DNA of 64,000 bases from Polynucleobacter sinensis (lineage in GTDB: Bacteria; Pseudomonadota; Gammaproteobacteria; Burkholderiales; Burkholderiaceae). Positions 1-64,000 of the stretch are shown piece after piece. A program made the position numbers and the translations under genes. The first letter of the stretch is position 1, and each line of letters begins with the position of its first letter. The stretch spans positions 434,001 to 498,000 of the forward strand of contig NZ_LOJJ01000003.1 in NCBI RefSeq assembly GCF_001595985.1, written 5' to 3'. The notes under the pieces are model-generated. The model worked only from the letters and a program-made list of their open reading frames with translations, was not told where the DNA came from and ran no database searches.

Positions 1-371
1 AATCTTGCAAATCGGAAGTCATGTAATACCGCATCAATATCAAAAAAGAAGCCAGATAGCAAGATAAAAAACAGTCCATGAAATAAACCCAAGCGATGGA
101 ATAATGTATAGACAACATCGGCTCTACTTGAGCGTGCGAATCGTTCTTGGGGTTCGGCTGGAGCCAACCTCTCCCAGGTACGCAATACGGTCAAAATCAA
201 AAAAACTTGAATGCAGCCAAACAAAAACCAATCAATGCCATCAAATACATCTTCAGCCCAGGCCATTAAATTGAACTGGTACAAGATAGGAGCAGCTATA
301 TTGGCAAAAATGAATTCTTGAGCGCTTGCATACGCCGCAGAAATCATTGAGAGGACGGAACTATTTTCCAT
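1..371 (-). CDS. Sterol desaturase/fatty acid hydroxylase-like membrane protein, N-terminal part
   Basis: An open frame starts at an ATG at 371 and runs without a stop to the window edge, giving about 123 residues of a longer protein. The visible part has hydrophobic stretches at about residues 55-70 and 97-113 and a segment YTLFHRLGLF typical of the region ahead of the histidine clusters in bacterial sterol desaturase family proteins. The His-box motifs that would prove di-iron chemistry lie outside the window. The assignment rests on overall pattern only; a generic membrane protein cannot be excluded. It is followed by the deacetylase gene on the same strand after a gap of 15 bases on its upstream side. 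Confidence 0.55.
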   Translation of the reverse strand, partial: MENSSVLSMISAAYASAQEFIFANIAAPILYQFNLMAWAEDVFDGIDWFLFGCIQVFLILTVLRTWERLAPAEPQERFARSSRADVVYTLFHRLGLFHGLFFILLSGFFFDIDAVLHDFRFAR

Positions 372-386
372 GTCTCTAATTGTGAC

Positions 387-1157
387 TTATTTCATTGATT
401 TTGGTAGCGTAGCAAAACAAAAACCACGATTTTTAAGGTTAATAATCAATTGCTCCAAAACCGCTGGAGCCCAAGGGTCTTTTCTTGACCAAATCCCAAG
501 GTGCGCCATCGTAATATCACCATCCCTTAAACCCTGACTAGCCCGCTCTAATAACAATGGATTGGGATGCGTTTGGGAATTAAGTTCATCACCCAAAAAA
601 CCCGCAGGACTCCAGCCAATATGTTGATAGCCGCAATGCTCACCCATTTGAATTAAGCGGGGTGATGTTTTGCCACCTGGGGCACGCCAAATTTTTTCCA
701 AATTAGACCCGGTCAGCTCCTTGAATCGCTCATCAACCCTTCTAATTTCACGACAGTAGTTGGACTCGCTATAAGACTTACTTACCCCCGCCTTAGGGCC
801 GAACTGAGGTTTAGCAATCACCTCCCCTAAAGCGCCATCTTTAATAAAGTAAAGATGATCAAAGGTGTGACTTCCAAAGTGATGCCCCTCTTTCACCCTT
901 TCCTGCCAATAGGTCTTCCAGAAATCATCCAAGGAAAAGTTGCCTTGACTTGTTTTTTCATTCGCCAGAAAAAAGGTGGCTTTAACGTTTTGACGATTAA
1001 GAATATCTGCTACCGTTTGGGCTACCGACATATTGCCGGTGTCAAACGTAAGGTAAACGGTTTTTTTACACTGAACTTCTTGTGCTGGTGAGCTTGAGGA
1101 GAAAATGCCTAAGATAGTAAGCGCCAATAGCCCGGCAATCTTCATCCTCAAGCACAT
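387..1157 (-). CDS. Polysaccharide deacetylase family protein (CE4/NodB fold), exported
   Basis: The 256-residue protein begins with a hydrophobic signal-like segment (about residues 5-25, ending SSSPAQ), so it probably acts in the periplasm or at the surface. NodB-type motifs are visible: TFDTG at 37-41, SHTFDH at 96-101 with both zinc-ligand histidines, an RAPGG motif near 158, and MAHLG near the C-terminus. The second Asp of the usual TFDD motif, a metal ligand in CE4 enzymes, is Thr here. The start at 1157 is preceded by AAGGG five bases upstream, overlapping the stop of the beta-propeller gene eight bases away, so the two are very likely co-transcribed. An N- or O-deacetylase of a glycan is the likely role; the substrate is unknown. 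Confidence 0.8.
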   Translation of the reverse strand: MCLRMKIAGLLALTILGIFSSSSPAQEVQCKKTVYLTFDTGNMSVAQTVADILNRQNVKATFFLANEKTSQGNFSLDDFWKTYWQERVKEGHHFGSHTFDHLYFIKDGALGEVIAKPQFGPKAGVSKSYSESNYCREIRRVDERFKELTGSNLEKIWRAPGGKTSPRLIQMGEHCGYQHIGWSPAGFLGDELNSQTHPNPLLLERASQGLRDGDITMAHLGIWSRKDPWAPAVLEQLIINLKNRGFCFATLPKSMK

Positions 1158-1165
1158 GAGCGCCC

Positions 1166-2191
1166 TTATTCCCAGCCAGCTCTAGGCGTAAAAAATACAC
1201 CGTGAGGAGACTTGCCAACTGGAATCACGGTTTGCAACTTCATCGAAGGGATATCGATGACCCCCACCTTTTTTGAGAAACGAAATGTCACCCACAATGT
1301 TTTTCCATCTGGCGTAATCTCCATATCATCGGGACCCGCAGGCAAGCCGGTAATATCACCAACTTTTTCCAAAGTTTGCATATTGATTAAGCTAATCGTT
1401 GAAGCAATGCGATTACTCAAAAACACATGTTTTTTATCACCCAAGGGGCGGAAATTATGAGCGCCTTTGCCGGTGTATATACGTTTAACCTCTTTACGGT
1501 TCTTCCAGTCAATCACCTGAACATTATCTTCACCAGTAATCCCGATCAATAGATATTGATCACCTGGAGTCATCCATACGCCAGCAGGAACCTTACCTGT
1601 AGGCATTTTCCAAATGACAGTCTGAGTATCTAAGTCGATTGCGGCTAACTCATTTGAATCTTGCAGGGTAATGAAAGCGATCTTGCTATCAGCAGTAAAC
1701 GCTACGTGACTCGGCGTTTTACCCAATTTGATTGACTTAGCCAACTTCAAATCCGCGCCTTGTGCGTGATACACATCAACCCGATCTAAACGATTACCGT
1801 TTGCTATAAACCACTTGTAATTTGGAGAGTAGCCAATTTGATAAGGGTCGATAATATTGGGAATCTTGCCAGTGATCTCGCCGCTTGTAGGATTCATCAG
1901 ATCCACATCATTGCCGGCAGCATTGGCAATTAATAATGTCTTTTGATCTGGAGTGATCATTAAATGATGAGGCTCTTTTCCAACTGGAACCGTCTTAATC
2001 ACCTTGCGTGATGGCATATCAATTAAGCTTACGGTCGCCTCACCGGAATTCAGAATTACCGCCAGCTTTGGTTCCTTGGGGTCTGCCACAGAACCACTCT
2101 GAGCCAGAGCGGTATATTGACAGCCAATATAGGAAAATATGGCAAAAGCAAAAACTTTGCCAAATCTTGATTTACTTATAAATGTACGCAT
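1166..2191 (-). CDS. YVTN-family beta-propeller repeat protein, exported
   Basis: The protein of about 341 residues carries an N-terminal signal-like segment ending near TALAQ and then successive beta-propeller blades of the 40-residue YVTN type, seen as recurring patterns such as VIKTVPVGKEPHHLMITPDQK, here with short blocks like VGKSPHGVFFTP and TGKVPAGVWMTP. Such periplasmic propellers (YncE-like) are usually binding or scaffold proteins. I chose the ATG at 2191; an upstream TTG at 2209 with AGG at a suitable distance is possible. The gene is directly followed by the deacetylase, with the deacetylase ribosome binding site overlapping this stop codon, which suggests a two-gene unit acting on the envelope. 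Confidence 0.8.
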   Translation of the reverse strand: MRTFISKSRFGKVFAFAIFSYIGCQYTALAQSGSVADPKEPKLAVILNSGEATVSLIDMPSRKVIKTVPVGKEPHHLMITPDQKTLLIANAAGNDVDLMNPTSGEITGKIPNIIDPYQIGYSPNYKWFIANGNRLDRVDVYHAQGADLKLAKSIKLGKTPSHVAFTADSKIAFITLQDSNELAAIDLDTQTVIWKMPTGKVPAGVWMTPGDQYLLIGITGEDNVQVIDWKNRKEVKRIYTGKGAHNFRPLGDKKHVFLSNRIASTISLINMQTLEKVGDITGLPAGPDDMEITPDGKTLWVTFRFSKKVGVIDIPSMKLQTVIPVGKSPHGVFFTPRAGWE

Positions 2192-2240
2192 AAGGCATAT
2201 TGTAAGCAAAGAGACCTAAGTCCAAACGGGCAAATTTGAC

Positions 2241-5200
2241 CTAGCGCAAGCTAGCAAGGATCTTTTCTAGTCGCTTAAGGGACATTGGGGTAGGCGTTTT
2301 AAGCTCTTGGGCATATAAAGCTACTCTTAACTCTTCTAGTTGCCAACGAAAATCAATGAGCGCCTGATCCTCAGCCAAGGCGTATGATGCCGACCCCCTA
2401 CTGCCCTGAAGCATTTTTTGCCAAGGGCGGGCTACAGACTCCCAATCTTTTTGGCACTGAGCATCTCTCGCGGGATTGGTTCGAAGTTTATCTATCCGCA
2501 ACATAATCGCCTTAAGATACCGGGGCAAATGAACTAACTGCGCATAAGGAATCTCCGACACAAACTTGGCAAAAATGAGAGCCTGGAGTTGCGACTGAAT
2601 ATCGGCATACGCACTAGGTGATGCTGCTTTTGCTTGGGCTAATTTTTTAAGTACGTCAGCATTTGCCTGTAATGCAGCTAAGGCATGCTTGGATATCTCT
2701 TGGGCAATGAGCGCCAATCTGGGTTTGCCAGTATGAAGTCGTTCAGCAAACTGATTGGAATTGATTGGAAGCGGATCATTCATAAATGCACGCTCTAATG
2801 CCAAATTCAGAATTTGCTCTATCAACGCCTCAACTGAGCCCACATTAATAAACAATAAACCAAGCTCACGAATTCCAGGAAGTTGCTTTTGCAATGACTT
2901 AAGCGTGTCTTTATTAGATAGCGCGAATAAACGACGCAAGCCAAGCCAATGAATTTTTCTAGCCTCGACTAAATCATCAAACACCTCAAGGTCACATGCA
3001 TCCATCCGATCTACAAGGGCAGGATAACCAAATAAAGTGCGATTACCTTTTTGAATTTCAAGGGTCTCTGGTAGCTCGCCAAAATCCCAACTCCGATACC
3101 CCCCCTGCTCTACCGATCTCGCATCCTGCAGGAGATTGCTTGACCGGGATGTTGGACTTGATGAAGATATGGGCGCCTCCACCCCAAGCTCTTCATGAGC
3201 AGCCTGCTGAGCGATCGCCTGAAATGCGGTTCTAGCGGTTTGACCATACTCCGAGCGAAGACGAGCAAGATTGCGCTCCAATTCCAACTGACGGCCGTGT
3301 TCATCAACTAAACGAAAATTCATTGAGGAGTGAATTGGCAATAACTCTGGTCTAAAGTCAGTTCGCTTGATTTCCAAACCACGCTCCTTGCGAATATCCG
3401 CAATGAGCTTATCCAAGAAATCACCAGCACCGAATTTCTTTTCTTCCAGAATGCGCTCTAAAAAAGACTTTGCATATTCTGGTAATGGAACACAGTGACG
3501 ACGTAATTTCTGTGGAAGAGATTTGAGCAATAAGAGAATCTTCTCTTCACACATACCCGGCACCAACCATTCACACCGTCGACCATCCACTTGATTAAGA
3601 AGCGTTAATGGAACAACTAGGGTCACTCCGTCTTTAGGGCTGCCTGGCTCAAAGTGATAAGTCAAACTCAGATCCATTCCACCGACAGTCATTTTTTTAG
3701 GGTAACGATCTACAGTGATACCGGCAGCCTCATGACGCATAAGATCAGCTTTTGATAGTCTTAATTGAGTATCAGGACTCTCTTGATCCCCGGCATTCTT
3801 ATCGGTAGAGCGCTTTAGCCAAGATTTCATACTCTCTCGACTCAGAACATCCTTTGGAATACGCGCATCATAGAAGGCAAACAAGAGCTCATCATCCACC
3901 AAGACATCAGGCCTACGTGAACGGTGCTCTAGCGCCTCAATTTCTTTAATCAGTCGACGGTTATGCCAGAAAAAATCGAAGGAACCCGGGTATTTTTTTC
4001 TGGCATCCGCCTCCGTTTCTCGAATCAATGCGGGTGTATCCATACGTCCAAACATTTCTTCTTGAACTAAGGCTTGCTTAATAAATAGCTCTCGTGCCTC
4101 TACTGGGTTGTGTGATTCGTAACGGACACGACGTCCATGATAAATAGGTAAGCCATATAAAGTGCCCCTCTCAAATGCCATCACTTCACCCTGACGGGCA
4201 TCCCAAAAAGGATCGCTTAATGATTTGATTAAACGATGAGCAGCAACTCGCTCAACCCATTGTGGCTCAATCTTTGCGATCGTACGGGCATACATGCGAT
4301 TGGTTTCTTGTAATTCGCCAGCCAATATCCAGGCACCCGCCTTTTTACCAATCGTCGATCCGGGCCAAATAAATGGTCGAATACCACGTGCACCAATATA
4401 TCCGCCAGTCTTACTACCACGCTCTTGAGATTTTTCATCCTCTTCTTTTTTGGCAACATAACCGAGCAGGCCAGTAAGTAGTGATACATGAATCTGTTCA
4501 TAAGTTGCCGCAGAGGCATTCTCTTTCCAGCCTTTTTCTCCCAGCATGGTGTGGAGCTGACCATGAACATCTCGCCATTCACGCAAACGTCGTGGCGATA
4601 AAAATTTACTGCGACACAGATTTTCTAATTGTCGATTGCTATGCTTATGTTGCAAAGCATCCTGATACCAATCCCAGAGTTTTACAAAGCTCAGGAACTC
4701 CGAACGCTCATCAGCAAATTGCAAGTGAGCCTGATCGGCTGCCCCAGTCTGATCCATAGGTCTTTCCCGTGGATCTTGCGTTGCCAAGGCAGAAGCAATG
4801 ATAGTCACTTCTCGTAAAGCATTTTGCTCTTTTGCGGCTAAAAGCATACGGCCGATACGCGGATCTAAGGGAAGGTCTGCTAATTGCCTACCAATAGGAG
4901 TGAGCTTGAAGCTGTTGTTCAAATCTTTGCTATCACCTCCAGAAGTCTCACCATTAGTAATGGCACCCAGTTCATCTAAAAGCTGCACACCATCGGCAAT
5001 TGCCCTACCGAGCGGCTTATCAATGAAGGGAAACTCTTGAATCTTCGGCAAGCGCAATGCACTCATACGCAATAGAACCGCGGCTAAAGAGCTGCGCAAG
5101 ATTTCGGGGTCTGTAAACTTGGGACGTCCGAGATAATCTTGTTCGCTATAAAGACGAATACAAATTCCGTCAGAGACTCGACCGCAACGACCCGCCCGCT

Positions 5201-6281
5201 GATTTGCAGCCGCTTGTGAGATAGGCTCAATCTGCAACTGCTCAACCTTATTGCGATACGAATAACGCTTTACTCTAGCCAACCCACTATCGATTACATA
5301 ACGAATATTGGGAACCGTTAATGAAGTTTCGGCAACGTTAGTGGTGAGGATGATCCGACGGCCATTACCAGGATTAAACACACGCTCCTGTTCAGCTACT
5401 GACTGCCGAGCAAAAAGACTGAGAATTTCTGGATGAAAACGCTGCTGAAGAATATGGTCTTTTCTGAGTGCTTCAGCGCAGTCTCGGATCTCTCGCTCTC
5501 CCGGCAAAAATACCAAGACATCTCCCGCGCCTGACGCACCCTCCCGCCATACATCAACAATGGCTTCCGCGACCGCCTCTGGAATCTCCTTGGCCTCCTT
5601 AGACTCCTTTTTCCCATCCGGCTTAACATCAGGCTCAAGTGGCGCATAACGCTGTTCGACTGGGAATAATCTTCCGCTGACCTCGATAACTGGAGCATCT
5701 TCACCATTAATAGCAAAGTGTTCTGAGAAACGTTTGGCATCAATTGTGGCCGAAGTGATGATGAGCTTAAGGTCTGGGCGTTTTGGAAGCAATTGCCTGA
5801 GATAGCCCAGCAAAAAGTCAATATTTAGACTACGCTCATGAGCCTCATCGATAATTAATGTGTCGTAGGCCTTTAGATGGGGATCGCGCTGGGTCTCGGC
5901 GAGCAATATGCCGTCAGTCATCAGTTTTATGGATGCGCCTTGACTAGTTCTATCGGCAAAACGCACTTGATAGCCAACGTCTTGACCAATCGGACTACCC
6001 AACTCCTGGGCGATACGCTTCGCTGTGGCTGTCGCCGCTATACGGCGAGGCTGAGTATGGCCAATTAAACGACCGCCATTGATAGTCCCCCTGCCAAGGT
6101 CCAAACAGATCTTAGGGAGTTGGGTGGTTTTACCTGAGCCCGTTTCACCACAAACAATCACCACCTGGTGCGATTGCAAGGCGTCCTTGATGTTCTGCCG
6201 TTGGCCCGAGACTGGCAACTCTTCTGGGAACCGAACCTCCAGACGTCGGGGGGTGTTGGAAGCAGGCACAGAGGCGCTCAT
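2241..6281 (-). CDS. hrpA: ATP-dependent RNA helicase HrpA (DEAH box)
   Basis: A very long protein (about 1346 residues) with the full set of DEAH-helicase motifs: Walker A GETGSGKTTQ in the first 60 residues, DEAH about 100 residues later, SAT (ITSATIDAKRF), and motif VI QRAGRCGRV. After the helicase core follow the ratchet/OB part and the long C-terminal extension (DUF3418 type) that is specific to HrpA; the E. coli protein is about 1300 residues. HrpA unwinds RNA and has been linked to mRNA processing and rescue of stalled ribosomes. The ATG at 6281 is chosen; a GTG at 6317 would add 12 residues but would leave only 17 bases to the divergent argA. Neither start has a clear ribosome binding site. 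Confidence 0.93.
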   Translation of the reverse strand: MSASVPASNTPRRLEVRFPEELPVSGQRQNIKDALQSHQVVIVCGETGSGKTTQLPKICLDLGRGTINGGRLIGHTQPRRIAATATAKRIAQELGSPIGQDVGYQVRFADRTSQGASIKLMTDGILLAETQRDPHLKAYDTLIIDEAHERSLNIDFLLGYLRQLLPKRPDLKLIITSATIDAKRFSEHFAINGEDAPVIEVSGRLFPVEQRYAPLEPDVKPDGKKESKEAKEIPEAVAEAIVDVWREGASGAGDVLVFLPGEREIRDCAEALRKDHILQQRFHPEILSLFARQSVAEQERVFNPGNGRRIILTTNVAETSLTVPNIRYVIDSGLARVKRYSYRNKVEQLQIEPISQAAANQRAGRCGRVSDGICIRLYSEQDYLGRPKFTDPEILRSSLAAVLLRMSALRLPKIQEFPFIDKPLGRAIADGVQLLDELGAITNGETSGGDSKDLNNSFKLTPIGRQLADLPLDPRIGRMLLAAKEQNALREVTIIASALATQDPRERPMDQTGAADQAHLQFADERSEFLSFVKLWDWYQDALQHKHSNRQLENLCRSKFLSPRRLREWRDVHGQLHTMLGEKGWKENASAATYEQIHVSLLTGLLGYVAKKEEDEKSQERGSKTGGYIGARGIRPFIWPGSTIGKKAGAWILAGELQETNRMYARTIAKIEPQWVERVAAHRLIKSLSDPFWDARQGEVMAFERGTLYGLPIYHGRRVRYESHNPVEARELFIKQALVQEEMFGRMDTPALIRETEADARKKYPGSFDFFWHNRRLIKEIEALEHRSRRPDVLVDDELLFAFYDARIPKDVLSRESMKSWLKRSTDKNAGDQESPDTQLRLSKADLMRHEAAGITVDRYPKKMTVGGMDLSLTYHFEPGSPKDGVTLVVPLTLLNQVDGRRCEWLVPGMCEEKILLLLKSLPQKLRRHCVPLPEYAKSFLERILEEKKFGAGDFLDKLIADIRKERGLEIKRTDFRPELLPIHSSMNFRLVDEHGRQLELERNLARLRSEYGQTARTAFQAIAQQAAHEELGVEAPISSSSPTSRSSNLLQDARSVEQGGYRSWDFGELPETLEIQKGNRTLFGYPALVDRMDACDLEVFDDLVEARKIHWLGLRRLFALSNKDTLKSLQKQLPGIRELGLLFINVGSVEALIEQILNLALERAFMNDPLPINSNQFAERLHTGKPRLALIAQEISKHALAALQANADVLKKLAQAKAASPSAYADIQSQLQALIFAKFVSEIPYAQLVHLPRYLKAIMLRIDKLRTNPARDAQCQKDWESVARPWQKMLQGSRGSASYALAEDQALIDFRWQLEELRVALYAQELKTPTPMSLKRLEKILASLR

Positions 6282-6296
6282 TGCTTTGGGTTTTTG

Positions 6297-6325
6297 TTGG
6301 TTTATAGGCTCTTGCACCCTATAAT
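6297..6325 (+). promoter_or_regulatory. Predicted sigma-70 promoter of argA
   Basis: TTGGTT at 6297-6302 and a perfect TATAAT at 6320-6325 are separated by 17 bases. The expected transcription start near 6332 is about 3 bases before the argA ATG at 6335, so the transcript would be nearly leaderless. Confidence 0.55.
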
Positions 6326-6334
6326 TTTCTCACT

Positions 6335-7699
6335 ATGCCAACAAATGCTCCAAACCCCGGTTCAAACGCTGAAGAATCCAGCTCCAACTTCCCCTTCGTA
6401 GGGTGGTTGCGCGATGTTGCGCCCTATATTCATAGCTTTCGCGAAAAGACCTTTGTCATCGCATTCGCTGGTGAGCTAGCCCAAGAAATTGGCCTAGAAA
6501 ACCTGATTGAGGACATCGCCATGCTACATGCCATGGGGATGCGAATTGTGCTGGTTCATGGGATTCGCCCACAAATTGAGGAGCAACTCATGCTCCGCAA
6601 TATTAAGAGTCAATTTGGCCAAAGTGCAATGCACAGCTATCGGATTACCGATGCTGCGGCTTTGGAGTGTGTCAAAGAGGCGGCTGGAGAATTACGGCTA
6701 GACATTGAAGCTGCATTTAGCCGGGGGCTACCCAATACTCCAATGGCTGGATCACGCATCTCGGTGATCTCAGGCAACTTCATTACCGCCATGCCAGTTG
6801 GCGTAGTTGAGGGTACCGATTACATCCATACTGGCTTGGTTCGTAAAGTTGACTCCACGTCGATCAAACTATCTTTAGACAGTAATAAGATTGTGCTACT
6901 TTCCCCCTTGGGATTTTCGCCTACAGGCCAAGCATTCAATCTAGCCTTTGAGGATGTGGCTGCCTCAACTGCGGCCGCTCTAAAAGCTGATAAGTTAATC
7001 TTCTTAAGCCCTTACGAAGGACTGAAAGATAGCGAAGGTGACTACATTACTGAGCTGTCTATGCCACAACTACAGGAATACATCTCTCAACACCAAGAGC
7101 TGGATCTGGGGATGAAGAGTTTGTTAAACATTTCTGGAAGAGCCATTCGTGCTGGCGTGAGTCGTGTGCACTTCTTGCCATGTAATCAAGATGGCGCCCT
7201 ACTAGAGGAACTCTTCACCCACGATGGTATCGGCATGATGCTCGCCTCTTCCGATATTGAAAATCTTCGGGAAGCTAATCAAGATGATGTGGGTGGCATC
7301 TTGCAACTTACCAGCCCATTGGAAGAGGAAGGTATTTTGGCGGCGCGCGGACAAGATGTCATCGAGCGCGATATTCACCGCTTCTCTGTCATTGAGCACG
7401 ATAGAGTTCTCTTTGGTTGCGCGGCACTTTTTCCATTCCCAAATGGCGTTGGAGAGTTAGCCTGTCTTGCAGTTGATCCCGATGTTCAGGGTTCTGGAGA
7501 CGGTGAACGCCTTCTTAAACGCATCGAAATGCGAGCCAAACGTGAAGGCATTAAAAAACTGTTTGTACTCACCACACGGACAGAGCATTGGTTTTTGAAG
7601 CGAGGCTTTAAACGCGCAACCGTGGATGACCTACCTGAAGAAAGAAAGCAAATCTACAACTGGGATCGCAAGTCTATGGTACTTACCAAAGACCTTTAA
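6335..7699 (+). CDS. argA: Amino-acid N-acetyltransferase (N-acetylglutamate synthase)
   Basis: This 454-residue protein has the ArgA two-domain layout: an N-terminal amino-acid-kinase fold (about 35-300; VHGIRPQIEEQL and the SPLGFSPTGQAFNL block) and a C-terminal GNAT acetyltransferase domain (about 305-450; LAVDPDVQGSGDGERLL is the acetyl-CoA loop, followed by an FLKRGF block). It makes N-acetylglutamate from glutamate and acetyl-CoA, the first step of arginine synthesis. The ATG at 6335 is the only reasonable start ahead of the conserved FVGWLRDVAPYI block; no Shine-Dalgarno precedes it, and a TATAAT lies 10-15 bases upstream. The gene is divergent from hrpA and followed by yggX in the same direction. 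Confidence 0.93.
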   Translation: MPTNAPNPGSNAEESSSNFPFVGWLRDVAPYIHSFREKTFVIAFAGELAQEIGLENLIEDIAMLHAMGMRIVLVHGIRPQIEEQLMLRNIKSQFGQSAMHSYRITDAAALECVKEAAGELRLDIEAAFSRGLPNTPMAGSRISVISGNFITAMPVGVVEGTDYIHTGLVRKVDSTSIKLSLDSNKIVLLSPLGFSPTGQAFNLAFEDVAASTAAALKADKLIFLSPYEGLKDSEGDYITELSMPQLQEYISQHQELDLGMKSLLNISGRAIRAGVSRVHFLPCNQDGALLEELFTHDGIGMMLASSDIENLREANQDDVGGILQLTSPLEEEGILAARGQDVIERDIHRFSVIEHDRVLFGCAALFPFPNGVGELACLAVDPDVQGSGDGERLLKRIEMRAKREGIKKLFVLTTRTEHWFLKRGFKRATVDDLPEERKQIYNWDRKSMVLTKDL

Positions 7700-7755
7700 T
7701 TCCAAATGAATTAGTATTTGCTCTTGCAACAAATTTGATTTGAAAGGCATTACAG

Positions 7756-8028
7756 ATGGCACGCATGGTTCAATGTATCAAACTCAACAAAGAGGCTGAA
7801 GGTATGGACTTCGCTCCACTACCTGGTGAGCTTGGTAAAAAGATTTGGAATCAAGTTTCTAAAGAGGCTTGGGCAGCTTGGTTAAAGCAACAAACCATGC
7901 TGATTAATGAAAACCGACTCAATATGGCGGATCCTCGCGCTCGCCAGTACCTCCTCAAGCAAGTCGAAAAGTACTTCTTTGAAGGTGGTGCTGATATGGC
8001 TCAAGGGTACGTACCACCCGCAGAATAA
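7756..8028 (+). CDS. yggX: Probable Fe(2+)-trafficking / oxidative damage protection protein YggX
   Basis: A 90-residue cytosolic protein with the hallmarks of the YggX family: MVQC near the N-terminus with the conserved Cys, LPGELGKKI, a [15 protein letters not shown] block and the closing YFFEGG. Family members support labile iron and protect iron-sulfur enzymes from oxidative stress. The length equals that of E. coli YggX (91). An AAAGG-type ribosome binding site precedes the ATG. It lies 56 bases after argA without a visible terminator between, so read-through from argA is possible. Immediately downstream is the candidate structured RNA with its own promoter. Confidence 0.92.
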
Positions 8029-8045
8029 ATATTTTCGCCCGCCTC

Positions 8046-8074
8046 TTGACGACTCTTATTAAGAGGCATAGGAT
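8046..8074 (+). promoter_or_regulatory. Predicted sigma-70 promoter of the structured RNA
   Basis: TTGACG at 8046-8051 and TAGGAT at 8069-8074 are separated by 17 bases, close to consensus. The expected start is about 8081, exactly where the first hairpin arm GTAGCC begins. The element lies 18 bases after the yggX stop. Confidence 0.55.
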
Positions 8075-8080
8075 GAAACT

Positions 8081-8240
8081 GTAGCCTCCTAGATCTCGTG
8101 GTTGGCTACATTGGCGAAAGCCGATACTGATAAGCATATCTGTGTGCTTATTGGGCACTAGGAACTCAATCTCTTCCTTTTGCCCTCGCCATGATAGACA
8201 TGGCAAACAAACCCGATGGGGCTACCCCGTCGGGTTTTTT
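8081..8240 (+). ncRNA. Candidate independent structured small RNA (about 160 nt)
   Basis: Between yggX and rpiA lies a non-coding stretch that looks like a complete RNA gene: a good promoter (8046-8074), then GTAGCC (8081-8086) pairing with GGCTAC (8104-8109), a six-pair stem closed by a GAAA tetraloop (8110-8125), ATAAGCA (8130-8136) with TGCTTAT (8145-8151), GCCATG (8188-8193) with CATGGC (8199-8204), and a 13-pair terminator stem followed by six T. TCCTAG in the first loop (8087-8092) is complementary to CTAGGA (8158-8163), so a pseudoknot or a long-range closing helix is possible. I do not recognise it as 6S RNA, tmRNA or RNase P. A 3' UTR-derived RNA of yggX is the main alternative. Confidence 0.6.
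8209..8240 (+). terminator. Rho-independent terminator of the small RNA
   Basis: AAACCCGATGGGG (8209-8221), a CTA loop and CCCCGTCGGGTTT (8225-8237) form a 13-pair stem followed by more T. The other strand has a weaker T-run after the stem, so it may also serve rpiA, which converges from the right with its stop at 8243. Confidence 0.88.
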
Positions 8241-8242
8241 AA

Positions 8243-8953
8243 TTAAAAGCTAATGCGACTGACCCCAGATGCATTGCTCACTAGCAAAATATCCGCCTTT
8301 TCTTTTGCAAATAATCCAACTGTAATCACGCCTGCAATTTGATTGATCTGGGATTCCAAGGCCAAAGGGTTGGCAATCTTCAGACCAGAGACATCCAAGA
8401 TCCAGCCGCCGTTATCCGTCACAAATGGCTGACTTTGAGTTTGACCGAGATCCGCCCTTACTTCTTTCGCTAAACGTAAGGTCACATGACCCCCTAACTT
8501 CTCAAGTTCTTTTGTCACTACGCCCTTTGATAAGGGAATAATTTCTACGGGTAAAGCAAAATTACCCAGCATAGGAACCTGCTTTGAGGCATCACAAATA
8601 CAAATGAAACATTGCGCCATCGAGGCAATAATCTTTTCACGAGTCAAGGCGCCACCGCCGCCCTTAATCATGTGGCCAGCAGGATCAATTTCATCAGCTC
8701 CATCCACATAGGCAGGAAAAATACCTACATCATTTGGGTCTAGAACCTTAAAACCGTGCTTGAGCAAACGCTCAGTAGTAGCGTTAGAACTTGATACTGC
8801 TCCAGCAAAATGATCCTTATGGGGAGCCAAGGCATCAATAAAGCAATTGGCCGTGGAACCCGTACCAACGCCTAGCACCTGGCCGGCAGGCAACTTTAAG
8901 ACCTCATCCCTAGCAGCCTCTCCTACCAATTGTTTTAGTTGATCTTGATTCAT
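8243..8953 (-). CDS. rpiA: Ribose-5-phosphate isomerase A
   Basis: The enzyme interconverts ribose 5-phosphate and ribulose 5-phosphate in the non-oxidative pentose phosphate pathway. Family motifs are clear: the phosphate loop GTGSTANCFIDAL, SSNATTERLL, DGADEID with the catalytic Asp, and KGGGGALTREKI. I chose the ATG at 8953 (236 residues) because it gives the usual RpiA N-terminus (NQDQLKQLVGEAA) and has AAGG eight bases upstream; in-frame ATGs at 8968 and 8995 would add 5 or 14 residues with no family match. It is divergent from tal, another enzyme of the same pathway. Confidence 0.94.
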   Translation of the reverse strand: MNQDQLKQLVGEAARDEVLKLPAGQVLGVGTGSTANCFIDALAPHKDHFAGAVSSSNATTERLLKHGFKVLDPNDVGIFPAYVDGADEIDPAGHMIKGGGGALTREKIIASMAQCFICICDASKQVPMLGNFALPVEIIPLSKGVVTKELEKLGGHVTLRLAKEVRADLGQTQSQPFVTDNGGWILDVSGLKIANPLALESQINQIAGVITVGLFAKEKADILLVSNASGVSRISF

Positions 8954-8996
8954 GCCTATTGCCTTCATTGTTCTGGAATACGGAAATTTATCCATC

Positions 8997-9008
8997 TATC
9001 ATATGATA
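8997..9008. promoter_or_regulatory. 12-base perfect palindrome between rpiA and tal
   Basis: TATCATATGATA is a perfect palindrome in the 101-base divergent interval between two pentose phosphate genes. It could be an operator, but it is short and AT-rich and may be chance. Confidence 0.25.
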
Positions 9009-9054
9009 TTCAGAATAATCCATAATTAATCCCGACTGAGCACAGACGATTCCT

Positions 9055-10023
9055 ATGACCTCAAGCACTTCCGCATTAAGCCAACTCAAAAAATTCACTA
9101 TCGTTGTTGCCGATACCGGCGACTTTGAGCGTATGCGGGAATTCCAGCCCCAAGATGCCACCACCAATCCATCCCTCATCCTGAAAGCTGCGCAGCAGGC
9201 TAATTATCAAAATTTAGTTCATCAGGTCAAAACAGCCCACTTTGGCATGAAGCCAGTCGATTTGGTAGATTACATCCTAGTAGCCTTTGGTTTAGAAATT
9301 TTGAAGATCGTACCGGGGCGAGTATCCACCGAGGTTGATGCACGACTCTCATTTGACACTCAAGCGACAGTTCATAAGGCCAAACATCTAATCTCTCTAT
9401 ACGAATCACATGGAATAGATCGTAAACGCGTGCTGATTAAACTGGCTGCTACATGGGAAGGAATTCAAGCCGCCAAAATATTAGAGTCCGAGGGCATTCA
9501 TTGCAATATGACCCTGATATTTTCACTGGTCCAAGCCGCTGCCTGTGGCGCCGTCAATGCAAAGTTAATTTCTCCATTCGTGGGTCGTATTACAGATTGG
9601 TACAAGGCTAAACTTGGTGTTGAATGGAGTGATGCACGTCATGGCGGCCCAAATGACCCTGGAGTGACTTCCGTCAAACGCATTTTTCACTACTACAAGC
9701 GCTTTGGTATTTCCACGGAAATTATGGGTGCAAGTTTTCGCAATACCAATCAAATATTGGAGCTGGCTGGCTGTGACTTGCTCACAATTAGCCCAGAGCT
9801 GCTAGGCGAACTACAAGCTAGCCACGCAAGCGTCGAGCTCAAACTCAACCCAGGTAATGCTGCAAGGGCCTTAGAGAATGAAAATATCTCTCAACTAAAA
9901 CTAGATGAATCACACTTTAGACTGCAGCTAAACAATGATCCAATGGCCACCGAAAAGTTAGCCGAGGGGATTCGCAACTTCTGCATTGACACCGAGAAAC
10001 TAGAAAACTTACTGACACACTAA
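9055..10023 (+). CDS. tal: Transaldolase
   Basis: This 322-residue protein matches the TalB-type class of transaldolases (about 317 residues). [10 protein letters not shown] near the N-terminus, the Schiff-base lysine in [12 protein letters not shown], and the [11 protein letters not shown] and ISPFVGRI blocks are all present. It transfers a dihydroxyacetone unit from sedoheptulose 7-phosphate to glyceraldehyde 3-phosphate in the cytosol. The ATG at 9055 lacks a good Shine-Dalgarno, but the start agrees with the family. trxC follows 20 bases downstream and may be co-transcribed. Confidence 0.94.
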
Positions 10024-10043
10024 GCCGGCAAAGAGGTACCGAT

Positions 10044-10466
10044 ATGATCATTCATTGTCCACATTGCTCCAAAGGAAACCGCGTTCCAGCGGAAAAACTC
10101 AACCAGACACCAATCTGTGGGGCTTGCAAAAAAGATCTTCTCTCTTTACCAATCAATGCGACGACATCCAATTTCAGCGAACTGATTGCTCAAACAGTGT
10201 TACCTGTCATCGTAGATTTTTGGGCACCTTGGTGTGGCCCTTGCAAAATGTTTGCGCCAACTTTTCAAGCTAGCGCCGTAAAGTACGCCAATAAGGTCTT
10301 ATTTATAAAGGTAGATACAGAGTCTGAGCAATCATTAGGAGCACAATTTAATATTCGCTCTATACCCACGCTTGCAGGATTTAAACAAGGTAAAGAAATT
10401 CACCGCGTGAGCGGCGCTCTACCGCCTGCCCAACTCGAACAATTTATTAATCAGCTTGCCAGCTAA
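10044..10466 (+). CDS. trxC: Thioredoxin 2 (TrxC) with N-terminal zinc finger
   Basis: The 140-residue protein has the TrxC signature: a zinc-binding pair CPHC (Cys5, Cys8) and CGAC (Cys25, Cys28), then a thioredoxin domain with the active site WCGPC at 63-67 and the cis-proline region RSIPTLAGF. It is a cytosolic disulfide reductase that in E. coli responds to oxidative stress. The start is supported by AAGAGG upstream. It is tail-to-tail with the DUF2892 gene, the two stops being 5 bases apart. Confidence 0.94.
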   Translation: MIIHCPHCSKGNRVPAEKLNQTPICGACKKDLLSLPINATTSNFSELIAQTVLPVIVDFWAPWCGPCKMFAPTFQASAVKYANKVLFIKVDTESEQSLGAQFNIRSIPTLAGFKQGKEIHRVSGALPPAQLEQFINQLAS

Positions 10467-10471
10467 TGCGC

Positions 10472-10657
10472 TTATTTTTTGGCTGTATTAATGCCTAGCA
10501 AGCTATAGGCCGGACAATTACCAATCAGCCCGGTAACAAAGGGGATGACACCAATCCAAGCCCAAGCGCCAGTAATGCCGAAGCCAGCTAAGCCCATGAG
10601 GGTAACACCCACAGTCATACGTAGCACGCGATCAGTATGTCCAATGTTGCATTTCAT
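10472..10657 (-). CDS. DUF2892 family small membrane protein
   Basis: A 61-residue protein with the DUF2892 pattern: KCNIGHTDRVLRM near the N-terminus, two hydrophobic segments (about 14-32 and 34-50) and a CPAYSLLGI end. Similar domains occur alone or fused to rhodanese (YgaP type). The ATG at 10657 has GGAG at proper spacing; the TTG at 10669 is within that ribosome binding site and less likely. No enzyme function is known for the stand-alone form. Confidence 0.85.
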   Translation of the reverse strand: MKCNIGHTDRVLRMTVGVTLMGLAGFGITGAWAWIGVIPFVTGLIGNCPAYSLLGINTAKK

Positions 10658-10696
10658 ATCAAGCTCCAAAAGTAAGGGCCAAAAGCCAAGCGAAAT

Positions 10697-11452
10697 CTAA
10701 TTTTGAGATTTAGCCAAACGTTGTCTTAAGGCCTCATACAAGCATACGCCACTAGCAACAGATACGTTTAAACTTTCAACCACACCTTGCATCGGAATGC
10801 GGACCAACTCGTCACATGTCTCGCGAGTGAGGCGACGCATACCCTCTCCTTCAGCACCCATGACAATGCCAATTGGGCCAGTCAGATCAATGTCATAAAT
10901 AGATTTTTGAGCTTCATCATCTGTGCCAATCAACCAAACACCAGCCTCTTGCATCTCTTTCATACTGCGTACTAAATTAGTAACTGTGATCACGGGCATC
11001 ACCTCTGATGCTCCACTAGACACCTTGCTAACGGTTGCGTTGATAGAGGCAGAGCGATCTTTGGGGATCACTACCGCATCAACACCAGCCCCATCAGCCA
11101 CTCGCAAACAGGCGCCAAAATTATGCGGATCGGTCACGCCATCTAGGACTAAAAACATGACCTGGGTTTGATTGCTTTCTGCATCCTCGACTACCTCTGT
11201 AATTGTCCGAGCAACAGTTAACTTTTCAGCCAAGGCAACAACACCTTGATGACGGTCATGCCCCGCCAACTTATGCAGACGCTCAGCATCAGCAGCGTGC
11301 AATCTCTCTCCCAGCGCCTCTTCGGCTTGCTTCAAAAAATCACCCATCCGGCGATCACGTCGACTAGGATCGAAGTAGACTGATTTGAGGCTTGCGGGAT
11401 CTACCCTTAAGCGAGCCTGTACCGCATGAAATCCTACCAATATTTGCTTCAT
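10697..11452 (-). CDS. rlmB: 23S rRNA (guanosine-2251-2'-O)-methyltransferase RlmB
   Basis: A 251-residue SpoU/TrmH-family enzyme. The N-terminal RNA-binding substrate domain ([15 protein letters not shown], residues 1-80) is followed by the knotted SPOUT domain with the [14 protein letters not shown] motif, [14 protein letters not shown] and the closing [20 protein letters not shown]. It methylates G2251 in the peptidyl-transferase loop of 23S rRNA. It lies 25 bases downstream of rnr on the same strand, the rnr-rlmB pair common in proteobacteria, so co-transcription is likely. Confidence 0.94.
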
Positions 11453-11477
11453 TTACATTATCTCGATCTAGCGTTTC

Positions 11478-13880
11478 TTATTTACGACGTGATTTAGTGC
11501 CACGAACCGGAGGCTTAGTCCCTGCCGGCTTTCCAACGGATCTTACTGGCTTGCTGGAACTGGCGACCCTACTTGCCGATCGACCCGCCTTGTTTTTAGA
11601 TTGGTTGGCCCCTAAGTTGCCAGCCGACTTTGCTGCATTGACATTAATGCCGGCATGTTTTTGAGGCTCCTTACTTCCGGGGCGACCCTTCTTAGAAGCA
11701 GCCTTCTTATTTGGGCGACCAGTATCACTAGCCAAGATGATTTGACGGCGATTAGTGGTGCCGCCTGGCTCCAAACCAACAGACTTAACCAAACTAAATT
11801 CAATTTTGCGAGCATCCAGATCCACGCGACTCACCAATACATGCACGCGATCCCCTAAGCGATAACGAATGCCTGTTCGCTCACCACGAAGTTCTTGACG
11901 AGCCTCATCGTATTGGAAGTAATCCCCACCAAGCTCGGTAACGTGAATCATTCCCTCAACAAAGAGGTTTTCTAACTGAACAAATAATCCAAAAGTTGCT
12001 ACTCCAGTAACGGTACCAGCGTATTCCTGTCCCAAGTGATCACGCATGTAATAGCACTTTAACCAAGCCTCTACATCGCGAGATGCCTCATCAGCACGTC
12101 GCTCATTCGATGAGCAATGCACTCCCAATTGCCCCCAGATAGGCAGAGCTGCATTGGCACCTTTGGGCAGCTTTGGCAAGCGAGCGCCTTTGGCACTAGC
12201 ATCCTTGGCATCTTGGTGTGATTTTTTGGCATTAACCGCATTCTCACGACCCTTACCCTTGCGAGGTAAAGTTAAGTTCAAGGGGACCTTTGGCGGCAAT
12301 ACTGGCGTGTATGGCTTCTTGGCCAGAATTGCCTTAATCACACGATGAGTCAGAAGATCTGGGTACCTACGAATTGGACTAGTGAAATGAGAGTACGCAG
12401 GATAGGCCAAACCAAAGTGACCTTCATTGTCTGGCTGATACATTGCCTGCTGCATAGCCCTTAAGACCACGGACTGGAGCATATTGGCATCAGGTCGGTC
12501 TTTGATTTCACGCATCAACTTAGCAAAGTCTTTTGGTTTTGGTTTCTCGCCGCCACCTAAAGATAAACCCGAGGTACGCAATACTTGACGCAAGGTCACC
12601 AACTTCTCTTCAGAAGGTTCGCCATGAACGCGATACAGGCTGAGATGTTTATTTTTATCAATGAAATCAGCCGCACAAACGTTAGCCGTCAACATACATT
12701 CTTCAATTAAGCGATGCGCATCATTTCGAATACGGGGCTCGATTCTTAAAATCTTGCCAAGCTCATTGCTAATGATTTGAGTCTCAGTAGTTTCAAACTC
12801 AATCGCGCCACGTTTTTGACGGGCATCTAACAAAATTTTGTATAGAGAGTATAGGTTTGTTAGTAAAGGCCTAAACTCTGAAAAACGCGTGGCTTCAGGG
12901 CCCTTGCTGTTAGAAAGAATCTCCCAAACTGTATCGTAGGTGAAACGTTGAGCGGAATGCATAACTGCTGGATAGAACTGGTAAGCCAGCACCACACCAT
13001 TGTTATCAACCACAGAATCGCATACCATGCAGAGGCGATCAACTCCGGGATTTAAAGAACAAAGACCATTGGAGATTTTCTCCGGGAGCATTGGAATTAC
13101 TCGCCTTGGAAAATAGACTGAAGTCGCACGCAGCAAACCTTCATCATCCAATGGCTGCCCCGGTTTTACATAGTGGGAAACGTCGGCAATGGCTACAATA
13201 AGACGCCAAGCCTTGCTCTTGCCGTACATGACCGGCTCACAATAGACGGCATCATCAAAATCGCGCGCATCTGCACCATCAATAGTGACTAGCGGCACAT
13301 CACGTAAATCAACACGTCCCTCTAAGTCAGCTTGCTGCACAGTATCAGGCAATGCGTCCGCTTCCTTTTTGACAGCAGCTGAAAACTCATGTGGCACGCC
13401 ATACTTACGCACAGCAATTTCAATTTCCATACCTGGATCATCAATCTCACCAAGTACTTCAACAACACGACCCACTGCCTGGCGATAGCTATCGGGATAA
13501 TCAATGATCTCTACACTAACAACCTGCCCTAACTTTGCACTTCCCTGACCCTTAGGTGGAATCAGAATATCGTGACCAATCCGCTTATCTTCGGGCGCAA
13601 CAATTAAAACACCATTCTCATTCAGGAGTCGACCAATGACTACTTTATTAGCATGCAAAACAACGTCAACAATTTGACCTTCTGGGCGACCACGTCGATC
13701 CGTGCCCAATACTCTGACATTCACTCTATCGCCATGCATAACGCGAGACATTTCTCTCTCAGAGAGAAAAATATCTTCACCGCCATCATCGGGGATGACA
13801 AATCCAAATCCATCTCGATGACCTTGGACTGTACCTAGACGGTCAGCCTCTCGTGGCACCAAGTTTTTTGCTTTACGCAT
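11478..13880 (-). CDS. rnr: Ribonuclease R
   Basis: An 800-residue 3'-5' exoribonuclease of the RNB family. Visible in order: a cold-shock/OB region starting at VQGHRDGFGFVIP (19-31), the RNB domain with catalytic DGADARDFDDAVY (201-213), HFTSPIRRYPDLL (498-510), an S1 domain near 610-690 and a long Lys/Arg/Ala-rich tail (about 710-800). The N-terminal helix-turn-helix found in most RNase R proteins is absent; the start is nevertheless firm, since AAGGA lies at ideal spacing and nothing coding lies upstream. A low-complexity basic insert (about 525-580) interrupts the end of the RNB domain. It degrades structured RNA and serves in rRNA quality control. Confidence 0.93.
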   Translation of the reverse strand: MRKAKNLVPREADRLGTVQGHRDGFGFVIPDDGGEDIFLSEREMSRVMHGDRVNVRVLGTDRRGRPEGQIVDVVLHANKVVIGRLLNENGVLIVAPEDKRIGHDILIPPKGQGSAKLGQVVSVEIIDYPDSYRQAVGRVVEVLGEIDDPGMEIEIAVRKYGVPHEFSAAVKKEADALPDTVQQADLEGRVDLRDVPLVTIDGADARDFDDAVYCEPVMYGKSKAWRLIVAIADVSHYVKPGQPLDDEGLLRATSVYFPRRVIPMLPEKISNGLCSLNPGVDRLCMVCDSVVDNNGVVLAYQFYPAVMHSAQRFTYDTVWEILSNSKGPEATRFSEFRPLLTNLYSLYKILLDARQKRGAIEFETTETQIISNELGKILRIEPRIRNDAHRLIEECMLTANVCAADFIDKNKHLSLYRVHGEPSEEKLVTLRQVLRTSGLSLGGGEKPKPKDFAKLMREIKDRPDANMLQSVVLRAMQQAMYQPDNEGHFGLAYPAYSHFTSPIRRYPDLLTHRVIKAILAKKPYTPVLPPKVPLNLTLPRKGKGRENAVNAKKSHQDAKDASAKGARLPKLPKGANAALPIWGQLGVHCSSNERRADEASRDVEAWLKCYYMRDHLGQEYAGTVTGVATFGLFVQLENLFVEGMIHVTELGGDYFQYDEARQELRGERTGIRYRLGDRVHVLVSRVDLDARKIEFSLVKSVGLEPGGTTNRRQIILASDTGRPNKKAASKKGRPGSKEPQKHAGINVNAAKSAGNLGANQSKNKAGRSASRVASSSKPVRSVGKPAGTKPPVRGTKSRRK

Positions 13881-13917
13881 TTAATTCCTTCGGCAATACA
13901 TGCCTTATATATCTATG

Positions 13918-13945
13918 ATTATTCTTAATTAGGCTACTGTATCAA
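13918..13945 (-). promoter_or_regulatory. Predicted promoter of rnr
   Basis: Read on the minus strand, TTGATA (13945-13940) and AATAAT (13923-13918) are 16 bases apart. The implied start is about 30 bases before the rnr ATG, leaving room for its strong ribosome binding site. Confidence 0.4.
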
Positions 13946-14010
13946 ACCACTAGGTTAGAAGGGGAAAAGCCGAACTGGAGTTAGAAAAGAAGCCAAAAGG
14001 CACATACCTT

Positions 14011-14016
14011 TATAAT
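14011..14016 (+). promoter_or_regulatory. -10 box of the tRNA-Leu gene
   Basis: A perfect TATAAT lies 9 bases before the first tRNA nucleotide. No good -35 element is seen. Confidence 0.4.
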
Positions 14017-14024
14017 AACGGTAT

Positions 14025-14111
14025 GCCCAGGTGGCGAAATTGGTAGACGCACCAGCTTCAGGTGCTGGCGATCGTAAGGTTGTGGGGGTTCGAGTCCCTT
14101 CCTGGGCACCA
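14025..14111 (+). tRNA. tRNA-Leu (anticodon CAG)
   Basis: An 87-base class II tRNA. The acceptor arms GCCCAGG and CCTGGGC pair, the anticodon arm is CCAGC-TTCAGGT-GCTGG giving anticodon CAG, a short variable arm follows, and the T-loop GTTCGAGTC is present. The CCA end is encoded (14109-14111). The long D-loop and variable arm fit tRNA-Leu, decoding CUG. Confidence 0.97.
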
Positions 14112-14136
14112 AATACACCTACAAAGAACTATATGG

Positions 14137-14155
14137 GGGCTAGACCGCCCTTTTT
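14137..14155 (+). terminator. Weak terminator after tRNA-Leu
   Basis: GGGC (14137-14140) can pair with GCCC (14147-14150), followed by five T. The stem is short, so this is a tentative call. Confidence 0.3.
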
Positions 14156-14165
14156 CAAGAGCCGG

Positions 14166-14663
14166 CTAGATACCCATCGTTCGATGCAAAATCTTGGGCT
14201 TCATCTCCTCCCAGAGGCTTTCAAAGTCTTCTATCTTGTCCTCGGATAGATTGAGTGGGTCAAAGAGCTTGCCAAAGAAAATGGTTTTCCTCGGCGCCAA
14301 GATCTGCTCAAAATCAGTCAGACCAATAGGTTTATCGTCGATGTCGCGAGTAAGTTCGGCGGAACAAACGATAGCTTGATCATCATCTCGATCAATCACA
14401 GCGAACTCAATAAGTTGCTGTGATTTTTCCAGAATCACCAATGTACCCCTGGCATAGCAAACCGCTTCATGTTCTTGGACTATAAAAGCAAGAAACTGAT
14501 TCTCCTCATCCGTCTCCATTGCTAAATCATCCACAAAGAATAGATACTGATCGCCCTCACCGTTAACCAGGGTGAAGACTTTTGGTATCACGCCATGCCC
14601 CAAAGCAAGATTTCGATAGTAAGACGCGATTTCAACTGCGAGATTTTCGGAAAAAAGATGCAT
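14166..14663 (-). CDS. Hypothetical protein, acidic, cytosolic
   Basis: A 165-residue protein I cannot assign. It has no signal peptide or membrane segment, is rich in Asp and Glu (for example VIDRDDDQAI and DKIEDFESLWEEM), and has alternating hydrophobic runs such as QYLFFVDDLAM that suggest a mixed alpha/beta fold. The ATG at 14663 follows a weak AGAGG-like site. It lies 21 bases downstream of the DUF4239 gene on the same strand, so the two may form a unit. The coding look is good (balanced composition, full-length frame) but the function is unknown. Confidence 0.75.
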   Translation of the reverse strand: MHLFSENLAVEIASYYRNLALGHGVIPKVFTLVNGEGDQYLFFVDDLAMETDEENQFLAFIVQEHEAVCYARGTLVILEKSQQLIEFAVIDRDDDQAIVCSAELTRDIDDKPIGLTDFEQILAPRKTIFFGKLFDPLNLSEDKIEDFESLWEEMKPKILHRTMGI

Positions 14664-14684
14664 GAGAGGTAAATAGATTAAAGA

Positions 14685-15470
14685 TTATTCGGTACGAGTC
14701 TTAATCGACTCAATAATTTTTAGAAAAGGTTCAGGCTCAATCGCGCTCTGGCCCTTAAAAGGTTGATCGGTAATGACCAATAAAGAAATGAGAGCGCCTA
14801 ACGTAACAGGCAGAATTTTCAAACCCATAAAAAATGAATCAGATGGCAAAAACAAGGTATTAATGCCAAGTAACGCCAGCATACAGATAATAATGACAAC
14901 CCAAAATAAATTCGGTAGGCGCACCGAGGAGCGCTCGATCCGGGATTCCCTGCTTTCAGCAACTTCCTCAGCTTTCTTGAGAATATCGGTATACATAGCA
15001 GTCTGCCTGTTGGTGTGTGGCTCAAGGGATAAAAGTTTTCGAGAAAGACCCCGCCAAAGCATATGAGTCTTTGGACTACCCTGACCATTCTTTAGTAGAT
15101 CCCACTCGTCATAAACGATCGAATTCATGTACTCATATAACTCTTTGCGCATGGGTGCAATCGCAGGATCACCATACCGGACCAATAAGCGATCTAGATT
15201 ATTAATTTGACCAGCCTCCCTAGAGACCAAGGACTGGACTTCGCGAAAATTGGTTTGCGCTTGATTTAGCAAGAAACCAATTAACAGACCACTTAATGTA
15301 ATGATGGAGCCAAATAAGCTTAAACCCAATCGCGTACTGTCTTCTGTCGGAGCAAACACCGAGATAGTTTGCAAAAGCCGAGGCATTAAATCCAATAACA
15401 ATACAAAGAAGATAACCAAAATAATCAATATCTGGATATTGCTCCGCTTATAAATCCAAGTAAAAAACAT
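14685..15470 (-). CDS. DUF4239 (bestrophin-like domain) membrane protein
   Basis: A 261-residue membrane protein with hydrophobic segments at about 12-32, 48-68, 187-207 and 213-233, two at each end of a soluble helical middle. The middle holds SLVSREAGQINNLDRLLVRYG and RKELYEYMNSIVYDEW, the pattern of the DUF4239 family, which is distantly related to bestrophin channels. Physiological function is not established. Expressed on the minus strand upstream of the 165-residue hypothetical gene, with 22 bases to the dienelactone hydrolase gene on the other side. Confidence 0.75.
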   Translation of the reverse strand: MFFTWIYKRSNIQILIILVIFFVLLLDLMPRLLQTISVFAPTEDSTRLGLSLFGSIITLSGLLIGFLLNQAQTNFREVQSLVSREAGQINNLDRLLVRYGDPAIAPMRKELYEYMNSIVYDEWDLLKNGQGSPKTHMLWRGLSRKLLSLEPHTNRQTAMYTDILKKAEEVAESRESRIERSSVRLPNLFWVVIIICMLALLGINTLFLPSDSFFMGLKILPVTLGALISLLVITDQPFKGQSAIEPEPFLKIIESIKTRTE

Positions 15471-15492
15471 TTGCGCCTTTGGGGTTGCTTAA

Positions 15493-16182
15493 TCAATTAC
15501 CGATAGTATTTTTTAAGAAAGTCATCGTACGCTCCCAAGCCAGATCAGCGGCGGCGGGATTGTATTGCAATGGTGGCAAACCCCTTGTCTCCGACTTAGG
15601 GTTAGCAAAAGCATGCTTGGCATCATAGCGCTGGAAATCATATTTCACACCAGCAGCTTTTAATTTACCCTCAAGCTGGTCAACACCTGCAATTGAAAAG
15701 AAATCATCGTGCAAAGCCCAGTGAGCCAACATCGGCTTTTGAATTGCTTGGGCGTCTACATATTCCAAAGGGGGATAGCCGTACCAAACTACAGTGCCAT
15801 CACATTCCGGAACAAGTCCTGCAGAAAGTACCGTCAGCGCACCACCCATACAAAAACCAGTCACGGCAACTTTAGTGCTACCAGTCGCTTTTAAATACTG
15901 AACTGCGCCACGGATATCTTGACTGGCCGCATCAGCAAAGTTGAGATCATTCATTAAGTGCTCCGCTTCATTTGCCTCAAGTGCTAACTTGCCGCGATAG
16001 AGGTCCGGCACTAAGGCGCGATATCCGGCCTTTCCCAAACGATCCGCCACATTTTTAATTTCATTATCTAGTCCCCACCACTCCTGAATCACAACTATGC
16101 CGGGGGCATTTTTTGCCTCCGCTGGTTCGACTAAATATGCATTACTAGATTTACCGTCAGGCCTTTGAAATGAAATCATCAT
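15493..16182 (-). CDS. Dienelactone hydrolase family protein
   Basis: A 229-residue alpha/beta hydrolase of the DLH family. The nucleophile motif is GFCMGG with Cys111; Asp160 in LHDDFF and His190 in DAKHAF complete the triad, and Glu34 in the QEWWG motif is the residue that controls the Cys in DLH. No signal peptide is seen, so it is cytosolic. True dienelactone hydrolases act in chlorocatechol breakdown, but no such pathway lies nearby, so a general carboxylesterase-like role is more likely. AAGGA lies five bases before the ATG. The MFS exporter gene is 20 bases upstream, in the same direction. Confidence 0.88.
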   Translation of the reverse strand: MMISFQRPDGKSSNAYLVEPAEAKNAPGIVVIQEWWGLDNEIKNVADRLGKAGYRALVPDLYRGKLALEANEAEHLMNDLNFADAASQDIRGAVQYLKATGSTKVAVTGFCMGGALTVLSAGLVPECDGTVVWYGYPPLEYVDAQAIQKPMLAHWALHDDFFSIAGVDQLEGKLKAAGVKYDFQRYDAKHAFANPKSETRGLPPLQYNPAAADLAWERTMTFLKNTIGN

Positions 16183-16202
16183 AGTCTTCCTTTAAAAATT
16201 GA

Positions 16203-17477
16203 TTACTTGGCAGTTGCACTTGCCTGCGTATCGTTATGAATATATCCCACCAATATAAAGGTAAGCAAGCCACAGAACACAGCTCCATAGCCAACCAAGT
16301 TGTAATGGTTTATCTTCCCGTCGGCGCCAATGGTAATTACAGCGCCCGCAACTACGGAAGCCAAACCGGATGCCAGCATTTGTACCGACCCCACTAAACT
16401 CATAAAGGTGCCACGAATTTTCGCATCAACCACCTGACTAACAATCGCCATTGCTGGAATCATCCGCCCAGAAACCAATACAAAAAATGCGGTCGTGTTA
16501 ATCAACACCACCCAGAACGGAACGGGTATTAAATGTGTAGTTACTAATAATGGAATCACACTAATCATTGCAAGCGTCCTAAACATGCGAACCTTTCCGT
16601 AATGGTCTGCCATATAACCAATAATGCGAGAGGTCATTAAGGTGGCAACCCCACCACATAGGTAGATCAGGGAAATATAAGAGTTTTCAACCCCCGCATT
16701 GGAAGTGAGGTACAGAGCAATATAGGGTATGACGGAGAAACCAGTCATCATGATTAGCGCCATAAACACAAATGCCCTCATATGCTGATGGGCAGTAAAA
16801 ACATTCCAGACTTGGCGAAATCGACTACCCTCCTGTGCATGTCCAAGATGTCCGGCAATCTTTGGAATATTGCGATAGCCCAAATACAAAATCACCGTTG
16901 AAGCCAGCGCAATAAAAATAAATGGCGCCCGCCATCCCAAGAATGGAATTTGCTGTGCCAAAAAAAGACTTAACGGTACGCCTGCTACCGTTGATACCGA
17001 GAATGCCGACATCACTGTACCCAAAGCCTTACCTCTGCGCTCAAAGGGAATAGAGTCAGCAACAATCGTTTGCACCAAAGATCCAAGAATTCCGCCAAAG
17101 GCACCTGCAAAGGCACGTGCAATAAACAAAGAGTGATAATCAGGCGCTAAGCCGCAAATCAGAGTTGCGATAATAAAGCAGCTATACAAGCTTAATAAGA
17201 GCGCCCTTCTCTCAAAGCGGTCCACAAAGTAGGTTGCAAAAACGCCCGCTATTGCAGCCGCAAAGGTATATGAGGAAAGCAGTAGGCCAAACTCATGCGT
17301 ATTGATATTGAGCTCCCGAATAAAGTCAGGGCCCAAGGGCATCATAATCATGAAATCCAAGATATGGGTAAACTGAATTCCGGCCAAGGAGAATAAGAAG
17401 AATTGCTCTTTTTGCTTTCCTCCAGGCATGTATTTCTCTGTCACTGTTTTCTTTACTTGGTGTTGGGTATATGCCAT
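16203..17477 (-). CDS. MFS transporter (drug/arabinose-efflux type)
   Basis: A protein of about 424 residues with a short hydrophilic N-terminus and about twelve hydrophobic segments. The loop between segments 2 and 3 has DRFERRALLL and the segment 4 region has IARAFAGAFGGILGSL, both typical of the efflux branch of the major facilitator superfamily. The substrate cannot be read from the sequence. The ATG at 17477 is preceded by AGGG and is preferred to the TTG at 17483. The gene is divergent from the channel-like gene and probably co-transcribed with the hydrolase gene 20 bases downstream. Confidence 0.85.
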   Translation of the reverse strand: MAYTQHQVKKTVTEKYMPGGKQKEQFFLFSLAGIQFTHILDFMIMMPLGPDFIRELNINTHEFGLLLSSYTFAAAIAGVFATYFVDRFERRALLLSLYSCFIIATLICGLAPDYHSLFIARAFAGAFGGILGSLVQTIVADSIPFERRGKALGTVMSAFSVSTVAGVPLSLFLAQQIPFLGWRAPFIFIALASTVILYLGYRNIPKIAGHLGHAQEGSRFRQVWNVFTAHQHMRAFVFMALIMMTGFSVIPYIALYLTSNAGVENSYISLIYLCGGVATLMTSRIIGYMADHYGKVRMFRTLAMISVIPLLVTTHLIPVPFWVVLINTTAFFVLVSGRMIPAMAIVSQVVDAKIRGTFMSLVGSVQMLASGLASVVAGAVITIGADGKINHYNLVGYGAVFCGLLTFILVGYIHNDTQASATAK

Positions 17478-17490
17478 TATCAACCCTGAG

Positions 17491-17514
17491 GGTCAATTCA
17501 GCTTGATCTTGACC
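17491..17514. promoter_or_regulatory. Inverted repeat in the MFS/channel divergent interval
   Basis: GGTCAA (17491-17496) and TTGACC (17509-17514) form a 6-12-6 inverted repeat in the 54-base divergent gap. Its position fits an operator acting on either gene; the regulator is unknown. Confidence 0.3.
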
Positions 17515-17531
17515 TCAAACCCTATCCCCAC

Positions 17532-18020
17532 ATGAACTTCACCATTCTTGAACTCCCCTACCTAGTCTTGCTATACAACATTGCCCTTGGCATCCTTGGC
17601 CTGATCGCCATTTTATTTTTTCATGGAAGTGCTATTAACCATGTTCTAACGAGATTTAAAAGATTAACAAAGGCAAACTTGGCATTGGCGCAGTACAACC
17701 GAGTCTTCTTTCATTTCTACCTTGCATTTGTTTACATCGCCCTCATTCATATTGTTGAAATATTAATGTGGGCTTTCTTCATCCTGCGGATGGATCTCAT
17801 TGAAAAACCAGTGGATGCGATTCTTTTTTCAGGAAGCTGCTATACGACCGTTGGCTTTATATCTGACGTGCTCCCAGATGGCTGGAAAAGCCTCGCATTC
17901 TTTATTGCTTTTACTGGTCTTTTTTGCCTGGCCTGGACTACCTCAATCATGATAGGAATGACCAACACCTATCAAAACGCCTGGGACCAGAAATATCACA
18001 CTGGCGAAGGTGAAATTTAA
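17532..18020 (+). CDS. Small pore-loop (potassium-channel-like) membrane protein
   Basis: A 162-residue protein with hydrophobic segments at about 8-31, 58-88 (long, possibly two helices) and 118-143. Between the last two lies SGSCYTTVGFISD (100-112), which resembles the pore loop and selectivity filter of two-transmembrane potassium channels (TTVGYGD), followed by an outer-helix-like segment. The filter is altered: after TTVGF there is Ile-Ser-Asp instead of Gly-Asp. No nucleotide-binding or RCK domain follows. The ATG is the first in frame. It may be a divergent ion channel or a derivative that no longer conducts potassium. Confidence 0.7.
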   Translation: MNFTILELPYLVLLYNIALGILGLIAILFFHGSAINHVLTRFKRLTKANLALAQYNRVFFHFYLAFVYIALIHIVEILMWAFFILRMDLIEKPVDAILFSGSCYTTVGFISDVLPDGWKSLAFFIAFTGLFCLAWTTSIMIGMTNTYQNAWDQKYHTGEGEI

Positions 18021-18067
18021 ATAATTTGCTGCACCCCAACATTTTTTGGGGAAATGGGAGTATCATT

Positions 18068-18079
18068 AGGGTTAACCCT
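18068..18079. promoter_or_regulatory. 12-base perfect palindrome upstream of the 51-residue gene
   Basis: AGGGTTAACCCT is a perfect palindrome that ends 3 bases before the AAGGAG ribosome binding site of the downstream small gene. It could be an operator or, in RNA, a small hairpin near the ribosome binding site. Confidence 0.35.
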
Positions 18080-18092
18080 TAAGGAGCTTACC

Positions 18093-18248
18093 ATGGCACA
18101 TGCAAACTCAGCACAATTTACAGAAGCACCAGTATTTAGTTTTAAGCCTTTAATGGCATTGCGTAATTACATCCTATTGTTGGCTAGCGCATTTAGCGAA
18201 GCCAAGATTTTGGAGCAAAAATCACGTAAAAATAGCGGAAATTGGTAA
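18093..18248 (+). CDS. Small protein of 51 residues, unknown
   Basis: The ATG at 18093 has a near-perfect AAGGAG six bases upstream; a frame-extending ATG at 18054 has none, so the shorter form is preferred. The product has a central amphipathic or weakly hydrophobic stretch (LMALRNYILLLASAF) and a basic tail (KSRKNSGNW). A strong terminator follows 44 bases after the stop, so this appears to be a monocistronic small gene. A role at the membrane is possible; there is no recognised family. Confidence 0.65.
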   Translation: MAHANSAQFTEAPVFSFKPLMALRNYILLLASAFSEAKILEQKSRKNSGNW

Positions 18249-18292
18249 TTTTTAGCAAATTTGAGCTTTTTTTAGCCAACTTTGGCTATTTA

Positions 18293-18329
18293 ATGTAAAA
18301 AGTCCCAACTTGTTTGGGACTTTTTACAT
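18293..18329. terminator. Bidirectional rho-independent terminator
   Basis: ATGTAAAAAGTCCCAA pairs with TTGGGACTTTTTACAT around a short loop. It has A on one side and T on the other, so it terminates both the 51-residue gene (plus) and the convergent 168-residue gene (minus). Confidence 0.9.
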
Positions 18330-18346
18330 TTGAGCCCCTAAATGAA

Positions 18347-18850
18347 CTATCGCCGGATGTAATAGCCATAAACACAGCGATTTCCACCTCTAGATGGGTT
18401 GTGGGTATCTTGAATAACCCCATCAATAATTGCGCTTAAGTGTTTGGAAACCTTGACAATTAGCGTACCAATAGGCAACTCGTCCGGCCGAAGATGTACT
18501 TGGCAACCTGCACCAACCCTCATAGTCGGAACCCACTGAAAACCATGGCTCAGGATGTAGTCATGAAAGACGTTGCGGTGATTGCCATTTCGCGGTGACA
18601 CCCCTTTTGCATTGAGTCTTCTGGCTAGCTTGTCATTACGGGTATCCGCATAAGCTTCATTTGCCAACCGAAGATCCTCATACACTTGCAGATAGGGTAA
18701 TTGCGCAGCAATAGCAATTGCGCGTACTACGCAATCCCCAGCCCCACCTTTAAAACCAGCCTCCGCCCTTCCACCATCATTAAAGGAGAAATCAAACTCC
18801 CGCCCCTTGAAGGATGAAGCTCTTGAAAAGGGATTCAGAAAATGCCACAT
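18347..18850 (-). CDS. Hypothetical protein with papain-like Cys/His pattern
   Basis: A protein of 167 residues. It contains GDCVVRAIAIAAQLPY with Cys40, a pattern that in phage and plasmid proteins marks a papain-like N-terminal helix, and later KVSKHLSAIIDGVIQDT with His137 and Asp148, which has the look of a His strand followed by a polar triad residue. There is no signal peptide. The gene is flanked by terminators on both sides and is probably transcribed alone. A cysteine-peptidase-like or deamidase-like fold is inferred from spacing alone; activity is unproven. The ATG at 18850 is preferred to the TTG just before it. Confidence 0.65.
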   Translation of the reverse strand: MWHFLNPFSRASSFKGREFDFSFNDGGRAEAGFKGGAGDCVVRAIAIAAQLPYLQVYEDLRLANEAYADTRNDKLARRLNAKGVSPRNGNHRNVFHDYILSHGFQWVPTMRVGAGCQVHLRPDELPIGTLIVKVSKHLSAIIDGVIQDTHNPSRGGNRCVYGYYIRR

Positions 18851-18878
18851 CAAAAATGAAACCGCCCTTACGAAAAGT

Positions 18879-18909
18879 AAAAAATGGATTTGCCTTGCGA
18901 CAAACCCAT
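18879..18909 (-). terminator. Terminator of glcB
   Basis: Read on the minus strand, ATGGGTTTG and CAAATCCAT form a nine-pair stem (one G-T) around an eight-base loop and are followed by TTTTTT. It lies 29 bases after the malate synthase stop. Confidence 0.75.
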
Positions 18910-18937
18910 TCTCATTTGACCCGCTATTTTCAGTGAA

Positions 18938-21151
18938 TTAAGCTTGCGCCTTTTTCACCTCAAGACGCCAAGCATGTAATAAAGGCTCAGTGTAGCCATT
19001 TGGCTGCTCAAGGCCTTTAAAGATTAAATCACTAGCTGCTTTATAAGCGAATGAATCCTGATAGTTTGGCATCATTGGCTTGTAAAGAGGGTCGCCAGCA
19101 TTTTGACCATCCACCACTTTAGCCATACGTTGCAATGTCTCATTTACCTGGGCTTCAGAAACAACACCATGCAATAGCCAGTTGGCAATATGCTGACTAG
19201 AAATGCGTAATGTTGCACGATCTTCCATCAGGCCTACGTTATGAATATCAGGCACTTTAGAGCAACCAACACCTTGATCAATCCAGCGAACTACATAACC
19301 TAAAATACCCTGGCAATTATTGTCCAACTCTTGCTGAATTTCTTCTTTAGACCAATTGGCTTTTTCAACCACCGGAATGGTTAGTAAGTCATTCATTAAG
19401 GCCTCGGCTTCTGCGGCAGTATCGAGCTTTTCCATTTCTTTTTGGAGCTCAGCCACATTCACTTGATGGTAATGCAAGGCGTGCAAAGTTGCCGCGGTAG
19501 GAGATGGAACCCAAGCGGTATTTGCGCCAGCCTTTGGGTGAACAATCTTTTGCTCAACCATTGCCTTCATCAAGTCAGGCATGGCCCACATTCCCTTGCC
19601 GATCTGCGCGCGACCACGCAAACCGCAATCCAAACCAGCCAGAACATTACGACGCTCATACGCTGATAACCATTTGCTGGTTTTCATATCGCCCTTGCGC
19701 ATCATTGGACCCGCATGCATAGCTGTGTGCATCTCATCACCAGTACGATCAAGGAAACCTGTGTTAATAAATGCAACACGTGCACCCGCAGCTGCAATTG
19801 CTGCCTTAATGTTTGCACTCATGCGACGCTCTTCATCCATGATGCCCAGTTTCACTGTATCAGCAGGCAGGCCAAGCAATTTTTCAACGCGACCAAAAAG
19901 CTCCCCGGCAAAAGCGACTTCTTCTGGGCTATGCATTTTTGGTTTAACAATGTAAACAGATCCTTTGCGGGTATTGCCAATTGCTTGAGTTGCTGGACGT
20001 TTGATGTCATATAAAGCAATCAGAACGGTCACAACGGCATCTAAAATACCTTCGTAGATTTCCTTACCTTCGCCAGTAATGATGGCTGGGTTAGTCATTA
20101 AGTGACCAACATTGCGCAGGAATAACAAAGAACGACCATGCAAAGTCACTAAGCCGTCTTTAGCATCAGTTGCGCCGATGCCAGCTTTGTACTGACGATC
20201 AGGATTTAGTGTACGGGTAAAGGTTTTACCGCCCTTACTCACCTCTTCAACCAAAGTACCTTTAAGAATGCCCAACCAGTTTTCATAAGCCAATACTTTG
20301 TCATCAGCATCTACAGCAGCGATGGAATCTTCTAGATCTAAGATGGTAGAAAGAGCCGCCTCCAAAATGACATCATTAACACCGGCAGGATCGCTTGAGC
20401 CAATGGTTTTGCCCTTATCAATCTCAATATCAATATGCACACCATTGTTACGCAGCAAAATAGACGAAGGGGCAGATGCATCGCCTTGGTAACCAATAAA
20501 TTGCTTTTCATCAGCAAGGCCAGTTTTACTGCCATCCTTAAGCGTGACAACTAGCTTATTACCCTCGACGGTATAAGCAGCGGAATCACGATGCGAACCT
20601 TTTGCAAGTGGTGCGGACTGATCTAAAAAATTTCGAGCAAAGGCAACAACCTTTGCGCCACGAATTGGGTTGTAGCTAGCAGTTTTTGCTGCGCCATCCT
20701 CTTCCGAAATAACGTCGGTTCCATAAAGAGCGTCGTATAAGGAGCCCCAGCGAGCATTAGCCGCGTTGAGTGCATAACGGGCATTTAGAACAGGGACAAC
20801 CAATTGTGGGCCCGCTTGCAGGGCTAATTCATCATCGACATTTTTAGTGCTTCCTAAAACCTTGCCAGGAACCTCATCAAGGTAACCGATTTCCTTGAGA
20901 TACTTGCGATAAGCAGGCATATCTTTAATGGGACCCGGATTGGCTTGATGCCACTTATCTAGCTCAAGTTGCAAATGATCACGCTTAGCCAGCAAAGCCT
21001 CATTTTTTGGACTTAAATCTTTAACAATCTCATCAAAGCCTTTCCAAAAATCTGCACTTTTGATGCCTGTGCCTGGTAAAACTTTGTCTTCTATAAAACG
21101 ATATAACGGTGTAGCCACTTGAAGGCTATTGCATTGTGTACGCGCAGTCAT
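18938..21151 (-). CDS. glcB: Malate synthase G
   Basis: A 737-residue cytosolic enzyme that condenses glyoxylate and acetyl-CoA to malate. The length and order fit isoform G (about 723 residues): [50 protein letters not shown] and [14 protein letters not shown], and the late [11 protein letters not shown] block. Isoform G typically serves glycolate/glyoxylate use; no isocitrate lyase lies in the window. The ATG at 21151 is followed directly by a normal family N-terminus. The gene has its own terminator, and lies 72 bases downstream of purA. Confidence 0.96.
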
Positions 21152-21223
21152 TTTTATACCCCGAAGGAAATATGAATAATTGAGTTAATAGTTCAAGAGT
21201 TAAATATCAAAATATGTCTTTGA

Positions 21224-22639
<1,416 letters not shown>

Positions 22640-23803
22640 TTATTTCTTTTTTACTTCCCATGAGTCACCTTGCTTTACTAACTCGCGATCACAAAGATAT
22701 TCAGCAGTTTCTACAGCCTCACCTGCTGGGATCTGAATGACAACATCGCCAGCGTGGCGCAAACTGGCAATCCTCGCAGCCAGCGAAGCATCCTCAATCC
22801 AAGGTGCAACAATCGCAGGCTTACGCTGAGTCAAAGGCGACAGATTAGCCAAGGTTAGTAAGTCCAATGAAAAACCCGTTGCGGGACGTGAACGTCCAAA
22901 GGCCTGGCCAACATGGTCATAGCGACCGCCACGAGCAATGGGTTGAGGCAACTTATCTACATAGGCAGCAAACATGACTCCGCTGTGATATTGATAGCCA
23001 CGCAAATCAGACAAATCAATGCTGAGCTCAACATCTTGGGAGAGTGTTGCGATAGCGGCGGATAATTTTTCCAATTGAGCCAAGGCCTCATTGATCTGCG
23101 CGTGCGAAGGCAAGATCTTTTTTGCGCTAACTAATACTTCAGCACAGGGGCCATTTAATTCAGTTAAGGCCATCAATGCATCGGCAGATTTAGCGGGCAA
23201 GCATTTAGACCAGTGAGCCAAACGAGGACGATCCTTGCTTTGTAATAAGGAATAGATAACAGCAACATCTTCTTTGCCAATATTTTGACCAGCCAAAATC
23301 CCCTCAAGCACACCTGCGTGCGAGAGATCCAAATACACTTTATTCAAACCGGCAATACCCAAAGTCTGCAGCAAGAGAGAAATTGCTTCAAAATCAGCCT
23401 CCCAGCTTGCACATCCATAGATTTCAGCGCCAAGCTGAAGCTCTTCACGAGCAGAGCTGCCCACAGGAGTACGTGCATGCGCAATCGATCCCGCATAACA
23501 AAGACGCGTCACCCCTTCACGATTCAGTAAATGCGCATCAATTCTAGCAACTTGCGGCGTCATATCTGCGCGTAAACCTAAGGTGCGCCCAGAAAGCTGA
23601 TCAACCAGTTTGAAAGTTTGTAAGTTCAGATCAGAACCAGTGCCGGTCAATAAGGAATCTAAGAACTCTAATATTGGAGGGGCAACTAACTCATAACCGT
23701 AGGATTGGTATAAATCCAAAATGGCACGACGCAAAGTTTCTACCTTGCGGGCCTCTGCCGGCAAAACGTCAGCGATATCTTCAGGAAGTAACCAGCGATT
23801 CAT
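22640..23803 (-). CDS. hisZ: ATP phosphoribosyltransferase regulatory subunit HisZ
   Basis: A 387-residue paralogue of histidyl-tRNA synthetase that lacks aminoacylation function and pairs with the short form of HisG. It has the class II core (LVAPPILEFLDSLL, TFKLVDQLSGRTLGLRADMTPQVAR) and the late ARGGRYDHVGQAFGRSRPATGFS block, but not the full C-terminal anticodon-binding domain of HisS. Its presence implies a short hisG elsewhere in the genome. It is 22 bases downstream of hflC and 76 bases upstream of purA. Confidence 0.93.
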   Translation of the reverse strand: MNRWLLPEDIADVLPAEARKVETLRRAILDLYQSYGYELVAPPILEFLDSLLTGTGSDLNLQTFKLVDQLSGRTLGLRADMTPQVARIDAHLLNREGVTRLCYAGSIAHARTPVGSSAREELQLGAEIYGCASWEADFEAISLLLQTLGIAGLNKVYLDLSHAGVLEGILAGQNIGKEDVAVIYSLLQSKDRPRLAHWSKCLPAKSADALMALTELNGPCAEVLVSAKKILPSHAQINEALAQLEKLSAAIATLSQDVELSIDLSDLRGYQYHSGVMFAAYVDKLPQPIARGGRYDHVGQAFGRSRPATGFSLDLLTLANLSPLTQRKPAIVAPWIEDASLAARIASLRHAGDVVIQIPAGEAVETAEYLCDRELVKQGDSWEVKKK

Positions 23804-23825
23804 GATCTGAAATATTCACTTTCAA

Positions 23826-24695
23826 TTATTTTTTGTGTAAGAACTTAAAGAATTCACCATTGGGCTCAACCACCATGATGTCCTTCTTATCCTTAAATGA
23901 GCTACGGTAGGCCTCAAGACTTTGGTAGAACTGCGCGAACTGAGGGTCGCGTCCAAAAGCCTCCGCATATAAAGCAGTTGCCCTTGCATCTCCAGCGCCT
24001 TTAATCTTTTGCGCATCACGATACGCTTCAGCCAAAATAGTGTCGCGCTGACGCTCGGCATTTGCACGTATCTTGTCAGACTCAGCGGCACCGGTGGAAC
24101 GTAATTCATTAGCCACGCGTTTACGCTCAGCTTCCATGCGGCGATAAACAGAGTCACTAATCTCCGCAAGCAAATCAACGCGCTTTAAGCGAACGTCTAC
24201 GATTTCAACCCCGATATCTGCGGCGTCATCGGCAACTTTCTTACGTATTCCCTGCATCACCTGCTCACGCTGATCAGAGATCAACTCACGAACGGTGCGC
24301 TTAGTGAACTCTTCATTTAATGCCGATCGAACCAATTGGGTTAAACGGTCTTGCGCCAAACGCTCATCACCTTTGAAGCTAATAAAGAATTTGCGCGGAT
24401 CTACAATTCTCCACTTCACATAAGAATCCACCAGGAGATTCTTTTTCTCAGCAGTAATAAAGCGTTCAGCCTCAGGGTTATCAATCGTCAAGATTCGACG
24501 ATCAAAGAAACGCACGCTTTCAAATGGTGCGGGGTATTTGATTTGCAAACCCGGCTGCTCAATCACGCGAACAATTTGTCCAAATGAGAACACCACAGCG
24601 AAGTTACGCTGATCAACAATAAAAATACTGGAAGCCAATACGTAAGTTAAAGCGATTAAACCCGCAATACCAGCAAGAAGACGATTTGCATTCAT
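23826..24695 (-). CDS. hflC: Protease modulator HflC
   Basis: A 289-residue membrane-anchored SPFH/prohibitin protein. One N-terminal transmembrane segment (about 5-24) is followed by the SPFH domain (DQRNFAVVFSFGQ) and a long helical region rich in Glu, Arg and Ala (RRMEAERKRVANELRS). With HflK it forms the periplasmic HflKC cage around FtsH and limits its proteolysis. Start and hflK stop overlap by one base (24695), consistent with translational coupling. Confidence 0.95.
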   Translation of the reverse strand: MNANRLLAGIAGLIALTYVLASSIFIVDQRNFAVVFSFGQIVRVIEQPGLQIKYPAPFESVRFFDRRILTIDNPEAERFITAEKKNLLVDSYVKWRIVDPRKFFISFKGDERLAQDRLTQLVRSALNEEFTKRTVRELISDQREQVMQGIRKKVADDAADIGVEIVDVRLKRVDLLAEISDSVYRRMEAERKRVANELRSTGAAESDKIRANAERQRDTILAEAYRDAQKIKGAGDARATALYAEAFGRDPQFAQFYQSLEAYRSSFKDKKDIMVVEPNGEFFKFLHKK

Positions 24696-26176
24696 TATCT
24701 TGCCTCCCGATCGCGGCTTCGTAGGCCATCCCGTTTATCTGTAGCACCCACTGCTGAGTTAGCGGCTGATGGAGTTGTCGTTGGTGCCGCCGCATTACCG
24801 GTAGCACCACCGACAGTAACTGATCCCGTAGGGGTATTTGCTGGGGCTTGGCCAGTAGCAACCTGAGCGCTCTCAGCACTGACTTGCGCGACGATCTTAT
24901 CTAAGGGTAAATACAAAAGGCTATTACTCTTATTGGTATCAACCAAGATCTTCGTTACATTGTTGTACATCTCACGCATGCTATCGATGTACATACGGTC
25001 ACGAGTAACACCTGGTGCTTTTGCATACTCAGCCTGCACTTGTTTAAAGCGCGCAGCATCTCCTTCTGCAGTTGCCACAACGCGAGCTTTGTAACCTTCC
25101 GCTTCTTGAATCAAGCGAGCGGCAGTTCCCTTTGCGCGCGGAATAATGTCATTGGCGTAAGCCTGACCTTCACTCTTTAAGCGCTCCTGGTCTTGACCAG
25201 CTTTTACGGCATCATCAAATGCAGCCTGCACTTGCTCTGGTGGCTGGACATTCTGCACAGTCACGCTAGTGACATAGATACCCGTTTTATAGCTATCTAA
25301 AATTTTCTGAATCGAGTTCGCTAGATCAACGCCAATCTTCTCGCGCCCCTCATAGAGAACTGTATCCATCTTGCTACGAGCGACGATTTCACGAACAGCT
25401 GTTTCTGCCGCCTGCACCACTGCTGCGTCTGGATCACGATTGTTAAACAAATAATCCGTTGGATCTTTAAGGCGGTATTGAACTGCAAAGCGCACATCGA
25501 TGATATTTTCATCTTCGGTGAGCATGGATGAATCCTTTTGATTCGTTGCCTTAATCAACACTGGGCGACCTACCTCAACCGAACGAACCCCAGATAGATT
25601 AACCGTCTCTTGAGACTGAATTGGCCAAGGCATACGCCAATTGATACCAGGCTTCGCCGTGTAATCGTATTTACCGAAGGTGGAAATCACCCCAGCCTGG
25701 CCTTCTTGAATAATGAAAAAGCCACTCAAAATCCAAACTACAAATACTCCACCCGCTGCAAGCAATATGGTTGCCTTTGAGCTAAAGGGGTTAGTGAAAT
25801 TGAAGTTTGGCGTAGATGCGCCTCCACCTCCGCCGCCACCAGCACCCCTCTGTGAAGGTGTTGGAATGTCGGTGCTATTGGGTTTATTTGACGGTTTGCT
25901 CGATGAGGACTCAGGCTTTTTCTTGCCGCCAAAAATTCCACTAAGGCGATCATTAAAGTCGCGCCATAACTCGTCCAAATCTGGAGGACCATCCGGCTTA
26001 GCGGCGGGACTTTTGGGCGGGCTTTCTACCGGCTTATCAGAACTTGGGGCGGGATCCACTTTGGGCGCCTGCTCACCAGCCTGCCCATCATTGGCATCTT
26101 TAGATCCATTGCCAGGGCGTCCATTGTTCCATCCTGGGTCATTGACCGAAAACAGCTCAAGAAATTTACGCATCAT
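24695..26176 (-). CDS. hflK: Protease modulator HflK
   Basis: A 493-residue SPFH protein with a long low-complexity cytosolic N-terminus rich in Pro, Ser and Lys (about 20-120, ending in a run of Gly), one transmembrane segment (about 133-153), the SPFH domain (IQEGQAGVISTFGKYDY) and helical region, and an Ala/Thr/Pro-rich C-terminal tail. It is longer than E. coli HflK (about 419) because of both tails. The start (tandem ATG at 26176/26173) overlaps the end of hflX by 11 bases, so translation is likely coupled along hfq-hflX-hflK-hflC. Confidence 0.95.
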   Translation of the reverse strand: MMRKFLELFSVNDPGWNNGRPGNGSKDANDGQAGEQAPKVDPAPSSDKPVESPPKSPAAKPDGPPDLDELWRDFNDRLSGIFGGKKKPESSSSKPSNKPNSTDIPTPSQRGAGGGGGGGASTPNFNFTNPFSSKATILLAAGGVFVVWILSGFFIIQEGQAGVISTFGKYDYTAKPGINWRMPWPIQSQETVNLSGVRSVEVGRPVLIKATNQKDSSMLTEDENIIDVRFAVQYRLKDPTDYLFNNRDPDAAVVQAAETAVREIVARSKMDTVLYEGREKIGVDLANSIQKILDSYKTGIYVTSVTVQNVQPPEQVQAAFDDAVKAGQDQERLKSEGQAYANDIIPRAKGTAARLIQEAEGYKARVVATAEGDAARFKQVQAEYAKAPGVTRDRMYIDSMREMYNNVTKILVDTNKSNSLLYLPLDKIVAQVSAESAQVATGQAPANTPTGSVTVGGATGNAAAPTTTPSAANSAVGATDKRDGLRSRDREAR

Positions 26177-27452
26177 TAGGTGAATATTTTCGGATTGGTA
26201 GCGGGTTAAATTCAGAAGATTCTGGTCGTTCGGGTAAAGGCGTTAAAAACTCTTCTGGAGTCATTAATACCTTGGCACGATTATGCTCGACCCTTATTCT
26301 ATCAGTCATTTGCGAGCATTCTGCTAAGGCTGAGCGTAATAAATCGAGGCCTAGGCCAGTCCTAGCGGAGAGGAAAATCTGGCTGGGGATACCATTAGCA
26401 TCCCGCTCCAAAACCGCCCCTCTGGCAAAGGTTTGAGGCATCTGGTCAATCTTATTCATTACCTCGATCCGGGGGATGTCATCAGCCCCTATTTCCCGCA
26501 AAACAGCCTCAACTTCGGCTTTTTGCTCCTTAGCTACCGGGCTACAGGCGTCGATCACATGCAAAATCAGGTCGGCATGGATGGTTTCATCCAGAGTCGC
26601 CCTAAATGCCTCTACCAGCTGATGGGGGAGCTCCCGGATAAAACCCACGGTATCAGAGACCACGATGGAACCCACGCCGTCCAAATGGACTTTTCTGGAA
26701 GTGGTATCAAGGGTGGCAAATAACTGATCGGCAGCATAAGTCCCAGCTTTTGTAAGGGCATTAAAGAGGGTCGATTTTCCAGCATTGGTATATCCAACTA
26801 AGGACACTGAAAAGACGTCCTTACGGTTTCTAGCTCTTCTTTGGGTTCTTTGCTGACGCTGAAGCTTTTCGAGTTCGTTTTCTAGGCGCTTTGCCTTGGT
26901 TGCCAACATGCGTCGGTCAAGTTCCATCTGGGTCTCACCAGGTCCGCCACGCACACCAATACCACCCCGCTGTCGCTCAAGGTGACTCCATGCACGTACC
27001 AAACGAGACATACGATATCGCACTTGGGCTAATTCAACCTGCGTTTTACCAATATGACTTTGGGCTCTTTGGCTAAAAATATCCAAAATAAGACCCGTGC
27101 GATCCATGACATGAAAGCCAATATGGCGCTCAAGGTTGCGCTGCTGAGTGGGGGAAAGCGGATGATTGAAGATGGCTAACTCGGCACCATTCTCCTCCAT
27201 CACCTTCTTAAGTTCATTTGCCTTGCCGGATCCAATGAATAAAGCGGGATCAGTTTTACCTTTACGGGCAATAACGCTGGCTGTGGGTATAGAGCCGGCA
27301 CTATCAGCCAAAAGACTGAGTTCTGCCATGCTGTCCGCAAAATCTTCGCGTCCCGTATCAACACCAACCAGGACGGCGCGCGCCGCATCTACATCAGTTT
27401 TATACAGAGCCGACTTCTTCCGTACGGAATTCCACTGCACGAGCGGGAACAA
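26166..27452 (-). CDS. hflX: Ribosome-associated GTPase HflX
   Basis: A protein of up to 428 residues. The HflX-specific N-terminal domain ([37 protein letters not shown]) is followed by the glycine-rich linker [13 protein letters not shown] and the GTPase domain with P-loop [23 protein letters not shown] and NKID. It splits stalled 70S ribosomes. The exact start is unclear: the frame opens with a TTG at 27452 inside hfq, a GTG at 27440 is also possible, and no ATG is available before the domain; coupling to hfq termination at 27400 is likely. Confidence 0.92.
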
Positions 27453-27642
27453 TGGTTGAGATAGCGTGCTTGTAAACCATCTGCGTTACGGTGTTACGCA
27501 ACAGAACAACATATTGATCAAAGGACTCAATATTGCCCTGTAACTTGATACCGTTTACTAGATAGATAGAGACAGGAACGTGCTCTTTGCGCAAGGCATT
27601 AAGGAATGGATCCTGAAGTAATTGGATTTTGCTGTTATTCAT
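27400..27642 (-). CDS. hfq: RNA chaperone Hfq
   Basis: An 80-residue Sm-like protein with the proximal-face motif [11 protein letters not shown], the Sm1 region ([25 protein letters not shown]) and the Sm2 [12 protein letters not shown] signature. It forms hexamers that bind small RNAs and mRNAs. AAGGAGC lies three bases before the ATG. It leads the hfq-hflX-hflK-hflC block. The candidate small RNA at 8081-8240 would be a natural client. Confidence 0.97.
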
Positions 27643-27661
27643 ACTGCTCCTTATTGGTTTT

Positions 27662-27676
27662 TATAAGCTGCTTATA
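27662..27676. promoter_or_regulatory. 15-base perfect inverted repeat in the hfq leader
   Basis: TATAAGC, one base, GCTTATA: a perfect 7-1-7 inverted repeat 20 bases upstream of the hfq start, between A/T runs. It may be an operator overlapping the hfq promoter or a weak RNA hairpin. Confidence 0.35.
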
Positions 27677-27845
27677 TTTTTTGGGAGTCTTGCTTTTTTA
27701 ATCATGTAAAAACTATTAACACCTACAACACACTGCCGAATTACCCGCCACTTCACCGTCATCCTCTGTCATAAGGGGCTCAAATATGAAATATCAAGCC
27801 CTTTATCTCAAACATACCTAAAACTGTAACGCTGATTCCGTATTT

Positions 27846-29210
27846 TTACTTCTTTTTACCTTTTTTCCCTTTATCCGCATCAACATACGGGTTTTTAGCG
27901 GTATTCATCTGGATTCTTAAAGGGGTGCCACGCAACTTAAATACATCTCTAAAGCGCCCCTCAAGGTAGCGTTTATAGCTATCTGTAACCCCACTCAGAG
28001 ATGTGCCATGAATGACCACAATTGGGGGGTTCATGCCGCCTTGGTGGGCATAACGCAGTTTTGGCCGCCCCATCCCCACTCTTTTGGGCTGCTGATGCTC
28101 AATTGCCTCTTGCAAAATACGGGTCAGTTTTGGTGTTGGCAGTTTCGCCATCGCAGCAGCATAGGCCGCATCTACATCCTTAAATAACTCTTTCAAGCCA
28201 GTGCCTTTTTTGGCGGAAATAGGATGCACATTGGCGAAATCTAAAAAGCGTAGTTTTTGAGCAATCTCTAAACGGGCACGTTCTTTAACGTAAGAATCAA
28301 TTCCATCCCACTTATTGACCGCAACAACTAGCGCACGCCCTGCCTCAACAATAAATCCAGCTATGTGCGCGTCTTGCTCGGAAATATCTTGTTGAGCATC
28401 CAGCATCAAAATCACAACATTACAATCCGCAATCGCTTGCAGAGTTTTAACTACAGAGAACTTCTCGATCGCCTCAAATACTTTACCGCGGCGACGCAAG
28501 CCTGCAGTATCTACCAAAATATAGGGCTTGCCATTGCGCTCGAAGGGTACCTCAATCGCATCACGAGTGGTGCCCGGCATGTCAAATGCAATAACCCGCT
28601 CTTCACCGATGAGCTTATTAATTAAAGTGGATTTACCTACGTTGGGACGACCCACTACCGCAATTTTCATTGGGCGATTTGGATCGTTTTCCTTATCTTC
28701 TGGCTCGGGCTCTGGAATACCCAATGAATCTAAAGCATCATCAATTAAGCCGCGCACTCCATCGCCATGGGCTGATGAAATAGGAAACGGTTCGCCCAGG
28801 CCAAGCTCATGAAAGTCTGCAGTGACGACACCGGCTTGCATGCCTTCAGTCTTGTTCACAGCCAAGATCACTGGTCTACCAGTCTTACGCAAGAAATCTG
28901 CAATCACACGATCTTGCGGCGCCATTCCTAGACGTCCATCTACCAAGAAAATAATGATGTCAGACTCAGCAACCGCTTGCTTGGTTTGCTTAGCCATTTC
29001 AGCAACAATGCCAGTCTTTGCAACAGGCTCAAAGCCGCCGGTGTCTACGCAAATAAATGCGCGCTCACCAATCCGACCTTTACCATAGTGACGATCTCGC
29101 GTTAAACCAGAGAAGTCGGCAACCAAAGCATCGCGTGATCGTGTTAAACGATTAAAGAGTGTCGATTTACCAACATTAGGACGACCGACGATAGTGATTA
29201 CTGGATTCAT
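27846..29210 (-). CDS. der: Ribosome biogenesis GTPase Der
   Basis: A 454-residue double-GTPase: the first P-loop [12 protein letters not shown] at residues 8-19 and the second [12 protein letters not shown] near 187, each with its NKxD motif (NKTE-type in the first domain, NKWD in the second), and a C-terminal KH-like domain ending in a basic tail ([11 protein letters not shown]). It is required for late 50S assembly. It overlaps bamB by four bases (27846 end is followed by a 203-base gap to hfq), the normal yfgM-bamB-der order. Confidence 0.96.
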
Positions 29211-30361
29211 TTTGGACTGTACGCCGCTAGTTTTCCACCTTGAGATTGAATCAAGATGAGGCCGTTCACCGCAATCGGTGCGGCTGTAATTGGACTACTG
29301 TCATGACGAATCCGTGCAAGCATTTCGCCACTCGCTTGTGAGAGCGCATGCACATAACCCTGCGCATCACCCATCAGCAATACTTTGCCTATTGCCATAG
29401 GCTCACCCAAATCTCTAAAGGTTAATTGCGTATTTTCCCAAAACAAAGAACCGTCCTTTACTGCAAACGCACTAACGTGTGAACGCTCATTCGATGAGAA
29501 AACGAGATCAGGACTTTGGGCTGTACCGGTATAGCTTGAGAAATCCTTAAACCATAGTAAGTTTCCTGTTCGCGCTTGGGCACAACCAATGCGCCCCTGA
29601 TAGGACACGGCACAGATAGTCTCACCCTCCATGCTCGGTTTAGCGGTCACATCATTTAAGCGCTCGATTTCAGAAAAACCCTTAGGAAAGGATACGGGGG
29701 TCTCCCATATAAGGCCGCCATTAGCCATCGCTATCATGCCAAATCGACCGCCAGAAAATCCCGTGACAATGACTTCATTACCAATTGCTAACATCCCATA
29801 ACCAACGCGCAAAGATAAAGCGGATTGTTGACGCTGATAAGTCCAGCGACGAGCACCCGTCTGAGCATCCAGACCAACAAAGCGATTATCTAGAGTGCGA
29901 ATAATTACAACTCCAGCAGCAACCACTGGCTCGGATAACACTTCGCTACCAATGCTGACATTCCAGATTGCCTTGCCAGTATCGTCATAAGCATAAACAG
30001 TACCTTTTGTTGTCACAGCTGCAGTAGTGCGACCATCAGATCCCGGTCCAATTGAAAGACGATCGGGCACAGATACTTCCCACAATTTATTGCCCGTCAT
30101 TAAATCAATTTTGACAAGCTTGCCACTGAGTGAGGCGGCATAAACGGCATCACCCGCAACTGCCAGATGAAAATTAAACGGCTCAGAAGAGCCGACATTA
30201 GTCGACCACACTGGTGAGAGCTCAAATTGATTGCTAACAGGAACCAATTCAGCGGGCTTGCGCACGCGCGAGTTACCAGAACACGCTACCAAAGTAGCGA
30301 CAGCAGAGGTTAAAACCAAAGCGATTGTTACTAGCTTTACTACACGCTTGCATATCACCAT
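29207..30361 (-). CDS. bamB: Outer membrane assembly lipoprotein BamB
   Basis: A 384-residue lipoprotein: signal peptide with lipobox LVAC, then an eight-bladed PQQ-like beta-propeller (recurring G-x-x-WE/WT patterns such as [22 protein letters not shown]). It is a subunit of the BAM complex that folds outer membrane proteins. The ATG at 30361 shares bases with the stop of yfgM and is preferred to the GTG one codon earlier. The 3' end overlaps the start of der by four bases. Confidence 0.94.
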
Positions 30362-31020
30362 CACTGAGCTACTCCCCCAACAGCATCCAATTTAACCTTT
30401 AAGAGACGGCGCGCCTCCTCCGGAAATTCTTTTGCATCATTCAATTGTTTCCAAGCAGCCTCGTAGCTCTTGCGTGCGTCTGCCATTTTCTGCTGCGCCA
30501 AATACCAATCGCCACGTCGCTCCATCCAAAGCGCCTCAAATCCTGGGATAGCCTTCTCATTCAAAATACTATCAGCCTCAGCAAAATCATTTGCCGTCCC
30601 CTGCTCGATCAACTGAGCGGCCAAGCGCAATTTAGCCAAGGCTAAATAGCCTTTATCAGAAGCATTCTTAGCGGCCCAACGTAAATATTCTGTTGCCTTT
30701 GCTGTATCACCAGCATCCGAAGCAATCCTGGCGGCTACCAAACTAGACATTGCCGCATAAGGCGTGCCGGAGAATTGCTTTTGCAAATCATCGGCTGCGC
30801 GCAAGGTTTGATCTTTGTCACCCTTACCAATTGCAGTTACCATCGTTTCATATAACTGGGAAGCCGCAGCAGCTTGGCTATTTCGCCACCATTGATAACC
30901 GCTATAAGCCGCGTATGCCAATAAAGCCGCAGTCACCACACTGGTGATGAGGTTGCGATATTTCTGCCAAAAGGCTTTGAGTTGATCTAATTGTTCTTGT
31001 TCTTCTAGGTCTAAAGGCAT
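30361..31020 (-). CDS. yfgM: YfgM-like TPR inner membrane protein
   Basis: A 219-residue protein with a short cytosolic N-terminus (PLDLEEQEQLDQLKAFW), one transmembrane segment (about 27-44) and a periplasmic helical part with TPR-like repeats. The YfgM family partners with PpiD at the Sec translocon and assists periplasmic folding. The ATG at 31020 gives the typical family start and is preferred to upstream in-frame codons. The stop overlaps bamB. Confidence 0.9.
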   Translation of the reverse strand: MPLDLEEQEQLDQLKAFWQKYRNLITSVVTAALLAYAAYSGYQWWRNSQAAAASQLYETMVTAIGKGDKDQTLRAADDLQKQFSGTPYAAMSSLVAARIASDAGDTAKATEYLRWAAKNASDKGYLALAKLRLAAQLIEQGTANDFAEADSILNEKAIPGFEALWMERRGDWYLAQQKMADARKSYEAAWKQLNDAKEFPEEARRLLKVKLDAVGGVAQ

Positions 31021-31079
31021 ATCAATCCAAGCTAATAAATACAATAATCAATTACAAAGTTAATCGGAGTAAGCCCATT

Positions 31080-32399
31080 CTATTCGGTAGCGCCAACAAT
31101 GGCATCAATTACCGCTTCCACTAGGCTATCCAGAGCTACCGCTTTTTGCTGCCCGCTAGCCCGCAAATCCTTAATCTGAGCCTCATCTTTAGCCAACTCG
31201 TCAGGCCCAATAATGACTGCATAGGCCGCACCGCTGGCATCCGCCTTCTTCATCTGGGACTTAAAGCTAGCCGATTGCCCATCTGGGGGGCAAAATAAAA
31301 TCACATCAATACCAGCGCTACGCAGGCGCTCAGCAATAATCATGGCTGCTGTCAGGGTCTCACCGCCTTGATGCAATACAAAAACATCGCATTGCGCCTG
31401 TGCTTCTGGCAGGGATCCAGAGACCTTCATCAACTCAAGCACACGCTCCATACCCATTGCCCAGCCACATGCAGGAGCAGACTTGCCACCCATACGCTCG
31501 ATCAATGGGTCATAGCGACCACCACCAGCGATCGTACCTTGCGCACCAAGCTCCTCGGTAATCCACTCAAACACAGTGAGGTTGTAATAATCTAAGCCAC
31601 GTACTAAGCGAGGGTTAATCTTGCATGGAATGTTATTTGCCTTAAGCAAAGCCTGAACAGCTTCAAAATGCTTAAGCGACTCTTCACCCAAGTAATCTAA
31701 TAACTTAGGAGCGCCCTCAATCAACTCTTGCATTGCTGGATTTTTAGAATCCAAAATACGCAAAGGATTACTCAGCAAGCGACGTTGAGAATCTTCATCT
31801 AATTGTTCTTTGTGAGCCTCAAAGTAAGTCACCAAGGCGGCGCGATGCTGTGCACGCTCAGGAGCCTGCCCCAAAGAATTGATCTCCAAGCGTACCCCCT
31901 TGAGACCCAACTCATCCCAGAGACGCTGACCCATCAAAATAATCTCGGCATCAATATCGGGACCAGCAAAGCCCAGGGCCTCAATACCAAATTGGTGAAA
32001 TTGGCGATAGCGCCCGCGCTGTGGACGCTCATGGCGGAACATCGGCCCGGTGTACCAAAGACGCTTGGGTCCTTCGTATAGCAAATTATTTTCAACGACT
32101 GAGCGAACGATGGCGGCAGTACCTTCGGGGCGCAAAGTGAGTTGCTCACCGTTCAAGCGATCCTCAAAGGAATACATTTCCTTTTCAACAATGTCAGTTA
32201 CTTCGCCAATACCACGTTGAAATACTGCAGTTGCTTCAACAATCGGGGTACGCAAGAACTCATAACCATAGGCGCGCGTTAGGTCACGCAATACATGCTC
32301 CAAGTGTGCCCATTGCGCAGCATCCGCTGGCAATAGATCATTCATTCCGCGAACGCCATTAATCTTTTGGATCTTTTGTGTTTTAGCTTGATCAGTCAT
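31080..32399 (-). CDS. hisS: Histidyl-tRNA synthetase
   Basis: A 439-residue class II synthetase with motif 1 region ([13 protein letters not shown]), motif 2 ([18 protein letters not shown]), the His-specific [13 protein letters not shown] and AGGGRYDPL blocks and a C-terminal anticodon-binding domain. It charges tRNA-His. It is 55 bases downstream of ispG. Together with hisZ at 22.6 kb, it shows the two HisS-fold paralogues in one neighbourhood. Confidence 0.96.
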
Positions 32400-32454
32400 G
32401 ATGTGCTTTGAATATGGTTTTTATTATTTTTGTTTTAGATATCTGCGCTTATCG

Positions 32455-33723
32455 TTACTTGGGCGCGTAATTTTGATTGACGTATTCGTCCACAATCACC
32501 TGAAACTCTTCGGCGATATTTTCCCCACGCAAGGTTTTCACTTTTACGCCATCCACAAATACTGGGGCAGCAGGTGTCTCGCCAGTGCCCGGCAAAGAAA
32601 TACCAATATTGGCATGCTTACTCTCGCCAGGTCCATTCACAATACAACCCATCACAGCGACATTCATATTCTCCACGCCAGGATGGGTCTTTTTCCAAAT
32701 CGGCATTTGCTGACGTAGATAGGACTGAATGCTGGCAGCCAACTCTTGAAATGTAGTGCTCGTCGTTCTACCGCAACCAGGACAAGCAATCACCATTGGC
32801 GTGAAATTACGCAAACCCATGGTTTGCAAAATCTCTTGGGCCACAATTACTTCATTCTCGCGTGGCGCACCCGGATCTGGAGTTAAAGATACTCGAATCG
32901 TATCGCCAATGCCCTCTTGTAACAAAATACCCATTGCCGCTGTTGAAGAAACAATCCCTTTGCTACCCATTCCCGCTTCAGTGAGACCTAAATGCAAAGG
33001 ATAATCAGAGCGTCGAGAGAGATCGCGATAGACAGCCACTAAGTCTTGCACGTTACTGACTTTGCAAGAGAGCAAAATTTGATTAGGATCCATGCCAAAC
33101 TCAACTGCCTTTTCGGCAGACTGCAATGCAGACTGAATCAAAGCCTCAATCATCACTTCTTGCGCAGTCTTTGGCTCCGCTAGGGCTGCATTACTATCCA
33201 TGATGCTCGCCAGCAAATCTTGGTCCAGACTGCCCCAGTTCACACCAATCCGGATCGGCTTGTCATACTTGCAAGCTGCCTCAATCATTTGCGCAAACTG
33301 TGGATCGCGCTTAGCACCTTTACCAACGTTTCCTGGATTAATGCGGTACTTTGATAAAGCCTTAGCGCATTCTGGGTAGTCATTCAATAAGGTATGGCCG
33401 TTGTAATGAAAGTCACCAATGAGTGGTACTAATACATCCATCTTATCGAGCTGCTCTCGAATGTACGGCACCGCTGCTGCTGCAGCTGGAGTATCAACGG
33501 TAATACGCACCATCTCCGAACCGGCACGAGCAAGCTCTTTTACCTGAATAGCAGTACTAAGCGCATCCGCAGTATCGGTATTCGTCATTGACTGCACGCG
33601 AACTGGCGCATCACCACCAACTGTAATGACGTTCGTTTTCCAAATGACTTTAGCCTGGCGCGTTACACGCTTAGGTGACGGACCCAAAGGCAGCTTAGGA
33701 AGATGATTAGAAAAATTACTCAT
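32455..33723 (-). CDS. ispG: 4-hydroxy-3-methylbut-2-en-1-yl diphosphate synthase
   Basis: A 422-residue enzyme of the MEP isoprenoid pathway (also called GcpE). The TIM-barrel part ([22 protein letters not shown]) is followed by the 4Fe-4S domain with CPGCGRT and [12 protein letters not shown]. It reduces the cyclic diphosphate to HMBPP. The upstream neighbour is rlmN, 15 bases away; in Burkholderia and Ralstonia pilW and a rodZ-like gene lie between the two, and both are missing here. Confidence 0.96.
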
Positions 33724-33738
33724 GAGGATTTGCTTGAA

Positions 33739-34923
33739 TCAATCATCCAGTCGCTTGAGCCACTGCACAGGTTGCTCGGGAATAATAATTTTTGCATCAT
33801 GGACTGCGCGCTCACGCACCCGAGTGCGATCAACCACATCACCCGCTAATTGGCCGCAGGCTGCAGCAATATCGTCGCCTCGCGTCTTACGCACAGTAGC
33901 TACCATGCCGGCATCTAGCAGAATACTGGCGAATGCATGCACCCGTTGCGCTGGGGAACGCTTTAATCCAGATTCGGGGAAAGGATTAAAGGGGATGAGG
34001 TTGACTTTGCACTTGATGTTCGCAAGCAAACGCACCAATTCTTTCGCTTGAATATCAGAGTCATTAACACCATCGAGCATGCAGTACTCAAAGGTTAAAA
34101 AATCTCTTGGGGCAAACGGTAAATACCGCTCGCATGCGGCAAGCAATTCTCTTAAGGGATATTTTTGATTGAGTGGCACGAGTTGATCGCGTAGAGCATC
34201 GTTCGGCGCATGCAATGAGACTGCCAATGCTACTGGGCAATCCTGCGCCAAGCGATCAATCATTGGCACAACACCAGATGTCGAAACAGTCACACGACGG
34301 CGTGATAAGCCATAGGCGCGGTCGTCAAGCATGAGGCGCAAAGCAGTCACAACGTTGTCGTAATTGAGCAAGGGCTCACCCATACCCATCATCACCACAT
34401 TCGAGATGACACGGCCAGTATGCTCCCAGCCAGGGGTTGGGTATTCTTCAACACGACGTACTGCGTTCGGATCGTTGCGCAATAAGTGCTCAGCAAACCA
34501 CAACTGACCAATGATTTCACCAGCGGTAAGGTTGCGAGAGAAGCCTTGATGCCCAGTTGAGCAAAAACGGCAATTAACCGCGCAACCGGCTTGTGAAGAA
34601 ATACACAAGGTGCCACGATCATCTTCTGGAATGAATACAGACTCTACGGCATTGCCAGCACCAACATCAAGCAACCACTTACGGGTGCCATCATGCGCTT
34701 GCTCGTCTTTAATTACCGGGAGAGAAAGAACTTCTGCTTTATCGAGCAATGTTGCTCTGAAGCTTTTTGCTAAATCGCTCATGTCGTTGATGTCAGCAAT
34801 ACCACGTTGGTGTATCCACTGCATGAGCTGCTTTGCCCTAAAGGGCTTTTCATTCAACCCCGCGACATACGCTGCCATTTGGTCAGCGTCAAAATCTAAG
34901 AGATTTACGCGCGGGGAGGTCAA
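33739..34923 (-). CDS. rlmN: Dual-specificity 23S rRNA/tRNA methyltransferase RlmN
   Basis: A 394-residue radical SAM enzyme that methylates C2 of A2503 in 23S rRNA and A37 in some tRNAs. The cluster motif is CRFCSTG, within the [17 protein letters not shown] block; [19 protein letters not shown] and the late [18 protein letters not shown] block with a catalytic Cys are all visible. It is 15 bases upstream of ispG and 39 bases downstream of ndk, in one transcription direction. Confidence 0.95.
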
Positions 34924-34962
34924 TGCGACTACTTATTCAATAGTTTGTTCAATAATCGTTAA

Positions 34963-35388
34963 TTAACGATTGAACACATTCATGCCAGGGAAGAAGAATG
35001 CAACTTCCACAGCAGCAGTTTCAGGAGCATCCGAACCGTGTACGGCGTTCGCATCGATGCTATCAGCAAAGTCAGCGCGAATTGTGCCTTTATCTGCCTT
35101 CTTAGGATCAGTAGCGCCCATTAAATCGCGATTCTTAGCAATTGCGCCTTCGCCTTCCAATACCTGAATCATTACAGGACCAGAAATCATAAAGCTCACC
35201 AAATCTTTAAAGAAAGGACGGTCTTTGTGAACGCCATAAAACTGCTCTGCTTCTCTTTGTGACAAATGCGCCATTCTGGAAGCAACGATCTTCAAACCAG
35301 CAGATTCAAAACGGTCATAGATCTTGCCGATGACGTTTTTAGCTACAGCATCAGGTTTGATAATAGAAAGGGTGCGTTCAATAGCCAT
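34963..35388 (-). CDS. ndk: Nucleoside diphosphate kinase
   Basis: A 141-residue enzyme that balances nucleoside triphosphate pools. It shows [13 protein letters not shown] at the start, the phosphohistidine site [12 protein letters not shown] and the closing FFPG. The ATG at 35388 has GGAG seven bases upstream and gives the usual family length; the track of the frame eight codons upstream has no support. Confidence 0.96.
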
Positions 35389-35694
35389 GCAAAACTCCAG
35401 TAGTGATTTCAAAGGTTTAGCTAAATTGGCGTTCTACAGGGGCTTAGAGGGGATTTTCTGCCCCACCACCTACAGCGCGCTCGGAATTCAGCGACCCCCG
35501 AATTATACAACGGCCGACCGTATTTACCCTGATCCCCACAAGGCTAAGCCATTGAATTTACAGGGCATAACCCTTCACTTTGTGGTCTTTTTCAACGGAT
35601 TTTGATGAGGGGCTTGAAATTTACCCATTTTGTCTATACTTACTGACAACAGCCCCCAGTGGGCTCCTGTAATTACTAGAAAGAAGGAGTCAAT
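35389..35694. other. Intergenic region between ndk and the Bax-inhibitor gene
   Basis: This 306-base divergent region holds no convincing gene. It must carry the ndk promoter (minus) and the promoter of the plus-strand gene; TTGAAA (35614-35619) and TATACT (35635-35640) are possible elements with a short 15-base spacer. AGCCC and GGGCT just downstream form a small hairpin in the expected leader. Confidence 0.4.
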
Positions 35695-36396
35695 ATGAGT
35701 GATCTGAACTCTTACGGCTTTGGGCAGACCGGCTCGATTAGCACCCCGCAAATACGCAACCGCGTATTGCGTAATACCTATGCCCTCTTGGCCCTATCCA
35801 TGGTGCCTACAGTGATTGGCGCTTGGCTAGGCGTTGCATTCGGCCTCAACTTTATGGCTGGTAGCCCTTTCTTAGGCTTCATCGTCTTTATGGCGATCGC
35901 TTTCGGTTTTTTCTGGGCAATTGAGAAAAACAAGGACACTGGCGCTGGCGTCCTTTTGCTTCTGGGTTTCACCTTCTTTATGGGCATCATGATGTCCGGC
36001 TTAGTGGGCTACACCCTAAATAGTTATAGCAACGGTGCTGCTTTAATCATGCTGGCCTTTGGTGGAACAGCAGCCATTTTTGCCGTAATGGCAACGATAG
36101 CCACTATCAGCAAGAGTGACTTTTCCGGAATGGGTAAATGGTTAATGGTGGGTGTTTTACTCTTGATCGTTGCCTCATTGGCCAATATTTGGTTGCAACT
36201 ACCCGCCCTGATGTTGACTGTGATGGTTTTGGCAATTGCTATTTTCTCCGCCTTCATTTTGGTTGATGTACAACGCATCATCAATGGTGGTGAGACCAAC
36301 TACATCATGGCTACATTAGCAATCTACTTGGATGTCTACAACGTCTTTACCAACTTGCTTGCACTCTTGGGCATTGTGGGCGGCGACAGAGACTAA
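35695..36396 (+). CDS. Bax inhibitor-1/YccA family membrane protein
   Basis: A 233-residue protein with about seven hydrophobic segments, starting after a hydrophilic head (SDLNSYGFGQTGSIS). The family pattern includes RNTYALLALSM, the middle ALIMLAFGGTAAIFA and the closing ALSIYLDVYNVFTNLL-like end with paired Asp residues (YLDVYN, GGDRD). YccA in E. coli is a substrate and modulator of FtsH, which fits the presence of hflKC in the window. AAGGAG lies before the ATG. Confidence 0.93.
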   Translation: MSDLNSYGFGQTGSISTPQIRNRVLRNTYALLALSMVPTVIGAWLGVAFGLNFMAGSPFLGFIVFMAIAFGFFWAIEKNKDTGAGVLLLLGFTFFMGIMMSGLVGYTLNSYSNGAALIMLAFGGTAAIFAVMATIATISKSDFSGMGKWLMVGVLLLIVASLANIWLQLPALMLTVMVLAIAIFSAFILVDVQRIINGGETNYIMATLAIYLDVYNVFTNLLALLGIVGGDRD

Positions 36397-36429
36397 GTTT
36401 GATTCTGACTAAACATGAAGCTTCAATAG

Positions 36430-36454
36430 AAAAGGCACCTGCGGGTGCCTTTTT
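36430..36454. terminator. Bidirectional terminator between the Bax-inhibitor gene and rlmD
   Basis: AAAAGGCACC, a four-base loop and GGTGCCTTTT make a stem with A on the left and T on the right, placed between two convergent genes. Confidence 0.9.
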
Positions 36455-36477
36455 CTTTAGCTGAGTTTACTGAGTTG

Positions 36478-37917
36478 TCAGACCTTTTCAAAGACCGCTA
36501 TTGACTCGACATGGGATGTGTGAGGAAACATATTGACGATACCAGCACTCTTGAGGGTATAGCCCGCCTGGTGACACAAAATATCTGCATCCCTGGCTAA
36601 AGTCTTAGGATTACAAGAAACATACACAATGCGTATTGGTGGAAAATCACTAGCCTGCTCATGTAATTGCGCCAGAGCTTGACAGATCTCCATTGCCCCC
36701 TCACGTGGAGGATCCATTAACCAGCGGTTAGCTCTACCCCATGAAGCAATCGTTTCTGTCGATACCTCAAATAGATTGCTTTGCATGAAGCTCACTTTAT
36801 CTGCGAGTTGATTATGCTGCGCATTGGACTTGGCTCTAGCAGTCAAGCTTTCTAAACCTTCAATACCCAAGACTTCGCTTGCCCGTCTTGCAAGTGGCAA
36901 AGTGAAGTTGCCAATACCGCAGAACAAATCAAGCACCCGATCGCCCGGCTTCACCTCGAGCAGACGAATTGCCCGACTCACCAAAGCGCGATTCATCAGA
37001 TGATTGACTTGCGTGAAATCCGCCGGCTTAAATGGCATTTCAATTTCAAACTCAGGCAAGCGATAACAAAGTTTTCCAGTGAGCGGATAAAACGGCGCTA
37101 CGGTTTCGATCCCCTTAGGCTGTAACCAGATCCAAACTTGATGTTGGTCTGCGAAGTCCCGCAAGAGTTGCTCATCTGCTGGCGTGAGGGGCAATAGATT
37201 TCTAAAGACTAAAGCCGTTACTGGACGCGCTTTTTTAGGGTCATCAGAATTCGGATTCTCGGGCTCGCCAACGGCGATCTCGATTTGAGGCATGCGGTCG
37301 ACGATCGATAAACCCATCACCAACCTGCGCATTGCGGGAAGCAGATCAGAAACATGTTTGGGTAAGATCTCGCAAGCAATCATATCCGCTACATAGCCAC
37401 TCTTACCTTCGTGAAAACCGATCAGCACTGTGCCCTTTTTGATTGAGCGATTCACAGCACTTAGGCGAGCACGATGACGATATTCCCAGGCAGGTCCACC
37501 CATTGGACGCAGAATTTCTTCTGGAGCAACTTTAGCAATATGTTTTAAATCATCCTCTAGAACACGTTGTTTCATTGCAATTTGCGCCCGAATATCCAAA
37601 TGCTGCATGGTGCAGCCACCGCACACACCAAACGCTTTACATTTTGGCTCGGCTCTAAAGACCGCTGGCTTGAGAATGTCGAGAACTTTAGCTTTGCTAA
37701 AGCGAGCCTTATCGCGGGTAATGACATAAGTCACTAGTTCGGTTGGCAAGGCTCCTTGAATAAAAACTACTTTGCCACTTTGTCCTGCCTCTGGGCTATT
37801 TCCAGCCTCTTCCTCAGTGGGGGCCAAGCGTGCAATACCCTGGGCATCAAGATCCAAAGATTCAACATAAATTGGCTCAGTCACAACAATGTGAACCGGT
37901 TTCTCTCCCCTACGCAT
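36478..37917 (-). CDS. rlmD: 23S rRNA (uracil-1939-C5)-methyltransferase RlmD
   Basis: A protein of about 479 residues. A TRAM domain (about 10-75) is followed by the iron-sulfur motif CKAFGVCGGC, and the SAM-dependent methyltransferase with LDLFCGIGNFTLPLA and the nucleophile Cys in VSCNPKTLARD. It methylates U1939 of 23S rRNA. The ATG at 37917 overlaps the stop of the exonuclease gene and gives the expected length; the frame extends 19 codons upstream without a good start. Confidence 0.94.
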   Translation of the reverse strand: MRRGEKPVHIVVTEPIYVESLDLDAQGIARLAPTEEEAGNSPEAGQSGKVVFIQGALPTELVTYVITRDKARFSKAKVLDILKPAVFRAEPKCKAFGVCGGCTMQHLDIRAQIAMKQRVLEDDLKHIAKVAPEEILRPMGGPAWEYRHRARLSAVNRSIKKGTVLIGFHEGKSGYVADMIACEILPKHVSDLLPAMRRLVMGLSIVDRMPQIEIAVGEPENPNSDDPKKARPVTALVFRNLLPLTPADEQLLRDFADQHQVWIWLQPKGIETVAPFYPLTGKLCYRLPEFEIEMPFKPADFTQVNHLMNRALVSRAIRLLEVKPGDRVLDLFCGIGNFTLPLARRASEVLGIEGLESLTARAKSNAQHNQLADKVSFMQSNLFEVSTETIASWGRANRWLMDPPREGAMEICQALAQLHEQASDFPPIRIVYVSCNPKTLARDADILCHQAGYTLKSAGIVNMFPHTSHVESIAVFEKV

Positions 37918-38731
37918 CCGGAGCAAAGCCTTGGAGATACTCTTGCCACTGAGCGCCATGAGGTTCTTTTGCAAGACTTTCCAGATATGCTTTTACAAAA
38001 GTGATTTCTTCTTTGTACTCTTCCAAGGAGAAGCCGCCACGCATGAGCTGAAAGCGGCAGTACATTAAATACGTATTGACCACATCGGTTTCGCAATAGC
38101 GACGAATCTCATCAATCTTGCCATCTTGATATGCGGGCCAAACTTGACTGCCATCCATGCCCATCTTCCCCGGAAATCCACAGAGCTTTGCTAAACCATC
38201 TAGGGGTGCATTAGCGCGTCCATTAAATTTTGCCAAGAGATCCATCATATCCAAATGGCGCATGTGATAACGACTAATGTAGTTATTCCACTTAAATTCG
38301 CGACTATCGTTTTCTTGGCTCTCACCCATCTCCCAATAGCGCGGCGCTTGTACATGATTAGCTAAAGCCCGGTAATGTAGAACAGGCAAATCAAAGCCGC
38401 TACCATTCCAAGAGACTAACTGGGGGGTGTACTTCTCAATTAATTCAAAGAAGGTTTGTATCAGAACCTTTTCATCATCCGCTATCGATCCTAAAGTGCC
38501 AACCTTAATCTGGGGTGAGCCATCTTTAGTTGTCCTACGAATCACACAGGAGATAGCGCATATGCGCTGTAAATAGAGAGGAAGAAACTCGCTACCCGTC
38601 TTCTCGGCACGATCTGCCATTGCTTTAGCAGCAACCTCGCTATCAGTCATCGATGCTGGATAGTCATCTAGACGACGCAATCCCGCCACATCTGGAATTG
38701 TTTCAATATCAAAGACGAGAACGGTTGCCAT
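37910..38731 (-). CDS. 3'-5' exonuclease of the DEDDy type (PolB_2-like)
   Basis: A 273-residue protein with FDIET at residues 7-11, NGSGFDLPVL near 125 and YCETDVVNTYL near 225, the three exonuclease motifs of DEDDy enzymes, in the layout of the predicted PolB-like 3'-5' exonuclease family (PF10108). It is expected to degrade or proofread DNA or RNA in the cytosol; the substrate is unknown. It lies between nlpD and rlmD, where rpoS is normally found in related genomes, and overlaps rlmD by 8 bases. Confidence 0.88.
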   Translation of the reverse strand: MATVLVFDIETIPDVAGLRRLDDYPASMTDSEVAAKAMADRAEKTGSEFLPLYLQRICAISCVIRRTTKDGSPQIKVGTLGSIADDEKVLIQTFFELIEKYTPQLVSWNGSGFDLPVLHYRALANHVQAPRYWEMGESQENDSREFKWNNYISRYHMRHLDMMDLLAKFNGRANAPLDGLAKLCGFPGKMGMDGSQVWPAYQDGKIDEIRRYCETDVVNTYLMYCRFQLMRGGFSLEEYKEEITFVKAYLESLAKEPHGAQWQEYLQGFAPDA

Positions 38732-38762
38732 ACTTAAATCGTTAGCGATTGAGTGACAGCAA

Positions 38763-39551
38763 TTACTGCAAGTATGGCGTTGGATTTACCGGCTTGCCAT
38801 TTACTCGCAATTCAAAGTGAAGCTTAACGGAATTCGTGTCGGTATCACCCATCTCCGCAATCTTCTGCCCCTTTTTGACCGAGTCGCCCTCTTTCACTAA
38901 AAGGCTGCGATTGTGCGCATAGGCAGTCAGATAAGTATTGTCATGCTTGATGATCACAAGATTGCCATAGCCACGCAGGCTATTGCCGGCATAAACCACT
39001 TTGCCATCAGAAGCGGCAGTTACTGGGTCGCCCAACTTTCCAGAGATATCAATCCCTTTGGATTTTTCACTAAATTCATCAGTGACCCTACCTTTTGCCG
39101 GCCACGATAAACGAATGCCAGGTTCTGCGACCATTTCTTTTGCGGGTTCTGACTTGGAGGATTCAGCCTTGGGTACATCCGCTTTAGGAGCGTCTGTATT
39201 TGTCGTGGATTTCGTTACTGGCTTTGCGGCTGTTTTCGATCCCGCTGGAGGCTTTACCAAAATCAGGTCTCCCACCTCAATCTGATTTGGGTTGGACATA
39301 TTGTTCCACTGCGCCACATCTCGAGGGGACTGGCCATGATCTAAAGCAATGCGCGCCAAGGTATCACCGCGCTTGACGCGATAGTAGCCTGGGGGGGTTG
39401 ACTCACTACCGCTACTAGTGCGATCCACTACATTTGCAGGCTTGGCGCGTGGCGTGGTACTACAACCGATACTTAGCAGGGCTGAGGCCGCTGCCAGAAG
39501 TATCAGGAGGTATTTAGCGATTAAGTTCATGGGGTACATGGTGTGTCTCAT
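38763..39551 (-). CDS. nlpD: NlpD-like lipoprotein (LysM plus LytM/M23)
   Basis: A 262-residue outer-membrane lipoprotein: signal with lipobox SIGC, a LysM domain ([18 protein letters not shown], about 57-100), a Lys/Ala/Ser-rich linker and an M23 domain. The M23 zinc ligands are partly lost: KGIDISG has no His before the Asp, and the HxH site reads KLHFELR. This agrees with NlpD acting as an activator of amidase AmiC in cell division, not as an enzyme. The ATG at 39551 overlaps the pcm stop by four bases and has AGGGG upstream. Confidence 0.9.
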
Positions 39552-40204
39552 ACTACCCCTGATTGTAAGGGGACAAAAAAGACCTCATCTAGAACGGTTC
39601 TTTGGTAGCGCTGGGAGCTCATGCGCTCAACCATAATTAATTGCTGCTCTTTTTCATTTTTTGCCACTGGGGCAACCAATCTACCTCCAATTGCCAATTG
39701 ATCCAATAGGGCATCAGGAATACCCAAACCGGCAGCCGCTAGGATAATTCCATCAAATGGGGCGGCTTGAGGAAGACCCAAAATGCCATCGCCGTAGATT
39801 AAACGCAAATTATTGATCCGAAATGGCCGCAGTTTCGCTCTAGCCATATCATGCAATGGCCGGATTCGTTCAATTGAGTAAACCTCATCAGCCAGCAGAC
39901 TCAGAACAGCAGCCTGATAGCCGCAGCCAGTACCAATTTCCAAGACCTTACCTAATTTGTGTCTTGGTTTATGCAGTAACTCAATCATACGAGCTACTAC
40001 CGATGGCTTAGAAATAGTTTGAGAATGGCCAATGGGTAAGGCAGTATCTTCGTACGCTTGAGGATGCATTCCAGCATCCATAAAAGCATGACGAGGAACA
40101 GTTGCAATTGCTTCTAATGTTTTGCCATGCTTGACTCCAGCAGCGAGCACCTTCGCCGCTAAAGCTTGCCGATGACCGGCATTGCGTTCAGCCGCAGACT
40201 TCAA
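39548..40204 (-). CDS. pcm: Protein-L-isoaspartate O-methyltransferase
   Basis: A 218-residue SAM-dependent repair enzyme for isoaspartyl residues in aged proteins. The SAM motif [16 protein letters not shown] and the [18 protein letters not shown] block are clear, as is [11 protein letters not shown] near the N-terminus. It overlaps surE by four bases at one end and nlpD by four at the other, so surE-pcm-nlpD is a tight operon. Confidence 0.94.
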
Positions 40205-40995
40205 CCGCGACCCCAGCCATTAGCACGCATCGCTGCCAAGCGGGCGTGGTGAGTTAAATCTAACTGCATGGGCGTGATAGAGATGCATCCATCATCAATC
40301 GCATGAAAGTCCGTTCCCTCGGAATTATCTTTGGCGTGCCCCGCAGCGCCAATCCAGTAAATGTCATCACCACGCGGACTCTTTTGCAATACCACTGGTT
40401 GCGAGTGATGGCGATTACCCAGACGAGTCACACGCCAACGATATAAATCAGCGTAAGGTCTATTGGGAATATTGACATTTAGTAAGGTCGCAGTACCTTC
40501 GGTGTGCGCTAATTTAGAAACAAGCATTTGCGCAACAATGTCATGGGCTGCCTTAGCGGCGTCATCAATGCGGGCCCAGCCTTTATCAATTTGTGAAAAC
40601 GCAATTCCGGGAACACCAAACATCACCCCCTCAATTGCGGCAGCTACCGTGCCAGAGTACAAGGTATCTTCACCCATATTCTCGCCTTGGTTAATGCCAG
40701 AAACTACTAGGTCTGGCTTCTCATCCAAAAATCCTGTCATCGCAATATGAACGCAATCAGTTGGTGTGCCATTGATAAACAAAAATCCGTCACGCTCACC
40801 ACCAGCCACACGATGAATGGACAAAGGACGCGATAAGGTAAGTGAATTAGAGGCACCACTGTGATTTTGTTCGGGAGCAATCACCGTCACCCTACCCAGT
40901 GGACGAATGGCGTTAACCAAAGCCAAGAGGCCGGGAGCCAGATATCCATCATCATTTGAGATCAGGATATGGGGCTGTTTTGTATTTTCACTCAT
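40201..40995 (-). CDS. surE: 5'/3'-nucleotidase SurE
   Basis: A 264-residue phosphatase with the metal-binding [11 protein letters not shown] at the N-terminus, SGASNSLTL, the [25 protein letters not shown] block and [11 protein letters not shown] near the end. SurE removes phosphate from nucleotides and supports stationary-phase survival. It heads the surE-pcm-nlpD operon. Confidence 0.95.
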
Positions 40996-41037
40996 GGTTT
41001 GAATACCTTATTAGCGCTACTCTATTCTTAACACCGC

Positions 41038-44000
41038 TTAAGCTTTGGCCGCCTGGGTTAAGCTACGCCCTCTAAACCATCCGTATATTACTGGCAATAC
41101 TAGGAGCGTCAAAATCGTCGTGGTAACCATGCCACCTACAATCACGAGCGCCAAAGGCCGTTGCGCTTCAGATCCAATAGAGTGCGATAAAGCTGCTGGC
41201 AAAAGCCCAAGGCCCGATAACGCAGCTGTCATCAATACGGGACGAACACGCAAGGAGGCGCCCTCCACCATTACGTCCTTCATCTCTCCATGCTCAGTAG
41301 CGGCAGTCTTATTGATAAAAGAAATCAAAATGACTCCATCCTGAATCGCAATACCAAACAGAGATAGGAAGCCAAAGAATGCTGAGATACTTAAAGTCTC
41401 ACCAGCAAGATGTAGGGCAATTACGCCACCAATCGCAGCAAAGGGCACATTAATCATGACGATCACTGCATCGCGGAAATTACCAAAAGCACTTACCAGT
41501 AACAAGAAAATTCCTAAAAGTGCCATTGGCACAATCAGCATCAACTTCTTCTGAGCCTGCTTCATTTGATTGAACTGACCATCCCAGGCAATGGAATAAT
41601 TTGGCGGCAAAGTAATGTTCTTCTCAACTAAAAATTGCGCATCTTCCACGGCGCTACCTAAGTCGCGGCCACGCACGCTAAATTTAATCGCGATATAGCG
41701 CTTACCGGCTTCGCGATAAATAAAGAATGGGCCATCAGTCAACCGTACAGTGGCAACCATAGATAAGGGAATCGATGGTCCATTAGGTGAATCAACTAAG
41801 AGGTGCCCAATATCGGCAATGTCATTACGACTGCCTTCATTTAGACGAATAGCAATACCAAAGGTTTTCTCATCCTCTAAGAGATTGGTTACCGATGCGC
41901 CACCAATCGCATTGGCTACCACCGTCTGAATATCATTAACGTTAATGCCATAGCGCGCTGCACGCTCGCGATCAATCTGAATATTCAGAGTTGGCTGACC
42001 AAGCTCCTTCAAAATGCCCTCATCAGCAACACCACGCACTTTCTTGAGCTGATTAATCACTTCATGCGCTTTTTGATCCAAAACATCCAAGTCTGTGCCG
42101 TAAATCTTGACAGAGTTTTCACCCTTAACGCCCGATAAGGCCTCGTTAACGTTGTCCTGAATGTATTGCGAGAAGCTATAAGTCACACCCGGAATCTTAT
42201 TAAGCTCTTCCTCTAGGTTTGCAATCAATGCTTTCTTACTTGAGCCACTTGGCATCGCATCAGGACTCTTTAAATACAAACCATACTCTTGATTAAATAC
42301 GCCAGTAGAATCGGTTCCGTCATCTGGCCTACCGATTTGAGCAGCAACCTTATCAATCTCAGGCTGCTTTAAGAAAGTTTCTCTGAGCTGATTGGCGATC
42401 TTGATGGAGTAATCTAAATCAACCGTATTCGGAAGAGTGACGCGCAACCAAATATTATTCTCTTCGAGGGTTGGTAAAAACGCCGTCCCTAATCGTGTCA
42501 CACTCAACAAGGTAAGACCTAAGACAAAAACCGCTAGAGAAACTACTGTAAGTGGGCGATCCATCCATTTTCTAAGCAAGGGCTTGTAGCCATTGAGAAG
42601 CTTGGTGATAAATCCAGGCGGCTTATGGTGGAGATTTTCACCAAACACCAAAGAAATCATGGCAGGCAGGAAAGTTAAACTGAGAACCATCGCTGCAATC
42701 AAGGCAAAGCCCATCGTAAAGGCCATTGGTTTGAAGATAATACCCTCTACTCCACCCATGAAAAACAAGGGGGAGTAAGCAACAATAATGATGCCAGTGG
42801 AATAAATCATCGCCCGCTGAACTTCACTAGTCGCCAAGATAATGCTTTGATTGAGGCGCTTACCGCCCTCCTCTAAGTGACGCATGACGTTCTCCGTCAG
42901 AATCACAGCAGAGTCTACAATCACGCCAAAATCAATAGCGCCCAAGGAAATTAAGTTCGCCGGCACGCTCCATAGGTGCATCTGAATAAATGAGACGCAC
43001 AAAGCCAACGGAATCACCGCCGCCACAACGGCTGCAGCTCGTAAATTTCCGAGGAAGAAAAACAGCACTGCAAGAACCAAAGAAATACCAAAGAATAAGG
43101 TGTGCTTAACAGTGCCAATAGTGATGTCCAATAAAACCTGACGGTCATAGAAAGGAACAACCTCAATTCCTGGGGGCAAAACCTGCTTATTGATATTTTC
43201 AACTGTATTTCGTACGCGGGCTAAGACCTCGGTAGCATTTTCGCCACGACGCAAATACACAATCCCTTCGACAGAATCTGGGTTGTCATTGAATTGGAAC
43301 AAGCCTAAACGTGGTGCGTTACCGATTTCTACACGGGCAACATCACCAATACGAATTGGCACGCCGTTATGAATAGAAATCACAACACGCTTAATGTCGT
43401 CGATGTTCCTGAGAAGACCAACACCACGTATAACAAACTGCTGCTCACCGCTAGGCAATAAGCCACCACCAGTATTGCTATTGGCGCTAGTTAGAGCCGC
43501 AATTAAGTCATTAACACTAACGCCCTTAGCCTGCAGAGTTTCAGGGGTAACAATCACTTGATACTGCCTGACCTTACCGCCGAAGGAGGAAACATCGGCA
43601 ACCCCCGGGGTTTGCTTTAGTTCCTTATAAATCTCATAGTTCTGCAAGGTCTTTAACAACATGGACGATGCGTACTCAGACCTGACCTCATAGCGCATGA
43701 TCTCGCCAGTTGCATCAGAATCTGGACTTACGCTAGATATCACCCCTGGCGGGAAGGTGACATTTCCAAGGCTGGTAATAAAACGTTGGCGCGCCTGAAA
43801 TGGATCGGTTGTGTCATTGAACTTCAGCGTCACGACCGATAGACCAAACAAGGAAACGGACCGGAAGGCCTGCAAGCCTGGAATGCCTGCTAGAGCGTTT
43901 TCTACGGGAATAGTGACTTGTTGCTCAACCTCAGTAGTACTTCTTCCTGGCCATTGAGAAATCGCCTGAATAGTAAGTGGTGCTACGCCGGGGTATGGCT

Positions 44001-44115
44001 GAATCGGTAACTTAGAGAGACTGAACATCCCCAAACCCAAAAGCACGATTGAAGCAAAGATGACCAGCATCCGCTTCTCAACGACACCTCGAATAAAGGA
44101 AGTAAAAGCGCTCAC
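41038..44115 (-). CDS. CusA/CzcA-family RND heavy-metal efflux pump
   Basis: A 1025-residue inner-membrane proton-driven pump with the twelve-segment RND layout. Segment 4 carries charged residues (AIDFGVIVDSAVILTENVMRH), the pattern of the heavy-metal-efflux subfamily rather than drug pumps. NTGGGLLPSGEQQFV and the LGSAVEDAQFLVE block belong to the periplasmic porter domains. The exact metal (Cu/Ag, Co/Zn/Cd or Ni) is not readable. The start codon directly abuts the adaptor stop. Confidence 0.9.
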   Translation of the reverse strand: MSAFTSFIRGVVEKRMLVIFASIVLLGLGMFSLSKLPIQPYPGVAPLTIQAISQWPGRSTTEVEQQVTIPVENALAGIPGLQAFRSVSLFGLSVVTLKFNDTTDPFQARQRFITSLGNVTFPPGVISSVSPDSDATGEIMRYEVRSEYASSMLLKTLQNYEIYKELKQTPGVADVSSFGGKVRQYQVIVTPETLQAKGVSVNDLIAALTSANSNTGGGLLPSGEQQFVIRGVGLLRNIDDIKRVVISIHNGVPIRIGDVARVEIGNAPRLGLFQFNDNPDSVEGIVYLRRGENATEVLARVRNTVENINKQVLPPGIEVVPFYDRQVLLDITIGTVKHTLFFGISLVLAVLFFFLGNLRAAAVVAAVIPLALCVSFIQMHLWSVPANLISLGAIDFGVIVDSAVILTENVMRHLEEGGKRLNQSIILATSEVQRAMIYSTGIIIVAYSPLFFMGGVEGIIFKPMAFTMGFALIAAMVLSLTFLPAMISLVFGENLHHKPPGFITKLLNGYKPLLRKWMDRPLTVVSLAVFVLGLTLLSVTRLGTAFLPTLEENNIWLRVTLPNTVDLDYSIKIANQLRETFLKQPEIDKVAAQIGRPDDGTDSTGVFNQEYGLYLKSPDAMPSGSSKKALIANLEEELNKIPGVTYSFSQYIQDNVNEALSGVKGENSVKIYGTDLDVLDQKAHEVINQLKKVRGVADEGILKELGQPTLNIQIDRERAARYGINVNDIQTVVANAIGGASVTNLLEDEKTFGIAIRLNEGSRNDIADIGHLLVDSPNGPSIPLSMVATVRLTDGPFFIYREAGKRYIAIKFSVRGRDLGSAVEDAQFLVEKNITLPPNYSIAWDGQFNQMKQAQKKLMLIVPMALLGIFLLLVSAFGNFRDAVIVMINVPFAAIGGVIALHLAGETLSISAFFGFLSLFGIAIQDGVILISFINKTAATEHGEMKDVMVEGASLRVRPVLMTAALSGLGLLPAALSHSIGSEAQRPLALVIVGGMVTTTILTLLVLPVIYGWFRGRSLTQAAKA

Positions 44116-45393
44116 TTAGTCTTCCTGCTTTGCAAATCGATCATTCAACAATACCGCGCCTTCCGCCAAAATACGAGAGCCAGGCTCGACACCTTCAGTA
44201 ATAGCGAACGTCTTACTATTGAGATCGTAACCCCTCACCGGCAAACGACGATAGGACTCATCACCCGCTTTAACAATGACGTAACGCATCTCCCGGATAC
44301 GCACTACCGCGGTTTGCGGCACCACGATGGCATCAGCCATGCCAGTGGTGAGTTTTGCTGAAGCAAACATATCAGGACGCAATAGATCGTCAGCATTTTC
44401 AATTTCGGCACGAATGAGTAAGGCGCGTGTTTGGGGATCAATGGTTGGTGCAATATAGTTCGCGTACACCACGAATTCTTTATCGGGATAAGCCTCGACT
44501 TGCAATACCATCTTTTGGCCTGTCTTAATCAAACGCAAATCCTGCTCAAACACATTACCCAAAAACCAAAGCTGCTTAGGATCAGCCAAGGTGGCAATCA
44601 GATCGCCAGCATTAACCGCTGAGCCAGGCTCAACATTACGCTTAACGACTACACCCTTTAGTGGGGAGCGCATGATCAAATTGCTCTGTGTCTTACCAGT
44701 AGTTTCAATTGCTTTAATATCGCCATCCCCAGCACCAAGATTGCGCATACGATTTGCGGCAGCTTGTTGCGTTATGCGAGCATCACCGAGCAAGTCACTC
44801 ATGGATTTACTTGATTCCAGTACTTTGGCATTTTTAGACGACAGTAAATACTCTTGCTGCGCAGACAGAAATTCAGGGCTGTAGAGTTCAACAACGGGCG
44901 AGCCAATATTGACATCGGCGCCATCAAAGGCATAGATACGCTCTACCCTGCCAGGAGCGCGGGCAGATAATACTTTTGATCTCTCTGCATTAAACGCTAA
45001 ACGTCCTGGAACTCTAATATCAACAGGAACTTGAACTTTGACAGCATCTTGAAAGACATAAATATCGGGATTGAGTTTGACGCCTGGGAGCTTTAACTCC
45101 AAGATGCCACTCTTTTCAACCTTCAATGCCTTATCTGAAGCTTCAATTTTGACATTGCGATTGACATTGGTGATGCGGCCCAAAACAATACCCATCGATA
45201 AAATTGCGAATGCAAAAGCTGCCAGTCTTACACGGTAACGATTTTGCGGACTTAAGTTCCAGTACAAACCAGCCACAGCGGCAAAGGCAATTTGCAGACG
45301 ATGTCCACCTAAATGCCATGCTTTATTAGCGATTGGTTTCGCTTTTTCGGCAAACTGTTTAAACAAAGAAAGAATTTTGTCTTTCAAGATCAT
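44116..45393 (-). CDS. Efflux RND periplasmic adaptor subunit (CusB/CzcB type)
   Basis: A 425-residue membrane-fusion protein. It has an N-terminal membrane anchor (about 57-77), a barrel-sandwich domain, an alpha-helical hairpin, then the beta-barrel and membrane-proximal domains (MRSPLKGVVVKRNVEPGSAVNAGDLI, VVPQTAVVRI). It links the RND pump to the outer-membrane channel. No His-rich metal-binding head is seen. It begins three bases after tolC-like gene stop, and its stop is followed at once by the pump gene. Confidence 0.9.
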   Translation of the reverse strand: MILKDKILSLFKQFAEKAKPIANKAWHLGGHRLQIAFAAVAGLYWNLSPQNRYRVRLAAFAFAILSMGIVLGRITNVNRNVKIEASDKALKVEKSGILELKLPGVKLNPDIYVFQDAVKVQVPVDIRVPGRLAFNAERSKVLSARAPGRVERIYAFDGADVNIGSPVVELYSPEFLSAQQEYLLSSKNAKVLESSKSMSDLLGDARITQQAAANRMRNLGAGDGDIKAIETTGKTQSNLIMRSPLKGVVVKRNVEPGSAVNAGDLIATLADPKQLWFLGNVFEQDLRLIKTGQKMVLQVEAYPDKEFVVYANYIAPTIDPQTRALLIRAEIENADDLLRPDMFASAKLTTGMADAIVVPQTAVVRIREMRYVIVKAGDESYRRLPVRGYDLNSKTFAITEGVEPGSRILAEGAVLLNDRFAKQED

Positions 45394-45396
45394 TCC

Positions 45397-46908
45397 TTAA
45401 AAAGGTTCTTTACCGGCTGTCACCAGCAATACAGCTTGCGCTTGCAGAAGATTACTTTCCGCCTGCGCCAATTGAACTTCAAGATTGCGCAATTGGGTTT
45501 GCGCTGTCAGTAAATCGTTAAATCCCTGACCATTATTAGAGTATTGGGTTAAGCCCACCTTGTATGCGGCATCAGCCTGTGGAACTTGGCGCTCTTTTAA
45601 AAATTGAGTTTGATTCTTCGCTTGTTCGTAAGCGGCATAGGCGCTGTTGACTGCCAATACGATTTGCTGACGATTGGAAATGTTGCCCGCTTCAGCAGCC
45701 GCCTGATTGCGTTGCGCCTGCTCCACCCCGTACTTCTCTTTCGTAAAGAAATACAAAGGGATAACTAGATCGAGCTCTAATTGATAAAACATCGCACCAT
45801 TGTTGGCTGAAAAAGGACCGCGCGGCGTGAATGAGGAGCCAATTACCTGAAAGTCTGGTAGGTAAGCTTTCTTCGCCAAATCTACCCCTTTGCGTGCCGC
45901 CTCTAATTGCAGGGCTGAACTCTTTAAAGAAGGATGACTGCTTTCCGCATAGTCCTCTAGCTCAACTAAGGTAGGCACACTATTCATGGCGCGACGAACA
46001 TCACCACGCAATACCAAGCGCTCTCTTGAGTGGCGACCTACCAAGGTGTTGATGTTGTTTAGAGCAACTTGTAATTGACGCTCAACATTAAACTGATCCG
46101 CTTGCGCTGCACTTTGTGATACTTGCGCATTGAGATACTCAACATAAGCAGCCGCATTGTTGGTGTAGCGCGCCTTAGCGACATTCTTAATCATCTCCAA
46201 GCGCATGACGGACTCTTTAAGAACCTGCAACTGCTTCTGCGATGCTAAGGCGTTGTAATACAGAGTCGAGAGCTGCGCACCCAGTTGCAAGTAAGTAGAT
46301 TCACTCTGAGCAAGCAAGGCTTCAGCATTGGTATTGGCAATATCGGATGCCAAGCTCCTCTTGCCCGGAAACTGAAATGGCTGCGCGATCGAGATCGAGT
46401 TATTGCTACTGATGCCATTAGGATATTGCGGAGGGTTTGGCGCATTTGCTCCCCCTAATGCAAATGGAGAATTCGCTGGCATTCCGGACCAGACCAACCC
46501 CACTTGCGGATTAGCGGGCGCTGCAATCTGTGGCACTGTTGCCTTAGCGGATAAATAAGACTCGCGTAAAGATGATAGTTGCGGATTATTGAGTTTGAGC
46601 TCGGCCCAGAGCTGACGCAAATCCATATCCGCTGGACCTGACGGCATACCTTTGGTATAGATCTTGGGTGTGTTGCTTGGCTTTACTGGCGAGAATAGCG
46701 ATGCCGCATTGGCAGGATTAGGCTCATTGCCCACTACGGGTGGCGCGGATAAGGCGGTTTGGGCTTCGCTGGTTTGCACTGTTACTGTGGCTGGAATCGC
46801 CAACTCCGCTTGGGCAAAGACTCTTGGGGCAAAGCTAAAAAAGGCAAGCGCACAAGCAACCGTTGTTAAGGGATTATTTTTTAACTTCAGTAATGCGCTA
46901 ATTTTCAT
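45397..46908 (-). CDS. TolC-family outer membrane efflux protein
   Basis: A protein of about 503 residues with a signal peptide (FFSFAPRVFA) and the two long repeated coiled-coil blocks typical of the OEP family (LRESYLSAKATVPQ, QVSQSAAQADQFNVERQLQ, and QLRNLEVQLAQAESNLLQAQ near the end). It would form the exit duct for the tripartite pump. The ATG at 46908 is chosen; an upstream TTG at 46923 is less likely. First gene of the three-gene efflux operon. Confidence 0.9.
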   Translation of the reverse strand: MKISALLKLKNNPLTTVACALAFFSFAPRVFAQAELAIPATVTVQTSEAQTALSAPPVVGNEPNPANAASLFSPVKPSNTPKIYTKGMPSGPADMDLRQLWAELKLNNPQLSSLRESYLSAKATVPQIAAPANPQVGLVWSGMPANSPFALGGANAPNPPQYPNGISSNNSISIAQPFQFPGKRSLASDIANTNAEALLAQSESTYLQLGAQLSTLYYNALASQKQLQVLKESVMRLEMIKNVAKARYTNNAAAYVEYLNAQVSQSAAQADQFNVERQLQVALNNINTLVGRHSRERLVLRGDVRRAMNSVPTLVELEDYAESSHPSLKSSALQLEAARKGVDLAKKAYLPDFQVIGSSFTPRGPFSANNGAMFYQLELDLVIPLYFFTKEKYGVEQAQRNQAAAEAGNISNRQQIVLAVNSAYAAYEQAKNQTQFLKERQVPQADAAYKVGLTQYSNNGQGFNDLLTAQTQLRNLEVQLAQAESNLLQAQAVLLVTAGKEPF

Positions 46909-46970
46909 TTGGCCGTAAATCAAATCGGCAGCCTCTAAATCTGTATTAATGCTGTTTTTATAGCCCCAGG

Positions 46971-46988
46971 ATGCAGATTTCCCTGCAT
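46971..46988. promoter_or_regulatory. Inverted repeat upstream of the efflux operon
   Basis: ATGCAG, six bases, CTGCAT: a perfect 6-6-6 inverted repeat about 65 bases upstream of the TolC-type gene, next to a TATAAA on the minus strand. It could be an operator for a metal-responsive regulator; none is encoded in the window. Confidence 0.35.
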
Positions 46989-47099
46989 TTGTAGGGGGTT
47001 TGGAAGATTATAGGGGAGAAAACTCAAAAGTCCATTAATTGGGGTTTTCTATCTCATTGATTCTAAAGAAAATAATTAATTTAGCCCACCTAGAATCGC

Positions 47100-48515
47100 T
47101 TAAAACTCAGCATGAATCCTAAAAGACACGATATTGACTGGTCCACGGGCAGAGTTATAGGCCGGATTAATGATGTGTTGATAGTTCAATCCAGCAAGAA
47201 CATTCTTGACAACAGTGGCGTTGTAATACACCTCACCGATACGTTCTGGCGAGTAAGAAATTGTCTGGCTTGGGCTGGCGTAGTCACCGATGAAGTAAGA
47301 AACACCACCCGCCTGCAGGTAACCGCGACGGTAGCTTGATAAGCCGTTTTGCATTGCCGATATACCAATGCTGTCTTTGGGGCGCTTCCAGCTTGTGCCA
47401 TTCATTCCCAAACCAATCGAGATGGAATTATCAGCCTCTGTGAAGGACATGGTTTCGGTATGACCATCAGAAGTAAAGGCGCGACCATAGATACCTAGGT
47501 CTTTAGTTAAAGCCTGCTCCCCATGAATACCCACGCCAGTTTTGTACTGCATGTTGTTACGTACATTGTTAATTGCTTGCGTACCCTGTGCATTATTTTG
47601 TAGAACATAATTAGTTGCATCCTGAAAGCGCGCCAACATCATCTTGTTGCGATACGCCAAAACACTAACCTTACCCGGAAGGTCAGCAATATTATGCTGA
47701 CGCTCTACCTCGACTTGATCGCCATAGGTATTGAAGATTTGCCAATTGAGGTCTCGACCATTGGGTGACTTTGGCGCCAGCATCCGAGAGGCACGCATCA
47801 CCCAGTTATCCAAATACCATTCCCCTGCCAAGCCCCAGCTATAACCTCGCGCATCTGCAGCATAGTCATAAGCCAGGTATGTCATATTGCCCCAGTTCAT
47901 AAACTGAATCCGGGGATCTTTGGCATAGCGGCTGTCATCAAAAATATCTAAGGTAGAAAACTGGCCGCCCGTGAGCACGACACGATTACTACTCACTGTT
48001 TGCGTAATTTGATTGGCCTCATTTTCTAAGACAACCTTATCACCCTCTTGATTAATGGTTTGACGCACAAAAGCACGAGCCGAGTAAAACTTAGCTTGCG
48101 CGCCATTTGCTTTGGTTGCTTCACCGTTCGTGAAACCACCTAAACCAGATAAATCAGAAAATGGCACACCAGACACCACCTCCGGATTGAAATAAATGTC
48201 TGTATTGGGCGCAAGGCGTGCACCAAAGAATAAGGTCCCTGACCAGGTATAGCTCATCGCCCTTTCGGCGCTCAAACTATTCATGCCAGAGTAAGACGAG
48301 GTGAAATTGTTATAACGTTGATTAATGTAAGTGGTTTGCCCGTGAATATTCACCGGTAATCCAAAAAGCATTCCTTCGGTTGGGAGATCGTCAATCGGTG
48401 AGGCAAAACTAGCAATCTGATCAGAGCCCGACCCTGCTTTTTGTGCATGCGCAGAGCTACCCCAAAAGGCACTCAATACACTGAATAGCAAGAGAAGGTA
48501 TAACTTGTGGGTCAT
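47100..48515 (-). CDS. Outer membrane carbohydrate porin (OprB-like)
   Basis: A 471-residue protein with a signal peptide (SAFWGSSAHAQ) and many alternating aromatic and polar beta-strands, ending in a C-terminal Phe, as expected for an outer membrane barrel. INQRYNNFTSSYSGMNSL near the start and the RIQFMNWGNMTYLAYDYAADARGYSWGL block follow the carbohydrate-selective porin (OprB) pattern. It lies 176 bases upstream of the efflux operon, in the same direction, but is probably transcribed on its own. Confidence 0.85.
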   Translation of the reverse strand: MTHKLYLLLLFSVLSAFWGSSAHAQKAGSGSDQIASFASPIDDLPTEGMLFGLPVNIHGQTTYINQRYNNFTSSYSGMNSLSAERAMSYTWSGTLFFGARLAPNTDIYFNPEVVSGVPFSDLSGLGGFTNGEATKANGAQAKFYSARAFVRQTINQEGDKVVLENEANQITQTVSSNRVVLTGGQFSTLDIFDDSRYAKDPRIQFMNWGNMTYLAYDYAADARGYSWGLAGEWYLDNWVMRASRMLAPKSPNGRDLNWQIFNTYGDQVEVERQHNIADLPGKVSVLAYRNKMMLARFQDATNYVLQNNAQGTQAINNVRNNMQYKTGVGIHGEQALTKDLGIYGRAFTSDGHTETMSFTEADNSISIGLGMNGTSWKRPKDSIGISAMQNGLSSYRRGYLQAGGVSYFIGDYASPSQTISYSPERIGEVYYNATVVKNVLAGLNYQHIINPAYNSARGPVNIVSFRIHAEF

Positions 48516-48771
48516 TCACAATTTCACAATGCTTAGCATCAATGGCCAATGAACAGCTTAGGGCCAGATCTACCGGGGTAAAAACAAGACAAATCGGTTA
48601 GGCACGGTGTGAGATTGAAGCTCAACAGTGGTGCAGGCCAAATTATCCCCAAAAAGGAGCAATTTACCTAGAATTTATGTCGATTTAGTGACTAATATGC
48701 CGCTTATTGGTCACAGCACGCAGTCAGCAGAATAAATCGCTATGAGACCCCAGGCTAGCCAGACTCAATAT

Positions 48772-49386
48772 TTATCTGCGATCCATGAGTGCTCTAGCCA
48801 AGGTTCCTGCATCGACGTACTCAAGCTCACCACCAACTGGAATACCTCTGGCGATTCTGGTGACTTTAATGCCTTTGGCTTTAAGCACCTCACCAATGTA
48901 ATGGGCCGTTGCCTCACCCTCACTCGTGAAATTCGTTGCCAATACCACTTCCCTGACTGGCACACCAGTGTCAGGTGCCTCAATGCGATTTAGTAATCGA
49001 TCAAAATGAATTTCATTAGGACCCATGCCATCTAGTGGCGAGATACGACCCATTAATACGAAGTAATTACCCTTAAAACTCAAGGTCTGCTCAACCATGA
49101 CTTGGTCGGCGGGTGTTTCCACAATGCAGAGTAACGATGGATCACGACGATCATCATTACATGTACTGCAAATTTGGGTTTCCGAGAACGTATTACAACG
49201 GGCGCAATGCCCAACGGCGTCTACTGCTTCACCGAGTGATTGGGCAAGCACTGCTGCGCCATTGCGATCATGCTGAAGCAAGTAAAAAGCCATGCGTTGC
49301 GCAGACTTTGGACCCACTCCCGGCAATACACGCAATGCCTCGATCAATCGACCGAGTGCATCTTGCGGAGCTTCATGGCGCGCCAT
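48772..49386 (-). CDS. recR: Recombination protein RecR
   Basis: A 204-residue protein of the RecFOR pathway. It has the helix-hairpin-helix [19 protein letters not shown], the zinc motif [16 protein letters not shown] and the Toprim domain with [18 protein letters not shown]. RecR helps load RecA at gaps. It follows ybaB and dnaX in the usual order dnaX-ybaB-recR. Confidence 0.96.
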
Positions 49387-49406
49387 TAATAAATTGCAAT
49401 CAACAA

Positions 49407-49730
49407 TTAAAAAGGTAACTTAAAGCCAGGAGGCATTGGCATGCCTGCTGTTGCGCCAGACATCACTTGTGCGCTAGCAGCCTCTACTTGTTTGAATGCT
49501 TCTGTATAAGCAGTTACCAATAAGTCTTCAAGCATTTCACGGTCATCCATTGCGCCTGGATCGATCTGTACACGCTTCATTTCGTGCTTGCCCGAGATGG
49601 TGACTTTTACCAAACCGCCAGCGGCTTGACCAGTCACTTCTAGCGCAGCCAATTGCTCTTGCGCTACTTTCATCTTCTCTTGCATCTGCTGAGCTTGTTT
49701 CATCAAACCCGCAAGGCCACCTTTCATCAT
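49407..49730 (-). CDS. ybaB: YbaB/EbfC family nucleoid-associated protein
   Basis: A 107-residue DNA-binding protein: [19 protein letters not shown] at the start, the [17 protein letters not shown] core and a Pro/Gly end ([11 protein letters not shown]). It forms dimers on DNA. Between dnaX and recR as in most proteobacteria, 50 and 20 bases from them. Confidence 0.95.
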
Positions 49731-49780
49731 CGCTTGATTTCCTTATTCTCTATTTGTCTAATATTGATCTAATTTGGCAA

Positions 49781-51445
49781 TTAGAGCGGTTTCACAGAGC
49801 CGCCAACCACTTTGGCTCCAAACTCTTTCTCTAATTGCTGAATAAATGGATCTTGAGCGATCATCTGCTCTGCATTCTGTCTTTTCTCTTGATGAATCTG
49901 CGCATCAACCTTAGCTACGGTCTTGCCTTCTACCTCACCCTTCTCAATTACGAGTTTTACTGGTTTGCCAAAATGTGCAGTCAAGGCATCAGCCAGGCGT
50001 GCAACAGAGGCTTCAGATGCAAGTTGCGGCATTGGCGTCACCACGGATGCACGCACACCAGCGGCTGAATCATTCCACTCTTGCAACTCTGTCTGAAAAG
50101 CCAACTGCTGAACCAAGCCTTTCACCGGTAGTTGACGCATCAAGGCATGCCAATCTGGACGATCTGCACTTGAAGCGACTGGCGCAGAAGCTGGAGGAGC
50201 TGAAGCAGCAGGCGCTGGAGCAGATGACGCAGGTGTAGATCTTGCTGGAGCGGCAGTTTGATTGGCCGGACCAGCAGCTCTTGGTGCAGACGCTACTGGT
50301 GGCACTGAATGACCACCCGCTGGAGCTGGCTTACTCGGTGTTACGCCGCCCGGACGAAAGGCCAGCATCCGCAAGAGCGTCATGGCAAAGCCCGTTTGCT
50401 CATCTGGAGCAAGCGATAAATCGGGACGACTCGTAATACTAATTTGATAGAAAAGCTGGGCTTCCTCTTTAGAAAGTGCTCCAGCTAAGCGATGAATTTC
50501 TGCTGCCTCAGGCCAATCCTCTAATACAGACTCGGGAACAATTTGCGCGGCGGCGATTTTCTGAATGAGGCTTGAGAGATCTGCCAACGCTAATGAGAAA
50601 GACATACTGCGCTCACCCATCTCATTGGCAATTGCCAATAGTGTTGCGCCATCTTTAGCTATTAGTGAATCCAGAATTCTGATGAGGTATGCATCATCTA
50701 AGGTGCCCAGCATGCCCCGCACTGCTTCTTCAGATACTTTGCCAGCAGCGTATGCAATAGCTTGATCAGTAAGTGATAAAGCATCGCGCATGGATCCTTG
50801 GGCTGCTTTAGCCAATACACGTAGTGCATTAGTTTCGTAATCGACCTTTTCTGCAGCAAGGACTTTTTCCAAATGCTCTACGATGAGCGGCACTGGCATT
50901 TGCTTGAGATTGAACTGCAAGCAACGCGACAAAATAGTTACTGGGATCTTTTGGGGATCCGTAGTTGCCAGTATGAACTTCACATGTTCAGGCGGCTCTT
51001 CCAGAGTTTTGAGCATGGCATTAAAAGCATGATTGGTGAGCATGTGCACCTCGTCAATCATGTAAACCTTATAACGCGCATTACTTGGTGCGTAGGCCGC
51101 TTTCTCTAAAAGAGCGGCAATATCATCTACCCCGCGATTACTCGCAGCGTCCATCTCAATATAGTCAACAAAGCGGCCGGCATCAATTTCCAGGCAAGCC
51201 GGGCATTTTCCACAGGGTTCTGAGGTCATTCGACCTTGACCATCTTCTCCGGTGCAATTCAGGGCTTTAGCCATAATTCGGGCAATCGTGGTCTTTCCGA
51301 CCCCGCGAGTGCCTGTAAATAGCCATGCGTGGTGTAGTCGACCCTGGTCTAAGGCATGGGTTAATGCCTTAACCACATGGTCTTGTCCTACCAATTGGGA
51401 GAAAGTTTTAGGGCGCCACGAACGGGCTAAAGCTAATGCTGTCAT
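49781..51445 (-). CDS. dnaX: DNA polymerase III subunit gamma/tau
   Basis: A 554-residue clamp-loader ATPase. It shows Walker A GTRGVGKTT (45-53), the zinc motif Cys64/Cys78/Cys81/Cys84, Walker B with DEVHML and the SRC sensor (ILSRCLQFNL). An Ala/Pro-rich linker (about 365-425) leads to a shortened tau C-terminal domain. The ATG at 51445 has no strong ribosome binding site; the dnaX and SRP RNA 5' ends are only 31 bases apart. Confidence 0.96.
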   Translation of the reverse strand: MTALALARSWRPKTFSQLVGQDHVVKALTHALDQGRLHHAWLFTGTRGVGKTTIARIMAKALNCTGEDGQGRMTSEPCGKCPACLEIDAGRFVDYIEMDAASNRGVDDIAALLEKAAYAPSNARYKVYMIDEVHMLTNHAFNAMLKTLEEPPEHVKFILATTDPQKIPVTILSRCLQFNLKQMPVPLIVEHLEKVLAAEKVDYETNALRVLAKAAQGSMRDALSLTDQAIAYAAGKVSEEAVRGMLGTLDDAYLIRILDSLIAKDGATLLAIANEMGERSMSFSLALADLSSLIQKIAAAQIVPESVLEDWPEAAEIHRLAGALSKEEAQLFYQISITSRPDLSLAPDEQTGFAMTLLRMLAFRPGGVTPSKPAPAGGHSVPPVASAPRAAGPANQTAAPARSTPASSAPAPAASAPPASAPVASSADRPDWHALMRQLPVKGLVQQLAFQTELQEWNDSAAGVRASVVTPMPQLASEASVARLADALTAHFGKPVKLVIEKGEVEGKTVAKVDAQIHQEKRQNAEQMIAQDPFIQQLEKEFGAKVVGGSVKPL

Positions 51446-51464
51446 GTATTACATTCTAACAAGC

Positions 51465-51470
51465 TAAAAT
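51465..51470 (+). promoter_or_regulatory. -10 box of the SRP RNA gene
   Basis: TAAAAT lies six bases before the predicted RNA 5' end at 51477. No clear -35 is seen; the promoter sits within the 31-base gap to dnaX. Confidence 0.35.
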
Positions 51471-51476
51471 AGAATT

Positions 51477-51573
51477 GGACGGGCCTCCCCGCATGGCGGT
51501 TTGGATAACCTGGTCAGGTCGGGAACGAAGCAGCCAAACCCAATTCTGTCAGTGCCGGGGGTCGGGCTCGTCC
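51477..51573 (+). ncRNA. ffs: Signal recognition particle RNA (4.5S RNA)
   Basis: A hairpin RNA of about 97 nt with terminal arms GGACG and CGTCC, a further paired CCTCCCCGC and GCCGGGGG-type stem, and the conserved apical region GGTCAGGTCGGGAACGAAG followed by CAGCC, which binds Ffh. This is the small bacterial SRP RNA. Its position next to dnaX is common in betaproteobacteria. No clear T-rich terminator follows. Confidence 0.94.
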
Positions 51574-51969
51574 ACCTTCCCCAAGCTAGATTTAGCCCAA
51601 TCACAGGATCTTGAGAATCCTCAAGATTCCCCAAATCATCCAAATAATTAGCAATACAAGCATGACCCTTGAATCGAGAGAGATTCGAAATAGCTTCAAA
51701 TGCTTGTGAGAACACTCAATAGAAAGTCGCATCCAGATCCCCGTGAAGTCGGAAAGACTTAGGGTAGATGTTTGAAATGCGAAATGACAGGTTTTGCAGA
51801 GGATTCTGATGTGGGAATGGGATGAGCAATTAGGCTATCAAACTGGGCTTCTTTCTTATGAGCCCCATACTCCAACCAAATAAGCTATTTTTTCTAAATT
51901 ACAAGATTTGGTGGAGCTAAGTAAAACTCAAGGCACAATATTCACTTAATATCTTTTACTGAGAAGCCC
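51574..51969. other. 396-base region without a recognisable gene
   Basis: No ORF of credible length or ribosome binding site is seen on either strand. GGATCTTGAG (51606-51615) and CTCAAGATTCC (51620-51630) form a ten-pair hairpin with one bulge and no T-run. The rest includes the exoX promoter near its right end (AT-rich around 51940-51955). Confidence 0.4.
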
Positions 51970-52629
51970 ATGCCTCAAGCCATTATTTTCGATGTAGAAG
52001 CAACCGATAAGACTGATGCCGTCATCATTGAGGCGGCCTCTTTGGATGTCACGTCCATTAATCCGCTTGCTGTTGGTAATCCCTGGGTGCAACGCTATAA
52101 CCCTGGTAAGCCAATTAGCTTGGGGGCTTTAGCAACTCATCACATTATGGATGAGGAATTGGTCAACTGTCCTTCTAGCAGTTCATTTAGATTGCCTGCT
52201 GGCACCAAGTACATCATTGGTCATAGCGTAGATTTTGACTGGGAGGCGATTGGCAAGCCCGAGGTAAAACGCATCTGTACGCTTGCCCTTGCGCGCAGTC
52301 TTTGGCCTGAGTTAGATAGCCATACTCAAAGCGCTCTGCTCTATTACTTTGAACGTGCTACCGCTAGAGACCAATTGCGTGATGCCCATAGCGCATTAGC
52401 AGATGTTTGGATCTGCTCTAAGATTTTGGGTCGGATTATTGAAAAGCTACATCCTGGCTCTTTAGATGCTTTATGGGAAATGTCTGAGAAGGCTCGCATT
52501 CCGACGATCATGCCTTTTGGTAAACACAAAGGTGAATTGATTGGCCAGGTGCCATCTGACTATAAGCAGTGGATGCTGCGTCAGGACAATGTTTCCGAGT
52601 ACTTGCGCAAGGCTCTCAGCGCAAAGTAA
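51970..52629 (+). CDS. exoX: Exodeoxyribonuclease X-like 3'-5' exonuclease
   Basis: A 219-residue DEDDh exonuclease: FDVEAT (8-13), IIGHSVDFDWEAIG near 85 and DAHSALADVWIC near 140 with the catalytic His and Asp. The C-terminal part (TIMPFGKHKGELIGQVPSDYKQWML) is the DUF3820-like element found in E. coli ExoX (220 residues). Such enzymes trim DNA in mismatch repair and recombination. GAGAAG lies before the ATG. Convergent with the small gene and umuDC. Confidence 0.88.
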   Translation: MPQAIIFDVEATDKTDAVIIEAASLDVTSINPLAVGNPWVQRYNPGKPISLGALATHHIMDEELVNCPSSSSFRLPAGTKYIIGHSVDFDWEAIGKPEVKRICTLALARSLWPELDSHTQSALLYYFERATARDQLRDAHSALADVWICSKILGRIIEKLHPGSLDALWEMSEKARIPTIMPFGKHKGELIGQVPSDYKQWMLRQDNVSEYLRKALSAK

Positions 52630-52641
52630 GCACCTTTACTA

Positions 52642-52673
52642 GGGAATAAGGAATCCGTGATTTCCTTATTCCC
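52642..52673. terminator. Long hairpin between exoX and the umuDC side
   Basis: GGGAATAAGGAA (52642-52653) pairs perfectly with TTCCTTATTCCC (52662-52673) around an eight-base loop. It lies between convergent genes and can act on both strands, although no T-run follows. Confidence 0.6.
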
Positions 52674-52725
52674 CTTCTAGGCCTGCTGCTGATTCTTTTT
52701 TCGCTACTACCTTTTTGCCGCCTAC

Positions 52726-52857
52726 TTACTGATACTTGCGGCCAAACACGCGAGTATTCGTTTGTTCATTGCGCTTGGTATTTTTCAACACTGCACAGTA
52801 AGACAGAATCATGATCACTGCGAGTGAGATGCCATTGAAGTTGTTTAATAGTTCCAT
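52726..52857 (-). CDS. Small single-pass membrane protein, 43 residues
   Basis: A small gene on the umuDC strand, 69 bases after the umuC stop. AAGGAG lies six bases before the ATG. The product has a short hydrophilic head (MELLNNF), one hydrophobic segment (about 9-24, ISLAVIMILSYCAVL) and a basic tail (KNTKRNEQTNTRVFGRKYQ), the form of small inner-membrane proteins. After the TAA the frame stays open for 19 more codons with a coding-like composition (GGKKVVAKKESAAG) to a second stop at 52666. It may be read with umuDC. No family is recognised. Confidence 0.6.
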   Translation of the reverse strand: MELLNNFNGISLAVIMILSYCAVLKNTKRNEQTNTRVFGRKYQ

Positions 52858-52926
52858 TTGATTTCTCCTTATTTACTTTTGACTTAGTTGCTTACTGGGT
52901 TAATGAGTTTTTACTTCGTTAATCGT

Positions 52927-54228
52927 TTATCGCGCGATGGGTAATTCATCCCACTGCGTGGTGTAGTTCGGTGATCTATTGCCTGATCGCATTTGCCAGT
53001 CTTGCTTGGTACCTGCTGCCGCGGTTCTAATGACAGCGTTACCAAAGCGACTGTTGATTGAGTCCAGGGCCTTCATGAGGCCAGCAGATTTACCCTTGAC
53101 TTCCATGTCATCAAATAGCGATTGCTGCATGGTGGGCTTATCCGCCAACAGATTGAAGATCACACCTGCTTTTTTATACTTAAAGCCGGTTTTATAGATT
53201 TGTTGGAGACCCTTTAATGCGGCAGTGGTTAACGTTAAGGTGTTATCACTAGGATCACTGAGGGCAACGGTAATGCTTTGATGGTGTTGTGGCTCGAATT
53301 GTTTGTGTGGGTTAGTTTGCACAAATACTGTGAGCGCGCCCGTCACTGACTTCTGACTTCTGAGCTTCTCAGCACCTCTAGCGGCATGAGTAGCAACAGA
53401 CTCAGCCAACTCTTCCATGGAAGTTACCGGTTTACCAAAACTTCTTGAAGAAATGATTTGCTGTTTGGCTGGAGCCACTTCTTCTAGCTGTAAGCAAGAT
53501 ACGCCGCGCAACTCATAGCAAATGCGCTCAATCACAACGCCAAATTGTTGACGCATGGCTTGTGGTGAAACTTGCATGAGATCAAATACACTATGGATCT
53601 TCAGATCTTTGAGTTTCTTCGCGGTCTTGCCACCAATACCCCATACCTCACCTACCGGTGTCTCGGTCATCCATTGATATAGCTCCTCTTTAGCCATGGA
53701 GCTGATGTCGCATACACCAGCGAACGGTTTATATTTCTTGGCAAGGTGATTGGCTAGCTTGGCAAGTGTCTTGCTAGCGCCAATACCAACACATACAGGC
53801 AAGCCCGTAGTGTCTTTAACTTCTTGCTTGATGATTTGACCCAAGCTAGTGGGGTCAACATATTGCCTCAGTACAGTCTCAATTTGCAGAAAGCTCTCGT
53901 CAATGCTGTAGACCTCTAAATTGGGTGTGAACTTTCTTAAGACTTCCACTACCCTGCTGCTCATATCACCATACAAGGTGTAGTTTGAAGAATAGGCCTG
54001 GATACCATGTTTTTTAGCCAGGTCCTTCATCTGAAACCAGGGTGTACCCATCTTCACACCAAGCGCTTTGACTTCAGCACTACGCGCTACGGCACAACCA
54101 TCGTTATTGGAGAGCACCACCATCGGCACATCTTCCAGCTTCGGCGCAAAGACGCGCTCGCAAGATACATAGAAATTATTGACATCTACGAGTGCGAAGA
54201 GTTGATTGGTTTGTCCGGCTTGATTCAT
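52927..54228 (-). CDS. umuC: DNA polymerase V catalytic subunit UmuC
   Basis: A 433-residue Y-family polymerase for translesion synthesis. Catalytic motifs are [14 protein letters not shown] near the N-terminus and YSIDESFL near 105; the [13 protein letters not shown] helix-hairpin-helix follows. A sliding-clamp motif QQSLF lies at 368-372. It needs UmuD' and RecA to work. Its ATG overlaps the umuD stop by four bases, so the two are translationally coupled. Confidence 0.95.
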
Positions 54229-54722
54229 GCTGACCTCCCGTTTCTGCTGCTAGCATGGCTGTACTTGCGTACTACCCCAACGACTACTCCCCAAATTTGG
54301 AGTTCGCTGTTCTCGTTAAAGGTAATAGCCTGGTAATTCGGGTTCTCAGGCTGGAGCTCTGTTTTGCCGCGCAATTGATAAAGGCGCTTGATGGTGTACT
54401 CGTCATTCACGACAGCCACCACGATATCTTTATGTTTTGGCTTGAGGGCTTTATCGACTACCACCTTGTCGCCATCACAAATGCCTGCGCCCATCATCGA
54501 ATCACCCTTAACAGTGAACATGAAGGTAGCTGGCTTGTTTTGGACTAAGTAGCTATTGAGATCGAGACCTTCCTCGGCATAGTCCGCCGCTGGGCTCGGA
54601 AATCCTGCTGAAATGCGATGACTCAGGAGTTTGAACTCATAGGCGCCATTGACCGCCAAAGCCTGTGGGGCCTGGGTCAGAGTGCTTTCTGAGGAGCTTT
54701 GTGGAAGTGCGATAAGTGCCAT
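54225..54722 (-). CDS. umuD: SOS translesion protein UmuD (LexA-like autoprotease)
   Basis: A 165-residue S24 peptidase. The self-cleavage site is Ala39-Gly40 in [12 protein letters not shown]; the catalytic Ser75 is in GDSMMGAG and Lys112 in EYTIKRLY. RecA-stimulated cleavage yields UmuD', the partner of UmuC. The N-terminal arm is somewhat longer than in E. coli (139 residues in total). A LexA box lies 12-30 bases upstream of the start. Confidence 0.94.
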
Positions 54723-54735
54723 GGGTTCTAATATA

Positions 54736-54751
54736 CTGTATATCCATACAG
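54736..54751 (-). promoter_or_regulatory. LexA (SOS) box of umuDC
   Basis: CTGTATATCCATACAG has the CTGT-N8-ACAG form of the LexA operator, with the flanking TA on each side also palindromic (54734-54753). It is 13 bases upstream of the umuD start and would overlap the promoter. Confidence 0.9.
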
Positions 54752-54839
54752 TATTTCAATACCCGACACTTATTTCATGAAAAAACCGTTATTTATGGAC
54801 TTTTTTGTCGCTTTTGCCCACACCAGACTCATTTACTGG

Positions 54840-56516
54840 CTAAAGAGCATTCCCAGCCTTAATAGTTTGTACAACATGTATATCTTTAATACTCATAGGG
54901 TCTACTTTTAAGGGGTTTTGATCCAGTTCCACTAAATCAGCCAATTTGCCGGCAGTGATCGTGCCCTTTTTACCCTCTTCCCTATATAGATAGGCCGCAT
55001 TACTAGTAAAGCCCTTGAGCGCCAAATAGGGATCAACCCTTTGCTCTGGGCCCAAAGTGTTTCCAGAGACAGTTTGGCGATTAACAGCACTCCAAACTGA
55101 AAAGAGCGCACTAGGTCCAGAAGATGGGGTGTCATTATGAAGCGCAGTGATCACTCCTTTTGCATGGGCACTCTTTAATGGATTTAAATTATTGGCACGC
55201 TCCGCCCCAAGCGTCTTGGGATAAACATCACCATATAACCAGGTGCCATTGGGCATCATGACCGCCATGATGTTGTTCTTTTTATAACCCTCGAGCTGAT
55301 CATCGCGCGCAAAAAAAGAATGCGCAATCACCGTACGGCGGTCATCAGTAATACCAGTCTCTTTGACAACCTTATCGATAGCCGCCAGGGTCATATCAAT
55401 ACCAGCATCACCATTGCTATAGCCAAAGTATTGAATATTCTTTTGATAGGCAAGCTTGATGTACTTATCAATCAGGCTTTGTGGGTAATAAGCAAACCCA
55501 CGCCAATCTTTTGCAAAGCCTGTGGTATCCAAATAGGGTTTAGTGAAGTAAGCCAATCGCAACTGCGGTGCGCCATCTGTGGGGACTTGTATACCCGCAA
55601 CCTTGAAACCTCGATCGCCTTTACTGTAGATTCCGAACTGGTAATTGGGGTTAGTCTTGAGTAATTGATCAACAACATCAAAAGTTGGTAGAGCAATTAA
55701 ATCTAAGGTCACAATGCCGCGATCTACCGCCAATCGCATATTGCGCATATCGGTAATAGTCGCCTCATAGCTTTGCGCCGTTGTGAAACCATTGGAAATG
55801 TAGAGTTTCTCGGCCTTGCGATAAGACTCAAATGTAAGGTCTTGAGAGTATTTACCCACTGCTTTTGCTACTGCATTGAGATAAGGCATGCCAATCAGGT
55901 CGCCAGTGAGCCTCCCCGTTTTAGGGTCAACAGGAATGAATCCATTCACCGCTTTAGTGGCAGTAGTAATCCTCAATTTTTTGAGGCCCGCACTATTGAC
56001 CATGCCTGTTAAGGTAGAAATATTTTCAATCAAAACTGGCGTATCAGGAAAAGCCTGGTCAAGCTCTACCAAAGTGATTGCGCCATCACTCAACAGCGTC
56101 TCAGAATATCCCGTACCGACGATCCAACCATTAAAAGGATTGCCCTCCTTACGTAACTTATCTATTAACTGCTGCTTCGTCTTTGGTGGATTTTTAGAAA
56201 AGTACGCCAGATTGACGCCAAACGTGTCTTGGGCAATTAAAGCAAAATGACCCCAAGTATCAATGAAGCCTGGCAAGAGAGTATGGCCTTTTAAGTCATA
56301 CATGTTGGCGTTAGTACCTGCCTCGACTAAAGCTGCTTTCATATCCCCGACAAAAGTAATCTTGTCATCCTTGACAAGAACAGCTTCAACATACCTGGGA
56401 CTATCGCCCTCCATCGTCAGAATATCGCCGTTGAAATAGACGGTTGCGGGGCCCGCAAAAGAGATCGTCGCAATCGAAATCAAAAGGCTAGCAAGGATTT
56501 TAGGGATAGTTTTCAT
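54840..56516 (-). CDS. Amidohydrolase family protein (YtcJ-like), exported
   Basis: A protein of about 558 residues with a signal-like N-terminus (KILASLLISIATISFA). It follows the amidohydrolase 3 layout: a beta-sandwich start (GDILTMEGDSPRYVEAVLV), PGFIDTWGHF at 82-91, VIAHSFFARD, and a late TALHNDTPSSGPSALFSVWSAV followed by the GKLADLVELDQNPL end of the second sandwich. The usual metal site HxH reads Trp-Gly-His here, so the first ligand is lost. Such proteins hydrolyse amide or related bonds; the substrate is unknown. The ATG at 56516 gives the best signal peptide. Confidence 0.82.
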   Translation of the reverse strand: MKTIPKILASLLISIATISFAGPATVYFNGDILTMEGDSPRYVEAVLVKDDKITFVGDMKAALVEAGTNANMYDLKGHTLLPGFIDTWGHFALIAQDTFGVNLAYFSKNPPKTKQQLIDKLRKEGNPFNGWIVGTGYSETLLSDGAITLVELDQAFPDTPVLIENISTLTGMVNSAGLKKLRITTATKAVNGFIPVDPKTGRLTGDLIGMPYLNAVAKAVGKYSQDLTFESYRKAEKLYISNGFTTAQSYEATITDMRNMRLAVDRGIVTLDLIALPTFDVVDQLLKTNPNYQFGIYSKGDRGFKVAGIQVPTDGAPQLRLAYFTKPYLDTTGFAKDWRGFAYYPQSLIDKYIKLAYQKNIQYFGYSNGDAGIDMTLAAIDKVVKETGITDDRRTVIAHSFFARDDQLEGYKKNNIMAVMMPNGTWLYGDVYPKTLGAERANNLNPLKSAHAKGVITALHNDTPSSGPSALFSVWSAVNRQTVSGNTLGPEQRVDPYLALKGFTSNAAYLYREEGKKGTITAGKLADLVELDQNPLKVDPMSIKDIHVVQTIKAGNAL

Positions 56517-56552
56517 AAGCACCATTTTTACAGAAAAACCTATGGGGCAATA

Positions 56553-56574
56553 AAAAACCACCCGAAGGTGGTTT
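56553..56574 (-). terminator. Terminator after the DUF1993 unit
   Basis: On the minus strand AAACCACC and GGTGGTTT enclose TTCG, followed by a run of T. It lies six bases past the stop of the 43-residue ORF, so it ends that transcript before the amidohydrolase gene. Confidence 0.88.
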
Positions 56575-56579
56575 CTTAA

Positions 56580-56711
56580 TTAACAAAAAGCAAAAGCTAA
56601 GATGGCTGGGTCATCCAAGAAGGCATTCGAGGCATAGATACTGACCCGGTAAAACCAAGCGTGTCCTACCTCGACAATCTCCATCAAGTAATTAAATGGA
56701 CGATCCATCAT
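56580..56711 (-). CDS. Small ORF of 43 residues coupled to the DUF1993 gene
   Basis: The ATG at 56711 overlaps the DUF1993 stop as ATGA, the common form of translational coupling, and the TAA is six bases from a strong terminator, so the ORF fills the whole interval. The product has mixed hydrophobic and aromatic character (YLMEIVEVGHAWFYRVSIYASNAF is part of it in two stretches) and ends in LAFAFC. There is no recognised family. It may be a real small partner of the DUF1993 protein or a chance frame; context favours the first. Confidence 0.5.
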   Translation of the reverse strand: MMDRPFNYLMEIVEVGHAWFYRVSIYASNAFLDDPAILAFAFC

Positions 56712-57208
56712 CCCAGGTAATTGGCTTTACCAATTTCAACGCCGTTATGACGCAGGATGTTGTAGGTAGTGGTGACATGGAAATAAAAATTCGGAATGAT
56801 CCAAGTCAGCACGTATTGTTCCCCCACAAACTCAAAGTTCCATTCTTTAATAGAGAATTTAATCTCCTTAGCTTCCGTACCATCAACTTGCTCAGGCTTG
56901 ATGGTGTCAACAAAAGCAATGGTTTTGGCAATACGCTCTTGTAACTCAGCGAGAGTACTTTCAGTATCGTCAAATTTAGGCGCCTCAACACCAGCTAAGC
57001 GTGCCAAACCAAACTTCACTTGATCACAAGCAATTTGTACTTGCTTAGCCAGAGGGAACATGTCTGGGAATAAACGCGCCTCCACTAAGACCTTGCCATC
57101 GATTCCTTTGGCAGCCGCATACTCTTCTGCCTTCGTTAAAAGGTTGGAGAGATTGCCAAGCATCTTCTTGAACTGCGGAATAGATGCTTGGTACATTGAA
57201 ATTGCCAT
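56708..57208 (-). CDS. DUF1993 family protein
   Basis: A 166-residue helical cytosolic protein that matches DUF1993 (PF09351): SMYQASIPQFKKMLGNLSNLL at the start, RLFPDMFPLAKQVQIACD, and the closing PNFYFHVTTTYNILRHNGVEIGK with a conserved His. The family resembles DinB four-helix bundles in size and fold, but its role is unknown. AAAAGG lies before the ATG at 57208. Confidence 0.9.
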   Translation of the reverse strand: MAISMYQASIPQFKKMLGNLSNLLTKAEEYAAAKGIDGKVLVEARLFPDMFPLAKQVQIACDQVKFGLARLAGVEAPKFDDTESTLAELQERIAKTIAFVDTIKPEQVDGTEAKEIKFSIKEWNFEFVGEQYVLTWIIPNFYFHVTTTYNILRHNGVEIGKANYLG

Positions 57209-57246
57209 AAATACCTTTTGAAATAAATTACTGTATTGAGAGTGAA

Positions 57247-58089
57247 TTAAACATCACTCATAAAGTCGCCACCGCCGCCATTGTCATCCCAAGAAGATCC
57301 CAAGCTGGCATCATCCCAAGAACTAGCATCACGCACGCCAAAGTTTGGATCATCCATTCCAGGGCCGCCTACTTGATTAAAGTTAGGGTTGACATTGGGG
57401 TTTGAATGGCCATTATCATGACCACCCATGAGGTTGCTGGCTAATGCTTGACCAGCATACATACCAGCACCCAAGGCAGCACCAGTGGCTAAGCTACCCA
57501 TCAAACCACTTCCCATACCGCCTGCAGCCGGAGCACCAGGATAGCCAGGGCCGCCGGGATAACCAGCCGGACCGCCAGGGGTTCCGGGGGCGCCAGGATA
57601 GCCAGCACTTGGAGCGTTATAGACCTGCACTGCTTCAGCCTTGCGACGCTTCATCACGATCATGATTCCAACAACCAAGATTGCGATCAAACCCCAAAAC
57701 AGTGGGTTACTAAAAATAGAGCCTTGGCTAACAGCGGGTGCGCCTGGAACTGCAGCGCCAGCCAATTGCATCTGGAGTTTTTGTACTGACTCAGGTTGCG
57801 CGAATGGCAAGCCTGGAGCAAGATTTTGCGCTTTGATGAAATGATTACGCGCGGCCTCTAGCTTGCCTTCTTTAACGTAAAGCTCAGCTGCTACATAGTG
57901 AGCCTTTGCGCTATTAGGGTGATTTTGGAGAACCTCTTTCATCATGGCATCGGCTTTAGCCATTTGCCCAGATTGCACAGCCTGATATACCTCAGGCAAA
58001 GTTGCCTCGGCAAACGCTGCGTTGCTAGTTACCAGTACCGCAGCTGCGATTACGCCAACTAATAAATTGATTACTTTACGAATACTCAT
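57247..58089 (-). CDS. TPR-containing, glycine-rich membrane protein
   Basis: A protein of about 280 residues: signal or anchor (about 5-25), a small TPR region (VYQAVQSGQMAKADAMMKEV, then AKAHYVAAELYVKEGKL), a second hydrophobic segment (about 130-148, FWGLIAILVVGIMIVM), a basic KRRK, a Gly/Pro/Ala-rich region with repeated GYPGAPG-type units and a C-terminal Asp/Trp/Gly-rich end with two SSWDD units. AAGGAGT before the ATG at 58089 supports this start. The function is not recognised; the build suggests a scaffold at the inner membrane. Confidence 0.8.
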   Translation of the reverse strand: MSIRKVINLLVGVIAAAVLVTSNAAFAEATLPEVYQAVQSGQMAKADAMMKEVLQNHPNSAKAHYVAAELYVKEGKLEAARNHFIKAQNLAPGLPFAQPESVQKLQMQLAGAAVPGAPAVSQGSIFSNPLFWGLIAILVVGIMIVMKRRKAEAVQVYNAPSAGYPGAPGTPGGPAGYPGGPGYPGAPAAGGMGSGLMGSLATGAALGAGMYAGQALASNLMGGHDNGHSNPNVNPNFNQVGGPGMDDPNFGVRDASSWDDASLGSSWDDNGGGGDFMSDV

Positions 58090-58202
58090 CAAGACTCCTT
58101 GTAGGATGTTTCGTGTGAATTCCATTATCCCTAGTTTCGGGATTTTTACTATTCCCTAGCTATATGGGGGATTTAGGGGGAATTTCAAGGGGTAAAGGGC
58201 AC

Positions 58203-61200
58203 TTAAGCGATTTCGACTATCTCGCCCTTGGCGGAGATTAAAAAGGCCTTAGCCGGCTTATCCGGACGTATTCTGGCTAGCTCTTGTTTATAGTTATTCA
58301 GTTGCCCACGGTATTTATTGTGAGCCTCGCTACCCTCTTCAGGGATGGTGAGCTTGTAATCGAGGATGGCCAAGTGATCATCAAACTCTACTAGGCGATC
58401 TAAGCGGAAGCTTCTGCCATCCAGACTCACAACATCAATCTCATTCCAGGCTTGTACCCACTGATTTGTCGTGAGATATGGCTGGAGCTTTTGGGCATTA
58501 AGAACGGTATTGGCTTGATCTAAGGCTTTATTTGCCAACTCATTGCTAATGCCAAGCCAGCGAGCTATTTGATCTGCACTCATTGGCTCCGGGCCTGTTG
58601 CCCCGGTTTGATGTGTAAGGTGTTCAAGAAGGCGATGAAAATGCACGCCCTCTTCCAATATTTTGGAGTTATCTGGTGCACCGTCATCATCCTGGAAGAC
58701 TTCGAGAGCTACACCACTCTCAATATCTTTTAGCTGTTGCTCGTGACTCGCTTTAGCTGCGCCCCAAGAAACCTCAAAGTCATCCATCATGAAATCCTTT
58801 GAACCAACTGCCTTCTGACTTTTTGGCGCTGGGGTTTTATTTGTTAGTGGTGACGGTTGGTCTTCAAGAATGCTTAATTGGCCTAGCATCGCTCTACCAT
58901 ACCAAGACTTCTCATCCAGGCCTACAGGATTTTTTGCAGTGGGCGCCTTTGCTACACCGCTAATCCAAAGCCCCTGTTTTGCCCTAGTCATTGCCACGTA
59001 GAGCAGATTCCAATTCTCATTCTTAGCTATGAGTAATTCGCGTTCACGCACTTCGCTGCGGGGATTGGTTAAGGTGGCCGAGGTATACATCGATAAATGA
59101 CTTGGACTCTCGCTCTCGGGCGGCCAATCCAATAAGACGCCACGATGATCCGCCTTACCTTCAGTATGGTTAGCATCGAGCATGATGACAAATGGCGATT
59201 CCAAGCCCTTTGCCCCATGGATCGTCATCATACGAACGCGCTTGTTTTTGTCTTCTTCAGATAACTCACTCTCCTCGTCGAGCTCAACGAGATCCGCTTC
59301 TGCTTCAACATCACCCTCATCCGGGGTTTCATCATCATCGCCGCGGCGGATGGTGTTGATCTCCTCGATAAATCGCCCCAGACTTGGATAGCGGCCGCCA
59401 TCCTGATTGAGGGCCAGCTCAAGGAAGGCATCCAGATTCGCTAAGACCTGTGCTCGAGCAATCTCTTGAGAGGCGCTTGCATACTTGATGCGCAAATCAC
59501 TTTCTTGATAAATTCGATCCAGTAAATCATGAACTGGCAGGCGCTCACCTAATATGCGCCAATGCTCTAAATATCGCGCTGCCTGCATCAAGCTAGCATC
59601 TGGACTATCTTGCAAAGCATCCCACCAAGAGCGGTATTGATTAGATGCCATTGCTTTAGCAAGGGTTTGCATTTGGCTTTCGGTAAATGCAAAGATCGGA
59701 CTTCTCAACACCTGCGCGAGCGGCAAATCATGGCGTGGCGTAACTAGGACAGTTAAAAGCGCAATTAGATCATCAATCTCTAGGGTATTGAGCAAACCAC
59801 CGAGTCTTGAACTCTCGAACGCTAAACCTGCCTCACGTAGAGCGCGCTCAAATTGTGGAAGATATTTGCGGCGCTTCACCAGCAATAAGAAATCACTCTC
59901 TCTAGCCTTGCGCCAGACTTCTTTGCCATTGACGCGATCTACTACTGGACGCGTCTGAATAAGGTGCTGTATTAATGCGCTAACTTGCTGCCCCTCAACG
60001 TAGCGCTGAGTGACATCAGCGGTTTGTCGCGCATCGACAATCGCTTCTTCAAAAGCATTGCCAGCTCTTTGCTCCAACTCTTCAGCTTCGTATTTCACAA
60101 GGGGCAATAAATAGGCTTCGCCCTCGCTTGAGTGTTTTGGGTTGTCAGAATCTCCTGCTGGCGCTTGCCATAAGGTGTTTTGCTTAGTGAATGGATATGA
60201 CTCCGGCAATTGCTCGGTGCCAAAGATCTGATTTACTGCTTCATTTATTTTTGGTGCGTTACGGCGGGTAGTATTTTGATTTAAGGATGCTGCGTTCATT
60301 TCTTTTACTAAGAAAGCCTGCGCATCATTAAACAATCTCGGATCAGCCCGGCGGAATCGGTAAATCGATTGCTTGGGATCCCCTACGATAAAGACAGTGG
60401 GTTTAGATTCATCCTGACCATAACCTTCTAACCATGCCCGCAGAATCTGCCATTGCAATGGGTTGGTATCCTGAAACTCATCCACCAAAATATGTTTGTA
60501 CTTCGCATCTAGCCTTGACTGTAAGTAGGCTGCATTGGCAGAGTCCGCCATTAATTGACTGACACCGATCTCCAGATCATCAAAGTCACGGACGCGCATG
60601 GATTCTTTGGTCGCACTAACGTGATCCATCATGGCGGCGCTCATTGCAAACCAGGCTTCATTGAGTGCGAAGGCTTCTTGCTCTTTATTCCAGGCAACAA
60701 ACTCTAAGAAAGCCGTTGCCCAAGCTTGCTTATAGGTTGCGTGCTCTTGTTCGCGATCTAGCTCACCTTCTTTTTTGAGGTACTTCTTGAGATCACCAGC
60801 GGCCTTGTCATTCGATGTTCGATTGGCATCATCTTGAGTCAAAAATACTGGCTGCAATGTCGATACAATATCCATCACATCACCACCGCTAGCCTTGAGA
60901 TTAATGGCGGCTTGAATGATTGGCGCATAGGCCATTTCTGTAGCACTGCTATTGCTAAAACAGCGATATAAAAACTCTAAATCCGCCTTGACGTTAATGG
61001 CATTCCAAATTCCATTAAGCGGATTATCAATTTTCAGTCTCGATAAATCAGCTTTGAGCTTCTCAATAGGAGTGGTGCCATGAGCTTTACATGCTTGCGA
61101 GAAGAATGTCCAAGCACCCCTCTGTTTAAAGAGGCTGTAATTGCTCATCAGGAACTTCTGGGTTTCACTTGCTCCAAGCGTCTTTAGCAAGGTGTCGTAA

Positions 61201-61709
61201 TGTGCCTGAATCCCTTCGGGCAGATTTCCCCACCAATCATCTAAGCACTCGTCTTGTAAGCGCTTTGCGTCTTCTCGTAGGCTAAAGCCAGGCTGTATAC
61301 CCGTTGAGATTGGTGCAGCGCCTAAGAGCCTACCAAACCAACCATGGAAGGTATCAATAACAATACCCTGCGGACTTGCTAGCACTTTGGCATAGAGAGA
61401 CTTTGCAGTGGGTAGCAGCACCTTTGCCTCATCAGCACTCAATCCGCGCTCAGTTAAGTACCCAATGAGTTGCTCATCACTTGATTGTGAAAACTCTTCA
61501 AGCAAACGATAGAGGCGATCACGCATCTCTTGCGCAGCTTTACGAGTAAAAGTGAGCGCGAGAATCTCTTGAGGCTTAGCGCCAGCCAACAGTAGTCGAG
61601 CCATCCTGGTGACCAATAACCAAGTCTTACCACTACCCGCACATGCAGACACGATTACCGAGCGATTAGGATCGCAAGCAATTTGGATTGGAAAGGTAGT
61701 GTTACTCAC
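58203..61709 (-). CDS. addA: AddA/RecB-like UvrD-family helicase-nuclease
   Basis: A 1168-residue ATP-dependent helicase with a nuclease end. Walker A is CAGSGKTWLLV near the start; then DEFQDTNPLQW, GDPKQSIYRFRRADPRLF and MTIHGAKGLESPFVI follow in UvrD order. A C-terminal RecB-type nuclease is seen in GVHFHRLLEHL and LAILDYKL. With AddB it processes double-strand ends for RecA. The GTG at 61709 overlaps the AddB stop as GTGA, with AAAGGGG upstream; a TTG six codons earlier is less likely. Confidence 0.92.
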   Translation of the reverse strand: MSNTTFPIQIACDPNRSVIVSACAGSGKTWLLVTRMARLLLAGAKPQEILALTFTRKAAQEMRDRLYRLLEEFSQSSDEQLIGYLTERGLSADEAKVLLPTAKSLYAKVLASPQGIVIDTFHGWFGRLLGAAPISTGIQPGFSLREDAKRLQDECLDDWWGNLPEGIQAHYDTLLKTLGASETQKFLMSNYSLFKQRGAWTFFSQACKAHGTTPIEKLKADLSRLKIDNPLNGIWNAINVKADLEFLYRCFSNSSATEMAYAPIIQAAINLKASGGDVMDIVSTLQPVFLTQDDANRTSNDKAAGDLKKYLKKEGELDREQEHATYKQAWATAFLEFVAWNKEQEAFALNEAWFAMSAAMMDHVSATKESMRVRDFDDLEIGVSQLMADSANAAYLQSRLDAKYKHILVDEFQDTNPLQWQILRAWLEGYGQDESKPTVFIVGDPKQSIYRFRRADPRLFNDAQAFLVKEMNAASLNQNTTRRNAPKINEAVNQIFGTEQLPESYPFTKQNTLWQAPAGDSDNPKHSSEGEAYLLPLVKYEAEELEQRAGNAFEEAIVDARQTADVTQRYVEGQQVSALIQHLIQTRPVVDRVNGKEVWRKARESDFLLLVKRRKYLPQFERALREAGLAFESSRLGGLLNTLEIDDLIALLTVLVTPRHDLPLAQVLRSPIFAFTESQMQTLAKAMASNQYRSWWDALQDSPDASLMQAARYLEHWRILGERLPVHDLLDRIYQESDLRIKYASASQEIARAQVLANLDAFLELALNQDGGRYPSLGRFIEEINTIRRGDDDETPDEGDVEAEADLVELDEESELSEEDKNKRVRMMTIHGAKGLESPFVIMLDANHTEGKADHRGVLLDWPPESESPSHLSMYTSATLTNPRSEVRERELLIAKNENWNLLYVAMTRAKQGLWISGVAKAPTAKNPVGLDEKSWYGRAMLGQLSILEDQPSPLTNKTPAPKSQKAVGSKDFMMDDFEVSWGAAKASHEQQLKDIESGVALEVFQDDDGAPDNSKILEEGVHFHRLLEHLTHQTGATGPEPMSADQIARWLGISNELANKALDQANTVLNAQKLQPYLTTNQWVQAWNEIDVVSLDGRSFRLDRLVEFDDHLAILDYKLTIPEEGSEAHNKYRGQLNNYKQELARIRPDKPAKAFLISAKGEIVEIA

Positions 61710-64000
61710 CACATCCCCTTTCTGCAAATACCCCTAGCTTCGCAATACTGGCAAACGCTATCGGGTGCAAATGCTTTAAGAGGTTTTCCGGACCAGAGGG
61801 ATTGCACATCCTCGGTAATTTGCTCAGAAAACTCTTGCATGAGTTCTGGTATTTCTGCGATGCCTACTGAGCGCTCAGCACCATCACCAGCTTTTTTCAC
61901 GTCGGCTTTTAAAGCTACCCACTCGGCTGCATTGACTGCGCGCCCAGGGATCTTTTTGCTCTCATTTGCGGCTCTGGCATAAATTAATAGCTGCGGATCA
62001 TCCAAGACTACTTCAGAGCGCCACTCTACTTTGGCCAGACTCTGGTTCTTATAGTCAATCACTGATGCAGCGTTAGGATCATGAATGCTGACATCAAAGC
62101 GGTCGGCGTAACCCTCAATCCGAATATGGCGCTCATTTCCATCTGCATCGGTAAATGGCAGATCAAAGCCAACCTTCACTTCAGCGTCGTAGAACAGCCA
62201 ACCTTGAGCCTCCCGATCCAACTGCCACTGAATAAAACTAGGGATTTGTTGTTGCCAATCTCTTAAGACGCCTAAGACTCTGGCGTCACCTTCAATTAAA
62301 CGCTTAAAGACCTGCTCGGAGATTAGCGTTAGCTGATCTTGCATCCAAGCACGGTGCAGTTCTGGTTCTGCAGTGATTGGTGTGGCGGATTTTTGCGCCT
62401 CACTTTTCATGGCGTGATAGAAATTACGCAAGATCTTATGCAACGTTTGGCCAGCTAGTGAGGCATCAAAACCTTCTTCAAAACCTTTGAGCTTACGCAG
62501 GCCTAGCAAACTACGCACGTAGTAGCGATAAGGGCAGTCACGCAATGCTTTGTAAGCGCTCGGACTCATCGAGACTGGCATTGGTAAATCTGAATCCAGT
62601 GTTGCTATCGCCATTTGGGATGGGGCTGCAGTACCGCTGCGAGGTGCAAATAATGCACTGGCATTTTGTGCCTGCCAATTTGGTAAATCAATTTGAAGTC
62701 TCTGAATCCATGCCGAAGGTCTTAGTGGCTCTCCACTCTTACTCTTACTTTGCCAAAGGAGATTCACGCTAGGGAATGAGATAAGCAGTTGAGATAAATC
62801 TCGCGCCTGCTGAATAAACTGCGCCTCAATACTAGAGCCACCCAAGAGTCGATTTAAAGTATCAGAGAAAAATAGTGGAGGTTCTGAAAATGCAGGTAGT
62901 TGCTGTTCATCACAACCCACCATCACAACAGATTCAAATTCCCTAAAACGAGTGGAGCTCAGTGGCAGGATGCTGAGAGTTGCCTCAGCACTAGCACCCT
63001 TCTCTTCATATGAAGATTCTTCAATAACTGTTTTTAATAAACTAAGCCATTCATTGAGGCGCATCGCAATTTGCTGATGCTCTACATCAAAATCAAATGT
63101 TTCCAAAAGCTCAAGCAACTGCTTGCCAGCAGAATCTTTATCTAGGCCTTCAGTCATTCCCATTTGAACCAGATCATCCACCAGATATTGATGGGCAAGA
63201 GCGCAATTGATTTTGATTCCACGCCAGCGATTGAGTCGACCACGAATGGATTGCAGCAGTTCCAGTAACAGCGGATTCGGTGCAGTAGAGCCATGCGTGA
63301 CCGATCCCTCGATCGCCATATGAAAAGTTTCCCAGCCGGATTTAACTTGGCTAGCAATCAAAATATCTTCGAGCTGTGCCACCAATCCATTTAAAGATTC
63401 TGCGTCACGTGTACCGTTGGAGTTAAGACACCTTCCAAGATCTAAGAATGGATTTTGTAAAAACTCCAACAGGTCAGCCGCACTCGGGCCCTCAGATGGT
63501 GCACGCAATAACTCCAGCCAACTATTGAGCGCTGCTGCCGCTCTGGTGGTGGACAGCTTCCAGCCAGTCTCATCTTGAATCTTAAGGGATGGGCCTAAAC
63601 GTGCGAGCAATGCACGCGCTCTTCTAGCGACGAGACGATCTTGCGCTACCAGGGCGATATTGGTTTTTCCATCGATTAGTTGACGCTCAATTGTTTTAGC
63701 CGTTGCCCACGCCAATTCCTCAAATCGCTTAGCGGCAATCAGATGCCAATGCTCTGGATGCGCATTACTGATATTAGTTTGGATGGCTTGCAGCTTTTGC
63801 TCTTCAGGAGCGTTAGTGCTGATGGCTTCAGCCCAAAGCGCAACCGACTCCCAGTTCATTGTTACCTCAATTGCTGGAGCGTACTGCGCATAGTCCGCTA
63901 GATACCACTGAATAAGCTGCTTATCAATCGGCGTTGGGTCTGCTGTCTCTACCCAAACCAAAGGTCTTGTATTTACTTGTGCAATTTTCTTGCTAGCCTC
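61706..64000 (-). CDS. addB: AddB-like PD-(D/E)XK nuclease subunit, 5' end outside the window
   Basis: At least 764 residues; the frame is open to the window edge. The N-terminal part is a degraded helicase fold (VALVAQDRLVARRARALLARL, SLPLSSTRFREFESVVMVGCDEQQLP). The C-terminal nuclease has DCPYRYYVRSLLGL, IRIEGYADRFDV and VIDYKNQS (catalytic Asp/Lys) and ends in CQYCEARGICRKG; the four Cys fit the 4Fe-4S cluster of AddB. It makes up the end-resection enzyme with AddA, in place of RecBCD. It overlaps addA by four bases. Confidence 0.9.
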   Translation of the reverse strand, partial: EASKKIAQVNTRPLVWVETADPTPIDKQLIQWYLADYAQYAPAIEVTMNWESVALWAEAISTNAPEEQKLQAIQTNISNAHPEHWHLIAAKRFEELAWATAKTIERQLIDGKTNIALVAQDRLVARRARALLARLGPSLKIQDETGWKLSTTRAAAALNSWLELLRAPSEGPSAADLLEFLQNPFLDLGRCLNSNGTRDAESLNGLVAQLEDILIASQVKSGWETFHMAIEGSVTHGSTAPNPLLLELLQSIRGRLNRWRGIKINCALAHQYLVDDLVQMGMTEGLDKDSAGKQLLELLETFDFDVEHQQIAMRLNEWLSLLKTVIEESSYEEKGASAEATLSILPLSSTRFREFESVVMVGCDEQQLPAFSEPPLFFSDTLNRLLGGSSIEAQFIQQARDLSQLLISFPSVNLLWQSKSKSGEPLRPSAWIQRLQIDLPNWQAQNASALFAPRSGTAAPSQMAIATLDSDLPMPVSMSPSAYKALRDCPYRYYVRSLLGLRKLKGFEEGFDASLAGQTLHKILRNFYHAMKSEAQKSATPITAEPELHRAWMQDQLTLISEQVFKRLIEGDARVLGVLRDWQQQIPSFIQWQLDREAQGWLFYDAEVKVGFDLPFTDADGNERHIRIEGYADRFDVSIHDPNAASVIDYKNQSLAKVEWRSEVVLDDPQLLIYARAANESKKIPGRAVNAAEWVALKADVKKAGDGAERSVGIAEIPELMQEFSEQITEDVQSLWSGKPLKAFAPDSVCQYCEARGICRKGMW

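Follow-up and report, generated by a model that had tools for sequence, protein, structure and literature searches.

The interval between yggX and rpiA in the freshwater bacterium Polynucleobacter sinensis raises the question of whether the structured RNA encoded there is a gene in its own right or the tail of the yggX message. At positions 8046-8240 of the window, the 64,000-nt stretch of DNA that was analysed, a promoter of the sigma70 type is followed by an RNA of 160 nt with five hairpin domains and by a terminator. An RNA of this description is already in print. The passages on the HRC-28-1 motif, a high-ranking candidate in Brewer et al. 2021 (PMC8632094), report 33 unique examples, mostly in Polynucleobacter; the gene most often found upstream is PRK05408 and the one most often found downstream is rpiA, always in opposite orientation, and the structure has six stems, the final one a terminator. 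According to the same passages, the function of the motif is unknown; its authors judge a riboswitch unlikely and propose a 3'-UTR element of the upstream gene.

The RNA of the window is regarded here as HRC-28-1, matched by description (genus, neighbours, stems). Indeed, sound matches to our broader model of the RNA (R2) were found in 127/186 genomes of the genus Polynucleobacter; the PRK05408/YggX gene, identified by agreement of names, lies upstream, and rpiA lies downstream and convergent; hairpins P1-P5 and the terminator together make six stems, the last of which is an intrinsic terminator. The locus departs from the published account, with its 33 examples and its 3'-UTR idea, in having a conserved promoter, in occurring in more genomes and in being found in six other gene contexts. 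The 3'-UTR placement, which is not a defining feature of the motif, is at odds with an RNA that has its own promoter and unlinked copies. The RNA was thus already known as a motif; new here are its reading as a gene, the copies at unlinked places, the losses and the wider distribution. None of these is reported in any paper that we found, most subscription papers lying outside the search, and no second paper in the full-text literature searched carries the name HRC-28-1.

An initial reading of the letters alone (the sequence-only reading) had taken the RNA for one of no recognised class, to be checked against Rfam. No Rfam 15 family reached its gathering score at the locus, and the four sub-threshold matches between 7900 and 8400 (E 0.03-4.3) look like chance; a scan of 18 loci returned no relevant family and one irrelevant weak match. 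The RNA is nonetheless described, as HRC-28-1. The name Polynucleobacter-1, also put forward as a candidate, had to be given up: that RNA (RF01718, cut-off 37 bits) comes from the same genus and is of similar length (141 positions), but it has no match at the locus (E up to 5) or in the whole genome, and in G018, G026, G007 and G014 both RNAs score over the cut-off at different places (2021139 versus 1164552 in G018). RF01718 is patchy in the genus, being over the cut-off in 5/61 genomes (those four and G029), with two copies each in G014 and G029. 6S RNA (RF00013, cut-off 46.4 bits) is likewise a stand-alone structured RNA of similar length; it has no match at the locus, and a separate 6S gene is present in the same genome (G000:C5:62670-62889). 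6S RNA is a long rod, which the chain of short hairpins of HRC-28-1 does not resemble. Across the window, just two Rfam matches reach gathering score: the bacterial small SRP RNA (51478-51575) and one tRNA (14025-14108).

Table 1. Positions in the window of the parts of HRC-28-1, its promoter, the flanking genes and the Hfq gene.
Feature	Position	Strand	Remarks
yggX	7756..8028	+	Upstream gene; name from the sequence-only reading, in agreement with PRK05408 in PMC8632094
-35 hexamer, TTGACG	8046..8051	+	TTGAC plus A, G or T in 89/89 complete loci
-10 hexamer, TAGGAT	8069..8074	+	Conservation extends from about -17 to -4
HRC-28-1 RNA, ~160 nt	8081..8240	+	Match to model R1, 156.6 bits; probable 5' end, from the invariant G 6 bases after the -10 box
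P1 hairpin	8081..8109	+	Loop of 7 nt, first and last letters G, middle variable; two-sided changes in 7/10 pairs
P2 hairpin, GNRA tetraloop	8110..8125	+	No two-sided changes over 78 sequences, 3/4 pairs in the wider set
P3 hairpin	8129..8152	+	Loop UCUR in most sequences; two-sided changes in 6/9 pairs
P4 two-part helix, 9-nt loop	8153..8185	+	Inner helix: two-sided change in 1/4 pairs; outer helix: 334/340 cells paired
P5 hairpin	8188..8204	+	Two-sided changes in 4/6 pairs
Intrinsic terminator	8209..8240	+	13-pair stem, 8209-8237; stem can also serve convergent rpiA
rpiA	8243..8995	-	Convergent downstream gene; name from the sequence-only reading and PMC8632094
Hfq gene	27433..27618	-	

The minimum free energy fold of the RNA (-75 kcal/mol) is well below the mean of shuffled sequences (-42.1; z = -8.2; 0/200 shuffles as good), and all five hairpins appear in it. 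The five stems noticed in the letters alone, one of them with a GAAA tetraloop, and the 13-pair terminator ending a unit of about 160 nt were thus recovered. Related loci were collected for comparison. By blastn, the stretch was found in 25/61 genomes, counting that of the window, and these 25 belong to a single genus; a search with rpiA added 80 loci, giving 105, of which one (L103) was dropped, yggX and rpiA being far apart there. The other 104 yielded a stretch before the rpiA end: 89 with a complete RNA, two cut by a contig end with the 3' part only (L023, L055) and 13 without the RNA, among them two from other genera in which yggX was not found near rpiA (L101, L102). The 89 complete loci reduce to 78 distinct RNAs, the sets L001-L025 and L026-L105 sharing species.

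In a MAFFT alignment of these 78 sequences, pairing holds in 98.6% of the cells of the 43 consensus pairs, versus 34-39% with slid partners, and two-sided changes occur in 18 of the 43. The covariation score is 0.216, compared with 0.123 in shuffles (0/500 as high) and 0.04-0.05 with slid partners. The outer helix of P4 takes two forms that are offset by one base in the alignment and was counted by script; 136/140 and 198/200 cells are paired in the two forms, with changes from G-C to A-U and from C-G to U-A. P2 and the terminator are nearly invariant in this set, so they carry little information there. A wider set (alignment A3) shows two-sided changes in 31/43 pairs, a count that leans towards the R1 structure, to which A3 was fitted, whereas the 78-sequence count uses MAFFT. 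Compensatory changes in the stems across related yggX-rpiA intervals, the check proposed at the outset, were thus found; judged by comparison of sequences, the structure of the RNA is conserved, with compensatory changes in P1, P3, P4 and P5. A further pairing proposed from the letters, a pseudoknot or closing helix between TCCTAG and CTAGGA, was abandoned: the letters are present, but all six pairs form in 1/78 sequences, shuffled columns give the same covariation score, and the helix would be in competition with P1 and P4.

Some letters outside the stems are fixed: both end Gs of the P1 loop (G-N5-G, the middle varying among sequences), the GNRA loop of P2 (GAAA in the window; GAAA, GCAA or GUAA in 76/78 sequences), the UCUR loop of P3 (75/78 sequences) and C positions in the P4 loop. 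P2 is an evolvable part: its GNRA hairpin is swapped for a longer one in three genomes and absent in one (L159, L163, L164, L157).

The near-consensus promoter of the sequence-only reading, TTGACG-17-TAGGAT, is present at 8046-8074. Promoter-like sites are about as common in shuffles as in the sequence (3 found, 2.8 expected), so that the case for this promoter rests on its conservation; terminator-like sites number 3, with 1.9 expected. In all 89 complete loci, the -35 hexamer in the form given in Table 1 is followed, after a spacer of 17 (n = 70) or 16 nt (n = 19), by TAG[G/C]AT, which ends 6 nt before the first stem; the pattern by which the complete loci were selected itself demands a promoter, and no complete RNA was seen among the 15 stretches that fail the pattern. 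When 79 distinct intervals were aligned on the RNA start, each of positions -12 to -7 was identical in 76-79/79 and the first base of the RNA was G in 79/79. The spacer is mostly variable and the -35 box conserved, at a spacer of 17 in 64/79 and of 16 in 15/79. Moreover, the gap between the aligned yggX end and the RNA ranges from 51 to 118 nt, while that between promoter and RNA is fixed at 6 nt. A conserved A/T-rich tract lies upstream, at about -60 to -46 from the RNA in the 79 intervals; this tract is a possible UP element, a feature that a stable RNA under strong transcription would be expected to have.

Taken by comparison, promoter, structure and terminator are conserved, no reading frame is conserved, and the RNA is independent of yggX (see below); for these reasons, HRC-28-1 is very probably an autonomous small-RNA gene rather than the tail of the yggX message. 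This supports the proposal of a structured non-coding RNA gene that is independent and has a promoter and a terminator of its own. In such a gene, transcription from the sigma70-type promoter would begin with the first base of P1 (~8081), run through five stable hairpin domains and stop at the intrinsic terminator after about 160 nt. Transcription would presumably be strong and constitutive, and the RNA would act in trans.

How the RNA acts can be envisaged in two ways. As a regulatory sRNA, it would meet its targets through the conserved single-stranded letters, chiefly the pyrimidine-rich P4 loop and the UCUR loop of P3, with Hfq as the likely chaperone. By its sequence, the RNA has the own promoter and the Rho-independent terminator with a U tail that mark Hfq-dependent sRNAs, and Hfq is encoded in the window, as had been pointed out (Table 1). 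A search of this one genome found neither ProQ nor CsrA. The P1 loop offers no obvious seed, since its middle is variable. We give an Hfq-associated regulatory sRNA, pairing through its conserved loops, somewhat less than an even chance. Nearly as likely, an autonomous RNA could act by binding a protein, as a decoy or as the scaffold of an RNP, and not by pairing with mRNAs: most of the RNA is folded, so rich a structure would suit a protein partner equally, and the fixed loop letters (the end Gs of P1, the GNRA of P2, the UCUR of P3) resemble contact points, whereas the middle of the P1 loop drifts. However, such an RNA has no known partner, CsrA and ProQ not having been found in this genome and 6S being a separate gene, and the replacement or loss of P2 in some lineages implies that the GNRA loop is not indispensable.

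A broader proposal, on balance unlikely, is that HRC-28-1 is a highly transcribed, genus-wide regulator: a single RNA gene that moved between loci with its own promoter and terminator and whose fixed loop contacts (G-N5-G, GNRA, UCUR) would engage either a protein or many mRNAs; the one genome of the lineage that was searched showed neither ProQ nor CsrA. The Polynucleobacter asymbioticus group is often very abundant in fresh water, accounting for up to 70% of the bacterioplankton according to the abstract of PMC7522526. Our literature search returned no study devoted to Polynucleobacter small RNAs, and a search of the main text of two P. asymbioticus transcriptome papers (PMC7522526, PMC6629928) for the terms ncRNA, small RNA and non-coding gave no passage.

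The published suggestion, made in the passages on HRC-28-1 in Brewer et al. 2021 (PMC8632094), is a 3'-UTR element of the yggX mRNA, which would stabilise the message or be cut from it. Indeed, the RNA lies close behind yggX on the same strand, and no terminator-like site was found on that strand between yggX and the promoter, so that read-through from yggX may add transcripts. We nevertheless consider a 3'-UTR element improbable: the conserved promoter abuts P1, homologues occur away from yggX, and close genomes keep yggX without the RNA.

Thirteen unlinked copies were read in sequence, in six gene contexts other than yggX-rpiA. Eight of the more distant genomes (L151-L156, L187, L188) carry the RNA behind a PIN-domain gene, assigned by Pfam in L153 only and by eye in the rest. 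In G011, LysR and AzlD genes flank the copy; in G168, its neighbour is a ChrR-type cupin gene; G171 has one copy behind a HemN-type gene and another next to a TctC gene; and in G179, a Cupin_2 gene is nearby. Four of the six contexts (LysR, ChrR-type cupin, TctC and Cupin_2) have a divergent upstream gene, and a copy there cannot be its 3'-UTR. All 13 copies have a promoter of 9-11 of the 12 consensus bases, with a spacer of 17 and ending 6 nt before the RNA; the same scoring, in which the -35 box was allowed spacers of 16-18, gave 9 or more in 0/30 false matches outside the genus, the highest being 7. In the most divergent copy, L186, the promoter is weak in form (TTGCCA, CAGAAT). In the PIN-domain context, a convergent gene comes next in seven of the eight genomes, matching the polyketide-cyclase/lipid-transport family in L153, and a thioesterase-type gene is nearby in seven of the eight (4HBT in L153).

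The genus was searched with two models. R1, built on the 78 sequences, matched in 124/186 genomes of the genus and also found the divergent homologues away from yggX-rpiA; R2, which includes these homologues, matched in 129/186, or 127/186 without two weak matches, one spurious on reading (G074) and one with an E of 0.004 (G061). These 127 comprise 115 of the 123 genomes with a closely related rpiA (E <= 3.7e-116, a class counted by hand that agrees with the R2 tally), G076, whose rpiA match is weaker, and 11 more distant genomes. In the other eight of the 123 close genomes, there is no RNA at the rpiA locus and no model match elsewhere; all eight keep yggX, with the aligned ends of yggX and rpiA 23-95 nt apart. 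The RNA is thus dispensable and not essential. In G011, it is missing at the rpiA locus and present elsewhere in the genome. Reading HRC-28-1 as an autonomous gene would shift the experimental focus from yggX stability to 5' ends, deletion and Hfq pull-down, and the copies in other contexts are natural controls.

A cis element of rpiA, that is, a bidirectional terminator whose upstream folds limit convergent read-through, is very improbable. The terminator stem adjoins the rpiA stop, with U-rich sequence after the stem on both strands, and a terminator-like stem with similar core letters is retained in three RNA-less genomes (G133, G144, G189); yet a cis element would account for the last hairpin only, leaving unexplained the promoter, the hairpins that covary and the copies near other genes. 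The stem of this terminator may also serve rpiA. That the locus is a small protein gene, or the fold a product of chance, has negligible probability: a mechanical ORF of 83 aa (7955-8206) lies on the other strand, but on the strand of the RNA, the one compared, no reading frame is conserved over the 78 sequences and the median length of the longest ORF within the RNA is 18 aa (range 9-42), as the sequence-only reading had it in noting no ORF, and the pair changes are compensatory.

Outside the genus, no copy of the RNA was found at the places examined. R1 gave only matches with E > 1e-3 there, and a search of 398 family genomes with R2 returned weak matches in 61 (E <= 0.01, at most 40.7 bits); beyond the family, 24 genomes of the order were covered by blastn. 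We examined 30 of the weak places, from 27 of the 61 genomes and with the ten best-scoring included, and rejected them all: a promoter of at least 9/12 was found in 0/30 and the letters of the P1 loop in 0/30. Upstream of each of the 30, the frame in which the match starts stays open for 68 codons or more, although G+C-rich DNA gives such frames by chance too. One weak match, L181, corresponds to the terminal part of a glyceraldehyde-3-phosphate dehydrogenase gene and its terminator. The stretch had no blastn match in phages and plasmids; in viral contigs, an 18-base core pattern occurred in three, none of which matched R2. Within the genus, the rpiA match of one genome that carries an unlinked copy (G168:C47:36268-36963) has two TGA codons within its aligned stretch.
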